A DNA stretch of 64,000 bases from Galerina marginata (lineage: Eukaryota; Basidiomycota; Agaricomycetes; Agaricales; Galerinaceae): NCBI GenBank assembly GCA_023014335.1, contig JAECYW010000026.1, forward strand, positions 620,001 to 684,000, given 5' to 3'. Within the stretch, counting starts at the first letter, position 1. Every line of letters begins with the position of its first letter. The position numbers and the translations under genes were made by a program. Under the pieces are notes generated by a model, which did no database searches, was not told where the DNA came from, and worked only from the letters and a program-made list of their open reading frames with translations. Shown here in pieces: positions 1 to 64,000 of this stretch.

Positions 1-334
1 TGCAGGGCACCGCTTGTCGTTCTCGGACTCATACAAAGCGTTTAAGATGGCGGCAGGTCAAGGTTGTTTATTATCCTACAGGCTTCCTACTGTCAACTGA
101 CCGTTGACTTTGACAGATGCTTGATAATGAAATGTAACGTATGGTCGCCCCAAATTTATGAGCAGGATGCAACCTGGGCGTTGACGGTTTGATGCACATT
201 CGCATTGCCGCAATAGACGATCACTGAAACTCACGAAGATATGCGCGAGTCCCTAATTCACTGGCGAATATCCAAGTTGCAGACGAGAAGGCTAAAACTG
301 ACGTTCAACTCACGACGATGTCAAGTATGTAAAG

Positions 335-352
335 CAATCAGTTTATTATAAA
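335..352 (+). promoter_or_regulatory. conserved TATA-like promoter block of F-box gene A1
   Basis: The block CAATCAGTTTATTATAAA lies about 190-205 bp before the A1 start codon and is followed by a conserved GACATATTGCC segment. Near-identical blocks precede A2, A5 and A6 at the same distance, so it is probably the core promoter. Duplication alone could also explain the conservation. Confidence 0.5.
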
Positions 353-541
353 TTGGGCAAATCGACATATTGCCCTCGGCAGTAGTCCACTTGTGACTTA
401 TGACCCAAATTTAACCTCACCGCCCTTATCTCAATGCGGTGCAGTTTCACGTCTATTCTCAGCCTGAGCTTGATCAGCGTTGTGTGGAAACATGGGTAGC
501 TAAAAAACAGCCATTCGAACTCTCCTTTACTACACCACGAA

Positions 542-1910
542 ATGTCCTCAAGCTTCGCCCCCTTTTCGCACCTCTCGCAGGAGGTCGTCGACCAGATCAT
601 CGACTCCCTTCTTGACACAGGCAAACCTGAACATGGGATATCAAACTTTTGTGCCTGTGCACTGGTGTGCCGCTCATTTCGACATCGCTCACAGAAACAC
701 ATATTCCATTTGACGAGAGGCTTTCACAGTAAAGATAGAGTCAACTCCTTCCATGCAATCTTGGAGGACAATCCGCGGATCGCGTCCTATGTTCGCAGGC
801 TATGCCTCAGCATGAACTCGGTATCCGAATGGGTGGTTGATGATCCTGTATTTCTCCAAATCATGAAGCTCGTTACGCAAAACTTGGCCGTCGGCATGCA
901 ATTTAAATTATCGATCTTCGGAGGCCCCTGGGACAAGTTCCAATTTACGAGTAATCGAACCTTCGAAACACGATTCATCAAGCCATTCGTCACTCCCTTC
1001 ATAACGTCTCTTGACTTACAGGATGTATTCAACATTCCGGTCTCCTTATTTGCTCATTGCCCACACCTGGTAGAACTGAAGTTGATCTACATTACAGTGG
1101 AGGCTGTACGACCGCCTCATGCCATCGACATTGACCATTCCTTGCGCCCCCGACCTCTGGAATTTGAATTCAGATACTGTGATGACACGATCCAAATTCT
1201 GGCCGAAACTTATGTTGACTTCAGTCGTTTGCAACACCTTTCTGTTTCCGGCTACAATATTTCACGTGAATTAGACGACATAAACCGCATTCTGGCCGCC
1301 TCTTCCAGGTCGTTGGAACGTCTGGAGTTTGCTTTCGGTACGCTCAGAGCTCCCAAATATCATTCGAACATTTCACTAAGCCTACTTGAATTCCCAAACA
1401 GAAGAATTGGAGGACAGACTTTCTGATGTATACGATCTCGGCAGAATCCCCAACCTAGCATCTTTGTCTTTATCCACAGTGACGCTGGACCCTGCCGATG
1501 GTGAAGACCCTAATGCGGACCTTTGCAACCTTCTGCGCACAATCCCCAGTGGAAAAAACAAAATGAAGATGATTGTACTTGCTTTCAAAGGAGTCCTCGA
1601 AGCTCCCTGGAGTCTTGCGGCATACCTGGAACAACTTGATGCCAGGAGTTCTCTCAGTGGGCTGCTGGTAAAGATAGCCGAACGGGAACCGCTGGCGGTT
1701 AAATTTAGGCTAGATATTGCCGTTGACTATGGCGAATACACTAGCGAAGAAGAGGGAGACGATGGGGAAATTTACCCTGGCAAGGAAAGTGGAGAGATAA
1801 AGCAAGAAGTGAATGAGGAGATGCCAAGTTGGGTAGCAAAAAATCTGGAGTTTATGACACACTTGAGTTCGAACATTTCTTTAGAGTACGATTACGAGCT
1901 TCGCTTGTAG
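542..1910 (+). CDS. F-box protein, family A (copy A1)
   Basis: Two exons, 542-1337 and 1402-1910, give 434 residues. The intron (1338-1401, 64 nt) starts GTACGC, has a CACTAAG branch-like site and ends AAACAG; it is phase 1 and joins ...EFAF to EELEDRLSD. The N terminus (about residues 5-55) has the F-box pattern: FSHLSQEVVDQIIDSLLD followed by CALVCRSFRHRSQKHIF. The rest is an irregular repeat-like substrate domain with an acidic stretch near the C terminus. F-box proteins recruit substrates to SCF ubiquitin ligases; the substrate here is unknown. The ATG was chosen because all paralogues align from MSSSF. It is the inverted-arm partner of pseudogene A6, but its middle third is nearly identical to A5 (gene conversion). 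A TATA-like block lies about 195 bp upstream. Confidence 0.8.
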
Positions 1911-3340
1911 GCCAACCAGTGCGTGGCAAGTATTTACAAATCCATTTTCTTTTTTTTTCTTCTGAATTTAATTTGAGAAGTTGCGGTACAAAACATGAGT
2001 AGGATTTCCTGAGAAGGAAGTACGCAGCACCGTATACGATGTGGGAGAGCCAGTGACCAACGCAGTCGCATTGTCGGGAGGGCGAGACAAATCAGCTGGT
2101 TACGGTCGAGCAGCGGGGTGAGTGTAAGATGATACGAAGAGAATGAAGGTATGTCATCAACGAAAACTGGATGGCGCATTTGCAACTCCCGCCGTACTGC
2201 GGCTTTGATATCGACAATTTTGCTCGCCGTGTGCTTGCGGAATTTCGTGGTTGGCGGTGTTGCTTTCCAAAGTGTCCTAGAATGCATGTCGAATGCTCAG
2301 CAAACAGTATTTGTAGGTTCGTATGCCAATGCAGACACACCACGAGGAAGGGAGGTGCCAGATGTTGTAACTTGTTATTCGATCGGCTCGCAGCTGGCTT
2401 GGCGAGGCCACCCTCTATGACATTTTCCTAACCTTATTCATAGTTGTGAACTTGTGGTAGTTTCGGTCAACAGGCTCGAGGCGTAGGCCGTGGCATGCAT
2501 GCCAAGAAGCTGGATGTAGTCCATGCCAGCATTATCAATCGTCACAAGCAAAGGTAGCACTCGACTTCAACGGCTCGGATGGCAAGCTGCAGAATGTACG
2601 CGAGATGTGGGGTGGTAAGCTGCGTGACAAGGTCGTCGTCAGGAGGCCAGCCAAAGGCAGGAGAAGTCAAGTCCAAGGATAGAGATGAGCTGCGCAACAA
2701 GTTTATTATCGAGAGGCAGAAGGGCAGGGGGCGTCGAGCTTGAGGGGGAGGCGCGGAGGGGGACAGGAAGCCACGGGTGTATTACCAACCCTTCATAGTA
2801 ATGTTCCTGAAAAGTAAAGCAAGTTATTGGAGAGCCTTGATACGCAAAGAGTAAAATCATACCAAGAGTGCGGAGGAGTCGACTCGGAGCGGAGGAGGTA
2901 ACTAGGTAACCGCAATCTGCGAAGGCAATGCTCGCTTCGCCATCCGAGTCTTGGAGTTATTGTACATCCTACTTGTCCGAGGGTCATGGTTCACATGTTC
3001 CACGCCATTGAAGTCTTTGGCTAATGTATGTGTCGTCGAAAGGAGTTTCCCTAGAGCCACAAGAGACGGATAGAGACAGACACGCAACGCGTTGCATTGC
3101 CTTGCTTTGCGTCTATCCCTCCCTCAAGCTCTCTCCTTACCGTACACACAATATGCATGTAAAAAGTAAAGTACGGCAATCTATTAACCTTCTTGAGCCA
3201 GAAAACCGATGAAATAAGGACAATTGAGAGCTGTAATGTTCAGTTACACTTGCGAACAGGATCGTCCTTGAATCGGTGAAATCTTGACCAAATCGGCCAA
3301 TTTTTTCAACTAGGTCTACAGAATGCGACGAATTATACCA
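1911..3340. other. intergenic, no gene recognised (left-arm specific)
   Basis: Only short ORFs without recognisable motifs are present. This stretch has no counterpart in the right inverted arm: similarity to the A6 copy stops right after the stop codon. It was therefore either inserted in the left arm or lost from the right. Confidence 0.4.
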
Positions 3341-3389
3341 GTCTACAAAGATTCAAGAAGATCGAAGAACAATTGAGACGTACAGAGGA

Positions 3390-3745
3390 GGAACAATATC
3401 AAAAATTTTGCATCAGCGAATCGAGAATTTGGCTTTGTTTGGCCACCGGTTCCACCCCTAGAGAAAGATTGCTCGCTGCGCTCGCAATTAATGGAGAGGA
3501 GTGCGAGGCGGATGTTGGACTTGTGTTGGGCAGAAGCACGGCGAAACCAAAAATAGATTCGGCGTTTGCGAATTTCATATCAAGTCCGATTAGGGATTTT
3601 GTGACCAAACCCCCGTCACTGCTGTGCATTAGTTGTAGAGCAATCCATTTTCAGTTTGTCTCTTGCCATCCCGTGCGACGCCATGCTACACTACGCGTCT
3701 TAAACCTCAGCTCTACTTTACGGTAAGCACAATTGTAATTCAGTT
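3390..3745. repeat. noncoding block shared in inverted orientation with 21.6-21.8 kb
   Basis: The six-frame translation around 3590-3720 (IRDFVTKPPSLLCISCRA...) is mirrored on the minus strand near 21640-21770 (IRDFVTKLSSLPCIRCRA...). DNA similarity continues to the segment at about 3735-3765. No convincing gene is present. It is one of the landmarks of the large inverted duplication. Confidence 0.6.
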
Positions 3746-4950
3746 CGTTCGGAAGCCTGGTTAAAAAAACTGACAACATCAGCAAAAGGGCCGGAGAATG
3801 ATAACCGGCTATATCCTGTTGCGGAGTTTATGATCGAGAAAAACATCATGGCGGCATTACGGCCGTAACATAATGGGAGTATTCCATCATATGGGTTGCA
3901 ATGTTCGAATTCTCTCACCTTGATCACAGTGTCCTTGTCACTGGATTATGTGCAGACCATGCGGCGACTATAAGTGAATTATTACGATTATGATTTGAGG
4001 ACTTAGACGATTTTTTGTTCGGTAACTTTCATCACGTGCTCATGTTGAATTCGTTGTCAACTGGTTTTCCATCTCCGACTCCGCAAGTTGAACTTGTCCC
4101 CAACTCATCGCCCCTCCGAGTCCCTGCTCCATGACCATCCCGTCTGTTCTCTTCTGTGCCCCTTATACCGTACATGCTCTTCATTTGCCATATGTGTTGG
4201 CTTCGGCAGTCTGTTGCCACCACCAGTTCTGGGGTCGTGTCACTCCCCTGTTTCCGACGCCTGTGTCGGTTCGCCATCTGTTCGCGAGGCGACGCGTTCT
4301 TCTTGTAAACTTTCCATGTTCGTTTTCCATCCATCCCACCCATCTATCTGGGGTCAGTTTCCGTTCAGTTTGACCGCCCTCTCACCCGGAGTAAGTTGAC
4401 CGCCTCTATCCTTGCCCTGAGCTCAATGCTAATCACTTTCCTTTGTTTTTTAGTTTTAGTCTTGATCTCGACGGTGTCAGGTAGTTGTTATTTGGGCGCT
4501 GTTCTCATTTCAGCCTGGGAGGTGGATCTGGTAGTGTGGCTTTGGTGTCTGTTATACATGACCATGCATGTCTCTTATTTTCTTTGAATATATACCTTCC
4601 TGTGCCATTATTCCCTTTGTACCATGACTTGTACCAAGGTCTGCAGCAGACCACGCAATGAAAACTAGCTGTCAAATATATTGTGACCATGACAGTGATA
4701 TAAGATACAAATTGGGTCATATGGTGTATGATTATCCTACGTATTACGGCCAATTGCTGAACTTGCAGTTAGTATGTAGCCCGTTCATAAGGTCAAACAA
4801 ACGCCCATGTCGGGTTATCAGGGATTGTAGAAATTATGAGCGACCACAAAGATTGTGGTCCGATCACAATCAAATATATCCGGGATATAAGACGCCGGCC
4901 TTTTTGCTGATGAAGTTTATCCAGTTCGCACTTCAATCAACGCATTTTCC
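3746..4950. other. intergenic, no gene recognised
   Basis: Contains only short ORFs with no recognisable domain. There is no clear counterpart in the right inverted arm, so it is probably an insertion or a region lost on the other side. A short palindrome occurs near 4841-4862 (ACCACAAAGATTGTGGT). Confidence 0.35.
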
Positions 4951-4954
4951 GACT

Positions 4955-5225
4955 CCTCCTTAGCACCCCCATCTCCTGAGAGTCTTCCTAATCCATTACT
5001 CATCTGATTCATCGGACGGTCCAGGATATCTTCAACCGCATCGCAGGCGCGTTCTGTCGCGCGGACACCAACAACGCCTCATTGGCACCATCGTTCCTCA
5101 CGTTTCCTTTTCGCCACGGGATTTACGCGATGACTTGCTGACCGATGTCGTCCTTGTCTTCTACATAAGCTGTGATTCGGCCGTTCTTTCCTCACTGTCC
5201 TGCCATAATAATTTGGATTGTAGGT
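4955..5225 (-). pseudogene. remnant of RNase H1-like gene, 3' part (copy R1)
   Basis: The minus strand contains a decayed stretch reading roughly DAVEDILDRP followed by a GLGR-like segment. It matches the C-terminal part of the RNase H-like gene at 10.5-12.3 kb (DALEEILERQ...GLGR) and the fragments at 21.3 and 24.5 kb. Stops and frame changes interrupt it. It lies just upstream of F-box gene A2 in divergent orientation. The same arrangement, inverted, is seen at 21.3 kb beside A5. Confidence 0.55.
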
Positions 5226-5632
5226 CCGACAGCAAGTTCAACCTGCAGATCAGGAAAAGCCTCGAGGCTCGGATGATACGAGAAATGTTCCAATAAAGAT
5301 ACTTCTAGTGAAGATGGCGGCATCGGAGGGTAAAACTGAAATTGATCAACCTTTGACTTTGATTGATCCTTGGTAGGGAAACCGGACAGTTGGTAGCCTC
5401 TGCTCTTCTGAGCCAGATGCCATCTACGACATCGAAGCTTTGACGCATTTACCTGCACGGTGCTGTCATTGGGCTGGCAGATTCAAAGACGCGAAAGGTT
5501 ACATCTGAAATCTACCAAGGCTCACGCGAGTCCCTGAATCTCATGGCAAAATATCGATTGTGCAGATGAGAACATTGAGAAGGCCAAAATTGACCTCGAT
5601 CTCACGGCAGGCAAAGAATATAAGTACGTATG

Positions 5633-5652
5633 TCAATCGGTTTATTATAAAT
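5633..5652 (+). promoter_or_regulatory. conserved TATA-like promoter block of F-box gene A2
   Basis: CAATCGGTTTATTATAAAT lies about 200 bp before the A2 start codon, matching the blocks before A1, A5 and A6 in sequence and spacing. Confidence 0.5.
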
Positions 5653-5850
5653 CGGGCAGACTGACGATTGACATATTGCCTTCGCCCATCAGTTCACTTG
5701 TGATCCAAATTCAACTTCGCCGTCCTAATCTCAAGGCGGTGCAGTTTCGCGTCTATGTTCAGCCTGATCAGCGCCAGCCCAACTTTGGGAGTGTGGAAAC
5801 GTGGTCGGTCGGAAATAAAGCCTCTCTCTCACTCTTCACCACCTCACGAC

Positions 5851-7218
5851 ATGTCCTCGAGTTTCTCCCCCTTTTCGCATCTATCGCAGGAGGTTGTTGA
5901 CCAGATCATCGATTCCCTCCTCGACACAGGCGAACCTGAACTTGGAATATCAAATTTTTATGCCTGTGCACTGGTGTGCCGCTCATTTCGACAGCGCTCA
6001 CAAAAGCACATATTCCATTCGACAACAATTCTTAACACCAGTAGCGCGGCTAGTTGTGAAGATAGAGTCGACGCACTCCATGGCATTTTGCAGGCGAATC
6101 CGCGGATCGCGTCCTATGTTCGCTGGTTACACCTCGACATAGACTCGGCATCTGAATGGGCGGTTGATGATGCTGTATTTCTCCAAATCATGAAGCTCGT
6201 CACGCGAAGTTGGGCAGTAGGGATGCGATTAGGATTATCCATCACCGGAGGGTGGGACAAGTTCCAATTTACGTGTAATCGAACGTTCGAAACGCGATTC
6301 GTCGAGCCGTTCGTCACTCCCTTCATAACATTCCTCCACTTACAGGATGTGTTCAACGTTCCGGTCTCCTTGTTCGCACATTGCCCACTTCTGATAGAAC
6401 TCAAGCTAATCAACGTGACAGTTGAGGCTGTACGACCGCCTCATGCCATCGACATTAACCATTCCTTGCGCCCTCGACCCCGGGAATTTACATTCAAATA
6501 CTGTGGGGATACGATCCAGACTCTGGCGGAAGCTTATGTCGACTTCAGTCATTTGCGACGCCTTTTAGTTTCCGGCTATCTTTCTGAGGAATTACACAAC
6601 ACAAACCGCATTCTAGCCGCCTCTTCCAGCTCGTTGGAACATCTGGAGCTTGCTTTCGGTACGCTCAGAGCTGCCAAATACCATTTAAACATTTTACTAA
6701 GCCAATTCCCACAAACAGAAGGACTTGACGCCCGACTTTCTGATGTGTACGATCTCGGCAGGGTCCCCAACCTCGCCTTTTTGTCAGTATCAACGGTAAC
6801 GCTCGCCAATAAAGACCATTTCACAGACCTACGCAACTTGCTGCGCACAATCCTCAGTGGAGAAAACAAAATGAAGACGATTGTACTCGCTTTCAAGGGT
6901 TACCTAGAAGCTCCCTGGAGTCTTGCGGCATGCCTGTATCAACTTGAAACCGAGAGCTCCCTCATTGCGGTGTTGGCAAAGATAGCCGAACGGGAACCGC
7001 TGATGGTGAAATTTAGGCTGGATATTAAAGTAGACTTTGGGGAATACTTTAGCGACGAAGAGGGAGAGGATGGGGAGAAATTCAAGGAAGATGCAGAGAT
7101 CAAAAAACAGGTGAATGAAGAGATGCCAATTTGGGTAACGAAAAATCTGGAGCTTATGACACAGTTAAGCTCGAACGTCTTCCTAGAGTACAATTACAAA
7201 TTCAAATTTCCTCGATGA
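5851..7218 (+). CDS. F-box protein, family A (copy A2)
   Basis: Exons 5851-6658 and 6719-7218 give 435 residues. The family intron is exactly 60 nt (6659-6718) and happens to contain no stop, so the reading frame also stays open if it is not removed; unspliced mRNA would add 20 residues. The F-box is at about residues 5-55 (FSHLSQEVVDQIIDSLLD; CALVCRSFRQRSQKHIF). The C terminus carries the acidic segment found in A1, A5 and A6. An upstream in-frame ATG at 5755 exists, but the family start is MSSSF at 5851. It is the inverted-arm partner of pseudogene A5. Likely an SCF substrate adaptor; the substrate is unknown. Confidence 0.8.
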   Translation: MSSSFSPFSHLSQEVVDQIIDSLLDTGEPELGISNFYACALVCRSFRQRSQKHIFHSTTILNTSSAASCEDRVDALHGILQANPRIASYVRWLHLDIDSASEWAVDDAVFLQIMKLVTRSWAVGMRLGLSITGGWDKFQFTCNRTFETRFVEPFVTPFITFLHLQDVFNVPVSLFAHCPLLIELKLINVTVEAVRPPHAIDINHSLRPRPREFTFKYCGDTIQTLAEAYVDFSHLRRLLVSGYLSEELHNTNRILAASSSSLEHLELAFGTLRAAKYHLNILLSQFPQTEGLDARLSDVYDLGRVPNLAFLSVSTVTLANKDHFTDLRNLLRTILSGENKMKTIVLAFKGYLEAPWSLAACLYQLETESSLIAVLAKIAEREPLMVKFRLDIKVDFGEYFSDEEGEDGEKFKEDAEIKKQVNEEMPIWVTKNLELMTQLSSNVFLEYNYKFKFPR

Positions 7219-7425
7219 ATAACTACATGATATTGTAGTTCTACTATCCTCGGAATTCAACTATGGTCATTGAGAGGACTGGAAAATTGAAATAACCAAC
7301 TGTTCTCCGGATCCAAACTGAGTACTGAGTCCCTAAATTTGTGTCAAGCGATAGTCACCTGATCGTCCATAACTCTCGATTTTAAGATGCCCAATCACTG
7401 TTTTTCCTTGCTCTTTCCCATCATC

Positions 7426-8674
7426 ATGACGCCTCCAGGTTTTGCCCCATTTTCGCATCTCTCGCAGGAACTCGTCGACGAGATCGTCGATGCACTCCTT
7501 GATACGCATAAAAGCGACGTCAATATATCACGCGTTTGTGCCTACGCATTGGTGTGCCGCTCCTTTCGACATCGTGCTCAGAAATACATATTTTATTCGA
7601 TGTCACTTTTAGGCCCCAGAACCGAAGCAAGCTGTCGGGAGAGAGTAGACTCTTTCCACGAAATATTGCAGAAGAACCCTCGGATCGCATCCTACATTCG
7701 CAGGCTGCGCTTCGATATGGACGACACGGTTAAATGGGTCTTCGAGGATCCTTTATTCCTCCAGATCATGGAACTTGTTACCAAAACCTGGGTGATGGGG
7801 ACAAAATTGGAATTATCCATCTTTGCATGGTCGGAGGATTTCCATTTTACAAATAATCGAACATTTGAAACTCGATTCGTCAAGCCATTCATCACTCCTT
7901 TCATCACGTCGCTCGATTTACACAATGTGTACGACGTTCCGCTCACCCTGTTTTCTCATTGCCCGCATTTGGTGGATCTCTCTTTGATATGGGTTACAGT
8001 GGAAGCTTCAACTCGGTTTAATGACATTGCTGTTGACCGATCCTTACGCTCTCGACCACATAACTTTACGGTCGAATCATTGGATAAATCGTTCCGAGCG
8101 CTGTCAGCGACCTCCATTGACTTCAGTCACTTGCAGTATCTTTCCGCCTCTGTTTATCTGTCGGACGAAATACCAGACCTGAACTTTATCCTCGAAGCCT
8201 CATCTAGCTCGCTAAAGTGTCTCGACCTCGAATTTGGTACGCTGATCATTCCCAAGTATCATTTGAAAGCCATACTAAGTAAAGACCATAACAGAGGAAC
8301 TTGAAGGACATCTTTCTGCTGTGTGGGATCTCAGCAGGATTCCCAACCTCGCGCAGTTGTTCTTGTCTGTGGTTAACTTAGACACTGTTGACGATGAAGA
8401 CCCATTTGCAGACCTGTGCAATCTGCTGCGGACATTTTGCAGTGAAACAACCAAAATAAAGACGATTGCCTTCAGCTTTATGGGAAAGCTCGACGCTTCC
8501 TGGAAGCTTTCGGCATACTTGGAAAAACTTGAAACCAGTCGCCCCCTTAGTACCGTGTTAGCCAAGATTGCCGAAAAGAAACCGCTGGAGGTAATAATTA
8601 GGTTGGATCTCACTGCTGAAGCGGAGAGAATAGAAGAGTTGGAGACTTGGATAGCGGAAATTCGCGGCTTATGA
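7426..8674 (+). CDS. F-box protein, family A, C terminus frameshifted (copy A3)
   Basis: Exons 7426-8236 and 8295-8674 give 396 residues; the 58-nt phase-1 intron is at the family position (GTACGC...ATAACAG). The F-box reads FSHLSQELVDEIVDALLD then YALVCRSFRHRAQKYIF. Compared with paralogues, one base is missing near 8655-8660, so the protein ends in EIRGL. The ancestral ending (RLMRQLSPNVSLEYNYNLH) continues just downstream in the next frame. About 20 residues are altered or lost and the acidic insert is also missing. The gene may still be functional. The start at 7426 aligns with the family; an in-frame ATG at 7387 is also possible. Confidence 0.7.
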
Positions 8675-9053
8675 GACAGTTAAGTCCCAACGTTTCCCTA
8701 GAGTACAATTACAATTTGCATTAGACCTCTGTCCAGCCATGAACGTCTTTTCCTACGTTTTTCTCAATGAAGTGATTGTAAAGTGAGCTCCGAAAAAGTT
8801 GATACTTAGGTGAAGGATTTCAGGGCTCCACTCCTTCAAAAAAATAATTGTGCATTACAGCTTTCGCCCCCTCGTGTAAATAGTAAATACATGCCTGCTT
8901 CGTCAAAGCCCTCTCCATTGTTGCCTATATGCCCAGGACTCCTTTCGACTTACAAATATTTCGCGTCAACCAACGATCACCTGATCGTTACAACACGCTT
9001 TAAATTCATCTGTTCAGCAACGTCTCTTTGCTTGCCTTCCCAAAGTTCCCATC
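8675..9053. other. intergenic between A3 and A4
   Basis: No gene seen. The first 50 bases are the displaced end of A3. A palindromic ACGATCACCTGATCGTT lies about 75 bp before the A4 start. A related CACCTGATCG motif lies about 60 bp before A3 (near 7357), which suggests a shared upstream element of these two genes. Confidence 0.35.
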
Positions 9054-10376
9054 ATGTCTTCAAGTTTTTCCCCATTTTCAAATCTCTCGCAGGAGCTCAT
9101 GGACGAGATCATAGACTCGGTTGTCGGTATACCGGGTACAGCAATAATAAAACCGACAAGGTCCCACCTTTGCGCTTTAGCACTGGTGTGCAGAGGCTTC
9201 CGACATCGCGCTCAGAAGCACATATTCTATTCGATGGCAATTTTAAGTCAGACAAGGCAGGCAAGTTATAGGGACGGAATCAACGCCTTACATGCCATCT
9301 TGCAGGAGAATCCCAAGATCGCTTCCTACGTCCGTTGGATAGGCTTCCATATCGACTCCAATATCATTGAGTGGGCCTTTGATGATCCTCTCTTCCTTCA
9401 AATCATGGCGCTCATCACGAAAACCTGGGCGCTGGGGATGAAATTGAGCTTATCCATTTCTGGGCTACCACCCACCCGGTTTTCCAACAATCGATCCTTC
9501 GAAATGCGATTCGTCAAGCCGTTCGTTACTCCGTTCATTACCTCCCTCCACTTATACTTCGTAGACGATGTTCCGCTTTGCTTGATCGCCCATAGCCCAC
9601 ATATAAAGGAACTGACATTGCAATCGGTGTCAATGGAAGCTGTACGCCCGCTTGACGCCATAGACATCGACCATTCCCTCCGCCCTCGACCACGAAAATT
9701 TACTTTCCAACCATATGGACCATATGGAGATACAACCCGATTCCTAGCAACCTACATTGACTTCAGTCACTTGCAACACCTTACCGTTTCTAACTTTCGA
9801 TCCCTTTCTGAAGAACTGCCCGACATAAAGCGCGTGCTCGATGCCTCATATAATTCGCTAGAGCGCCTAGAGCTTGAGGATGGTACGCTGATCGTTCTCA
9901 ATTGTCGTTTGAATATCTTCTAAGCAACGATCCCAACAGTGGGGTGGGGGGAACTTTCGACTTTATACAATCTCTCCTTGATCCCTAACCTCGTCGTATT
10001 ATCCATATCTACGGTGGACTTGAACGACATCGACCCATGCACCGAGCTTTGCATTCTGCTTCGTACGATCTCCAGCAGAAAAAATAAGCTGAAGAAAATT
10101 GCACTCGGCTTCGAGGGAGATATAGATGCTCCGTTGAGCCTCGAGAGGTATTTGACTAAACTTGAAACCGGGCGTCCCCTCAGCACGGTGCTAGGAGAAA
10201 TAGCCGGGCAGGAACAGCTGGTCGTAAAAATTGGACTACAGATTTTGTTGAACTACAGCGAGGAAATGAAAGGGAAGCGGAAGGAGGAGATGGAGCGCTG
10301 GGTGGCGAAAAATGTGAGCCTTATGGCAAAATTTAGTTCAAATATTTCCCTAGTGTTTAACTACGATTTCATCTGA
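9054..10376 (+). CDS. F-box protein, family A (copy A4)
   Basis: Exons 9054-9882 and 9940-10376 give 421 residues; the phase-1 intron is 57 nt (GTACGC...CAACAG) and contains a stop. The F-box is at residues 5-57: FSNLSQELMDEIIDSVVG, then LALVCRGFRHRAQKHIF. It is more diverged than A1/A2 and lacks the acidic C-terminal insert. The start ATG aligns with the MSSSF of its paralogues. Probably an SCF adaptor of unknown target. It lies tail to tail with the RNase H-like gene, 140 bp away. Confidence 0.75.
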
Positions 10377-10516
10377 ATATTACGATTTCATCCGAATGGT
10401 CGCATTAGAGAATGGCAACATCTGTGCTTGTACAATTTACATCTCAACCTTGTGACCAGAGAAACCAAACAAGATGAAAAAGGAGAGACATATGAGAGGA
10501 CTACTACAATCTAGGT

Positions 10517-12336
10517 TTAAATCGGAAGCCTATGTACCAAACTGACCAATTTATCTTTGGTCCTCATCTCAATCAACACGTTGTCCGTCACATCTTCTGG
10601 ACCAAGCACCTCCGTCTCTACAGCCGTTCTCCCCAGCCCAACAATCGTGCGGTTCAGCTGGCGCTCAAGGATCTCCTCAAGCGCATCCCAATCAGGTTCC
10701 TGTCGCTGCGCGACGGACGCTGCTCCAATTTTCGCCAAGGCCTTCGTACAGTCGTTCCCCACGTCCCCATTCCGGCACTGGACGTAGGCGATGACGACTT
10801 GCTGCCCAAAGTTGGCCCTCGCTTCCAGGTATTTGGAGATGCACCTGAGGATGCCACGGTTTTTAACCGGCCGCCCGCTGCTGGTCTGCCAGTTGTTGGC
10901 TTTCCACACTTGGACTTGACCTTTAAAACCTGCATTTCAAGTTATTGGGTATGACAAGAGGGAACAGCAAGACGGACTAACAAGATATACAATAGTAGGA
11001 CGTGGTCCTGATGAGGAGCGGCTTTTGTGTGATTTCCGTCGTCTCCAGGAGGCGTAGAATGGCCTGACGAACGCGAGTTTAGAGCAGGAACAACAATCAC
11101 TAAAAAATGTCGACATACCAAGAGTTCAGCTTGTTGGCTTGTCTGCTTTCCGTAACATTTCTCGGATAGATTCCTAGAGAAATTTAACAAGCGATGACTC
11201 AACACATATTACCACTGAAAGAAATATATGGACACCAACCTAGGGTCCTGACGTCCCCACCACACACCGAGACCTGCTTCTGCACTTGACCCATCGGTTC
11301 CAGTACAAAACCAGCAGTATACGCAACGTCCCACCCCAGATCGGCCACAGGAAGAGACTCCGGAATGTTGGGTTCCAGGTGCGGCGGTGGTTGTGCCAGT
11401 ACTGATGACGGGCCAGCCTGGCTGCCGCCTTGTAGATGTGGAACATCCGGGCTTGAGCCACGAGCAGGTGAGCTTGAGGGCGGTGTTCGGGGCTGAGATT
11501 GGGGAATGGTACAAGGGGCATCTTTATGCGCTCTTAGTTCATAGATGTGATAGGAGTTGGGTCAAATCTTACATCTACGTCCTCGAGATGCTGGTACTGG
11601 GCTGACTGAGCGCACATCTCGTGGCCGCGGAGCATTAGAAGAAGGGGGTGTTTGGTGACGAGCAGGAGAGCTTGAAGCCGCAATTTGTGGGCGAGGGATA
11701 TTATACGGTGCATCTGTAAAGCCTATAAGTTATTTAGGTGTGAGATGAGTAGAGTCGTGGCTTACATCTAGGTCCCCGAGATGCTGGTACTAGTTCTGGG
11801 CTAACTGAGCCCAAATTTCGTAGATTCGGGGCATCGGAATTGGGGGGCGTTTGGTGACGAGCAGGAGAGCTTGAAGCCGCAACTTGTAGGTGAGGGATAT
11901 TATACGGTGCGTCTGTACTTCCTATGAGTTATAAGGAGGTGAAAGGAGTAGAGTCGTGGTTTACATCTAGGTGCCCGTGTTGGTGGTGCCGGTACAGGGC
12001 TGACTGAGCGCATATTTCGTGCACGTCGGACATCAGAATGCGGTGTTTGGCGACGAGCAGAAGAGCTCGGAGTCGCAGACTGATTTCGAGGCGGAGAATC
12101 GGCGTAAAGGGTATCTAAACCGTGCTCTGAGTTGTGTGGAACACGAGAAGAGAGGAATAGGCCTCACACATGGGTGGTGGTGTTTCAGGTCGCAGTATTG
12201 CCGCGGGAGCTGGTGCAATGGGCGCTGGTAAAGGTGCTGGGGGTGACTGGACTCGTGGTGGCGGCGCTACTTCAGGCTCTCGGGCAAGCATATCCGCCAA
12301 AGGAACTCCGTAGGCGAAGAGCGCTGCTTCTTCCAT
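10517..12336 (-). pseudogene. RNase H1-like gene with degenerate active site and tandem duplicated exons
   Basis: Minus-strand model: exon 1 12168-12336 (starts MEEAALFAYG, Pro/Ala rich), repeated exons 11965-12114, 11766-11912, 11573-11713, then exon 5 11240-11521 and further exons to the stop at 10517. The last exons encode an RNase H fold: GLGVWWG, QQAELLAILRLLE, LLIRTTSYYC, WKANNWQTSSGRPVKN, YVQCRNGDVGND. Of the four DEDD acidic residues only the Glu remains; YTDG has become YTAG, TDS has become TTS and the last Asp is a Lys. The His of GHSG is also lost. One frame change is needed inside exon 5. Cellular RNase H1 removes RNA from RNA-DNA hybrids; this copy should be inactive. It could also be an expressed, non-catalytic protein. 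Confidence 0.65.
11459..12114 (-). repeat. tandem exon array, about 197-bp units (4 units)
   Basis: A GACGAGCAGG-type landmark recurs at 11459, 11657, 11856 and 12052, giving spacings of 198, 199 and 196. Each unit contains one Ser/Pro-rich exon (YAPYNIP..., SSSPARHQTPP, RSVSPVPASRG) and, between units, one roughly 50-nt intron starting GTAA. The three internal exons (150, 147 and 141 nt) are phase 1 at both ends, so each duplication keeps the frame. Confidence 0.75.
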
Positions 12337-14622
12337 CGAAAAAAACCTTTTGAATTTCGCGCCTGCAAAACCCTTAACCTGGCGTTCGCATTCGTGCCTA
12401 TAAGAGATGGGTTATCACTCAACACTTCATGTTATGGAAGCCTGAATGTCGATTTACACACCATGAGTTGTACACCCCAGGCATCCTGCCTTTATTGACG
12501 GCGTAATACCCACCTTTTGGTCGGTTTGAGGGCATTTTGACTTAATTTGAGCTCTTCTGCCTTGCGGTTCTTTATGTGTGAGGAGAGACGGGTATGTGGG
12601 TGGTGGTTGGCAATAAACAGACACGTCCTTGACATCGTCACGCCGGTACAAATAGACCGTATTAGACGCGTCAAAGCGAGAGTCACCTGATCGTGACGAG
12701 AGGTCGCGTCGTAATTGACGACTGTCCGTGTCATCCCAAGATCATCCTTACAGGACCAAAGACGCCAGGATATGGCACCTTAATACATAGCCAGACATCT
12801 GTAACAAGAAATTACGGCTGATATATATTTTCAGTTAAAATACCACAGATTAATCGTCCGCTTTCTTTCACATCTAAGAAAGCGTCGCAGACGCAATAAA
12901 AGCATACCCAGGTGTCCGTGCCAAGAAATTAAGGCCGATATATTTTTCAGTTAGAAAAGCACCGCTGCAGAAATATCAAAATACCGCAGATCATCGTCCT
13001 CTGGGATGGCCTTCAAATTTCAGTCAAAAGTAGACTCAGACCGTGCGGGCTTCGGGCACGAGCACGATAGCACCACGAGGTCGGGACTGGCATTTGAACC
13101 GAAAAAGAAAAAGCTTCAGATGATATGTAAGCTCGGGAAAAGCGGCAGCACAGAAAGAAAGAGATCCAACTCAGGTTCGAAGACGACGTCCTCTCAAAGG
13201 CCCGGAGGACCACACAAAATCTAGGGACGTCTTTGGAACGAGCAGAGGCCGCGAAGTGTTGTCCTGGAGTTGATTCAGAGTTGTGCGATTATAATCGTCA
13301 ATAATAAGAAGATCGGCCCTCTAAAAGGCATGAATAAGCTCCAAACATCCCACATGAAGCATAAAATCACATGCCAAAATTATTTCTTCAGATTCCACAG
13401 GCCGAGTCTAAGACCAAGCGGAACCGCATGGGGCCACATGCCATATGTAGGCGAATACGGGATTCAACTTAGGTTCGAAGCCGACACCCTCACGGATTAC
13501 TCGAAAGTTTCGGAGAACTAGACGACGTCTTCGGAACAAACAGCTGGCGCGAAGCGGTACAGATATCCTGAAGTGGACTTGTGAGCCCGACAGCGTCAAT
13601 AATCAGCCCGACTCTCTAAAACTTGAAGGCACGAATAAGCTCCAGACATTCTACTTTTTCGAGCACAAAATCACGTACCAGAATTAGTCCGTGTCCAAAC
13701 GGGATAGCAGTGACCCTCGCATGCCTTACGTAGGTGAATATCGAAAACTTTGACCCGTGGGCTGCTGAACGAATTTTTATTTCCGGAAAAAATGCAGGAC
13801 TCATGAAAAAGGCGGGAGCGTAGAAAGATCTTTTGCCTGACGAACGTCCTTCCGAATTACTCAGAAGGTTCGGAGGATAAGACGAAATTTTGGGGACATT
13901 GTTGGAACGAACAGCGGGTGCCCAGAGAAGCAATATTAATGTCCTGAAGTGAAGTGGTAAGCTCAACATCGAGTCTCCATGAAAGGTAAAACTAAGCTCC
14001 AGACATTTCCGTCTTCTAGCACAAAATCACATACGAAGATTATTTCTTCTGAGTTCGAAGGGCCCAGTAGGCGAATCCCTGAGCAGCTGAACGGATTTTG
14101 AGTTAACAAACAGAGGAAGAAAAGCCTGCTTCGAGAATCGATGTCCATCTGAATCGCGGGCAGAATCAGACAGGCAGCCGCAACGTCATCCAATTTCAAT
14201 TTCGAGTTCGAGTTCGAGTTTGAGTGCGGGTTCGAGTTGGATCTACGACGCAGACTGTGGCAGTGTGAGCAGTCAGTACGATAGCACCAACACGCTGGGG
14301 TTGGTATTTAAAAGCAAAAGAAAGCTTCAGATGCGAAGTGCGTAAAAGATATGGAATCGATGAAGCGATTTAGAAGATCACTCGGATGTCTTTTCAGATT
14401 CAGATTCCTAGAAGTGTTTAACCACAAACGTTGACACGTCCTCTTCAGAACGAGGAGCGAGCAGCGAGCAGCGGGCATAGGATATCATCGATCATCCTGG
14501 ATCTTCAAGTCCTATATACAACATATCTCGCAATGAAACAGCACTCAACTCTCTAAGTAACAAACGGCGAATCAGCCAAGAATCTGAATCGTCCAATCAG
14601 AAAACCGCTCACCGAAATAAAA
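12337..14622. repeat. intergenic region with degenerate noncoding repeats
   Basis: No gene is supported. Three diverged copies of a block with AATAAGCTCCAGACAT and CACAAAATCACAT begin near 13330, 13631 and 13988. An AAGAAATTA..GG/CTGATATAT block occurs twice, near 12803 and 12922. A segment with AGCACGATAGCACCA and AAGCTTCAGATG appears near 13060-13130 and again near 14264-14330. A short GAGTTC microsatellite lies at 14197-14240. The repeats look old and may be remains of a satellite or of transposable elements. Confidence 0.5.
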
Positions 14623-15221
14623 TCACGCAGCCTTCTCCCCCTCCCCCCTTCCCATCCTCCCCCCCTCCCCCTCCGCCTCCTCCCCCTTCCTCACAGGCAA
14701 AGGCAACGGCACAGCAGTAACATCCCCCCTCCTAAAAACCCTCCTCCCCGCCCTCACCACCCTCATCCGCGACTTACACCACGGGTCCGGACACGCGATC
14801 TCGGCATCCGTCTCCATCCAGTCGTGCGGGTTCATGTTCGGGCGCTGTTTGGCTGCTAGGAGGGGGAGGACGGAAGCTGCGAAAGGGGAAAGGGGGTAGG
14901 AGTGTTTGTCAGCGGTGTGATTAATATTATTAGCGAATGTGGTATGGGTAGATTAAAAGGACGGTAGGGTAGGGTAGGTTTAGAGGAATACACGTACCGA
15001 GGGAGTAGATGGAGATGCCCTGTCCCGGGGGGAGGTACATCATCTCGCCTTGGAGCACGAAGTGGTCCCCTGGTTTGGCGCCGCAGAGGATGCGTTCTCC
15101 CGGGGGACAGATGACTTCGACGCGGAGGTCGTATAGCTCGAAGGAGGCGTCGGCGCCGTTTGGGTCGTTGGTGGCTTTTGAGTCGTCCGTTGGTTTTGTG
15201 GTTTGGGTATCTGTCACGGTA
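14623..15221 (-). CDS. TIGR04076-like small protein (5' end unresolved)
   Basis: Two exons are clear: 14998 up to about 15221, and 14623-14876, joined by a 121-nt intron (GTACGT...TCGCAG). The protein contains LYDLRVEVI, CGAKPGDHFVLQG, PPGQGISIYSLASVLPLLAAKQR and CPDPWCKSR. This matches the layout of TIGR04076 proteins: a beta-rich start, a Cys/GD motif, a Cys/Gly-rich centre and a final CPDP. Their function is unknown. No in-frame ATG precedes the first clear exon, so a small upstream exon must lie between about 15210 and 15450. The C terminus ends in an unusual Gly/Glu/Arg low-complexity tail encoded by a pyrimidine-rich plus strand. It lies downstream of RPS17 on the same strand. Confidence 0.6.
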
Positions 15222-15491
15222 CTGATCAAAAATGGATAATCAGTAGCTCAGTTTCCTTTTGCGTTATATCATTCCTTGAGAAATAATGCTGCTCAGTTTG
15301 CTCATGGTGCGTGATGGTAGAAAGAAAGAAAGGGTTTCTCTTTTAGGGTTCGGGTTGCATGCAAAAGCAGAGAGAATGAATACATGGCAGGGGCATAGCA
15401 TAGCATAGCATATCAAACCATACGCCAACCAACTACCGTGTACACAAAGAGTCAAGCGAGAGTCGAGACAAGGCGAGTGTTCTGCTCGCAC

Positions 15492-16187
15492 TCATGTCCG
15501 GCCTGCACCTGTACCGGCACCAGGCACGTTCCTTCGTTCGCGGCGGGGCGCGCGTTCGGCTGTGGCGAGGATGGGGTTGATCACGTTGACAGCGAGGGAG
15601 TCGAAGTTGAGCGAGTCCAGGAGAGCCTGCGTAAAAAACATCACATCCTGAAGCAGGCAGCACAACATAACGCATAACGCACCTTGGTATCAGGATCCAC
15701 CTCAAGCCCAGTCGCCGTCGTATCGAGCGCCGATATCTCGGGTACGTAGTTATCCTTCCGCTCGCGCTCTTCTTCCTGGAGCTTGAAGGAGATACCGCGG
15801 ACGGGGCCGCGCTGGATACGCTTCATCAAGTGCGTGGTGAAGCCTGAGATTTTGTTGCGCAGGCGCTTGGAGGGTACGACGGCCTGTAAGCAAGTTAATT
15901 AATCAGCATCAGCACGGCGCTCATTCGGGTGATTGGGATTGAGCGAGTACGCACGACTTCATCGATGATCCGCTTGTTGGTGTGGAAGTCGAGGGTGAGG
16001 CGGGGGTAGCTGTTCCACAAAAAAACACCTCTCAGCCCACCATTCGCCCCAGCTTAGCAGGACTATCCTACTCACTATTTTTCGATCAGGACTCTAGAAG
16101 CCCTCTTGGTGGTTTTGGTACGAACGCGACCCTACCATACACCGTCAGCACTTCACCCTACACAGCATCACGAAAGGAACCTACCAT
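15492..16187 (-). CDS. RPS17: 40S ribosomal protein S17 (eS17)
   Basis: Five exons: 16185-16187 (ATG only), 16076-16131, 15955-16009, 15683-15883 and 15492-15626; all splice sites are GT-AG and the frame closes to 149 residues. The sequence reads [59 protein letters not shown], which is unmistakable eukaryotic eS17, a component of the small ribosomal subunit. An intron directly after the ATG is typical of fungal ribosomal protein genes. It is transcribed divergently from RPS22 across about 400 bp, which suits coordinated control. Confidence 0.95.
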
Positions 16188-16584
16188 ATTGGATTAAGCG
16201 ACTTTTTGCGTTCGGTCGATGAGGAGAGTGGGTCTTGACGTCGAGCGGAAAAGTGGGAGGTATTGGGGAGACGGCGGTCGGAGGTTGCCGGTGTGGCTTG
16301 GGTAGTACTGTATAGTTGGGTTTTCAGCCACTGGTTGCCTAATTCGGAATACCCAGTCTTGTGTGTTTTTCGTTTTCGTTTCCTTCTCCACCGTCGTTGT
16401 CGTCGCCCTCAAGACCTTCAAGGTAAATATCCCAGGACCAGCAGTCTTATTTCCTCTCAAGCCTGTTTGACTCGTGCTTTCCGTAGCACGACACTCATTC
16501 CGGGCTCTGGCATCTTGCTTACATCTCCTCTCTTCCCCTCTCAGTACCCCTTGTCGACGCTAAAAACACAACCTAAAATCCAAA
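16188..16584. promoter_or_regulatory. divergent promoter region of RPS17 and RPS22
   Basis: A 397-bp spacer separates the start codons of two ribosomal protein genes read in opposite directions. It has pyrimidine-rich stretches toward RPS22 (around 16500-16545). No single factor site can be named with certainty. The shared spacer suggests joint regulation. Confidence 0.6.
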
Positions 16585-17437
16585 ATGGTCCGAGTATCCG
16601 TCCTTGTGCGTCTTTTCTCTTACTGTCTGTCGTTGTCGTTCGTTACTCACGACGATCTAGAACGACTGCTTGAACAACATCGTCAACGCCGAACGCCGTG
16701 GAAAGCGCCAGGTGCTCATCCGTCCTTCCTCAAAGGTCGTGGTTAAATTCTTGAGCGTCATGCAGCGTCACGGTAAGTTTTTTGCTTTTCCCCTTTCCCT
16801 TACCATTGCCCCTGGTCTTTCGCTCTCCTTTTGCCTCGGAGTATAACTACGATCGGCGCGACTTTCCACTTCCACGCGTTCTTCGTTTTAAGTCTCCGAA
16901 AAATCGACTGTAACCCCGTCTCTGACAACCATACAGCGTGTGTTCTCCCCTCCCCAGGAACACGAGTTCACAGATGAGACTACACCCTTCCTTGCTGCCT
17001 TCTTCCCCTCCCTCTTTCCTTCTTCCCCATTTTTCTTTCTTTCATACTTTTCCTTCCTTCCAATCATTGAAACATCGTGCTAACTAATACTCTCCCCCTC
17101 CCATCTGCAGGCTACATCGGCGAATTCGAGATCATAGACGACCACCGCGCCGGCAAAATCGTCATCCAGCTCAACGGAAGGCTCAACAAAACCGGTGTCA
17201 TTTCCCCCCGCTTCAACATCCAGCACACCCAGATCGAGTCCTGGGTCAATTTGCTCCTCCCCGCTAGAGGGTTTGGGATTATCATCCTCGTGCGTGTCGT
17301 CTACGTGTCCTTGTCTTGTTTTATACTACTTCAGCTAATTTTGTTTATGGTATTAGACCACCTCGTCGGGTATCCTCGACCACGAAGAGGCCCGTCGCAA
17401 GAACGTCGGTGGGAAGCTTTTGGGATACGTGTATTGA
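16585..17437 (+). CDS. RPS22: 40S ribosomal protein S22 (uS8, S15a)
   Basis: Exons 16585-16605, 16661-16772, 17111-17289 and 17357-17437 give exactly 130 residues, the usual length of the family. Diagnostic segments: [59 protein letters not shown]. The second intron is long (338 nt) and pyrimidine rich. uS8 is a core protein of the small ribosomal subunit and binds the central domain of 18S rRNA. A broken copy of exon 4, intron 2 and exon 3 lies 0.6 kb downstream. Confidence 0.95.
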
Positions 17438-18070
17438 TTAGTTCGATGAAAATCTTTTACCTTTCGGGCATTATGATCATGATCATCTATGATTTCCTAC
17501 TATGCTGATACCGTTTGAATAAGATGCATCATATGTTATATCTTGCCCCACATTCTGAGTGGTTTCATCGTCGACGATAAGGTCGCAAGTGGGTTTTCTT
17601 GGGTTGTCGTTGAGATGCATGGCCTCGGGTGACTATATTACTTGCGGATGTCCTCGTTCTTCACTCCGTCCGGCAGCGACATATCGACCTTCTGGTGCAG
17701 TAGCAGCAGCCCAGCTTGTTTCAGTGAACCCCAAAACCAGGAATTGCTCTTCCTCCCGCAATCGCAGACATTGGTATCAAGGTATGGATCAAGTACCCTC
17801 CTCCTCGGCTTCAGCTTCAAGCTAACACAGAAACAAAGTAGCCACGAATACCTTCGTTCTAGATCTTCCAGGACTGGCCACCCTCTGTGTTGGACCTCGG
17901 CCTGCTAGTACGACACGCGTACAATTCAAGTTAACCACTAGATGACAGCCCCTCCCTACCAAGTCTGGAGCGTGTCATCTATCTGCATCATAATGTGTTC
18001 GCCTTTCTTGCTTGGTCTTCTTCACCTAAACATGTTTCCAATAACGCACCTCTTCTGGTTACTGGTCACT
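17438..18070. other. spacer downstream of RPS22, no gene recognised
   Basis: A 60-residue minus-strand ORF (17638-17820, ending LPDGVKNEDIRK) is open but has no recognisable family and no clear start context. It could be a fragment of a gene broken by the neighbouring rearrangement. Confidence 0.3.
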
Positions 18071-18480
18071 GGTATACCGTATCCTCGACCCCGGCACGAA
18101 GAGCCCCGTCGATCGCAAGTTCCTCCCTCCCCAGGAACACGAATATGAATATGAGCCCACAGTCTTTCCTGCTCCAATTTTTTTTCGTACTTGTCACTCC
18201 GCCTTTGATCCTGTGCTAACCCTCCTCCCATCTGCAGGCTGTAGCAATAGCTACGCTACATTGGCGAGTTCGAGATCATCGACACTGACCACCACCGCGC
18301 ATGCAAGATCGTCCGTCCGTCCAACTCAACGCGTACGGACGGCTCAAGTTAAACAAAACCGGCGTCGTCTCCCCCCCCCCCCCTCTTCAACATCCAGCAC
18401 AACCCAGATCGAGTCCTGGGTCTGGGTCGACTTGCTCCTCCCCGCTAGAGGGTTTGGGATTATCATCCTCGTGCGTGAGA
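18071..18480 (+). pseudogene. rearranged partial copy of RPS22
   Basis: An exon-4-like piece (ATCCTCGACC..GAAGAGCCCCGTC, about 18080-18117) is joined directly to an intron-2-like pyrimidine tract (about 18120-18237) and then to a diverged exon 3 (about 18238-18471). That exon has small insertions, including a run of about 13 C. The copy ends five to eight bases into intron 3, exactly where the inverted F-box arm begins. The order exon 4, intron 2, exon 3 implies a tandem partial duplication followed by a deletion. It cannot encode uS8. Confidence 0.8.
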
Positions 18481-18610
18481 ACACGAAATTTAAGGCGCTC
18501 AGTTTGGATCTGGAGAACAGTTTGTCAACAGTTGGTTATTTCAATTTTCCAGTCCTCTCAATGACCATGTGGATTCTGAGGATAGTAGAACTACAATATC
18601 ATGCGTTTAT

Positions 18611-19984
18611 TTACCAAGGAAAGTTGAATTTGTAATCGTACTCTATGGAGACGTTCGAGCTTAACTGTGTCATAAGCTCCAGATTTTTCGTCACCCAACT
18701 CGGCATCTCCTCATTCACCTGTCTTTTTATCTCTGGACCTGCCACGTATTTCTCCCCATCCTCTCCCTCTTCGTCGCTAAAGTATTCCCCAAAGTCTACT
18801 TTAATATCCAGCCTAAATTTCACCATCAGCGGCTCCCGTTCGGCTATCTTTGCCAACACCGCAACGAGGGAGCTCCCGGTTTCAAGTCGACGCAGGTGTG
18901 CCGCAAGACTCCAGGGAGCTTCTAGGTAACTCTTGAAAGCGATTACAATCGTCTTCATTTTGTTTTTCCACTGGGGATTGTGCGCAGTAAGTTGTATAGG
19001 TGTGTGAACTCGTCTTTATAGTTGAGCGCTACTGTGGATACAGACAGAAAGGCGAGGTTCGGAATCCTGCCGATATCGTACATATCAGAAAGCCCGCCGT
19101 CAAATTCCTCTGTTTGGGAATTTAAATTGGCTTAGTGGAATGTGTGAATGATATTTGGGAGCTCTGAGCGGTCCGAAAGCAAACTCCAGACGTTCCAACG
19201 ACCTGGAAGAGGCGGCCAGAATGCGGTTTATGTCGTCTAATTCGCGTGAAATATTGTAGCCGGAAACAGAAAGGTGTTGCAAATGACTGAAGTCAACATA
19301 AGTTTCCGCCAGAATTTGGATCGTGTCATCACAGTATCTGAATTCAAATTCCAGGGGTCGATGGTGCATGGAATGGTCAATGTCGATGGCATGAGGCGGT
19401 CGTACAGCCTCCACTGTAATGTAGATCAACTTCAGTTCTACTAGGTGTGGGCAATGGGCGATCAAGGATATAGGAACATTGAACACATGCTGTAAGTGAA
19501 GAAATGTTATGAAGGGAGTGACGAATGGTTTGACGAATTTCGTTTCGAACGTTCGATTACACGTAAATTGGAACTTGTCCCACCCTCCGGTGACGGATAA
19601 TTCTAATCGCATCCCTACTGCCCAACTTCGCGTGACGAGCTTTATGATTTGAAGAAATACAGGATCATCAACCGCCCATTCAAATGCTGAGTCTATGTCG
19701 AGGTGTAACCGGCGAACATAGGACGCGATCCGTGGATTTGCCTGCAAGACGCCATGGAATGAGTCGACTCTATCTTCACAACTAGCCTTGCTGCTGGTGC
19801 TGAGAATTGTTGTCGAATGGAATATGTGCTTCTGTGAGCGGTGTCGAAATGAGCGGCACACCAGTGCACAGGCACGAAAGTTTGATGTTCCAAGTTCAGG
19901 CTCGCCTGTGTCGAGAAGGGAATCGATGACCTGGTCGACGACCTCCTGTGCTAGGTGCGAAAAGGGGGCGAAATTTGAGGACAT
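18611..19984 (-). pseudogene. F-box family A pseudogene (copy A5)
   Basis: The exon 1 frame starts MSSNFAPFSHLAQEVVDQ at 19984 with an intact F-box region. Two lesions disable it. The family splice donor GGTACGC has become GGACCGC near 19165, so the intron cannot be removed normally. An A-run near 18960 has lost one base (GGAAAAACAAAATG where A1, A2 and A6 keep the frame), which breaks exon 2. The remaining 3' frame, 18611-18958, reads MKTIVIAFKSYLEAPWSL. Ends resemble A2, but the middle (about 19170-19440) is almost identical to A1. It lies in the right inverted arm. Confidence 0.8.
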
Positions 19985-20169
19985 GTCGTGAGGGCGGTGA
20001 GGAGAGAGAAGCTTTATTTCCGACCGACCACGTTTCCACATTCCCGAAGTTTGGCGGGCGGTGATCAGGCTGAACATAGACGCGAGACTGCACCGCCTTG
20101 AGATTAGGGCGGCGAAGTTGAATTTGGGTCACAAGTGAACTGATGCGGGGAGGCAATATGTCAATTGTC

Positions 20170-20191
20170 AGTTTTATAATAAACCGATTGC
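20170..20191 (-). promoter_or_regulatory. conserved TATA-like promoter block of A5
   Basis: On the minus strand it reads GGCAATCGGTTTATTATAAAAC, about 190 bp before the A5 start. It is the fourth instance of the family A promoter block and is kept although the gene is broken. Confidence 0.45.
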
Positions 20192-20248
20192 CACACGTAC
20201 TTATATGCCTCGCCTGCCGTGAGTTCAAGGTCAATTTTAGCCTTCTTA

Positions 20249-20568
20249 CAGCTAACTGCAAAACCCTAGGCACTTCCGAAAAATCCCCACAGTGCGCCCT
20301 TATTTATACAAACAACCGCGTTCGGTAGCCAAGGATATGACTCCATTGGCCCAAGTCCTCTTCGGGCAAACTGTCGGGAAGGTACACCCGTAATTGGGGC
20401 AAAAAGGGTTAGTGCACACCACTTATTGCATCATTGTGGTGCTATTCCCGTTTTCACCCCTTTTGCGTCGAACGGTGGCGCGTTCGGACTCCCAAAAGCA
20501 GTTGTTTGTATAAACATGAGCGCACCATTTGGGATTTTCAAAAGTGCCTAGGGTTTTGCAGTTAGCTG
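20249..20568. mobile_element. MITE with TA target duplication (inside right arm)
   Basis: A 320-bp element has terminal inverted repeats CAGCTAACTGCAAAACCCTA / TAGGGTTTTGCAGTTAGCTG that extend a further 7 bases inward. It is flanked by TA on both sides (20247-20248 and 20569-20570). The left inverted arm at about 5560-5580 has the same flanks (GGCCTTCT..ATGTTCTCATC) without the element. It has no coding capacity. TA duplication and CAG..CTG ends suggest a Tc1/mariner-like source. Confidence 0.85.
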
Positions 20569-20799
20569 TAATGTTCTCATCTGCTGATTCGATACTTGCC
20601 ATGAGATTCAAAGACTTGCGTGAGTCTTGGTAGACTTCTGATTAAACCTTTTTGCGTTTTTGAATCTGCCAGCCCAGTGACAGCACGGTGCAGGTAAATG
20701 AGTCAAAGCTTCGATGTCGTAGATGGCATCTGGCTTAGAAGAGCAGAGGCTACCAGCTGTCCGGTTTCCCTATCAAGGATCAATCAAAGTCAAAGGTTG

Positions 20800-21165
20800 A
20801 TCAAGAGTAAGAAATCTGTAGGATCTTACAAAACCTCGCCCCGGTAACGAGGAGACATGACCCCTCCACTGAACTTAATTGACGCCAACAACGTTGAGGT
20901 TTTATTTAAGTCCAAGTATGACAAGCTATGGGCTATAGCTAGAAGTCGGCGCAATCAGTTCCATGACACTCAAGTTAGGCGAAAACTAAAACTCACTTCT
21001 CTATCAAATATACACCACTTCATCGCCATTCAGTATGTCTATAAATTTCCGGGCTACTGCATGACCACGACAGCACTGTTAGTACATAATGTATACGGGA
21101 CCAGCCAATTCCGACGACTAACCTCATTTATCCTTTGAAAGGCTTTCAGATAATCTCAGTCGAGG
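20800..21165. other. right-arm-specific insertion of unknown type
   Basis: The flanks match the left arm around 5333-5350 (CAAAGGTTGATCA ... TTACCCTCCGATGCCGCC), but about 360 bp are present only here. No terminal repeats or coding motifs were recognised. Confidence 0.4.
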
Positions 21166-21269
21166 GCATCGCTTTCAGTCTTACCCTCCGATGCCGCCAT
21201 CTTCACTGGAACCTTTCTCGTATCATCTAAGGCTTTCCATGATCTGCAGGTTGCTGTTGGACCTAACAT

Positions 21270-21550
21270 CCAAATTATTATGGTAGGACAGTGAGAGAAA
21301 AGAAAGGCCGACTCACAGCCTAGGTAGAAGACAGGGTCGATTTCAGGCAACAAGTCATCGCGTATATCCCGTGTTGACAAGGAAACATGAGGAACGATGG
21401 TGCCAAGGAGGCGTTGTCGGTGTAGGCGCGACAGAACGCGCCTGCGATGCGGTTGAAGATATCCTGGACCGTCCGTGAATCAATGAGTAATGGATTAGAA
21501 AGAGCGGATCAGGACATGGGGGTGCTAAGGAGGAGTCGGAAAATATGTTG
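21270..21550 (+). pseudogene. remnant of RNase H1-like gene, 3' part (copy R2)
   Basis: The plus strand reads ACDAVEDILDRP with later stops, matching DALEEILERQ of the RNase H-like gene. The flank TTATTATGGTAGGA is shared with the copy at 24.46 kb. It is the mirror partner of the remnant at 4955-5225. Confidence 0.55.
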
Positions 21551-21619
21551 ACTGAAATGAGAACTGGATAAACTGGTCAGTTTATAACCAGCCTTACGAA
21601 GGAACTAAATTATCATTGT

Positions 21620-22250
21620 GCTTACTGTATAGTAGAGCCGAGGTTTAAGACGGGTAGTGCAGTATGGCGTCGCACGCGATGGCAGAAGGCAAACTGAAAA
21701 GGCATTGCTCTACAACGAATGCACGGCAGTGACGAGAGTTTGGTCACAAAATCCCTAATCAGACACATTGAGATGAAATTCTGTGGCGGAACGCGTGATA
21801 GGGACGTACGCACTCGCATTTTCGAATCCAAGTATTCGCAACATCATTTCGTCTTGATTTTTAGGTTGAAAGAATATTAGAAAGCTCCCTTCGAGAAGGC
21901 CAAGGACAATTCGAGGTTTTGGGACAGGGACTCCGAGTCGGGAGAGGTGTGCATCTGAGGTTGACCATGTCCTGCAGCCATGTAGAGGCTTTGAATACTT
22001 TCTCAAATTGACGCGAGATAAGAACACTAGAACAATGTAATGAATCTTTTGAGAGGAAAATTGTCCAGCGTGGTCTTGAAAAGCGGAAGCCGTTGGCGCA
22101 ACTGCGAATGCGAATATTGGAGTAGAGAAGCCGATTAGGATGGGCGTGCAGGATATGGAAAGAGCATAGAGCAGTCACCGAATCAAGGATGGTTCGCACA
22201 AGCTGAAGGCATGGTGGCATGAGGAAAACTGGACGCTGGCGTGTGTGCCA
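21620..22250 (-). pseudogene. decayed F-box family B fragment plus shared arm block
   Basis: The minus strand at 21.86-22.25 kb reads HPNRLLYSNIRIRSCANGFRF and later WLQDMVNLR. This matches the family B F-box genes of the 33-55 kb array (ANRLLYSRVRIRYHPDIFRF; WLQNIVNLR). The frame is broken and the beginning and end are missing. The adjoining 21.62-21.85 kb is the inverted counterpart of 3.4-3.75 kb. Confidence 0.6.
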
Positions 22251-22490
22251 AAATTTCGCCCTATAAACAAACCCACATGCCAAATGGGGTAGCCTCCTAA
22301 ACTGGATGATATGAAGCTATTAAGCTGCAATTTCATTGAAGAGGCCTCCGCTTGCCTTCGGTTTCAAAGCCTCGTTAATCATTCTTTACACAAAAAGCAC
22401 CGTCCATTTTCCAAATAGCCTGAACCACGTTGCCCAAGTAAAGAGAAGGACCTAGTGGGATATCGGAGGTCGATAATTACATGCAGTGAT

Positions 22491-23873
22491 TTAACACAGG
22501 GGGAAATCCAATTTGTAATCGTACTCCAAAGAAATGTTCGAACTCAACTGTGTCATAAGCTCCAGATTTTTCGCTACCCAAATTGGCTTCTCCTCATTCA
22601 CTTCTTTTTTTATCTCTTCACCTTCCTTGAAAGTTTCCCCATCCTCTCCCTCTTCGTCGCTAAAGTATTCACCGTAGTCTACAGCAATACCTAGCCTAAA
22701 TTTAACCGCCAGCGGTCCCCTTTCAGCTATCTTTACCAGCACCCCACAGAGAGAACTCCTGGCATCAAGTTTTTCCAGGTATTCCGCAAGACTCCAGGGA
22801 GATTCGAGGACTCCTTTGAAGGCAAGTACAATCGTCTTCATTTTGTTTTTTCCACTAGGGATTGTGCGCAGGAGGTTGCATAGGTCCGCATTAGGGTCTT
22901 CACCATCGGCAGGATCCAGCGTCACCGTGACTACAGACAAAAATGCCAGGTTGGGGATTCTGCCGAGATCGTACACGTCAGAAAGTGGGCCGTCAAATTC
23001 TTCTATTTGGGAATTCAAGTAGGCTTAGTGAAATGTTCGAATAATATTTGAGAGCTCTGAGCGTACCGAAAGCAAACTCCAGACGTTCCAACGAGCTGGA
23101 AGAGGCGGCTAGAATGTGGTTCATGTCTTGTGATTCTTGTGAAATATAGCCGGAAACAGAAAGGTGTTGCAAATGACTGAAGTCAACATAGGCATTCGCC
23201 AGAATTTTGATCGTATCGCCACAGTGTTCGAATATAAATTTCCGCGGTTGAGGACGCAAGGAATGGTCGATATCGATGGCATGAGGCGGTCGTTCAGCCT
23301 CCACTGTCACGTAGAACAACTTTAATTCTACCAGGTGTGGGCAGTGAGCAAACAAGGAGACCGGAATGTTGAACATCTCCTGTAAGTCGAGAGACGTTAT
23401 GAAGGGAGTGACGAATGGTTTGATGAAACGTGTTTCAAAGGTTCGATTACTCGTAAATTGGAACTTGCCCCACTCTCCGAAGATCGATAATTTAAATTGC
23501 ATGCCGACCGCCATGTTTCGCGTGACGAGCTTCATTATTTGGAGAAATACAGGATCATCGACCACCCATTCAGTTGCTGAGTCCATGTCGAGGTGTAGCC
23601 TGCGAACATAGGACGCGATCGCGGATTGTCCTTCAAGATTGCATGGAAGGAGTCGACTCTGTCTTCCCGCTTTGCCTTGCTGTTGGTGGGAAAAACTATC
23701 GTCAAATGGAATATGTGCTTCTGTGAGCGATGTCGAAATGAGCGGCACACCAGTGCGCAGGCACAAAAGTTTGCTATTTCAAGTTCAGATTCGCATGTGT
23801 CAAGAAGGGAGTCGATTATCTGGTCGATTAACTCCTGCGAGAGGTGCGAAAAGGGGGAGAAACTCGAGGACAT
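22491..23873 (-). pseudogene. F-box family A pseudogene (copy A6)
   Basis: Starts MSSSFSPFSHLSQELIDQ at 23873, with the F-box and CALVCRSFRHRSQKHIF intact. One base is missing near 23620 (CCGCGATCGCG, where A1 has CCGCGGATCGCG), which throws exon 1 out of frame after about 85 residues. Downstream, the rest of exon 1 and exon 2 (including the family intron with normal GT-AG ends near 22998-23065) remain open, so the lesion looks recent. The 3' part ends LEYDYKLDFPLC. It is the right-arm partner of A1. A sequencing error is possible; otherwise it makes only a truncated F-box. Confidence 0.75.
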
Positions 23874-23987
23874 GTCGTGGTGTAGTGAAGGAAAATTCGA
23901 AAGGCTGTTTTTAGCCACTCCTATAAGGGCGGCAAGGTTAAATTTGGGTCATAAGTGGACTACTGCCGAGAGCAATATGTCAATCTG

Positions 23988-24012
23988 CCCAATTTATAAT
24001 AAACTGATTGCT
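23988..24012 (-). promoter_or_regulatory. conserved TATA-like promoter block of A6
   Basis: On the minus strand it reads GCAATCAGTTTATTATAAATT, about 120-140 bp before the A6 start, followed by GACATATTGC as in A1. Confidence 0.45.
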
Positions 24013-24456
24013 CTACATGCTTGACATCGTCGTGAGTTGAACGTCAGTTTTAGCCTTCTCGTCTGCAACTTGGATATTCGCCAGTGGATTAGGGACTCGC
24101 GCATGCCTTCGTGAGTTTCAATGATCGTCCATTACGGCAATGCGAATATGCATCAAACCGTCAACGCCCAGGTTGCATCCTGCTCATAAATTTGAGGCGA
24201 CCATAAGTTACCGCTCATTATCAAGCATCTGTCAAAGTCAACGGTCAGTCGACAATAGGAAGCCTGTTGGATAATACACAACCTTGACCTGGCGCCATCT
24301 TAAACGGTTTGTACAGGTCCGAGAACGACAAGCGGTGGCCTGCAAAAGCTAGGAGTCAGTTGTATGACGTACCATCTAGAGAGAGGTACCTATTCCAACA
24401 ACCTATCAAGGTTTGGCCATTGAACCTTTCAAGTTTCGAATAGTCGTCCAGATTAT

Positions 24457-24795
24457 TATGGTAGGATGACGAGAGGAGAACCCGGTGAAAAAGAACACTG
24501 TGGTCATCTGTATCGCGAAATACCTAGAAGCGACGAACAACTTTGGTCAGAAAGCCATTGCCGACGATTCGTGTGGTATTAAAGGCGACGTTGGTAACGA
24601 CGGAACTAAGGCGAGGGAGGAGGCGTTGTTGGCGTCTGCGCTGCTCCTCCAGACCCCAACTGGGATACACCTGAAAACATCGTGGAATGTCAGTTGATTC
24701 GGACAATGATCGGATTGGGAAGAGCGGTTGAGGAGACAGAGGTGCTGGCCCAACGGCGATGGATGAAGTGTTGATTGAAAATTTGAAATACGACC
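24457..24795 (+). pseudogene. remnant of RNase H1-like gene, 3' part (copy R3)
   Basis: The plus strand reads PVKKNTVVICIAKYLEATNN, then GDVGNDGTKA, then in another frame a counterpart of DALEEILERQ and RTMIGLGRAVEETEVLA. The order and spacing match the last exon of the RNase H-like gene (PVKNRGILRCISKYLEARAN; GDVGNDCTKA; GLGRTAVETEVLG). Frame shifts make it a relic. It lies tail to tail with F-box gene A7, about 45 bp away. Confidence 0.65.
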
Positions 24796-24839
24796 TACTT
24801 GATTCTGAGGCTGACAGAACTATAGAATGATGCAGCCAT

Positions 24840-26176
24840 TCACTGGTACATAATGTCCAATTCGTAGTCATACTCCAGACAAAGGGTTGAGCTTAACAGA
24901 CTTGTGAGTTCCAAATTCTTCGCAACCCACATCTGCATCTCCGTATTCAGTCGTTCACACACCTCCATCCCCGTATACCGTTGTTCCAATATTCCCTCCA
25001 TATCGTTGTCATATATCGATGAGATATCCAGCATAAATTTCACCACCAGCGGTTCTCGTTCAGCCAATTTTATCAGCACCGCACAGAGAGGACCGCTGGC
25101 TTCAAGTTTCTCCAAGAACTCCGCAAGACTATATACATCGTCGAGTTGTTCCTTGAATCCTAGAGCAATCGTCTTTATTTTGAATTTTTCGTTAGGTATT
25201 GTACGCAGTAGGTTGCATAACTCTACGAGAGAGTCTTCGTCGAGGCGTATAGGGAATATGGATAAAGATGCGAGATTGGGAACCTTGCCCAAATCAAGTC
25301 TGGCTTCGAGGTCCTCTGGTAGGCTCGTGGTTAGAAAAAAAATGCTATCACAAAACTTCTCAGCTTACCAACACCGAGGTGCAGATGCTGCAGTGAGCTG
25401 GAAGAAGCGTCGAGAATGAGGTTGACATCATCTAGTTCATCGGAACGGCGGCCGGAAACAGAAAGGTGTTGCAAATTACTGAAGTCGACATAGCCTGTTA
25501 CTAGGATTCGAATCGTATCTCCACAGGATTCGAAAGTAAATTTGCGGGGTCGAGGGCATAAGGAATGGTCAATGTCTATGGCATCAAACGGGCGTATAGC
25601 TTCCACCGTCACCCAAACCAGTTTCAGTTCCAGCAGGTGTGGGCAGTGGGCAAGCAAGGAAACCGGAATGTTGTTTATGAAGTGTAAGTCAAGGGACGTT
25701 ATGAAAGGCGTTATAAACGGTTTGACAAATCGCGTTTCGAATGTTCGGTTGTTTGTAAACTGGAAGGGGCGTGGCCATCCATAGACAGATAACTCCAAAT
25801 TCATCTCTACTGCCCGGGTCTTCGAGACAATTTCCATGATCTCGCAGAAGAAAGAATCGTCAAAGAGCCATTCATTGGTGTCGTTCATGATGAGGTCTAG
25901 CCTGCGAATGTAGGCTGCGATCCGCGGATTCTCCTGCAGGATACCGTGGAGGTCGTCCACTCTCTCCCGACAATTTGCATTGGCTCTAAATTGTAGAGGC
26001 CTCATCGAATAAAATGCGTGGTTCTGTGAGCGATGTCGAAAGGCGCGGCACACCAATGCACAGTCACAAAATTGGGATATCTTGCGTTCTGCTTCCTGAG
26101 GGTCGAGAAGGGCGTCAATGATCTCGTCGATGAGCTCCTGCGAGAGTTTCAAAAATGGGGCAACGTCTGAAGACAT
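24840..26176 (-). CDS. F-box protein, family A (copy A7)
   Basis: Exons 25369-26176 and 24840-25315 give 427 residues. The 53-nt phase-1 intron (GTAAGC...TACCAG) is at the family position. The F-box reads LKLSQELIDEIIDALLD and CALVCRAFRHRSQNHAF. It is the most diverged intact family A member, with exon 2 ending LCLEYDYELDIMYQ. No lesion was seen. It lies outside the right inverted arm. Likely an SCF adaptor. Confidence 0.8.
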
Positions 26177-26631
26177 TGCGTGGAAGAGCCGTCGTGATAG
26201 TTGGGCTAAAGATTTGGAGATCAGGAAAACTCGAGGCTGTGGTCACGGGGTGCTTGACGGCCTGAACCAGTTATTGCTTGCCTCTATGACTATAACTTAC
26301 CAGTCATTTCAAGATCGCAGTTATGCCTGTGTCATGTCCAATTCAACATGCGAAGGCTTTATTATAGCTAGCCGTCCGACTATTGTATCGACCTCGCAAT
26401 TGCAAAACACTAGTATAAGGTATGAATGATTCAGAAGTATTATACTCTGCAGTCTTAAGCTAATAAGATATGATATAGGTTACTGATGATATAGAAAGAA
26501 AGAAAGAAACTCGTTGAATTATCGACAATAAGCCTGACAAGCGACTATAAAAGAAAGCAGAAAACGAGGCCAAAACCTAACCACCAACGAAAACCTGTAT
26601 GCACGACCACGACCGCGACACCCCCAGCCCC
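26177..26631. other. intergenic, no gene seen
   Basis: AT-rich stretch with a short GAAA repeat near 26494-26510. No ORF with recognisable features. Confidence 0.35.
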
Positions 26632-28094
26632 CTATTCCTTCGCCAGCGCCCTCCACACCTTCCTCTCCGCCCCCGCAATCATCCACGCCATCATCCCCAG
26701 AGTGATGGGGATGCCCAAGCCCTTCAGCCCGACCTCCAGCATCCCGTGCACACCCGCGCAGTCCTTGTCTTTCATGAGCAGCAGCTCGGCCGGGCGCAGG
26801 CCGAGCTCGAAGAGCACCGGGAGGTCGGCGGGGACGTATCCTATTGCGGTGAAGAAGGCGAGGACGCGCTTGAATTGGGCGCTGTCATTGTGGTGGTAGA
26901 GGAGGTTTTGGGCGAGGGTTTGGGTTGGGCTCTCTTTGGGGTCTGACTCGGCTCGGACACGTTGGCGTTTTGCGGGTTTCGGATTGAGCTTGATCGCGAC
27001 GGCCTCCTCGGGCTGGTCGTCGTCATCCTTCTCAGCGCGTCGACGCTTCGGGTGTTTTGGGGCGGGTGTGGGCGCCGGAGAGGAGGGAGGGGAGGGTAAG
27101 GCAACTTTGACGGTCTTTTTTGAAGCGGGTTTCTGGGAGGACGTGGGCTTTGATCTCGAGCGGAGAGTCATCTGCGCATACCTCAGGTGTAAAGAGTCCA
27201 TCGCAATGCAGAGAAAAGAAGAGAAACATACCACGGGTGGATCAGCCTCCTGTTCGTCATCTTTGCCGTCTTCACCTGAGCCCGAGCTCGAGCTGGATCC
27301 AGAGCCAGAGTCCGACTCTGAGTCGTTGGCATTTTCGTCGGCCTCCTTGGGTGTTTGGACCTGATGGGACTGGTCAGCAAAGACGATGCAGCGAGGAGTT
27401 GGGAGACAGGGTACCTTCAAAGAAGCTCTGCCCCTGCCCCTTTTCCGAGTAGGAGACGTTTTAACAATGATGCTCCTCGAGGCTACGTCGTCGTCCGCGT
27501 CGGCGTTTGGCTCCTTGGTAGTTTTCTACACATGATAGAAATGTAAACATTCAAAAGAAACTGCACGAGAAATGCTTATTTACCGATTTGCGTCCCTTCT
27601 TTTCTTGCTTGGTAGGTGCGGCTTCCGTTGTACTAGCCAAATCCCACTGCGTCGTCTTCAGCTGTAGTTGAAAACCCGAATAAGCACTCCCAGCTTGACC
27701 AACACATGTACTAGAAAGAAATCTTACCCATCTTTTAATTTCAGCATAAAGCGGACTCGCCCTGCGGATCTTCGCGTCGTCCTTCAGGTCGTCCTGTTTG
27801 CCACCATAGCAGTTCCCGTCGATCTTGCTGATGGCATGCGCATTGCTGCTGAACGCTTTGGCCAAGTGGTTCAGACTCAGGTGCTTCGTGCCGACCTTCG
27901 CGATGATGTACCGGATCGGGCACGGGCTTCGCGGTTTTGCATCCTGGTCTCCTCGCTGTCGGGGAAGGAATTGGTTTGAAACGAGTTAGGAGAGGAGTAA
28001 GAGCTGCTTACACGAACAGATTATGACGCTTCGCGTCGGAGGGGATAGGCGTAGTTATAATGTCGTATAAAATGCTCCATCTTTTGTCGTCCAT
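26632..28094 (-). CDS. unknown protein, probably nuclear, acidic and basic low-complexity segments
   Basis: Six exons close in frame: 28014-28094, 27728-27955, 27584-27661, 27415-27525, 27232-27360, 26632-27171; total 388 residues. The first about 105 residues are ordered-looking (MDDKRWSILYDIITTPIPSD; IRYIIAKVGTKHLSLNHLAK). A Ser/Asp/Glu-rich acidic segment (SESDSGSGSSSSSGSGED) and Lys/Arg-rich segments (KHPKRRR, KPAKRQRVR) that resemble nuclear localisation signals follow. The C-terminal 90 residues are hydrophobic to mixed (FKRVLAFFTAIGYVPADLP). I do not recognise the family. Every intron has GT-AG ends and short length, so the model is well supported though the role is unknown. Confidence 0.7.
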
Positions 28095-29685
28095 GTCGTT
28101 CGATAGCGGAAAAGTTGGGAAGGGGTAAAAAAACAAGAAGTCCTCATCTCTTGGGCTTTATAATTTTTCAACGTATTTGTCATTACTCTCGTGTTCCGAA
28201 CCGAAAGATCTCCAAGTAATTTAGAGTCCACCAGGGAGGCGCTTCGAAAGCTTAAAGCCCTGAATTTCGTTAGTGCCGGGTAGCCGTAGAGCGAATCAAT
28301 TGAGCAAGGTCCTTGGGCAAAAGATTACCCCAACCAAACGGATCATAGCAAGGGATTCCGCGCAGGGTCAACACGACGGCAAAGGGTATTTCGTGGTCAT
28401 TGTCATGGAAATTTCGCATTTCGGGTCGACTAGAATGTGTACTTTTCAGGATCGATATAGGTTTAAACGGCTCTGAGGAGAACTCCACTTAAGCCTACAA
28501 GGTCGGAAGAACCGGACGAACCGGAAAGTTGTTCAGCCAACAAAGGCGCCAAGAAAAACGGAGGCGCACCAAGAGGTGGACGAAATATCGCAAGTGTCCA
28601 ATATACATATTTAACGCCCTAGCCTCATTTTCCGAAATGCAGGCTCGAAAAACCGGAAGACCCTGCAAGGTACGAGAGTTCAGCGAATGGAAGGGGCAAG
28701 AATAACCTAAACCATACTGAGGCATCGAACTGGTCATCGATATGGGGGTAATAGCCTTTCGGAGAAGATCTTCTGAACGTGAACAGTCAGTCGAAGTCGC
28801 TGGAGCAAAATATCCCGCTTACTAGTGCCTCGAATGTTGTACCTCCAAGAAGGTCGCTCGCGTTGCAAGCCGAGGTTCTTGCCATTAGGAAGCCCCTAAA
28901 GGCGAAAGAAAGGAGAGATTGACAATTAGTTGAGAAAACAGGTAGGAAATTGCGAGTGCCATGCAATGAAAGAAAGGGAAGATAAGGACACAACTCCGAA
29001 TGTTCGAGCGAAATCTGAAAATGAGAAACCTTAATTCAATTTAGAAAACCGATCAAAAACATTAAGGGAATAAACTCGTGACATGGAAGGAAAGCCTATC
29101 ACTACGAGGGTAGGGTAGGCGGAGCGAACAGGAGTGTAGGTCAGAGGTCGGAGTGGGAGTGTAGTTGAATGTGTAAGAGGAACGAGGAAGGAAGTGAATA
29201 AGTAAAGTAGCCACAACAGATTGTCCGTTCTATCCAAAACGACAAATAAGCAGTGGGGCGAGAAAAGAGTTTGTGCGTTTGTTTGAGGCTCGGGCTGGGA
29301 TGGGATGGGGATGAGTTTGCGCAAAATCGTACAATAGTGTTCCGGTATGTATGCAAAATAGTCGGGAGAAATGGCGGTCGCTGATGCCACTGATCCATGG
29401 TGGTCTGAAGGGTCAATGAGTCGGAGTCGGTATAGCAGATGCACAGAGTCGAGATGAACGAATTCATCCAGAGGCATCGCCGTTAGGAGGAGGCAATGGT
29501 GTTGGTATGCGACGGGGAAATTAGGACGATCAGCAGGGCAGGGCAGTCTAAAATAATCCGTGGGATAGATGGGAAGAAGTCGACAACATAAATTAAAATA
29601 GCAGATGGAAGGCAGCCTTGTCGACTTGAATATAAGGCTCGCGGGTCCGAGAGAGCCTAATACTCAAAGTCGTGGTCGTAGCCCA
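28095..29685. other. intergenic, no gene recognised
   Basis: Contains ORFs on the minus strand (for example 29031-29477) that lack domain features and run into the 3' side of the DGK1-like gene. They are more likely untranslated or spacer DNA. Confidence 0.35.
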
Positions 29686-31219
29686 TCATGATGACAGCCA
29701 CGACGCAGCCATGCCGAGCAGCTTGAAGAATCCGAGTATGCACCCGCCAGAGATGATGGGCAGTGTAAGGTTGTCGTCGAGGGACCCGAGATCTGGGGAT
29801 GAAACGAGATAAGAAAAGATTGTTAGATGAAGCAGAGCAGAAAGAGGATAAATATACCTAGGGCTTCTGCGATACCACTGACGAGGCCGGCGAAGATGGA
29901 AATTACGAGCAGCCCAAGAGGGCCGCCACCACCGGCTGCGATGGGTGTTTGTGTTGCATAATCTAAGGGGAGCGAATATCGTCAGAAAGTGTCAAGAAGG
30001 AATAAAAATCAAAACGAACCCAATTGCCTCACTCCACCGTCCCAGGCCCATGAGATGTCTCTTCCCCCAGCGCGCATCGGCGCTACGTATCCCCAGAAAC
30101 CGAGGGCAATACAGGTGCCCGTGACAGCAGCCGCAGCGAACCCAGCCAAGGACTTGCGTGGTGCAAGAGGCAGACGGAGGATCGGTAGTCGGGCCGGAAG
30201 TTTTCGTGTTTGGGAGCCATACAGACGGCCAAAGGTGGATGCCGCTGTATCTGCCCAGGAGAGGCTAGAGAGATGTCAGTACGTGAAGATGTGCAGCACG
30301 AGATAGACCAGGCAGCGTACATGAGGATGGCTACGGTGGCCACGTCTTGGGGGTACAGTGATAGCACGAAGTTGACACCTAGGATGTACCACACGACACC
30401 GTTTACAGAATCCTGGAAAAACAACGGACGTTGAACATGACGCAGGTCCGGGGATGTGGGGAAAATTAAACGTACCCGTTCGCTTTCGCGCATGAGAAAC
30501 CCGAGGAACCTCTCGTACGTCCGGGCGAAACTCCGTGACTTGAACCTGAGTAGGTCGGCAGGAATGATGATGGCGAGAGCCATCCAGAGGACGAGTACAA
30601 TAGTGCGCACATCGCCTTCAGAGACGTATAGGTACAGGGTGAAGAAACCTAAAGAAAGGTGGCACAGAATAAGCGATAGCATTTTTAGAAAAGGGCTGCG
30701 AGACCGACCTATCGAGCTGTGCAGCACCTTGCGAGGAATCTCCAGGTCGGGTTTCGGTTTCGCAGCCGGTCTTGCGTGTCCATTGCCATTCAAGCTGCCA
30801 TTCGCCGACTCAGCCGCACTCTTCGCAGCTTGCGCGTTCTTCACGGCTTCCTGGCCGAGGGCATACAGCACCTTCTCGACCTGCCGCTCCTCGCCGTCCC
30901 CGTCCAGCTCTTCCTCCTCCGGTACAGGCAGTTCCATGTCGCTCGACTCAAGGTGGCCCAGCCCCTCTAGGCGCTTGATGACTTTCCGTGTGATATCCCG
31001 AACGCCTTTGGGGTTCTCGGCCGATAATGGCGCCGGGTGGAAGGAGATGATGGGCGAGGGAGAACGTTTGCTCGTCGCTGACGAGACTGGGGAAGCCCTG
31101 TTTGTAGGCGCCGTCCTCGTGAGCGATGGAGAGCGGGCAGAACGGGAGCGGCGGCGGGCAGGACGTGGTGAGGGGTCGTGTGCGTTAGATGTGGCAGTGT
31201 CGCGCTCAATCGAGGGCAT
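29686..31219 (-). CDS. CTP-dependent diacylglycerol kinase, DGK1-like
   Basis: Six exons: 30709-31219, 30476-30648, 30321-30412, 30020-30264, 29858-29962, 29686-29792; total 410 residues. About 165 residues of Ser/Pro/Arg-rich disordered leader precede a multi-spanning membrane domain. That domain has RKVLHSSIGFFTLYLY, RFLGFLMRESE, NGVVWYILG, LSWADTAASTFGRLYG and RKSLAG. This is the pattern of yeast Dgk1-type kinases, which phosphorylate diacylglycerol with CTP at the ER or nuclear membrane and balance phosphatidate for lipid synthesis. The start at 31219 was chosen; an in-frame ATG at 31288 would add 23 basic residues. Confidence 0.85.
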
Positions 31220-32845
31220 GTTTTTGGTAGATTTTTCTCTTGCAAGTCGTGGTCGTTGTCGTTGCGGGGGTCGTAAAACAGTGAGCAAGTCGTGCTGGTC
31301 GTTGACCGCGACGGTGATGAGGGCACTTGTGAAGGTGAAAAACGGGGTTTCAAAATTCTACTCTCTTGGCAAATCACGGTTTGTTGATTCAGGGGTTTTT
31401 GTTTGTTTGTGCGTCTTTACCCTTGCGAACCAAGCAATGGAAGGCAATCAAAGAAAGCCTTCTCTGCAAGTCTGCCAACCTCAAATCGACTCTTTTGCTA
31501 TCGCTTCCTCAAACATATGACTCGAAAGGACGCCCAAATTATACCTTGGAAGAACTTCTGGCTATACGCCTCTACACGCCAAAAAACTCACAAAAGGTCA
31601 CCAATCACGTGTAAATGATGTCGAATTGCGTCGTTCAATAGGGATCGAGGAGCGAATTACTCGTTGGACCCCACTTCGCCCCAACATGAGGCGTCGGGCC
31701 CGGAAGCGAAAATCAAAGGAGTAATGTGCATTTCTTTATGCTCAAAACGAATGTTGCCTCATCCTATCTCACATTGATAGTTCTTGTGGGGACCGGCTTA
31801 CTCCAAAACTTGTCTGAGAGAAACTCAAAGGGTATCGGATACTTCGAATTGTCTCCAACCACAGGAAAAAATCACTCCGTCGTCGATTTTCACTGCTTTG
31901 AATTGTGGGGCTATGATGCTGTTTCTGTTCTGCCTCGTTCCGCCCCTCAACTGAAGTCTCCCAGTTCGGAAAGCTGTAGACTGCCCAATTCACTCTGGTC
32001 CTAAGTTCGGCATAATCTGTGTTCTTACCTCGTTTGCCCGTGCCGTCTCTATAAAAATGGGGCTCTTATTAGCTGCAGTTCTGCACCTTAACGGAAATCT
32101 CAAGGTGCTCCGAGTTTGTCCTGGAAATTTGTGAACGGTAAACATACATTTGCGGAAATACCTACCTTGCTTTACCCACTCTGGTTCTGAGCTTGCCTTA
32201 TGCGAGGCTTACAGCGCGTTCTACCGCGGGCTCTTTATGGACACGATCCTGCCATGGGAGAAAGAGGTTATAATACTTAGACCACAGGGACCCCTTGATA
32301 ACACTCGCCCTGCTGCCTTGCCGCCAGGTCGATCTGCTTTCTTCTCAGACAGTTATATAAACTCTAAAAAAAAATTTTGACTTTACTATTTTGTGCGAAG
32401 GAACGATGTTTCGTAGCCGCGTTCCGGTTTGTCGCATCCTATCAGTTAAGAGGGTGTTCAAATGGCACAATCGTATAACAGATACGACGAATTCACAGCA
32501 GTTTTTTCATACACCCCCGGTATGGCATTTTGTTCGAACCCCATTGATAGGAGCCGACGCTTCATATCTGATATAAAACACGACGGTATTGGGGAAACCG
32601 TTACTCGTATAAAGGAAGTCATCTAAGTCCCTTGCTTAATGTACAGCTCAAGTTGAAGACGCAAATGAGGATGTTGAGTGTGATTCCAATTACGCTACTA
32701 GAATGATACCAACGGGTTTTCCAAGGAGCTGGCCTAAAATATATAGTAGAATAAAAATTGCGTATCAACCTTGACGGCCAGACGAACACTTTTCCTATTC
32801 TGATAAGAATGACTGTGACTTCAAATTTCGACTGCCCCGCCAAAG
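31220..32845. other. intergenic, no gene recognised
   Basis: Only short unsupported ORFs. A TATAAAAATGG stretch occurs near 32050 and an A-rich run near 32368. No repeats with clear ends were found. Confidence 0.35.
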
Positions 32846-33943
32846 TCAGTCATCCTCGGCGCGGTCTGCCTCATCGAGAAACTCAGTTCGCCCATTCTCA
32901 GCAACACTTCGAGGAATCACGATGGGCAGTTCAACGCCACGCAGCCACCTGTGGCAGCCGCGAGTCACATGAAACTTGCCACCGACGTCCACTCGCCGCA
33001 GAGTTCGACACTTGAAAAAGAGTTCAACGACGCGTTGTGGATGATTGAGCATGGAATTTAGGTTGCGATTTGATTCGAGGACCAGAAGAACTCGGAGGGA
33101 AGGAAGATTGGAGATAAAGCTCCAGTCCTAGAGGACATGAAGGTGATGTCAATTAAGAATACTTAAAAGAGAAAAAACAACCCTTCGTACCTGTTCATGC
33201 ATCTTCTGAATCTCCAAAAACCGCAGCGACTTTAGGGATAGGTTGGGCAATGCACGAAAGGTGTTGAAAGTCTCTGCGTTATCTACCCAGAAAGACAACG
33301 AGCGCAGGTTGTCCAGCTGGTCTGACATGCTGCTGGTCACGGCTGGCAACCTATCCAGTTCATCGTATAGGTAGTCCCATTCAAAACGAACGACCTTACG
33401 ACCCGGCAGAACAGCGCTGGCAGCGTAGATTGACCCACGAAGGACCTTCAAATCTGGGAACGCCAACGGGGAAAGCGGCCACGCTTCAAGAAGGCCAAAT
33501 ATATAATCGCTGATATGCACAAAGTCCGGATGTTCCTGCATAAGATCCTTCTTGAAAAGGCGGCTGGCAGCGTAATAGCACACTTCGAGGGATTCGAGGC
33601 GAAATTGGCGTTTAGGACATGGGGTGAGGTGTAGGTATCTGAGGTTGACGATATTCTGCAACCAGCCCTCCAGAGGCTCGAAGTCTTTGCTTAAACGAAC
33701 GTGAAATAAGGAACCAGTGAACGACGTGACGAAGCTTGCAAGGCATGGATTGTCCAGCATGGTTCTTGAAAATCGGAAGATGTCAGGGTGATAGCGAATG
33801 CGGACTCTGGAATAGAGAAGTCGGTTGGCATGAGGGTTCAGGGAGCGACAGGTTATGGAGAGCGCGTAAAGTAGTTTCTTGTCATCACGTATGTGATCGA
33901 GGATGGCCTGGACGAGCTCTGGAGGCAGGTCGAGTAGTGGCAT
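32846..33943 (-). CDS. F-box protein, family B (copy B1)
   Basis: Exons 33191-33943 and 32846-33127 give 344 residues. The F-box is at residues 1-48: MPLLDLPPELVQAILDHI, then ALSITCRSLNPHANRLLYS. The body carries family landmarks WLQNIVNLR, FRLESLEV, PLSPLAFPDLKVL, LPGRKVVRFEW and LRSLRFLEIQ. The single phase-0 intron follows MHEQ; exon 2 starts DWSFISNLPSLRVLLVLE and ends RTEFLDEADRAEDD. It is the first member of the same-strand tandem array. A target-recognition subunit of an SCF ligase is the likely role. Confidence 0.8.
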
Positions 33944-34278
33944 GGTGGCAAGAAGAAAACCGGCGCGTGTGCCAAAATTAGACCTAAAAAGCCCTAACTA
34001 AAGCCGAATGCCAAAAGGGGCAGTCTCCTAAAGCGAGCGACTTGAAGCCATCGTTTGTTCGACATGGGCGAGTCGAAAATTTCTTGTTCTACCCGTTGCG
34101 CCATTCAAAGATCGTCGCCGAAGTCGATGGTCCATCGATGGAACCAGCGGAACCACGATGTCACAGTATTAATGCGTCAATAATGCCGTCAGTGGCGCGA
34201 TGTGGCCGCAAGTTGCCAACAATTCAATACCGTCCCACAAAAGACAGGTCCTACGTCGCCAAAACTTCAATACTTACC

Positions 34279-34620
34279 ATGCCTACAGACAACCCAAAAG
34301 ACAAGTTAGGCCACGAAATCTCAGTTGGATACCACGTTTATACAAAATTCCGTGGTGGAAAACGTGAAGGCGAGGTACGCACTTGTATATCTTTCAATCC
34401 AAATTTGAGACATTCCCTCTAACGCTCACCAGGTCGAAGAAATAGTAAAAACTACTGAAGAAGCAGAGAAAGCTGGTGTGAAAAATCCGCCCAAGGTATC
34501 TTGGAATTGATGAGGAGTGGCAATCGGCTACTAAGTTGTTCCTAGATATTATTCAAGGACCAGCATGGACACCAAGTAGCGCACAATCCCGGGACGCTGG
34601 AGGACTTCGATAAGGAGTGA
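34279..34620 (+). CDS. small Tudor-type protein (hypervirulence-associated protein family, DUF2945-like)
   Basis: Exons 34279-34374, 34433-34495 and 34546-34620 give 77 residues; introns are 58 and 50 nt with GT-AG ends. The protein reads VGYHVYTKFRGGKREGEVEE, TTEEAEKAGVKNPPKV, LFKDQHGHQVAHNPGTLEDF. This is the compact beta-barrel pattern of the small fungal proteins annotated as hypervirulence-associated Tudor domain; the molecular function is not established. It is the only plus-strand gene within the first half of the family B array, which otherwise runs on the minus strand. Confidence 0.75.
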
Positions 34621-34865
34621 TGGCGTAGAAGGATGGTCGAGACGTGTCCGATGGAAATAAGAGGTCATAGTACAAATTAATGCAGCAAGAATACCGTGTC
34701 GTTCATACAAAGCTGAAGAAACTGAATTCACTGCCTTTTTCGCCTTCAAAACTTCTCAGGTAATGGCACAGATTGAATTGAGAGACAATTCACAAAATCT
34801 GCTGTCGCCTTGATTTCCTTTGATTATTTATCTAGAGGGATCTCGATGGACGTCGATTGACACCA

Positions 34866-35998
34866 TTACGAAGAAAAAACATTACCTTTCAGCCTACTCG
34901 AGTAGTCATCCAAGTTATCCAGAAATTCCATCCGTCCTCTTTCAGCGATGCGCAGGGGAACGGATTTGGGCAGCGCTTCACCCCGCACCCATCGAGAACA
35001 AGTACGCTTTTTGCGGCGTCTCGTTCCACTGACGTCGACACGTTGGAGGGTTGAACATCCCGAGAAGAGCTCAACGATGCGGGTTGGTTGATCGAGGACG
35101 TCCATGAACACGCCGGGAGGCTCCACGACGAAGAGAACCCTCAGGTTGGGAAGAGTGGGTATCGATACCCAGTCCTGAACAAAACGACAGTATTAAGTGG
35201 AGAGGAAAGTCGACAAACGACACGAACCTGCGGGTACATTATCTGGATCTCCAAAAAGCGAAGTGAACGCAGATAGACGCTAGGCTGGATGTAAATTGGA
35301 TGAATGCCCACACCGGTACCATGTGCTCTGTAAGTCAGAGAACGGAGGCCGTTAAGTTGGTCCGAAATCTCATTGAGGTGATTTACTGTGACCCGCGCTG
35401 GCTCGTCCTGAGCATAATTCCACTCGAAACGCGCTACACGGTTACCAGGTAGGAGCTCCCTTGCGGCATTTATATTTCCGCAAAGCACCTTCAGTTTTGG
35501 GAACGCTAATAGAGGCAGGGTCTTTCCGAGGTGTCGGATCGTACCTGTACTGAGAAAGACGAGATCCGTTTGGTCCTTGAGGAAGCTCACGAGGGGTGCC
35601 ACACCATCTGGACAACTAACTTCTAGGGAAGTGAGGCGGAAAGGAACTTTGGGAAAGGGCTCGCAGGCATCAGTCCATGGCGTCGTGATATGTAGCGATT
35701 TAAGATTGACGATATTCTGCAACCAGCCTTCATGTGGTGGCCGTACAGATTTTGAGGGTAACAAGGGTCCGGTGAAAGAAGTCACATAGCGGGCGAGACA
35801 AGGATCGTTCAACATGATTTCAGCGAAAGGGAAAAGTTGCGAGTTGTCCCGTATGCGTATGTTGGAGTACAGAAAGGGGCGGACTTCTTCATGCAGAGCA
35901 TGGCAAGTCAGAGAGACGCTTTTGAGAAGTGTCCTGTAACTGCGTATGTTGTCGAGGATAGCCTCGATAACCGGGGACGGTAGGTCTAGTAGCGGCAT
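34866..35998 (-). CDS. F-box protein, family B (copy B2)
   Basis: Exons 35228-35998 and 34866-35174 give 359 residues. The F-box reads MPLLDLPSPVIEAILDNI and SVSLTCHALHEEVRPFLYS. Landmarks are WLQNIVNLKSL, FRLTSLEVSC, LPGNRVARFEW and YLRSLRFLEIQ. Exon 2 begins DWVSIPTLPNLRVLFVVE and ends with a longer tail (DNLDDYSSRLKGNVFSS) than its paralogues. An in-frame ATG at 36031 would add 11 residues; the family start is preferred. Intact. Confidence 0.8.
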
Positions 35999-36285
35999 CG
36001 CGATAGGCAGTGGTGGGAGAGAGCAAGCCATATGCTAGAAAGCTTAAATTAGACTTGTCAAAGGAGTCAAATCGGAAGATCAGCCGTTGTTTTCCCATAC
36101 TTTCCTGGTGGGCGGCGGGATAAAATCGATGTCCTGTGATTCGAAAAATTAAAGATAATTCTGTTTTATCTCTTGGAATTTAAGTATGCCGTTAACGCTG
36201 TCCTTCTGGTCCCTGTCTGCAGAAAAGGATAGGTTTTCCCTAAATTCTAATAGTAAACACCCAGTCAGCAAACTACAGCAATTCA

Positions 36286-37427
36286 TCAGCCACGTTCGTC
36301 GCAATCAAAGTCATCGAGAAATTCCATCCGACCCTGCTCAGCAATATGCAATGGGATAGAGATTGGCACGGCTTTATCTCGCACCCATCGAGAACAGGGA
36401 AGCGCTTTGTCCTGCCTCCCTACATCGACACGCTGGAGCGTTGCGCATTTTGAGAACAGCTCGCTGATAAGGGCCGGTTGGTTGACCATGCTCATGAATA
36501 CACCGAATGGTTCAAGGACGAGGAAAACGCGTAGATTAGGGAAAGAAGAAGTGATTTCCCAATCCTGAATGACGTGATGGTGGTTAGCAGATTGAAGGAG
36601 CAAGAGGAAGAGATAAAAAGAAGCGAAGGAGGAAAGGAATTGCGAACCTGTGGATACATTATTTCGATCTCCAAAAAGCGGAGGGAACGCAGATTGACAG
36701 TTGACATGATGTACAGTGGATGGATTCCTACACTGCTACTTTCCGTTGAGTAGGATAGGGAACGGAGATTGCTCAGTTCGCCTGAGATGTGGTTGAGAAG
36801 GTTGACTGAAACACGGATTGGTTCGTCTTGTGTGTACTTCCAGTCGAGACGTGCCACGCGGCGGCCAGGCAGAATTGCTCTCGCGGCGTTTATATTGCCA
36901 CGAAGCACCTTCAAGTTGGGGCACGCCAAAGGGGAAAGTGGTTTGTAGGCGAGATCGGGAATGGAACCAACGCTGATGGATTCGAGATTTGTCTGATCCT
37001 CGAGGAAGCTTTCTATGAAAACCAGGCCGTTGTAGCAATTCACTTCGAGGGAGGTAAGACGGAAGGGGACTTTGGGAAAAGGCTGGCGGTTATCATGTCC
37101 TTTCGTGAGGTGAAGCGATTTGAGATTGACGAGGTTCTGTAACCAGCCATCGGGTGGTTGCTGTACTCTTGCAGATTTAGCAGGGATCATTGGACCAACA
37201 AAAGAGGTCACGAGGCTGGCAAGATGACTATTATTTAACATCTTTTCGGCAAAAGCAGCAAGACTCGAGTAGTCCTGTATGTGAATGTTTGAATACAGCT
37301 GCGGGCTGACCAGGTCACGTAGGGCGTGGCAGGTGAAGGAAACGGCGAAGAGTAGGTTCCTGTCGTTGCGGGTGTCATCCAGAATGGCGAAAATGAGCTC
37401 AAGCGGTAGATCTAGTAAGGATATCAT
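36286..37427 (-). CDS. F-box protein, family B (copy B3)
   Basis: Exons 36648-37427 and 36286-36564 give 352 residues. The F-box reads MISLLDLPLELIFAILDD and AVSFTCHALRDLVSPQLYS. It continues WLQNLVNLKSLHL, FRLTSLEVNCYNG, PLSPLACPNLKVLRGNI, LPGRRVARLDW, LRSLRFLEIEIMYPQ. The phase-0 intron starts GTTCGC as in most family members. Exon 2 begins DWEITSSFPNLRVFLVLE. Intact. An in-frame ATG at 37451 is an alternative start. Confidence 0.8.
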
Positions 37428-38157
37428 GATAGATGATGTGGGAGAGAACAAGCCTAAATTAAATAATGTAATGGTCAGAGCACGAAGATCAAATCGATCA
37501 CTTGGCTAAAAATAGAATTCACTGCCAAAAATGGGCGGAGCTTTGACTCCAGAGGCTGGTTTCGAGAGCAAAGGGAGAAAGGATAAATATTGAGTGAACA
37601 ACAATTCAAGACGACTCCAGGTTTCTGACCCTAGAACATTGAACAAGAGAATGAGATCACTTTCAACTTTAGAGGTGAAAATGGCCAGGGCCCAGCACAA
37701 TCACGAAAGAAAAAAATGGCAACTTCGTCGTAATCCCAGTGATTAAGAAATTCTATCCGATCCTGCTTAGCGATCGAGGGTTGCTCGTTATAACGTCAAG
37801 CGGAGGTGGCATCACAGTATGTCATGGTGACGGGAAACAAATTAGCTATATCATTAAATGACGCATGGTGTCAGGAGAACAGATTCAAAACGAGTCTTCG
37901 TTGAGGATATCGCTACCAGCGATTAGTCATTTTCAATTGTTGTATGATTAACTTCGAGAGTCCTCAAAATTGAATGGTTATTTCTGGCTACTTGTAGCCG
38001 TTGGTAGGCATTGTAACTCGCGAAAACGAGTTCACCCAACGTTAATTGGACTGCAATAGGTTTCTGCGGGTTGATAAAAAATATTAGCCACGTAATTCTG
38101 GTCCACGCCATCGATCACTCACTCCCCATTTCTTGGGGCTCGCGGCTGGTCGTAAGT
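37428..38157. other. intergenic with a trace of a decayed family B exon
   Basis: A short minus-strand segment near 37735-37785 resembles the end of family B exon 2 (GAAATTCTATCCGATCCTG compared with GAAATTCCATCCGACCCTG in B3). Nothing else is recognisable. Confidence 0.4.
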
Positions 38158-39264
38158 CTATTCCAGGTCGTCAAGAAACTCCATTCGCCCATGCTCAGCG
38201 ACGCGGAGCGAAATGACGATAGGCTTTTCCACACCTCGCAGCCATCGAGAGCAGGTAAGTGTATTGCGGTAGTACCTTCCTCCGACGTCCACGCGTTGGA
38301 GGCTTTCGCATTTCGAAAAGAGATCGATGACGCGTTGTGGTTTATCGAGCACGCTCATGAGCACATAGGATGGTTCTAGAACAAGGAGAACACGTAGATT
38401 GGGAAGAGTGGATATGGATAACCAGTCCTACAGGAAATAACCAAAATTGTGGTATTAGTGGAAAAAAAGGGAACGTGGATAGAAGGTACGAACATCTGGG
38501 TGCATCGTTTGTATTTCCAGAAAACGGAGGTTTTGGAGGTAATTTGGCAACGCGTAGAGGGAATGGATGCCTGTACTCGCACCTGCCGCTCGATAAGACA
38601 GGGAGCGGAGGTTGTTCAGTTGTTCGGAGATGTCGCTGAGAAGACCAGCGATCACTTGGACTGGCTCGTCTTGGGGGTAGATCCACTCGAATCGTGCCAC
38701 GCGGCGGCCAGGCAAGATGGCCCTCGCAGCGTATATATTACCACGGAGCACCTTGAGCTTTGGGCAGGCTAGTGGGGAAAGTGGCCGCCGCTCGAGATAT
38801 CGAAATGCGTTTGGGCTAAAGAAAACGAGGTCCTGTTGGCTCTCAAGGAAGCTCTCGAACGGCGCCAGTCCGTAGTAGCAGTTCACTTCAAAGGAAGTTA
38901 GGTGGAAAGAGACCTGAGGAAAGGGAGATTCGCTGGCGTTATTCGTGATCATGAGGTGCAGCGATTTGAGATTAACGATATTCTGCAACCACCCTTGGAC
39001 TGGTAGGAATACAGACCTCGAGGGTAACATGGGTCCGACAAATGAAGTTACTAAGCGAGCGAGGTTGTGGTTGTTCAGCATGGTTCCTGCGAACGGTAGG
39101 AGGTGGGGGTAGTCCCGTATGCGAACGCTGGAGTACAGCAGCGGACTGACGTGGTTGTGGAGGGCATGGCAAGTTTGGGCGACGCTGCAGAGCAGTTTCC
39201 GATCTTCGCGTATGTTATCCAGGATAGCGTTGATAAGCTCTGGTGGCAGGCTGAGCAGAGGCAT
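38158..39264 (-). CDS. F-box protein, family B (copy B4)
   Basis: Exons 38494-39264 and 38158-38427 give 346 residues. The F-box reads MPLLSLPPELINAILDNI and SVAQTCHALHNHVSPLLYS. Landmarks are WLQNIVNLKSLHL, LTSFEVNCYYG, PLSPLACPKLKVLRGNI, LPGRRVARFEW and LQNLRFLEIQTMHPD. Exon 2 begins DWLSISTLPNLRVLLVLE and ends RMEFLDDLE. No lesions. It is closest to B2 and B3, consistent with local duplication. Confidence 0.8.
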
Positions 39265-39503
39265 GGTTGTGGGAGTGATGAAGTTGTGTGCTATGATTAC
39301 CTTGCTCTATTTAAGCACCGGTAACTTCGGGCCTTTAGCCCGCGGCCGTTCTTTTTCAAAATTCAGTTCTTGGTGACCACCATTTTTGAATTGCTTTTCG
39401 GTCTTGCAAACAGCGAACGGTAAAGAGTAAGTACAAAGTGTAGGTTCCTATAATTCGCTTTACGAAAGGGCAGCTCCACTTACACGTCGCAGCTCTCTCT
39501 AGT

Positions 39504-41084
39504 CTATGAATTATCTTTAAAATCGAGAGCAAAGGAATTTCCGTCCCCACAAATATACTCCTGTCTGTGGATGCCACTGAACCACACCACCCTCAACCCA
39601 GGAACCTGATCTAAGGGGCCAAGGTTGTAATGCTTTAGCCGGCACTCTGGGTCTTTCGTCAGATCGAGAACTTGAATTGGCGCATTCACGACGCTTCTCA
39701 GAGCGAGAAAATCCAACAGGCCATCTGGGTCGAGATTGTCGAATTCGCTAATTACCAGCTCTGTGAGGGAGGGCATGCGGATGGCGTTTCCCTCGGTAAG
39801 CATCGGACTGAGGAAGCGGAGAGCATTGGGGTTGACTTCTAATTCTTCAACAGAGGATAGCAAGGAGAGGGTCTGGCTAAGGTTTGCATCGTTCGGCTGC
39901 AAACCATGGTCCGAAATAATAATTGAACATCGTATGATATCCTCGAGTTGCACTGAGCTTGAACTGAGAGCTTTTAGGAACATGCACGGATCGGGGATAT
40001 CACTCTCGAACTCGAGCCCAAAGCTGAATGAAAAGCCACATGCGGAGATATTGAACTTGCGTTTGTCCATCTCCAATATGAGGTCGTAAGGTGAAAAATG
40101 TTTGAAGCAAAGCTCGAAATAGGAATGCAGGACACGTTGTGCTGCAATAAGGTTCGATTGGACGAGCGCAGCAACGCCAGTTTGGAAACGGAATTCGGAC
40201 GCAGCGGGGAGAACGAGGTGCTCCAAAACCGCGAGGTACTTGTTCATCGCCTGTCCTGTATTCACTCCGAAGTCTTTGAGGCGCGGTAGGGTCACTGTTT
40301 GCAGCATATTTTTTCCTATCACAGGCATCTCAGCCTCCTCCGTGTCCGTGAATACCTCCAGCCTCTCAAGGAACGGCATTTGGGACAAGACATCGAGAAA
40401 TTCGGTGGCTGCAAAGTGACAGGTGAAGTGCAGATTGCGGATGTCGGTTAACCAGGTACTATGTAAGCCCCGAATCTTGAAGTCCGCGCTCGCGAAATGT
40501 TTGATAAGTGGTGCGTGGTTCCCAAACATGTTCAACCCGATTGTAGCCAGCAGCGAGCGAGGTGGAGGTCGTTCTAGAACCACGGAGTAATGCTCTAACT
40601 GAGGCGCAGGGGTCTGAAAAGCACGCCACATCGCGTCCTCTGCGAGTGGGCAGCTTCGCCCAAGCCCGATATTGAGCCACCGAATCCTAGACCACTGCTT
40701 TTCCAGGATCAAGGCGAGGAATGCTTCTAACCTGCTATCACCGTGCCCTAGCCAGGCTTGGATGTACAGAGGCGAGTTGTCCGTCCGTCGTAAGACCTCG
40801 ATGCGCCAGTCGTCCGAGGGCTGTTGGAGACACGCAAAGTCGATGACTCTTCCCCATAACGAGGGCGAGCCAAGGATAAGTTCCCGCCAGGATGTGGATA
40901 CCTGAGAGAGGCGGCGGAGGGAGATTAAAGCGCGGGGGTTGTTGTCATTCCCCTTGATGTGGGCCAGTACGGAAAAAATGCGCCAGAGGATATCTTGGTT
41001 TAGGTTGAATATAGGTGATTGGGAGTCCAGGTTTCTGGACTGTGCGTCTTGAGAAGGCGGCTTGAGGTTGACTTCCTTTTCCAT
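39504..41084 (-). CDS. F-box protein with long LRR-like body (not family A or B)
   Basis: One uninterrupted frame of 526 residues. After a polar leader the F-box occupies about residues 27-80 (FNLNQDILWRIFSVLAHI, then LSQVSTSWRELILGSPSLWG), the F-box-like form common in agaricomycetes. The rest has irregular leucine-rich stretches (LEHLVLPAAS, FLERLEVFTDTEE, LTELVISEFDNLD). It probably recruits a substrate to an SCF ligase. It differs from its neighbours in length, in lacking an intron and in F-box subtype, so it is an independent gene sitting inside the family B array. Confidence 0.8.
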   Translation of the reverse strand: MEKEVNLKPPSQDAQSRNLDSQSPIFNLNQDILWRIFSVLAHIKGNDNNPRALISLRRLSQVSTSWRELILGSPSLWGRVIDFACLQQPSDDWRIEVLRRTDNSPLYIQAWLGHGDSRLEAFLALILEKQWSRIRWLNIGLGRSCPLAEDAMWRAFQTPAPQLEHYSVVLERPPPRSLLATIGLNMFGNHAPLIKHFASADFKIRGLHSTWLTDIRNLHFTCHFAATEFLDVLSQMPFLERLEVFTDTEEAEMPVIGKNMLQTVTLPRLKDFGVNTGQAMNKYLAVLEHLVLPAASEFRFQTGVAALVQSNLIAAQRVLHSYFELCFKHFSPYDLILEMDKRKFNISACGFSFSFGLEFESDIPDPCMFLKALSSSSVQLEDIIRCSIIISDHGLQPNDANLSQTLSLLSSVEELEVNPNALRFLSPMLTEGNAIRMPSLTELVISEFDNLDPDGLLDFLALRSVVNAPIQVLDLTKDPECRLKHYNLGPLDQVPGLRVVWFSGIHRQEYICGDGNSFALDFKDNS

Positions 41085-42563
41085 CGTCTGTCCAGTGTGT
41101 GTAGTATGAAAGCAAATTGAAGAGGATTTGTTTCAAGTTTCAGATGTAAAACCTCGTGAGACAGACAGATCCGATTCAGATTGGAGGCCAGTTCTACCTA
41201 GAGCATATCCAGGACACTGAAAAGCGCGTAGTTGGCCAGACATAGATGCAACATAGATGTCAAATTCAATCAGCGGACCTAGTTCTGGTTGAAAAATGAG
41301 TGAGCACACGACTCCGCCCTCGTCGGCTCCTTCACATCGACGGGCCGGAAGCCTAAATCGGACCGGCTGACTAAATTTCCCAGCGTCAAATCTTGACCGT
41401 TTGCCCCATGACCTTTCCTTCCCACATCCTTATTACTTCGAACTAGACATAGCAGAGAAGTTGGAACCAGGTCATAGGAAAACAGGTATGTCACCGATTT
41501 ACGCATATTTCGAGCAATAATGGCGCCAGCGCCCTACTGCAGGACCACGAAGGCCGCACATCGAAGATCATGGGAGGTTTAAATTTTGGCAGGTAACTTA
41601 GCGGAACGCTGCCCATTTACTTGTGTTCGGTAAAAGACCTCCAAACGAACATCCTTTGCCTCTACAGGGATGCTGCCATATTTGAATGAGGTACTACAGC
41701 GAGTAAGTTCCACCTCCTCGGCGCCTGCGGTCATACACAGCGTCCTTGTTGACATTACTGACAGATTGAGCTCTTTGATGGTGGTGGATGTACGCTCCAA
41801 GAAGGCGTCGAACAGTCAGCGTCCTTAGCCTTGAGTGGCTACGCGACCGCAATCCACAGTCGAGATTGGTTATGCACCCTGCAGTTATACTACAAATATC
41901 AGGTGTTCCCTCGTTCATTCGTCTACTCGTCTACTTATAGTGAGCCTCAAGAACAGCAATTGAGGAAGCACCTAAATTGAAGTAAATTTCGAGTCATCTT
42001 TGGTTCTGTAAAACCTCGGAGAGTACGTAAATAATCTCGTCCTTCTATTGCCTTCTGAAAGATGATGTATTTCTTGTGTTTGATATAGTCATGGGTATGG
42101 ATCCATCTGTCACAGGTTGCGAGTTGATCGGCGGATGGCATGGCATGAGCGCTGGTGAAGTATGTATGCCAAGACCTTATGGGCCAAATTTACACCAATG
42201 TGCGAGTAACACCAGCTATAGTTCGACAGTAGCGGCCACCCATGATACCTGTGCGCTGATGTTTGAAGCCAACGACATGATTATCACTCCATCTTTACCA
42301 AATCCGGTTTTTGCTTATACTGTTGTAGGGAATTGTGATCCAACTCTACGCAATTCGTACAGAACCGGCAATGAAGAAGATCTACCCAAGTTGACCATTA
42401 TGTGGTCTGAACCCCGATTAGCCCCTCGTAAGTAAAATTTACACCGGTAATCTATTTCTTCTCCTGCCCTGAGTCTTCCTCCACGTAGTTATATAAGTAA
42501 CCACGCAAAACGAAATTCCCTGCAGTGTTTACTGACACTGCATCATCCCAGTATCATCTCGCC
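41085..42563. other. intergenic; one weak ORF
   Basis: A plus-strand ORF from the ATG at 42091 to 42435 (about 114 residues, MGMDPSVTGCELIGGWHGMS) is open but unlike any family I know. It could be a lone exon. Nothing else is supported. Confidence 0.3.
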
Positions 42564-42889
42564 ATGCCTGCCTTATTCGCCGCACTCGTCCTGCTCCTCC
42601 AATATACGTCTCTAATTTCGGCTAGCACAACTCTCCGTCCTCCCATCAAGACGGTCGTTGAACCACGGTCGGCAATAATTCGCGGCCTCATTGATCTCGA
42701 TCAACGACAAACGTACTACTATTGCCCAGCCCCAGCGTACAGTTGCGTATACAACGGCAATTGCTGTGTTAACTCGAATTATCCATGTTGCAGAGGTAAG
42801 CATTCTTTGTGACCTGCTGCCTTCACAACGACTCATCAGGGTATGGATTAATGGCATGTAGGCGGAGTGTGTTGCTACCCGGGCACCTA

Positions 42890-44148
42890 CTCGTGCCCGC
42901 ATTTAGTATCCGTGATTATGTAATTTGATGGCATTGCCCGACTTTCCAGTCGAGAGTGAATGTGCTCGTTCTCGAGAAATAAGATAGCTGGATACCTAAA
43001 AATCTCAGGAGGATACACTGTACCATTATGAAGTACTCAGGTAAATTTTTTTTGTGAAGGTGATATTATTACGTTGAGGAGACTTGTATCAATCACCTTA
43101 TAAAAATTTTAGTGTTGATACGAAGTTCAGGGCGGTAGAGTCATATCAGGACTATGAATCGGCCGTATAACTCATGAATAAGATTTAAGAGGTGTCAAAG
43201 AGTACAGTCATTCACCGGTCAATGAGGCATCCAAATAAAAATTGACCTCAGAATCCGTTTCTGTAAAAAGTAATTTCAGTATAAGTCAGCCAAAGGTTCG
43301 TATATACCATGGCGTACGGTATATGTAGTTAAAACTTAGAAATTGGAGGGATGAGCATCATATCGAGCCTTATCAGTTTCGAAAGCCAGGATCAGAGTCA
43401 AACCAGTCAATGAGGCATCAGTCACAATTGCTTAATTTGGCACGAATTGATCAATCCCACCACTGTTTTCGCTTGTGACATTTGTGACTATTTGATTCAT
43501 TCCGAATCCATTTTCATCCTTTCAGTCTTTTACACCTAAGCACATAGCTCAGATAGCCCTTAACTTTTTGTACACACGTAGAATAGTCTACCTTAAAGTA
43601 GTATGCAAAAATAACCAGTCATTTGCTGCATTTGGCTACTAAATTCCTAAAAATCAAATTCACATTTCTGATGCATCTTACCTGATTTCGGATTATCAGA
43701 AGATCGAAACATCAGAGAGCTACAAAATTTGGAAGACATATAGAGGTAATGTACATCTTCCTAGGAAAAAAGAGATCAAGAGAAATGGTTAGGAATTACG
43801 CACAGAATATGATTTTGACTCATTGAGTGGGGTGACTCATTGACCGGTGAATGACTGTACCTCCAATTTTTTACAAGGCAGCAGCGGCACTTCTGAACAA
43901 GAATTTCGTGATGCAAATTTGGTCACTGATTGGAACAATCCGGCAAATTTCTAGATTGACGTCTCACGGTGTTTCTAGACATCATATCTCACCCAAATTT
44001 GAGATCTGTACTCTTTAATAGTATCTGATTCAGTTCTCGCATTTTCAGCTATCTGGGTTTCCTATTTCTCGAGAACGAGGTCATTTTCTCTCGACAACTA
44101 GCTGGGAAGCCGGATTACATAATCACGGATACTAAAAACGGGCACGAG
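42890..44148. mobile_element. non-autonomous DNA element with TA target duplication (outer element)
   Basis: The 1259-bp insert has termini CTCGTGCCCG..TTTAGTATCC / its reverse complement. Similarity continues through CGTGATTATGTAAT and, more loosely, for about 110 bp (both ends carry CTCGTTCTCGAGAAATA). It is flanked by TA at 42888-42889 and 44149-44150. No transposase frame was found. A second element is nested inside, so the original length was about 604 bp. Confidence 0.85.
43205..43857. mobile_element. nested Tc1/mariner-type MITE
   Basis: 653 bp with inverted termini CAGTCATTCACCGGTCAATG / CATTGACCGGTGAATGACTG. It is flanked by TA (43203-43204 and 43858-43859). CAGT...ACTG ends with TA duplication are typical of the Tc1/mariner group, including pogo-like elements. 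A second CAGTCAATGAGGCATCAGTC-like copy of the terminal motif occurs inside near 43405. No ORF of transposase size. Confidence 0.8.
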
Positions 44149-44746
44149 TATTGTGTTCTGGCGTCAAATGGTAATATTGGATGCTGCGACGATGGCGAAA
44201 TCTGTTCAGGCCCTGTCGGTAACCCAACAACGTCAACCATCTTCCACACAACCACAAGCACCCGCAGGAGCATCTTCACAAGCACCTCTAGTTAGCATCT
44301 CGCGCTCTCTGAAGAGTTTAAATTGGTTAACTCAGTGTTTCTATCAGCAGAGGCTCAAATAGAGACTACCTTCTCCAGTATAACGCAGCCAGCCACTTCA
44401 TCCTCTAGCTTACCCAAAGACTCGACAACCTCGAGGGCTACAACAACTTTGACTACATCATTCTCGACGGCCAATATATTCACAAGCGCCCTTCCCACAT
44501 TCACATCCAGTCCGGATCTTACCAGCGCTGCGTTTAAAACTACTCGACATACAGCGGGCGTCATTTGCCTTTCGGCATTCTTGTGCCTAGTTTTCACCAC
44601 GACGATCCTTTGAATATCGTCCCTTGGATAGGTACTTGCGCCTAAATCGGATAATGTGGCTTATTACGGATCCTCGCCTTTGTAGCAACTGTTGTACAGC
44701 TCGAAATCCTCGACTCGGGAATCTTCATATACCTCATATACCACTG

Positions 44747-44920
44747 GTAGCTGGAGTATGAACAATTAACACACGGTAGATACAAAAATTTTATTTTATC
44801 TAGCTCTCGGTCCTGTACGGCTGCAAAAACTTCTTTATCGGACGTCTACATATGCTACTTGCTATGTAGCTGGAGTATGAAAAATTAACACACGGTAAAT
44901 GCAAAGTTCTTATTGTTTGC
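44747..44920. repeat. direct repeat, 2 copies 120 bp apart
   Basis: GTAGCTGGAGTATGAA.AATT and the following AACACACGGTA.AT..AAA occur at 44747 and 44867. The repeat lies just before the MITE at 44944 and may be an older duplication or terminal fragments of another element. Confidence 0.6.
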
Positions 44921-44943
44921 TTACTATAGCTAGCCTTCGATTA

Positions 44944-45220
44944 CTGCACTATTTCGCTCAATTCGTCCAGTCCCACGTCACAGGCCTACTGGACGTGGAC
45001 GAAATCGGTCCATGTCCCGTGTCACAGAAACCTTGGCCGCTTGTTCGGGCAAAATGTCACCTTCCGGGCGCTTCGCGGGGCGCAAGCGCCCCGCATTTTG
45101 CACTAAATTGGACGAAATTTCGGCCGGTGTCCCCTTGCACCACGCTGATTGGCCGAAATCAAAAATTCGTCCACCGTGTCCCAGGTCACACCCCTGGACG
45201 AATTGAGCAAAATAGTACAG
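44944..45220. mobile_element. MITE, 277 bp, TA target duplication
   Basis: The termini CTGCACTATTTCGCTCAATT and AATTGAGCAAAATAGTACAG form inverted repeats of 27 bp (two mismatches, ending CGTCCAG inward). TA flanks lie at 44942-44943 and 45221-45222. The centre holds a strong GC-rich hairpin (GGGCGCTT..AAGCGCCC near 45067-45093), and further inverted segments (CTGGACG / CGTCC) lie between. No coding capacity. Confidence 0.85.
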
Positions 45221-45334
45221 TATGCATAAATCAAGTCGAACCGGTATGGTTAGCCAAAGGAAGTAATTGAGATTGGACCGAGTGGGCTTCCTTTGTTTTG
45301 CCGCTCTTTTCCATGGCACAGCTGGCACCTGCTG

Positions 45335-45503
45335 CTGTTTTTCAGAGAAACAGCACCAAGATACATGTCCTTTGTTTTTATCGTCTGTTTCTCTGACAAA
45401 CAGCATTCGGGCTTTCCTTTTTAACTTTAAGTATTCCCGACTTGCTGTATTTTCGAGAAGCAGACAATAAGGAGTCTTTGTTGTCTATTTCTCTAGTAAA
45501 TAG
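45335..45503. repeat. four 19-bp imperfect palindromes at 10-bp-multiple spacing
   Basis: CTGTTTTTCAGAGAAACAG (45335), CTGTTTCTCTGACAAACAG (45385), CTGTATTTTCGAGAAGCAG (45445) and CTATTTCTCTAGTAAATAG (45485). All are 19 bp with 6-bp arms; starts are 50, 60 and 40 bp apart. They may be dyad sites of a promoter or part of an LTR-like element; no gene adjoins directly. Confidence 0.5.
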
Positions 45504-46044
45504 AGGCCGGCACCAGCTGTGTGGCCATCCACACCCACCATCTTCATAGCCAACGTTGTAGTAGTGAGCTCTGGGCCGAGCTGCCCGAGCCTCGATTAGA
45601 TTAGATAGTTAGTAGCACAGCCTGTCCGTATGTGGACAGACGCGGCCCAGTGACGAACGGATCCTGGCTTGCTCCCTGCCACTGCGTGCTTGCCTGACCG
45701 CGCGCCTGCTCGACGCCTCTCGACGCGCCTTTGAGCCTCGCCAGACCAGAGCTGCTAGGGTAGGTCTGATTGGCCTATCCCAACGTCACCCGCTAACATC
45801 GATCGTAAATAATCGCTTTACTACAAGTATCAAGCAGTCGAGGCTGTCACTGTACGTAAAAGGAATTATAGGAATGCGGCTATCTATAAGTTGACGCACT
45901 CGAGAGGTTCCGCTATGCATCATTCGGATCTAATAATAAAAATTTCAAATACGAGGAAAGACACTGACCTAAAAGATATCCAGCTTTGGGTGGATGAATG
46001 AGACAGAATTTGTGAGTACAAACAAAGAAAGAAAGGAGTCGGCC
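45504..46044. other. GC-richer spacer, possible solo LTR or promoter remnant
   Basis: Contains GTCCGTATGTGGACAGAC (hairpin, 45625-45642) and GTGTGGCCATCCACAC (palindrome, 45519-45534). Composition differs from the flanks, but no terminal repeats or target duplication could be fixed. Confidence 0.3.
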
Positions 46045-47191
46045 CTAGTTATCCTCCCAAAATTCATTTCTTCCATTTTCTGCGACGGCCAATGGGATAG
46101 AAACAGGCTCATCCTCACCACGCAACCACCGAAAGCAAGTGTCCGGTGCCCCGTACAATGGTCCAGCGAAGTCAATGTGTTGGAGGGTGACGCATTTCGA
46201 GAACAATTCGATGACGCGAGCTGGTTGAGCGAGCACACAGGATGCTCTTGGAGAGGTCTCTACGATAAAGAGAACCCGGAGATTAGGCAAAGTGGGTATA
46301 TAGATCCAGTCCTGCATTGAAAAGAAGATCCATTAGAATTTATGCAGTGGGACGGCATACTGCTGTGACGCGAACCTCGGGTAGCATTGCTTGGATTTCC
46401 AAGAACCGGAGAGAGCTTAAGTAGGCACTAGGTCGATTAAGCGGGCCGTGGAACATGGAATAACTGGGCAAAAGGGCGGGAAATTCGACGGCTGCTTTTT
46501 TGAATGACAGGGAGCGGAGTTTGTTCAACTGCTCTGAGATCAGGGTGAACAGTTGCGCGGGCATAATGATCGGCTCTCTATTCTCGTAGTCCCACTCGAA
46601 TCGCACCACCTGTCGACCAGGGAAGAAGGTCATAGCGACATAGATGTTTCCCCTAAGCACCGTAATGTTGGGGCAAACGTGCGGGGACGCAATCGACAAG
46701 TTGACAGGACGAAAGTGAGAGATGCTGAGAAAAAAGAGGTCTGTTTGGCCCTTAAGGAACGGTTCGATGACGTTGATGCTAAGGTGGGAACCTAAATGAA
46801 GCGATTCGAGGCGAAAGGGATATTCAGGAAGGGGAACATCACGTTGATCAGGTGGCAGAATGGTGCTCAGATTTTTGAGGTTGATGCTGTGCTGAAACCA
46901 CACCGTGAACGGTTGGAATGCGCACAGTAACGATGAATTTGGATATAGTGGACCGGAATAGGATTTCACCATGCCTGCGAGATGAGGATTATCCCGCATG
47001 GTTTCGGTGAAACGGAAGAATCGGCACATATATATTGACTGTGGGACCTCAACGTTGGAGTAGAGTAGCGGAGAGGCGAGGTCATGCAGGGCACGACATG
47101 TAAGAGAAAGCGCACAGAGGGCTTTCTCATTGCCCCGTATGTTATCGAGGGTGATTTGGACTAGCTCAAGCGGCAGGGTAAGTAGGGGCAT
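46045..47191 (-). CDS. F-box protein, family B (copy B5)
   Basis: Exons 46376-47191 and 46045-46311 give 360 residues. The F-box reads MPLLTLPLELVQITLDNI and ALSLTCRALHDLASPLLYS. The body includes FRLESLHLGS, VCPNITVLRGNIYVA, FPGRQVVRFEW and YLSSLRFLEIQAMLPE. Exon 2 begins DWIYIPTLPNLRVLFIVE and ends NEFWEDN. The WLQNIVNL landmark has changed to WFQHSINLKNL. An in-frame extension to 47281 is possible, but the family start is preferred. First gene of the second half of the array. Confidence 0.8.
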
Positions 47192-47599
47192 GCTGGTGGG
47201 CAGTGGACAAGTTATGTCCCTGGAATGGCAATCGCTATCACAGCCGAATGGGGCCATCCGGCCATCATGTATCATGATCAATGGCGACGACTTTCTATTT
47301 TTCTCAAAAATTTCTTCTCAGTATTCGAGTAAGTGCTTGATGACACAGATGGCTCATTTAAGACTTAATACTCAATGACTGTACGTACGAACCGTTGTTT
47401 TTCTCTAATCGAAGTGAGTTGTGATTAGTGGTAGAACACGGTTTCATTGTTTAATAGCGAATCTTAACTGTCGCACATTTCACCATCCAGAAATTTCGTG
47501 TACAAGACGTTTGCAGGAAAATTATATCAACTTACAGTGCACAGAAAGCAAGAGCATATAAAGTCATACGATGGCTTTTCCCCGCCAGTGACAACCTAT

Positions 47600-47940
47600 C
47601 GGACTCAGAGAGGTTAGCACTTCGAAAAGAGTTTGAGACGACTCGGATACGGGCTGGTAGGCCAATAAGACCAACTGTAACAATAACCGCGGAAAATCTC
47701 AGGACAACGAGAACATGCAGCCTGGTGATTTAGGTACCAGAAGGAAGAAAAAGAGATCTCTGGACAACATTTCTTTGATTTCCAAGAACCCTTGGAGCGT
47801 AACTAGGGTCTGGATAAATTGAGTGGGCCCACGGATATGGAAGGGTAAAGTTACCTGCAGTCAGGTATTTTAGGAGTCAGAATAGAGGTTGTTCAGCTCG
47901 TCTGAAATCTCACAGAGGCGAAGGTAGAATGTATGGGCCC
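47600..47940 (-). pseudogene. decayed family B F-box fragment
   Basis: Minus-strand traces of the exon 2 centre (CACTTCGAAAAGAGTTTGAGACGAC, broken) and of the exon 1 end (TTGATTTCCAAGAACCC..GGAGCGTA; GGTTGTTCAGCTCGTCTGAAATCTC) occur in the expected order. The frame is lost throughout. This is an old dead copy between B5 and B6. Confidence 0.55.
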
Positions 47941-48119
47941 TGGATGCACTGTAAAATTCAAATGAGAGGCCAGACGAAAGGGGATTGAACATGCTAATGA
48001 GAAGTTTTATCCAATCCCAAGTGAAAAGAAAATAATCACCAGATTTTGGGGTAGAAAGAAAGCGAGAAGTATAAAAGTTAAGAGTGAGTTTAAAATGAAA
48101 AAAACACTGTCACCGGTCC

Positions 48120-49240
48120 CTAGTTATCGTCTAGAAATTCCATTCGCCCCTTTTCAGCGACAGCCAATGGAATAGAGACGGGTTCATCTTTTCCACGCAG
48201 CCATCGAAAGCAAGTGTCGCGCCTGGGATACATATATCCAGTGACGTCGACATGTTGAAGAGTTGGGCAATTCGAGAAGAGCTCAGTGATGCGGTCTGCC
48301 TGGTTAATGGCGCTCATGTCCTTGAAATGTGTCACTAAAACTAATAGAGCACAAAGGTTGGGTACAGTTGGTACGAAGATCCAGTCCTGTGTTAAAAAGA
48401 GATAAGAACTTAACGGGACGCGTCGGAAAATTGGTGATGCGAACCTCGGGTAGCATGGATTGGACTTCTAAGAACCGGAGAGAGTGTAGGAAGGCGCTAG
48501 GTGGGTTGAGTGCGCCTTTGAACATGGAGTGTGTAGGATACGCGGGGTCTGCTATCTTGTAAGATAGGGAACGGAGGTTGTTCAATTCCTCTGAGATGTC
48601 GCTGAGCAATGTCGGGGGGACGCTGACCGACTCTCCGAACTGATAATTCCACACGAGACGCACCACCCGGCGACCTGGAAAGAAGGTTTTAGCAGCGTAT
48701 ATGTTCCCGCTGAGCACCTTCAGCTTTGGACAAGCGAGCGGGGAAAGCGGCCGCGACCCAACAGGGCGTAAGGGCGATGCTGAGAGAAAATAGGTCTGAT
48801 TGCCTTATAAAAAAATTTCGACAACCTCTGTGTTACCGAAGAAACCTATGTGCAGAGATTCAAGGAGAAAAGGACAGTCGGGAGAGAGATATTGATCGAA
48901 AGTAGGTGGAAGGGTAGTTCTCAGTGAGGTTAACGATGTGTTGGAGCCATCATTGGAGCGGCTCGAATGCGTCAGACAAGGATGACGGTGGCTTGAGTGG
49001 ACCGGAAAAGGACTTTACAAAGCTTGCGAGATGGGGCTTGTTCAGCATGGTTTCAGCAAAACGGAAGAATTGGCTGTCAGCGTTGTCCCACTTAGAAATG
49101 GTGACGTTGGAATAGAGCAGTGGAGTGGCAAGTGCATACAGGCCATGGCAGGTGAGAGAGACTGCACAGAGATCTTTTTCGTCGTGTATGTTATCGAGAA
49201 TGTCTTGGAGTAGTTCGAGCGGCAGTGTTGGTAGGGGCAT
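48120..49240 (-). pseudogene. family B F-box pseudogene (copy B6)
   Basis: Starts intact (MPLPTLPLELLQDILDNI, VSLTCHGLYALATPLLYS). A stop codon at 48950-48952 replaces the Gly of the GWLQ motif (EPLQ-stop-WLQHIVNL), and frame changes follow between 48720 and 48950. The 3' part is still readable: LSGNIYAAKTFFPGRRVVRL, LHSLRFLEVQSMLPE, then exon 2 ending RMEFLDDN at 48120. A truncated F-box of 96 residues could still be made. Confidence 0.8.
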
Positions 49241-49770
49241 GCTGGCAGTGGTGGAACGTGGACAAGTTCATGGACTTGCCAATCAGAATTCATCACAGCC
49301 CATCGGAACCGCGTGTATACCTGCCGCGATCATTTATTTTTGATTCATCATTAGTACACGACTGTACCTACAAAAATATCTATTTCATACTCTATGTCAA
49401 CAAATTATAATTAGTCGGTAGCTGGAAATGTACATCGTTTATTTCTGTAGCTGATGAAATATTGTTTGGAAATTCTACGCTCCTTGCATTTGAAAAAGGC
49501 TGCAAATCAAATGTACCATGCCCACCATCGAAGGTCTATGGTGAATTCGTGCACTCAATACACTTTGAGGACGAGGTCGGAAACCTTTGATCAAGTGTAT
49601 TAACGAGCAAACAGTAGGCTTCTAAGTGGGCCAAAAAATAGGCGCGTAACCGATCACAAGTGCCAACACCCTAAAATCGAGTTCAAGAAGGGAGACAAAA
49701 ACAGCTGGTATCTTGACAGAATGAAAAAAATTGGAGGTATAGCGCAAGCGTCCTTGATATTGAAACAGCA

Positions 49771-50948
49771 TCAAACGTCCTCCAAGTTATCATCCAAAAA
49801 TTCCGTCCGTCCTTTTTCGGCGACTTCCAAAGGGATGGTAAAAGGTATTTGTATATCGCGCAGCCATCGATAGCAAGTTTGATTTTCTGCCATAAAAATG
49901 GGGTTATGAAGGTCTATGCGTTGGAGAGTGGGGGATTCCGAGAAGAGCTCTGGGATACGCGCTTGGTGCTGTATCAGGCTCGCATTGCGTAAAGTTACGT
50001 GGGGTGCCTCGAGGACGAAGACCACGCGCAGGTTTGGGAGCGTCGGTATGGTTGCCCAGTCCTAGGTGGAGAAGAGATTAGGGAGGGTTTGAACTTGGGG
50101 AAGGAAGAGGAGAGAGCTGGGATGCGAACCTCGGGCAGAATTGCTTCGATCTCCAAGAACCGGAGGGAGCGCAGGTAGGCGGCAGCTGGACTGATCACCG
50201 TAAATATGGACTCGGGGAATAGCTTGACCTCCACTTTGTACGACAAAGAACGCAGGTAGTTCAATTCTTCTGAGATCTCGCTGAACGAGTTGGCTGGGAG
50301 ATGGATAGGCCTTCCAGTCTCCCAGTTCCAGTCGTACTCCCACTCAAATCGAACAATTTTGCGACCAGGTAAGATACTCTTAGCCGCAAATGAGTTTCCT
50401 GCAAGGACCTTCAGATTGGGGCAGGCGAGGGGAGACAGGGGCCGCATCACAGTGGTTGGGAAGTAGTTGAATGTAAGGGAAGTGAGATCTGGTTGATCTT
50501 CGAGGAAAGGTTCAATGTCGAGTTCATTGCCTTCGAAGACGGCTACTCGCAGGGATTCCAGACGGAAAGGACACTTGGGAAAGGGGTTTTTAATGAGATT
50601 ATGTGTAACAAAGAGGCACATAGATTTGACATTGACGACGTTCTGTAGCCAGCCCTTCAGTGGCTCGAACCTGACAGAGGACGATTTCGGGTAGAGATCG
50701 CCGGCGTAAGATTTCAGAAGGCTCGCGAGATGAGGGTTGCTTAGCATCGTTTCGACAAAGTTAAAGAAATTGTTGTCCACAGAGAGGGGGTTCAAGAAGG
50801 CTGCGTCAGAGTAGATCAACGGAGTGGCGATGTTGTATAGATTGTGGCAGGCCAGAGAAACCGCACACAGAGCTTTCTTGTTGCGTTCCTTCGCTAGGTT
50901 ATCAAGAACGCGCTGAATGAGTTCTGGCGGCAATTCCGGTTGGGGCAT
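49771..50948 (-). CDS. F-box protein, family B (copy B7)
   Basis: Exons 50130-50948 and 49771-50061 give 369 residues. The F-box reads MPQPELPPELIQRVLDNL and AVSLACHNLYNIATPLIYS. Landmarks are WLQNVVNVKSM, FRLESLRVAVFEGNELDIEP, PLSPLACPNLKVLAGNSFAA, LPGRKIVRFEWEYDW and YLRSLRFLEIEAILPE. Exon 2 starts DWATIPTLPNLRVVFVLE and ends RTEFLDDNLEDV. With B9 and B10 it forms a distinct MPQP subgroup with an inserted DWxWE segment. Intact. Confidence 0.8.
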
Positions 50949-51116
50949 GGGAATCTATGCTAGTTTGGTGTAACGGGATTGAGATGAGATGAAAAAGAGA
51001 GGCTCAATCTGTTTGTTTGGCATGCTTGATTACATAACCCAGATCAAGCTTTGCTTTTCGGCTTGTGTTCGGCACAACGCTCAGGAGGGGTTTCTCAAGC
51101 TGCTGCCGGTTCCTAG

Positions 51117-51936
51117 TTACTCTAGAAATTCCATTCGCCCCTTTTTGGCGACGCCAATGAGATAGAAATGGGTTCGTCTTTTCCGCGCAGCCACCGAAGG
51201 CAAGTGTCAGTCCCGCGATACATAAGTCCAGCGGCGTCGACGTGTTGGACAGTTGAGCAATTTGAGAAGAGCTCAATGCCTTGGCTCAATGATACGGGCT
51301 CAGGCTGTCTGGTTGACGATGCTCATGTCCTTGTAGTGTGTCTCTAAAGCAAAGAGAGCACGAAGGCTGGGTAGCTTGGATATGGAAACCCAGTCATGTA
51401 TGAAAAAAGAGATAAGAGGTTAACGAGAAGGAAAACCGCTGATGCGAACCTCAGGTAGCATCAATTGGACCCCTCAGAACCGGAGAGAGCGTAGGAGGGC
51501 GCGGCTAGGTGGCTTAAATGCGACCATGAACTTGGAATGTGTAGGAGACATGGTGTCCGCTATCTTGTAGGATAAGGCACGGAGGTTGTTCAACTCCACT
51601 GAGATGTCGCTGAGCAATGTCGCGGGGAAGGTGACCGACTGACTCTCCATATCGAAACGCGCCACTCGGCGACCAGGGAGATAGGTTTTAGCGGTGTATA
51701 TGTTCCCGCTGAGCACCTTCAGATTTGGACAAGCGAGTGGGGAAGGGGGTCGCGACTCAACAGGGTGAAAGCGATGCTGAGGGAAAATAGGTCTGACTGC
51801 CTTAGAAGAAAACTTTCGATGGCTTCTGTGCCGGCGTAGAAACCTACATGCAGAGATTCGAGGTAAAATGGATATTTGGGTGAGAGATATTGATGTGGAA
51901 TGGTGGTTCTCAAAGTTTTGAGGTTGGTCGGGGCAT
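51117..51936 (-). pseudogene. family B F-box pseudogene with internal deletion (copy B8)
   Basis: The start region (ATGCCC at 51936) is joined directly to the sequence for NLKTL, so about 300 bp holding the F-box and following residues are gone. Later landmarks remain in shifted frames: FYLESLHVGFYAGTEAIESF, LSGNIYTAKTYLPGRRVARF, RSLRF, and exon 2 down to EFLE-stop at 51117. It is most like B6. It cannot make an F-box protein. Confidence 0.75.
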
Positions 51937-51967
51937 GCTGGTGGGACGTGGTCAAGTTACAGCCCAT

Positions 51968-52566
51968 CAGAGCCCATCCAGCCCAAATCTAGCCTCTCAC
52001 GACAACCGAGTGTATACCTACTGCGATCATTTACTTATTCATCGCTGCTCCAAGATAGTATCTATAAAAATATCTCTTTTTCAGACGTTGACAGAGTCTT
52101 TCTCATCATAATTACCGCGTACCTGGTGCAGTTCGTCGTCTATTGCCGTAGCTGATCGAATGTTGATTGAAAAGTCTTACTCTCTTCGAAAGAGAATTTC
52201 GACGAAGGAAGGAAGGAAATGAGTTCCGTCATTCAAAGGTAGTCTTTATAGTAATCTCTTCAGTGTGTTTAGGAAATTTGTGCACCATTTTTCACGAGGC
52301 TTATAGGAAATCAACTGAAAAATACACGTATGGAAGTCAATGTTGAAGATAGTTGGGCATTGCGATTCTAAGGAAGAGCACAAAAATCGCAGTCCGTTGA
52401 TCGAGCATGTTCACGAGTATGTTTCTGAGTAGGACAAATGGTATGTGGGTAATCGACGGCGAGGCTAAACAGACGTAGGATCGAATCCAAGAAGGGAGAG
52501 AATATCTCGACATAATGAAGGGAAGGAAGAAGAGTGTTCATATTCGTCCATGGTATTGAAACGACA
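51968..52566. other. intergenic with decayed family B trace
   Basis: The segment near 52375-52425 (GATCGAGCATGTTCACGAG) resembles a piece of exon 2. The stretch just downstream of B9 (AGAGAATATCTCGACA, ATTGAAACGACATCAAACGTCC) is repeated downstream of B7 and B10, marking the duplication unit. Confidence 0.45.
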
Positions 52567-53744
52567 TCAAACGTCCCCGAGGTTATCATCTGGAAATTCA
52601 GTCCTTCCTTTTTTGGCGACTGCCAAAGGGATAGTAAGAGGTCCTTTTACACCGCGCAGCCATCGAACGCAGCTTAGATTTCCCATAGAGAGCGGGTTAT
52701 GAAGGTCGACGCGCTGGAGAGTGGGACACTTTGTGAAGAGCCCTGGAATAAGTGCATGGTGCTTTATCAAGCTCGCATTGTCCCGAGCCACGCTAGGTGA
52801 CTCTAGGACGAAGAGGACACGCAAGTTTGGGAGGGTCGGTACGGCCGCCCAGTCCTACAGATGGGTTAGAGTTAGAAGAAAGCGAGAGATCGAGGTCGGA
52901 TGCGAACCTCGGGCAGCATAGCTTCGATTTCCAAGAATCGGAGGGAGCGCAGGTAGGCGTTAGCCGGATTGATCACCTTGAACATGGAGTGCGGGAACAG
53001 CTTGACTTCCGCCATACTGTACGACAAAGAACGGAGGTTGTTTAGTTCTTCTTTAATGTCGCTGAACGAGTTGGCCGAAATATGGATCGGATGTTTTCTT
53101 TCCCAGTCCCATTCGTACTCCCACTCAAATCGCACAACTTTGCGACCAGGTAAGATACACTTGGCGGCGAACGAGTTTCCAGTGAGCACCTTCAGGTTCG
53201 GGCATGCGATCGGGGACAGGGGCCGCATCACAGCGGTTTGGAAGTGGTAGAAACTGAGGGAAGAGAGATCTGGTTGATCTTCGAGGAACGGTTCAATGTC
53301 GAGTGCATTGCCTTGGAAGAGGGCTACATCCAGGGATTCGAGACGGAACGGACACTTGGGAAAGGGGATTTCAGCTAGATCGTGTGCAACGTTGAGGTGC
53401 ATGGTTTTGACGTTGACAATATTCTGTAGCCAGCCCTTGAGGGGCTCAAATATGAGAGAGGATTCAGAGGACGAATCTGGGTAGAGCGTGCCGTGATAAT
53501 ATTTCAGAAGGCTCGCGAGGTAAGGGCTATTTAGCATCGTTTGGACGAAGCTGAAGAATTTGTCGTCAACGGAGTCGTAATTTAGGAGGGTGACTTCGGA
53601 ATAGATCAACGGAGTGACTAGGATGTACAGATTGCGGCAGGCAAGAGAAACCGCGCACAGAGCTTTCATGTCGAGCTTGTTTTCTGGTCTAAGGTTATCG
53701 AGGATGATCTGAATAATTTCGGGCGGCAGTTCTGGTTGAGGCAT
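52567..53744 (-). CDS. F-box protein, family B (copy B9)
   Basis: Exons 52908-53744 and 52567-52854 give 374 residues. The F-box reads MPQPELPPEIIQIILDNL and AVSLACRNLYILVTPLIYS. Then come WLQNIVNVKTMHLNVAHDL, FRLESLDVALFQGNALDIEP, PLSPIACPNLKVLTGNSFAA, LPGRKVVRFEWEYEWDW and YLRSLRFLEIEAMLPE. Exon 2: DWAAVPTLPNLRVLFVLE ... EFPDDNLGDV. It is nearly identical to B10, its tandem neighbour 2.0 kb away, so the pair is a young duplication. Confidence 0.8.
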
Positions 53745-54573
53745 TGAGAATCTATGCTAGTTCAGTGCACGGGAATTCGATGAGATGAGAGGGAGCAGTG
53801 AGTGAAAGGCGCAATCTCAGCCAATCTGTTTGTTTTGGCATGTTGATTAACCCAAGTCAGGTTCCTTGGTGTCCAGCGTGAGTTATAGTTAGTGCATACA
53901 TGGCCCAGTTTGTCGTCTATTTCTGAAGCTGATCAGTATTAATTTAATCACTACCTCCGCAGCATTTACAGAAGTCGTGCGCCATCTAAACCGTGCAAAA
54001 GGGGGAGCACTATGCACTGGGACGGACTTATCCACCAAGATCAACAAATTTGAAAGTTAGGTCAGGTGCAATCCAACAAAGTCTGAGGATGACAGGAGGC
54101 TGGTCCCTTCGCTCATAATGGCGTCGGGGATACGTTGAGCATCGGCAGGTCGGGTATTTTGAGGAGAGCTCGATGATGCAGGCTGGTCGAGCAAGCTCAC
54201 TACTCAGAAGAAAATTTAATTAGATAATGGCGAAGTGCGAGACAGCGAGTCGCGGAGTTTGAGGTTGACGATGCGAGATGGAAGCTCAGAGGCGTTTCGA
54301 GAGTCTGTGTGGTAACTGGAATGAGCATAAACGCGCGGAAATTAGTGCCGAGATACTCGAGAATAGCGACTCTAATGACAAGCGAGGAAACCGAGTGGCG
54401 TTTATTAAGCATGTTAGCAAGCAAGCAGAATGCTTTCAAGTGGGACAAAGGATACGTGAATTATCGGCTAGCCTTAACAGACAGAAGACCAGATTCAGAA
54501 GAGAGAGAATATCTCGACAGAATGAGGAAAAGGAAGGAAAGAGTTCATAATCGTCCGTGGTATTGAAACGACA
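53745..54573. other. intergenic with decayed family B exon
   Basis: Around 54110-54270 there are minus-strand traces of exon 2 and of the VNLK region (TTTGAGGAGAGCTCGATGATGC; GAGTTTGAGGTTGACGATGC) without an open frame. The rest is spacer. Confidence 0.45.
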
Positions 54574-55755
54574 TCAAACATCCTCGAGGTTATCGTCCAG
54601 AAATTCGGTCCGTCCTTTTTCAGCGACTTCCAAAGGGATGATAACAGGTCCCTTGGCAACGCGCAGCCATCGACGGCAGCTTTGATTTCGCATAAAGATC
54701 GGGTTATAAAGATCGATGCGTTGGAGGATAGGGCATTTTTTGAAGAGCTCTGGGATAAGTGCTTGGTTCTGTAATAAGCTCGCATTTCCCAAACCCACGT
54801 TGGGTGACTCTAGGACGAAGAGGACACGCAGGTTTGGGAGGGTCGGTATAGCCGCCCAGTCCTACAGATTTAGAGTTAGAACTCGGGGAAGAAAATGAGA
54901 GCGAGATCGGACGCGAACCTCGGGAAGTAAAGCTTCAATCTCCAAGAATCGGAGGGAACGCAGGTAAGCGTTAGCCGGATTGATCACCTTGAACATGGAC
55001 TGGGGGAACAACTTAACGTCCGCCACAATGTAAGACAAAGAACGGAGGTTGTTTAGTTCTTCTTTAATGTCGCCGAACAAGTTGGCCGAGAGATGGATCG
55101 GATGTCTTCTGTCCCAGTCCCAATCGTACTGCCACTCAAATCGCACAACTTTGCGACCGGGCAAGATGCACTTGGCGGCGAACGAGTTTCCAGTGAGCAC
55201 CTTCAGGTTCGGGCATGCGAGCGGGGACAGGGGTTGCATTACAATATTTTTGAAGTGGTAGAATTTGAGGGAAGGAAGATTTGGTTGATCTTCGAGGAAG
55301 GGTTCAATATCCAATTCATTGCCTTCGAAAAAGGCTACTTCCAGAGATTCGAGACGGAACGGACACTTGGGAAAGGGGATTTCAGCCAGATCGTGCGCAA
55401 CATTGAGGTGCATGGTTTTGACGTTGACGATATTCTGTAGCCAGCCCTTGAGTGGCTCAAACCTGAGAGAGGATTCAGTGGACGAATCTGGGTAGAGCAT
55501 GCCGGTGTAAGATTTCAGAAGGCTCGCAAGATATGGATTGTTTAACATCGTTTCGACAAAGCTGAAGAATTTGTCGTCAACGGAGTCGAAATTTAAGAGG
55601 GTGACTTCAGAATAAATTAATGGAGTGGCGAGGTTGTGCAGATTGCGGCTGGCAAGAGAAACCGCGCACAGAGCTTCTATGTCAAGCTCGTTTGCTTGGC
55701 TAAGGTTATCGAGGATGATTTGGATAATTTCGGGCGGCAGTTGTGGTTGAGGCAT
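54574..55755 (-). CDS. F-box protein, family B (copy B10)
   Basis: Exons 54919-55755 and 54574-54861 give 374 residues, the same length as B9. The F-box reads MPQPQLPPEIIQIILDNL and AVSLASRNLHNLATPLIYS. Landmarks are WLQNIVNVKTMHLNVAHDL, FRLESLEVAFFEGNELDIEP, LPGRKVVRFEWQYDWDW and YLRSLRFLEIEALLPE. Exon 2 starts DWAAIPTLPNLRVLFVLE and ends RTEFLDDNLEDV. The last and intact member of the array. Confidence 0.8.
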
Positions 55756-56023
55756 CGAGAATCTATGCTCGTTTCAATGTATGGAGTGACGGGAAAGATG
55801 AAAGCGAGGCGTAATCTGATTGTTTTGGCATATTTGATAAGACTTTCAGACCGTTCGGCTTGAGTTCGGCACAACGTTCACTACAAGTAACTCCCCTCCT
55901 TGGCCCAATCCCATCACTGGAATCGCAACTCGAGGTATCAACTACGTTTTACTCTTATATTGTAATTCTGTTTACTCTCCTTTCATTTTTCCTCAGGTAT
56001 TTGTGCCAGGAAGATTTATTAGG

Positions 56024-56034
56024 TTTATAAATAG
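56024..56034 (+). promoter_or_regulatory. TATA box before the 56.1-kb gene
   Basis: TTTATAAATAG lies 108-118 bp before the start codon at 56142, with a pyrimidine-rich stretch after it. Confidence 0.5.
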
Positions 56035-56082
56035 CGCCAAATCCGGCATCAGCGGCCTTCCAAGTTCCAACTTTCCACCACC

Positions 56083-56127
56083 ATGGCTCGTCGAGTTCCC
56101 AGCTTACGTTCTACTTCAATTCCTTAG
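56083..56127 (+). promoter_or_regulatory. upstream ORF with strong start context
   Basis: A 14-codon ORF (MARRVPSLRSTSIP) begins in the context CCACCATGG, better than the main start (ATAAAATGG), and ends 14 bp before it. If in the mRNA leader, it should capture scanning ribosomes and lower main-ORF translation. Confidence 0.5.
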
Positions 56128-56141
56128 ATTTCCTACATAAA

Positions 56142-58094
56142 ATGGCTTATTCCTCTACGCTATCAAGCACGAAAAGCAAGAACAAGCCGCCTTTCGTGCC
56201 TTCGCCGCGCTGGCTCTCGGAATCACCTGCATACGTGCCCGCCTTTGCAGAGGTTGATTCCTCCGGCCGTCCTTTATCTGACCATTCATCTAAACAAATT
56301 TACTCTGCTGAGCTCAGGTCGCCCATTCCACCTCCGCCAGCGAACCTCTACCCACCAGGTACACCCTCTGCGTTCAACGTGGACCCAGGCGTTCCCTTTG
56401 CGGCAACCCAAGGTCCTACCGATGCAGGTTCGGATAATGGTTCTGTCAGAGACGAACCCCAGGAGGAGAAGAGGTTTGTAGGTGGGCTAGTGACGGGCAT
56501 CAAGAAAGTTGTGCGAAACTCGCTGCGGGCTGCATCGAGGAGCCAATACCAGCAGCAACAGCAGTACCGGCCGCAGCAGCATCCTGGGTGGAATCAGAGC
56601 ATCTATACTCAACCACCCGAAGTTCGAGACTCAGGATACGCCGCATCCTCCTCTCAGCTTGCACCAGCTCCCCTTGGACCCGCTCCTGGCGTTCTATCGC
56701 CCATCCAGGATGTCCAGTCACCCCCACCACCATCGCATCGGGTGGAGACGATTTATTCCTCACCACGCCCGCCCTCGGAGACGCTCATTGGCCATGCAGA
56801 ACCCAAGTTCGGCAGACAACGTACGCCCTCCGTGGCTCCACAGGAAATCATCCCTCCAGAATCGATCATGAGCCCCGTGTCAGCCTCCCTCGAACCTGGC
56901 TCCGACTACGGCGCCATGAATGCCACGCCTCCGCCTAGCGAGGCCTCGCTGCGCACTTATTTTAAGCGCGTAAAGAAAATCGCAAAGGACGTGCATGACC
57001 TCCCGTGGGTCGCGAAAGAGCGGGTAACGACGGATTACTACCCCGAGCGGACACGCCGCCGCGACGAACCGAAACACCCCGCTATCGCGTGGCGCAGCCA
57101 TGCATTCGCGCAGATGAACTATCGGGCGTCGTTTGGGGCAAGCACGCCTGTGGACGAAGAAAAGTACGAGGAGTCGGGGAGCAGTATCCTCCCTGTCAAC
57201 GCTCCGCACCAAAGATCACGTAGTATCATGGACCTCAACGACGAATTTGACGCAAATCCTACGCCTGTGCCCCAAGGCACGCCTCACGGGTCCGGTTATT
57301 TTCCGTTTACCCCCTCTCGCGATAACCTTCCGGCAGATCCGCCTCCAGCCCAACCTCTGTTTACCCTACCTCCATCCCAACCTCAAATACAAACGCCAGC
57401 TCAACGATCGAACCAGCCTCCCTTACCTACAGGCTCGATTCTCCTCCAAAGCAATCCCAATCCGCCCGACGCCCACCGCACAATGTCTCCATCCCAGCCC
57501 TGGTCAGCCGCGATCCGCAGTGCACAACACACACCCATCTTCCCCGTCACAGGCAGTGAATCCTTCCAGTACGATACACCAAACATCAACACGCCTGATA
57601 TCCCCTCGCCCAGGGCGCCGCCTGTGCGGACGCCGAAACAGAGGGCGGCGTCAATATCGAATTCCTATTCCCAGCCTCATCCTCAAGTTCCTGCCGGTCT
57701 AAACCAATACGGTGATAGACCGATCCATTTGACGAGTCAACGCCCTGCGTATAATCACAATTACAACGACGATGATATCGACAACTACACGCCGACTCCT
57801 GCGCCTGGACATACCCATCGCCGCCGTGCATCACAATCACAATCACAATCCGGGGCCGTCCCCAGAACTCCCAGAACTCCAAGGACACCGGCGGCTCAGG
57901 CTTATACTCCTGCGGCCCATGGCCAAAACCTAGACGAGTGGGAAGCATTCCCGCAGGAGAGGCATGGATATGTTCCGTCTCATCTCGCGGAGAACTATTA
58001 TGGGATGCGTTATGGGCCTGGCGTGCACGCGCAACGCCCGCCTGTCGCCCCACCGCCGCTGTCGGGCCCGTCTTCTGTGGCCTCGTTGCGATAA
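56142..58094 (+). CDS. long disordered Pro/Ser/Gln-rich protein, function unknown
   Basis: Single open frame of 650 residues. It is mostly low complexity: SPIPPPPANLYPPGTP, a Gln tract (YQQQQQYRPQQ), SQSQSQS and PRTPRTPRTP. Three better conserved-looking stretches stand out: KPPFVPSPRWLSESPAY near the N terminus, GGLVTGIKKVVRNSLRAAS (about residues 113-131) and YFKRVKKIAKDVHDLPWVAK (about 270-289), which may form amphipathic helices. There is no signal peptide or membrane segment. I do not recognise the family. A strong uORF and a TATA box precede it. Confidence 0.75.
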   Translation: MAYSSTLSSTKSKNKPPFVPSPRWLSESPAYVPAFAEVDSSGRPLSDHSSKQIYSAELRSPIPPPPANLYPPGTPSAFNVDPGVPFAATQGPTDAGSDNGSVRDEPQEEKRFVGGLVTGIKKVVRNSLRAASRSQYQQQQQYRPQQHPGWNQSIYTQPPEVRDSGYAASSSQLAPAPLGPAPGVLSPIQDVQSPPPPSHRVETIYSSPRPPSETLIGHAEPKFGRQRTPSVAPQEIIPPESIMSPVSASLEPGSDYGAMNATPPPSEASLRTYFKRVKKIAKDVHDLPWVAKERVTTDYYPERTRRRDEPKHPAIAWRSHAFAQMNYRASFGASTPVDEEKYEESGSSILPVNAPHQRSRSIMDLNDEFDANPTPVPQGTPHGSGYFPFTPSRDNLPADPPPAQPLFTLPPSQPQIQTPAQRSNQPPLPTGSILLQSNPNPPDAHRTMSPSQPWSAAIRSAQHTPIFPVTGSESFQYDTPNINTPDIPSPRAPPVRTPKQRAASISNSYSQPHPQVPAGLNQYGDRPIHLTSQRPAYNHNYNDDDIDNYTPTPAPGHTHRRRASQSQSQSGAVPRTPRTPRTPAAQAYTPAAHGQNLDEWEAFPQERHGYVPSHLAENYYGMRYGPGVHAQRPPVAPPPLSGPSSVASLR

Positions 58095-58340
58095 CTTAGA
58101 CTTCTGCTAGAATTGAGTCGATTTCAATCTTGATTTATTACCTACTTTGTGAGGGTTTCGCAGGCTGTAACTCTCTCGAAGCCTGTTGTCATCTGCTGAT
58201 AATATTGTTTTCTTGGGCCTTATTCTTTGTAATCTTGTAGCAAGGATGGCTGTATAGCTTTCGCGGTAATTATAAAGTATGTACATGCGAATTATAATTA
58301 AAAAATGAGTTAGTGTCGTCCATTGTGTACAATTAGATCC

Positions 58341-59688
58341 CTATTCGCTGGCAGGGAGTCCGCTAGCCAACGCCTTCCACTCTTCAGACGAGGCTGACGA
58401 GACAGCAAATGTTAAACTCTCGATTTGCGCTGGAGCTTGTCGGTTTCCTGGTAATATGGCCATAAATCTACCCGCAATGACAGAGTGCTCGAGGCCATGC
58501 ATCGTAAGCAATTCATACTTTGTGAAACCTGTCGTCTGTAGGTCGCCCAGGACGCGAGGATTGTAGTAGTTCCGACCTCCGAAGAATGCCAACATTTCGT
58601 CTGTCAAGTCGTCGTCGTCATTGGGCGATACCGAGACCGCAGTGGCAGAAGTTTCCCGGCTTCGGTGTCTGCGTTTTGCTGACGGTTGGACGTCCTGTTC
58701 AACTTCCTCGTTATCAACGACTTCTTGCTCCTCTTTTTTACGCTTTGTCTTTATCTTCTATGGGTATACCAGTAGAGTAGTGAATGTTAGATAGAATCGA
58801 CGAGAATATTTGAACTAATCACTTGCCTTCGTCTCCTCAGGAGGAGGAGGGGTAGGCTCGGGGTCGTTTGGGGCTAACACATCCTGCAATCAAACGGCGG
58901 TTATCAGAAGATTCGTAGCTATTAAGCTCATAATAAAGGCGATGGACGCACTTGTTTACTTGGCGCCTTTGTCTTCTTCGGTGTTTTCTGTAAGTCGGTA
59001 CAAAAATCAGTTTACCAGTACCAAACACGAAGGCAAATTCCTACCCCGGTGACTTCGGTCGCGGCGCGGACGGGTGGGGTCCTTTCTCTCGTGTCCAATG
59101 TTTCTGGTTCGTCCTTCAGAGGGGCCGGAGGCAGAATAGCAGGGTTACCTTGTTGCTGTGGTATCACTTCCAGTCGAGCTTTTATCCCCTTCATAGTTTT
59201 ATTCATCTCAGCGTCCCTCTGAGCCTTCTTCCTGGCCTTCTTAGACTTCCTTCTCTGTGTTCTCTACTCGTCCAGAATAAATGAAGCTGTGAATTGGATT
59301 TAGAATATCAATATCGAATAATTGCTTACGCTGAGAGGAGGTTCGGTATCTTCTTCTTCGCTATCACTGTTGGAACTTGAAGATGACCCGGACCCCTGCC
59401 ATGGGCAACGGTAATGTCCATTAGCCCCAAAGCCCAGTATAACAGCAAACAGCCCAAACCTTAGCAGCCGAATGTGAAGCAATCACAGCTTGCATCTCCT
59501 AAAAAATTTCCGAGTTATTATCCAGACACTCGATAACCATGAAGAGCTGACGCATCGGCTGTCGCGTCATAACACCTGGGCTTGGGAATCGTCGTACTTA
59601 CGGCAACAGCATCTTCGCAGTCGGATGAATTCGAGTCCGAACTCGAGTCACTTTCTGGAGAAGTCATATCCTCCTCGTCTGAAGACAT
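58341..59688 (-). CDS. unknown protein, acidic and Lys-rich, seven exons, probably nuclear
   Basis: Exons 59602-59688, 59460-59498, 59330-59395, 59045-59263, 58952-58987, 58827-58883 and 58341-58757 close in frame to 306 residues. The N terminus is acidic and Ser-rich (MSSDEEDMTSPESDSSSD; SNSDSEEEDTEPP). The middle is strongly basic (RKSKKARKKAQR; KTPKKTKAPSK; KIKTKRKKEE). The last about 90 residues look folded (MLAFFGGRNYYNPRVLGDL; FTKYELLTMHGLEHSVIAG). The charge pattern suggests a chromatin or nucleolar role, which is inference only. The intron after exon 6 starts GCAAGT, a GC-AG intron; a GT donor in frame was not found there. Confidence 0.7.
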
Positions 59689-59878
59689 CTCTTGCTAGCC
59701 AACGAATGAAGCAGAGAGCTCAAAGAAACATCGTACGGGAGACAAGTCGGAAAGGCAGAAATTTGGTTTGGCTGCTGGCAACGTGACCGCGTAATAGAGG
59801 ATTGATCAGGTGATTAGAGGCACCGACTAATGTCGATCATTTTGATGGCATTTTAACCGTTCCAACGTCCACGATGCC

Positions 59879-61380
59879 ATGAACAACCTCAAAGCCTTCA
59901 GCCGTGCTGTTCGTTTACTTCATAGGTCATCCGATGCAGTTCTGAAGTTCCCAGAAGAGGCGCTTGGACTTTCCGTCGCTGAAAAGGGTGGTTTTTACGC
60001 AGCTGCCTTGGGGTCGACTCTTAAGGCAAGGTACACTTTGGTTGGCAAGCTGGGATGGGGGATCCATTCCAGCGTTTGGCTTGCGCGAGACTTAAGGTGC
60101 GTCTGATACTCATATTGAAATACAAATGCTTCAGTTCGTCTATTTTGCGTGTAGGCAACAACAGCGTCATGTCGCTGTCAAAATATTGTCAGCGCATGCA
60201 ACGCAGGTTCAAGGGAGGCTCGCCGATGAGCTCAATATTCTTAGACGGATCAACAGCAATGACACGAAAGAGCATCCTGGTCGCAAACATGTTACCACCT
60301 TGCTTGACAACTTTACAATTACGGGTCATCATGGCGCCCATCTTTGCCTTGTATCTGCGGCTTGTGGTGCTTTCAAGGGTTCGCTATTTAATTCCGGTCA
60401 GAAGCTGCCAGTTGGATTCGTGAAGGTAATCGGGAGGCAGCTATTGCATGCTCTGGACTATTTGCATCGCGAATGTCGAATCATTCATACGGGTACGATT
60501 ATAGTCTTATTTTCCTTGCAAATTTTCATGGCCTCGAAAGACCTCAAATCCGACAACATTCTTGTCAGCCTTCAAGATCCACAACAATCCTTTCAACGTT
60601 ACTCAACCCGACTATCAGAATCGGAGGCTTTCCATGATACGACGCCTGTTGTATCCCGCTCAATCGTTGAGTTCAGCACCAATAACACGCAGAGCAACGA
60701 CGCCCCACAACCTGGTTTTGAAGTTCAGTTGACAGATTTCGGGACCGGTGAGAGCGATCTTCCTCGCAAATCCACGGTTGACCTTGAATTATTTAGCGGC
60801 CACGGTGGATGGCCCACATGCAGACGTTATCCAGCCTTACGCCTTGCGTGCCCCAGAAGTTATCTTGGGCAATGGGTGGCATACCGCCGCGGATATCTGG
60901 AACTTAGGGTGTCTGGTGAGTTTAATTCTATCCATTGTAGTCGTTGCGGCACAGTACCACTCATCGCGATTTCTAGTTGTTTGAATTTCTTACTGGAAGT
61001 TGGCTCTTTTCCCCGCGAGGCGGACCCACCTGGAGCGCGGAATCCTACCATCTGGCCCATATGCCTGTAATAGCCGGAGAAGGATTCGATTTCGAGTACA
61101 TTCGAAAGGGAAAGCATTTCGAAAAATACTTTACACCCGAAGGTGACTTGCTATCTTATGATGTAGAAAATGCTTGCTAAAACGAATCGCATCTATAGGC
61201 CTTCTATCCATCCAAGTGAAGAAGATTCGGAACCTGGAGCAAGCTCTGGACGCTTATCGTGTCTTGGACGATGCTGAGAAACTGCTTTGTGTAGATTTCT
61301 TGAAGGCAATGTTGCGGTTAAAACCTTCGGAACGGAGTACGGCTGCCGAACTGCTCGAACATAGTTGGATTAAACCTTGA
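59879..61380 (+). CDS. SRPK-type serine/threonine protein kinase
   Basis: Exons 59879-60096, 60155-60492, 60541-60747, 60797-60915, 60977-61142 and 61199-61380 give 409 residues with GT-AG introns throughout. Kinase motifs: glycine loop GKLGWGIHSSVWLA (about 57-70), HVAVKIL with catalytic Lys 82, IIHTDLKSDNILV (the HTD form is typical of SRPKs; Asp 186), TDFGTA (Asp 251), ALRAPEVILG (about 270-279) and AELLEHSWI at the end. SRPKs phosphorylate SR proteins and related RS-rich targets. The long SRPK spacer insert is short here (about residues 195-245), as in many agaricomycete paralogues. A two-codon ORF, ATGCCATGA, overlaps the start codon. Confidence 0.85.
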
Positions 61381-62325
61381 GGCTTTTATCCTGTTCTTAG
61401 CCAGATTCGACGTTTCGGCGATGGTAGATGGTTCGCAAGCGGCCTCAGGAGTTTCTTGAGCTGTTTCCGCCGGTACACCCACGTCTCACTGCAGAAATCT
61501 ATTATGCACCAGCCAGTCGTTTCACTGCCGCTGTCTGGCCCCTTCTTTATTGGTTCGTTACGCGAATGGTTGGGTGATTTTGAAAATGATCCGTCAGGTG
61601 TTGCCATTGTCACAATCTTGTTTTATAGTTCAGTCGTCTCTCGTAAGTACGAATTACGTTCAGGTTATGGAATTATAGAAGAATCTCTTGATTACACGTC
61701 TACGGGTAAGTATAATTGGCATCGCATGAGTCCGACTCACGCGAAAGTTGAAACATTCTCCGTGACCCTCCAAACATATCTCTCACTCCCAAGTCCCGAA
61801 GTTCTTCACGCGAAATACAGACTTGAGCCCTATTTTCGCCGTATCTCGAATGCGTAGGTTACTTGGTAGTCTTGATGGCCAGACGATGACGATATGCCGT
61901 CCTTGTAACAAGCCTCCTCGTTATTGGCGGGCTGCCGACGGAAAAAAGGATTACGCGTCTAATTGAATGTCGTAAGTATATGTGCCGGCGCCAGTGCCCT
62001 TCACCGACCTGATTTCATTAATCAAAGAGAACACGTTATAGGCTCGACTATAGATCTGTATCAGGCTGGGAATTGGGTCGCCAAAGCCGTCATGGCTCGT
62101 TGCGCAGTTCTAGCTGAGAAGCACTGTAATTAGATAGTCCAATTTCGAGGGCTTCGGGCAGAAGTCCCTCTGCCGAAGATGACTACCCTTCTTATAATCC
62201 AAGCTGAATGCTCCGAGTCGTCTGTCGGGGTATATGTAACCCGCCATGTTTCCGGGTCCAGGGTTGCCTATAGCTGGGTGGAGGAATTTCAGCGTCATCT
62301 ATCCCGACGTCTTATGCCGTCCGCG
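61381..62325. other. intergenic between convergent genes
   Basis: An ORF at 61456-61857 (133 codons) has no recognisable features. The region separates the kinase (plus) from the DUF6533 gene (minus) and is probably 3' sequence. Confidence 0.35.
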
Positions 62326-63638
62326 TTATGGAATGTCCGCGGTGGCAAGGAAGATAGTTTCGAGCGAACGCCGTGATTCCACGAACGACATTTCAAGAGC
62401 CGAGGTCAATTCAACGTCAACGGCCTCCGGGGGAGTTTGCTTCAAGTTGTGCATGTTGATTATGAGTCTGCAGGCCTATGAACGACGTTAGAAATATAGA
62501 TCGAAAGGCTCAGAAAACCGCAGACGAACCAGTACCGAGAAAGCACAGGTTATAAGCCTAAGAAAGCAGAGTTCGTCAACTGCATTTGAAAAGTCAAACG
62601 TGAAATTTGCTTACGGCACAGCAATGTGAGCAATATCTTTAACACGAAAGAAAACGGGCATGAAAACAAGGAGCATCGCTTGATAATGGAATAAGGCACC
62701 ATAATAATACACATGTCGAAGGAGACGCACCAATTATCGCGACAAACGTCGAGCTTCCATCTCGCATTACTCTTGAGACTACCGGGATATCTGCCCATCC
62801 TTCCTGCAAGCCTTGCCGGTATTTGTATAGAGCAAATCCCCAGATAATCGTTTGTGTGACACCTACGCACCCTCTAGGTCGGGAATGGCAAAACGTTAGA
62901 ACCTTCCAAACTAGGCTCAAAAAACTTGAACGTACCCTACACGCGCCATTTCTCGAGAAGCAGAGGTAACGATGCAAGCAGCATCGTATTCCAAACTGTC
63001 GAATGACGAGAATCCGAGATATACACCCAGACACATTTCAGCTAGGATTGCAAAGGTCAATATGCACCCAACTAAGGTGCTCTTCCTGTATAACGCGTAG
63101 ACTGTTGATTTAAATCAGCAGTAAACCCAAGCAATAAGCTGATTTCGTACCTCGGAGGACAAGGATCACTTCGACCGACGTTTGAAGCGCCATTATGGTT
63201 ATGATTTGGATGTAGAACCACTTGCGACAAGTTTCGGAAGGAATTGATGTCGTCGATAGAGGCCCAGTCGCGTAGAAAACGGAAAAGCTGCAAAGACAGG
63301 CTGTATTAGACAGCATACGGAAGGTTAACAAACACAGGAACCCCACATTTGACTGCCGATGCCAAAGTAACGCGCGAAAAGATACAAAAACTTGACTCTG
63401 CTCGGAGGACTCCTGGGAGAAAGAGCTGAGGAAAACAGCTCAACGATAATCTCGACGCTCACTTGAAGATGAATATGTATTCCTTATCGAAGTTGGAGAC
63501 GGTGTCCCATGTGAGAAACGCCAGACCAGCGACTATAAGAGGGTCAATTGAGTACAACATTCCAGCCAAATACGTACTGCATGCACATTTGCGAGAAAAT
63601 TGGTCAGAGTTGGCTAACGCGGTGTGGGGCATTTGCAT
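62326..63638 (-). CDS. DUF6533-type multi-spanning membrane protein
   Basis: Minus-strand exons: about 63463-63638, 63412 to about 63325, about 63300 to 63151, 62936-63101, 62731-62873, one near 62600-62677 and a last one near 62326-62475. The first exons give the DUF6533 pattern: DPLIVAGLAFLTWDTVSNFD, KSPPSRVKFLYLFARYFGI. Then come CRKWFYIQIITIMALQTSVE, RVYALYRKS, a hydrophobic helix (TLVGCILTFAILAEMCLGVY), TQTIIWGFALYKYR, VMRDGSSTFVAII and CRLIINMHNLKQ. The family is widespread and expanded in agaricomycetes and its function is unknown. The start (MQMPHTALAN) and two splice junctions are uncertain. Confidence 0.6.
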
Positions 63639-64000
63639 GCAGCTTGCGAGTATGGGGAGGAATAACACGCCAACGTCGAACTCTATAGGCTCCAAATTCA
63701 AGCCTTCAGTCGATGTCAAGTGACAGCTGGTGAGGGAAGCAGACAAAGGTTTGAAATTTGAATTATCGGACAAGGTGATTGAAGATCAGGGTGACGAGTG
63801 ATGACAGTTCACGTGAACATTGGTCGCTGAAAACATAGTAACAATTACCCCCGCATCAGAACGTCCAATGGTCTACTGGGGGACGAGAATTGAGAAACTT
63901 TAGCGATCGCATTTAAATTTCTGATAGGATTACTTGACGGAAGGTGGAAATACTGTAACATCCAGGTGGGACCTCTGCGTTCCACAAGACTAGAATTTCG
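63639..64000. other. window end, no gene seen
   Basis: The minus-strand frame of the DUF6533 gene stays open to 63773 without an ATG before 63638, so the true first exon might lie here. Nothing else recognisable. Confidence 0.3.

What the first reader, a model, noticed from the sequence alone, without database searches (positions are those of the whole stretch)
42888..44150. Element nested in element disrupts a GPI-anchored cysteine-rich protein gene
Seen: the outer element (1259 bp, CTCGTGCCCG ends) and inner element (653 bp, CAGTCATTCACC ends) both have TA flanks. Deleting the outer element with one TA restores an exact frame and the spacing CCYPGTYC...GCCDDGEIC. The gene must have been intact until recently, so the insertion is a candidate polymorphism affecting a cell-surface protein.
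Basis: partly seen in the sequence, partly recalled or inferred. Interest (0 to 1): 0.75.

Follow-up and report, generated by a model that had tools for sequence, protein, structure and literature searches.

The report
Nested transposons disrupt one gene copy
In a Galerina-like mushroom, a small jumping-DNA element that itself carries a second one has landed in a probable cell-surface protein gene, and the same genome assembly also holds the uninterrupted version of that gene, so this looks like a clean but ordinary example of jumping DNA breaking one of two gene copies.

Summary
The outer element is window 42890-44148 (1259 bp), the inner one 43205-43857 (653 bp); both are flanked by TA. The same assembly holds natural empty sites for both: contigs C27 and C17 carry the gene uninterrupted with one TA, and two outer-element copies on C34 lack the inner element, with one TA. 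The intact copy encodes a 220-aa protein (hydrophobic start, 12 cysteines, Ser/Thr-rich stalk, hydrophobic tail), 86% identical to a Galerina marginata protein. C19 (filled) and C27/C17 are colinear where compared over about 59 kb, so the best reading is a TE insertion polymorphism between two haplotypes. Flanking exons show no stops, frameshifts or excess replacement changes. The inner element has a likely autonomous partner: a 2.99-kb Fot-type pogo element on C3 with the same ends, DDE_1 domain, 35-residue D-D spacer and TA flanks. No partner was found for the outer element. Polymorphic TE insertions between nuclei are documented in Pleurotus ostreatus (PMC4905642, passages), so the finding is sound and unusually well resolved, but ordinary in kind. 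Effects on protein and expression are untested.

The parts
42564..42795 (+). Exon 1 of the disrupted gene (signal-like start and first cysteines)
   Evidence: Open frame, GT donor; 2 nt differences in the 231 nt compared with the natural intact copy
42796..42861 (+). Intron 1 (66 nt; 58 nt in the intact copy)
   Evidence: GTAAGC...TGTAG; removing it from the intact copy gives the frame seen in the G. marginata protein
42862..42889 (+). Exon 2, left of the insertion (ends ...CYPGT, then the TA of the TAT codon)
42888..42889 (.). TA target-site copy, left side of the outer element
   Evidence: Single TA in C27 and C17
44149..44150 (.). TA target-site copy, right side of the outer element
   Evidence: Single TA in C27 and C17
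42890..44148 (.). Outer TA-flanked inverted-repeat DNA element, 1259 bp (604 bp without the inner element and one TA); longest ATG frame in it 55 aa
   Evidence: Inverted ends; natural empty site; two relatives on C34 without the inner element; ORF scan
42890..42924 (+). Outer terminal inverted repeat, left tip
44114..44148 (-). Outer terminal inverted repeat, right tip
42921..42923 (+). In-frame stop (TAA) supplied by the outer terminal repeat; read-in product 97 aa if only intron 1 is spliced
43205..43857 (.). Inner element, 653 bp, non-autonomous (no ATG frame of 40 aa or more), Fot/pogo-type ends
   Evidence: Ends and copies; site empty in the C34 copies of the outer element; ORF scan
43203..43204 (.). 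TA target-site copy, left side of the inner element
   Evidence: Single TA in both C34 copies
43858..43859 (.). TA target-site copy, right side of the inner element
   Evidence: Single TA in both C34 copies
44149..44290 (+). Exon 2, right of the insertion (begins with the right TA copy; YCVLASNGNIGCCDDGEIC...)
   Evidence: 6 nt and 1 aa differences in 141 nt against the intact copy
44291..44350 (+). Intron 2 (60 nt)
   Evidence: GTTAGC...CAG; the 60-nt choice gives the frame that matches the G. marginata protein
44351..44613 (+). Exon 3: Ser/Thr-rich stalk, hydrophobic C-terminal tail, stop
44944..45220 (.). Third TA-flanked inverted-repeat element (277 bp) downstream of the gene, also absent from the intact copy

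Best explanation
A non-autonomous cut-and-paste DNA transposon (604 bp of its own sequence, TA target) was itself invaded at an internal TA by a 653-bp non-autonomous Fot/pogo-type element, and the outer element inserted at a TA in exon 2 of a gene for a secreted-type cysteine-rich, probably GPI-anchored protein on one haplotype (contig C19) of a Galerina-like mushroom. The other haplotype (contig C17, with near-identical C27) keeps the intact gene. Shown: both insertions, both TA duplications, both natural empty sites, the intact gene copy, and a transposase-bearing element with the inner element's ends. Inferred: that C19 and C17 are alleles of one locus in two nuclei, that a C3-type transposase moved the inner element, that an unknown transposase moved the outer one, and that the C19 copy is a null or truncation (stop after 97 aa) with function covered by the other nucleus. 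Whether the inner element entered the outer one before or after the outer one hit the gene is not known.
For: Empty gene site with one TA in C27 and C17. Both C34 outer copies without the inner element, one TA. Intact copy reads as a 220-aa protein, 86% identical over 100% of its length to GALMADRAFT_227106 of Galerina marginata CBS 339.88, whose uninterrupted motif marks the empty state as ancestral. C27 aligns in order along window 27018-58849, and the window start maps to C27:418186/C17:1109558, in the same order. This gene and its F-box neighbour each have one G. marginata cluster of one member, on contigs of the same length, 1,198,699. Inner partner: 8 two-ended copies among 20 end matches, one of them 2998 bp including the TAs on C3, with PF03184 DDE_1 at 6.2e-15 and HTH_Tnp_Tc5 at 1.2e-4 and a 35-residue D-D spacer.
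Against: The assembly has three copies of the segment (C19, C17, C27), and RPB2-type matches fall in only three places, on C12, C1 and C4, so the assembly is not simply two phased nuclei; C19 could be a duplicated segment and not an allele. C19-C17 divergence is a mosaic of 0-0.8% and 1-17.5% bins, which recombination between alleles or gene conversion between paralogues could both give. Window 4001-27017 and 58850-64000 were not aligned directly to C17 or C27. No autonomous partner for the outer element was found. No expression data.
Confidence: 0.85

Rival explanations
1. C19 and C17 are paralogous duplicated segments (for example an old segmental duplication with gene conversion), and the insertion sits in one paralogue of the gene and is not an allelic polymorphism.
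For: Three copies in the assembly, with C17 and C27 differing only by six 1-bp homopolymer indels over 29.8 kb; these could be two near-identical haplotypes of one locus with C19 as a second locus. RPB2-type matches fall in three places only.
Against: C19 is colinear with C27/C17 where compared over about 59 kb. Single-member clusters for this gene and its F-box neighbour in G. marginata CBS 339.88 point to one ancestral locus. C27 looks like a redundant copy of the end of C17: matched places keep nearly one offset (691,347 to 691,381) from C27:174316 to 470567, and 7,404 bases at the end of C27 match C17 with 0 mismatches.
Confidence: 0.13
2. The 1.26-kb insert is removed as part of a longer intron, so the C19 copy still makes a surface protein lacking part of the cysteine motif.
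For: Joining the intron-1 donor (42796) to the AG before 44210 keeps the frame and would delete the left piece of exon 2, the element and 61 further nt.
Against: Of 4 donors (exon-1 end and the left piece of exon 2; 3 GTs inside intron 1 were skipped, and sites inside the element were not tested) against the 6 AG acceptors before 44295 (10 found to 44340), the 7 in-frame pairs all lose 61-143 nt after the element, so none rebuilds the exact protein. The introns of this gene are 60-66 nt.
Confidence: 0.07
3. Assembly artefact: the element was misplaced into the C19 contig.
For: The assembly carries redundant contigs (C27 and C17; C39 and C41).
Against: TA duplication, exact inverted ends and colinear flanks are what transposition gives and misjoins do not.
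Confidence: 0.02

Closest known systems
Fot family of pogo transposons, clades with TA target sites (PMC7386202, passages read)
   Same: The inner element's partner on C3 has DDE_1, HTH_Tnp_Tc5, a 35-residue D-D spacer, TA flanks and 2.99 kb; the paper gives DD35D for almost all Fot/Fot-like elements, HTH_psq and/or HTH_Tnp_Tc5 motifs, and among Fot elements TA (not TAA) target sites only in FotC and FotD.
   Different: The inner element itself has no transposase; clade placement was not tested by a tree.
Miniature inverted-repeat transposable elements (MITEs) with TA target sites (category recalled)
   Same: Short, non-coding, inverted ends, TA duplication; the inner family has several copies and shares ends with an autonomous-size element.
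   Different: The outer family is very low in copy number (3 two-ended copies found) and has no known partner.
Polymorphic TE insertions between the nuclei of Pleurotus ostreatus N001 (PMC4905642, passages read)
   Same: TE present in one nucleus and absent at the same locus in the other; up to 50% of TE insertions were polymorphic between PC15 and PC9, with a subset of eight validated by PCR.
   Different: That genome is dominated by Class I elements and the passages stress expression effects; here two nested DNA elements sit inside a coding exon, each with a natural empty site.

Membership tests
Fot/pogo (for the inner element's partner, C3:490690-493687) | DDE_1 catalytic domain | tested here: met
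   PF03184, 6.2e-15, 55.7 bits against a cut-off of 22
Fot/pogo (for the inner element's partner, C3:490690-493687) | HTH_Tnp_Tc5 and/or HTH_psq DNA-binding domain | tested here: met
   PF03221, 1.2e-4, 22.5 bits against a cut-off of 22.2, so only just
Fot/pogo (for the inner element's partner, C3:490690-493687) | DD35D spacing | tested here: met
   35 residues between second and third D, residues chosen by eye
Fot/pogo (for the inner element's partner, C3:490690-493687) | TA or TAA target site and inverted ends | tested here: met
   24-base pattern (TA plus end) matched without mismatch on both sides; an empty site for this copy was not looked for
Fot/pogo (for the inner element's partner, C3:490690-493687) | Position in the Fot clade of a transposase tree | not tested
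   No tree was built
Fot-related MITE (inner element) | No transposase gene but the same ends as an autonomous element | tested here: met
   No ATG frame of 40 aa or more; 35 bases exact at one end and 60 bases at 91.7% at the other shared with C3
Fot-related MITE (outer element) | Ends shared with a DDE_1 element | tested here: not met
   22 exact tip matches, 6 of them the known copies' ends, against 26 for the reversed control; by printed coordinates none lies within 25 kb of the 16 DDE_1 matches, the nearest being 25.8 kb away on C10. Diverged tips would be missed
TA-target DNA transposon (outer element) | Inverted ends with TA duplication and an empty site | tested here: met
GPI-anchored protein (intact gene copy) | Signal peptide and C-terminal GPI signal | tested here: inconclusive
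   Hydrophobic start and tail seen by eye in the translation; no predictor was run
Granulin-type protein | Granulin domain match | tested here: not met
   UniRef names the relatives 'Granulins domain-' (name cut in the listing), but Pfam gave no granulin match for P0001 or P0002 at E<=1; the 220-aa protein of the intact copy was not itself scanned

The most novel reading that the evidence does not exclude
The two haplotypes encode two functional forms of one surface protein: the intact copy gives the anchored form, while the transposon end in C19 supplies a stop that turns the product into a 97-aa soluble cysteine-rich peptide (or an extended intron gives an anchored form without part of the cysteine motif), kept as a polymorphism and not a simple null.
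Probability: 0.06. Interest if true: 0.5.

Novelty: new member of a known kind. Interest (0 to 1): 0.3.

Why it matters
It is a clean worked case: two nested DNA transposons, each with a natural empty site in the same assembly, a candidate transposase source for one of them, and an apparently intact counterpart of the broken gene. It shows that small DNA elements can make haplotype-specific gene breaks in an agaric, and it gives a marker for haplotypes or nuclei. The general principle is already known.

Tried and rejected
Autonomous partner of the outer element: a long-tip pattern (6 matches), a mid-length tip (9 matches), a short exact tip (22 matches, reversed control 26), single-end loci on C34, C42 and C8 and the 16 DDE_1 matches gave none. 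A diverged relative on C1 (ends at about 930888 and 931845, 254-nt arms 79% complementary) has ATG frames of at most 93 aa, too short for a whole transposase.

A granulin assignment for the gene was dropped. A plasmid-collection search with the third element found nothing and was of little use. Paper searches listed no paper that I recognised as describing this locus or these elements; titles and starts of abstracts were seen, and passages only of PMC7325037, PMC7386202 and PMC4905642. The first dN/dS attempt had exon 1 out of register by one base and its pooled figures and read-in result are void; one search replaces them. C19:684001-694000 (L040) gave no match to the last 10 kb of C17 or C27, which is not where it should match; neither C17 nor C27 ends in telomere-like TTAGGG repeats.

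Full report
Host. The window is C19:620001-684000 of a 69.3-Mb, 43-contig assembly. The intact gene copy is 86% identical to a Galerina marginata CBS 339.88 protein, and the neighbouring F-box-like gene (window 39504-41084) is 91% identical to another. The host is therefore Galerina or very close to it; the species is not settled.

Observation. Searching each gene flank separately finds three places: C19 itself, C27 and C17. In the last two the left flank ends at 459248/1150627 and the right flank begins at 459247/1150626, a 2-base overlap that is the single TA; the sequence there reads GGCACCTATTGTG in C27 and C17. This is a natural empty site. For the inner element, the outer-family copies at C34:487021-487629 and 487792-488408 align to the outer halves on both sides with no inner element; both read GAAGAGTACCTC with one TA.

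Gene. The intact copy has exon 1, a 58-nt intron, exon 2, a 60-nt intron and exon 3, and gives 220 aa: hydrophobic start, 12 cysteines in the first 114 residues, Ser/Thr-rich stalk, hydrophobic tail. The G. marginata protein has the uninterrupted CYPGTYCVLASNGNIGCC, so the empty state is ancestral. In the C19 copy the outer element splits the TAT codon; reading in reaches a stop at 42921-42923, for a 97-aa product that lacks the last four of those cysteines, the stalk and the tail, and gains one cysteine from the element.

Decay. Over 218 of 220 codons (the two intron-split codons left out) the copies differ by 14 synonymous and 15 replacement substitutions, dS 0.090, dN 0.031; dN is 0.005 over the 85 codons before the insertion and 0.049 over the 133 after it. 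No stop or frameshift is present in the C19 exon pieces. Of 14 amino-acid differences, the G. marginata protein makes 6 derived in the filled copy, 7 derived in the intact copy and 1 ambiguous. So the interrupted copy is not visibly decaying faster; this fits a young insertion but has little power to date it.

Alleles or paralogues. C27 and C17 differ by 0 mismatches and six 1-bp homopolymer indels over 29,784 bases. Matched places keep nearly one offset (691,347 to 691,381) from C27:174316 to 470567, and 7,404 bases at the end of C27 match C17 with 0 mismatches and 2 gaps, so C27 appears to be a redundant copy of the end of C17; C27 left of 174316 was not looked at. C27 aligns in order along window 27018-58849, and window 1-2404 matches C27:418186-420552 and C17:1109558-1111924 at 96%, again in order; about 59 kb in all, of which 4001-27017 was not aligned directly. 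Divergence is mosaic in 400-base bins: 0-0.8% at 39.0-42.6 and 47.0-48.6 kb and 0-0.5% at 50.2-54.2 kb, elsewhere 1.0-17.5% (leaving out the bin with 52 aligned bases at the insertion). One sharp step lies at about 42.80 kb, about 90 bases left of the insertion, so the insertion sits at the edge of a diverged block and its age is bounded only by that block. RPB2-type matches (8 exon pieces) fall in three places, C12, C1 and C4; as three such genes are expected per haploid fungal genome (recalled), the assembly is largely collapsed with some second haplotypes retained. I favour alleles (about 0.85) over paralogues.

Inner family. An end pattern with up to 3 mismatches gives 20 matches and 0 in the reversed control. 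Sixteen of them form eight two-ended copies (C1, C3, C9, C12, C14, C19, C30, C43); C2, C4, C39 and C41 show one end each, and C39/C41 are 99.8% alike over 4981 bases. Five copies were aligned: the window copy is 92.2% identical to C1, 87.0% to C14 and C43, and 72.5% to C30; C14 and C43 are 96.8% alike. The C3 copy, 2.99 kb, carries two large open frames with HTH_Tnp_Tc5 and DDE_1 and a 35-residue D-D spacer. A protein search with the DDE_1 frame gave 237 relatives at E<=0.001 (120 listed; only the 7996 candidates sharing most words scored); most are unnamed, and those listed with a species name are mushroom-forming fungi (grouping recalled). Against PMC7386202 (passages) this is a Fot-type pogo element with TA target sites, as in FotC or FotD.

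Outer family. Only three two-ended copies were found: C19 and two on C34 that face each other, 162 nt apart, with 560-nt arms 100% complementary, which suggests recent local movement or conversion. The halves of the window copy are 84-87% identical to these. No transposase with these ends was found, so how it moved is inferred only from its ends and TA duplication.

Third element. A 277-bp TA-flanked inverted-repeat element at 44944-45220 is also missing from the C27 copy, so this part of the C19 haplotype has taken up more than one such element, unless the other lost it without a trace.

Verdict. Polymorphic TE insertions between nuclei are established for Pleurotus ostreatus (PMC4905642, passages). 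This is a well-resolved new member of a known kind.

Noticed in passing
window 44944-45220: Third TA-flanked inverted-repeat element (277 bp) absent from the C27 copy; a 137-bp piece is 80% like a stretch in L024 (C6).
   Followed up: partly
window 27000-59000: Divergence between C19 and C17 is a mosaic of nearly identical and 1-17.5% diverged blocks with sharp edges, one about 90 bases left of the insertion.
   Followed up: partly
L023:3021-4408 (C34:487021-488408): Two outer-family copies face each other 162 nt apart with 560-nt perfectly complementary arms.
   Followed up: partly
L007:1953-2230 and L005:2157-2842: Other inner-family copies (C9, C12) carry extra stretches of about 278 and 686 bp inside the element; they match nothing else among the fetched loci.
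   Followed up: partly
G000 C27 against C17; L025 against L026: The assembly holds long redundant contig stretches (C27 and the end of C17; C39 and C41 99.8% identical over 4981 bases).
   Followed up: partly
window 542-55755: Many similar long open frames that look like F-box protein genes. Of two scanned, 39504-41084 matched F-box-like just under Pfam's cut-off (23.9 against 24.3 bits) and 542-1426 matched nothing.
   Followed up: no
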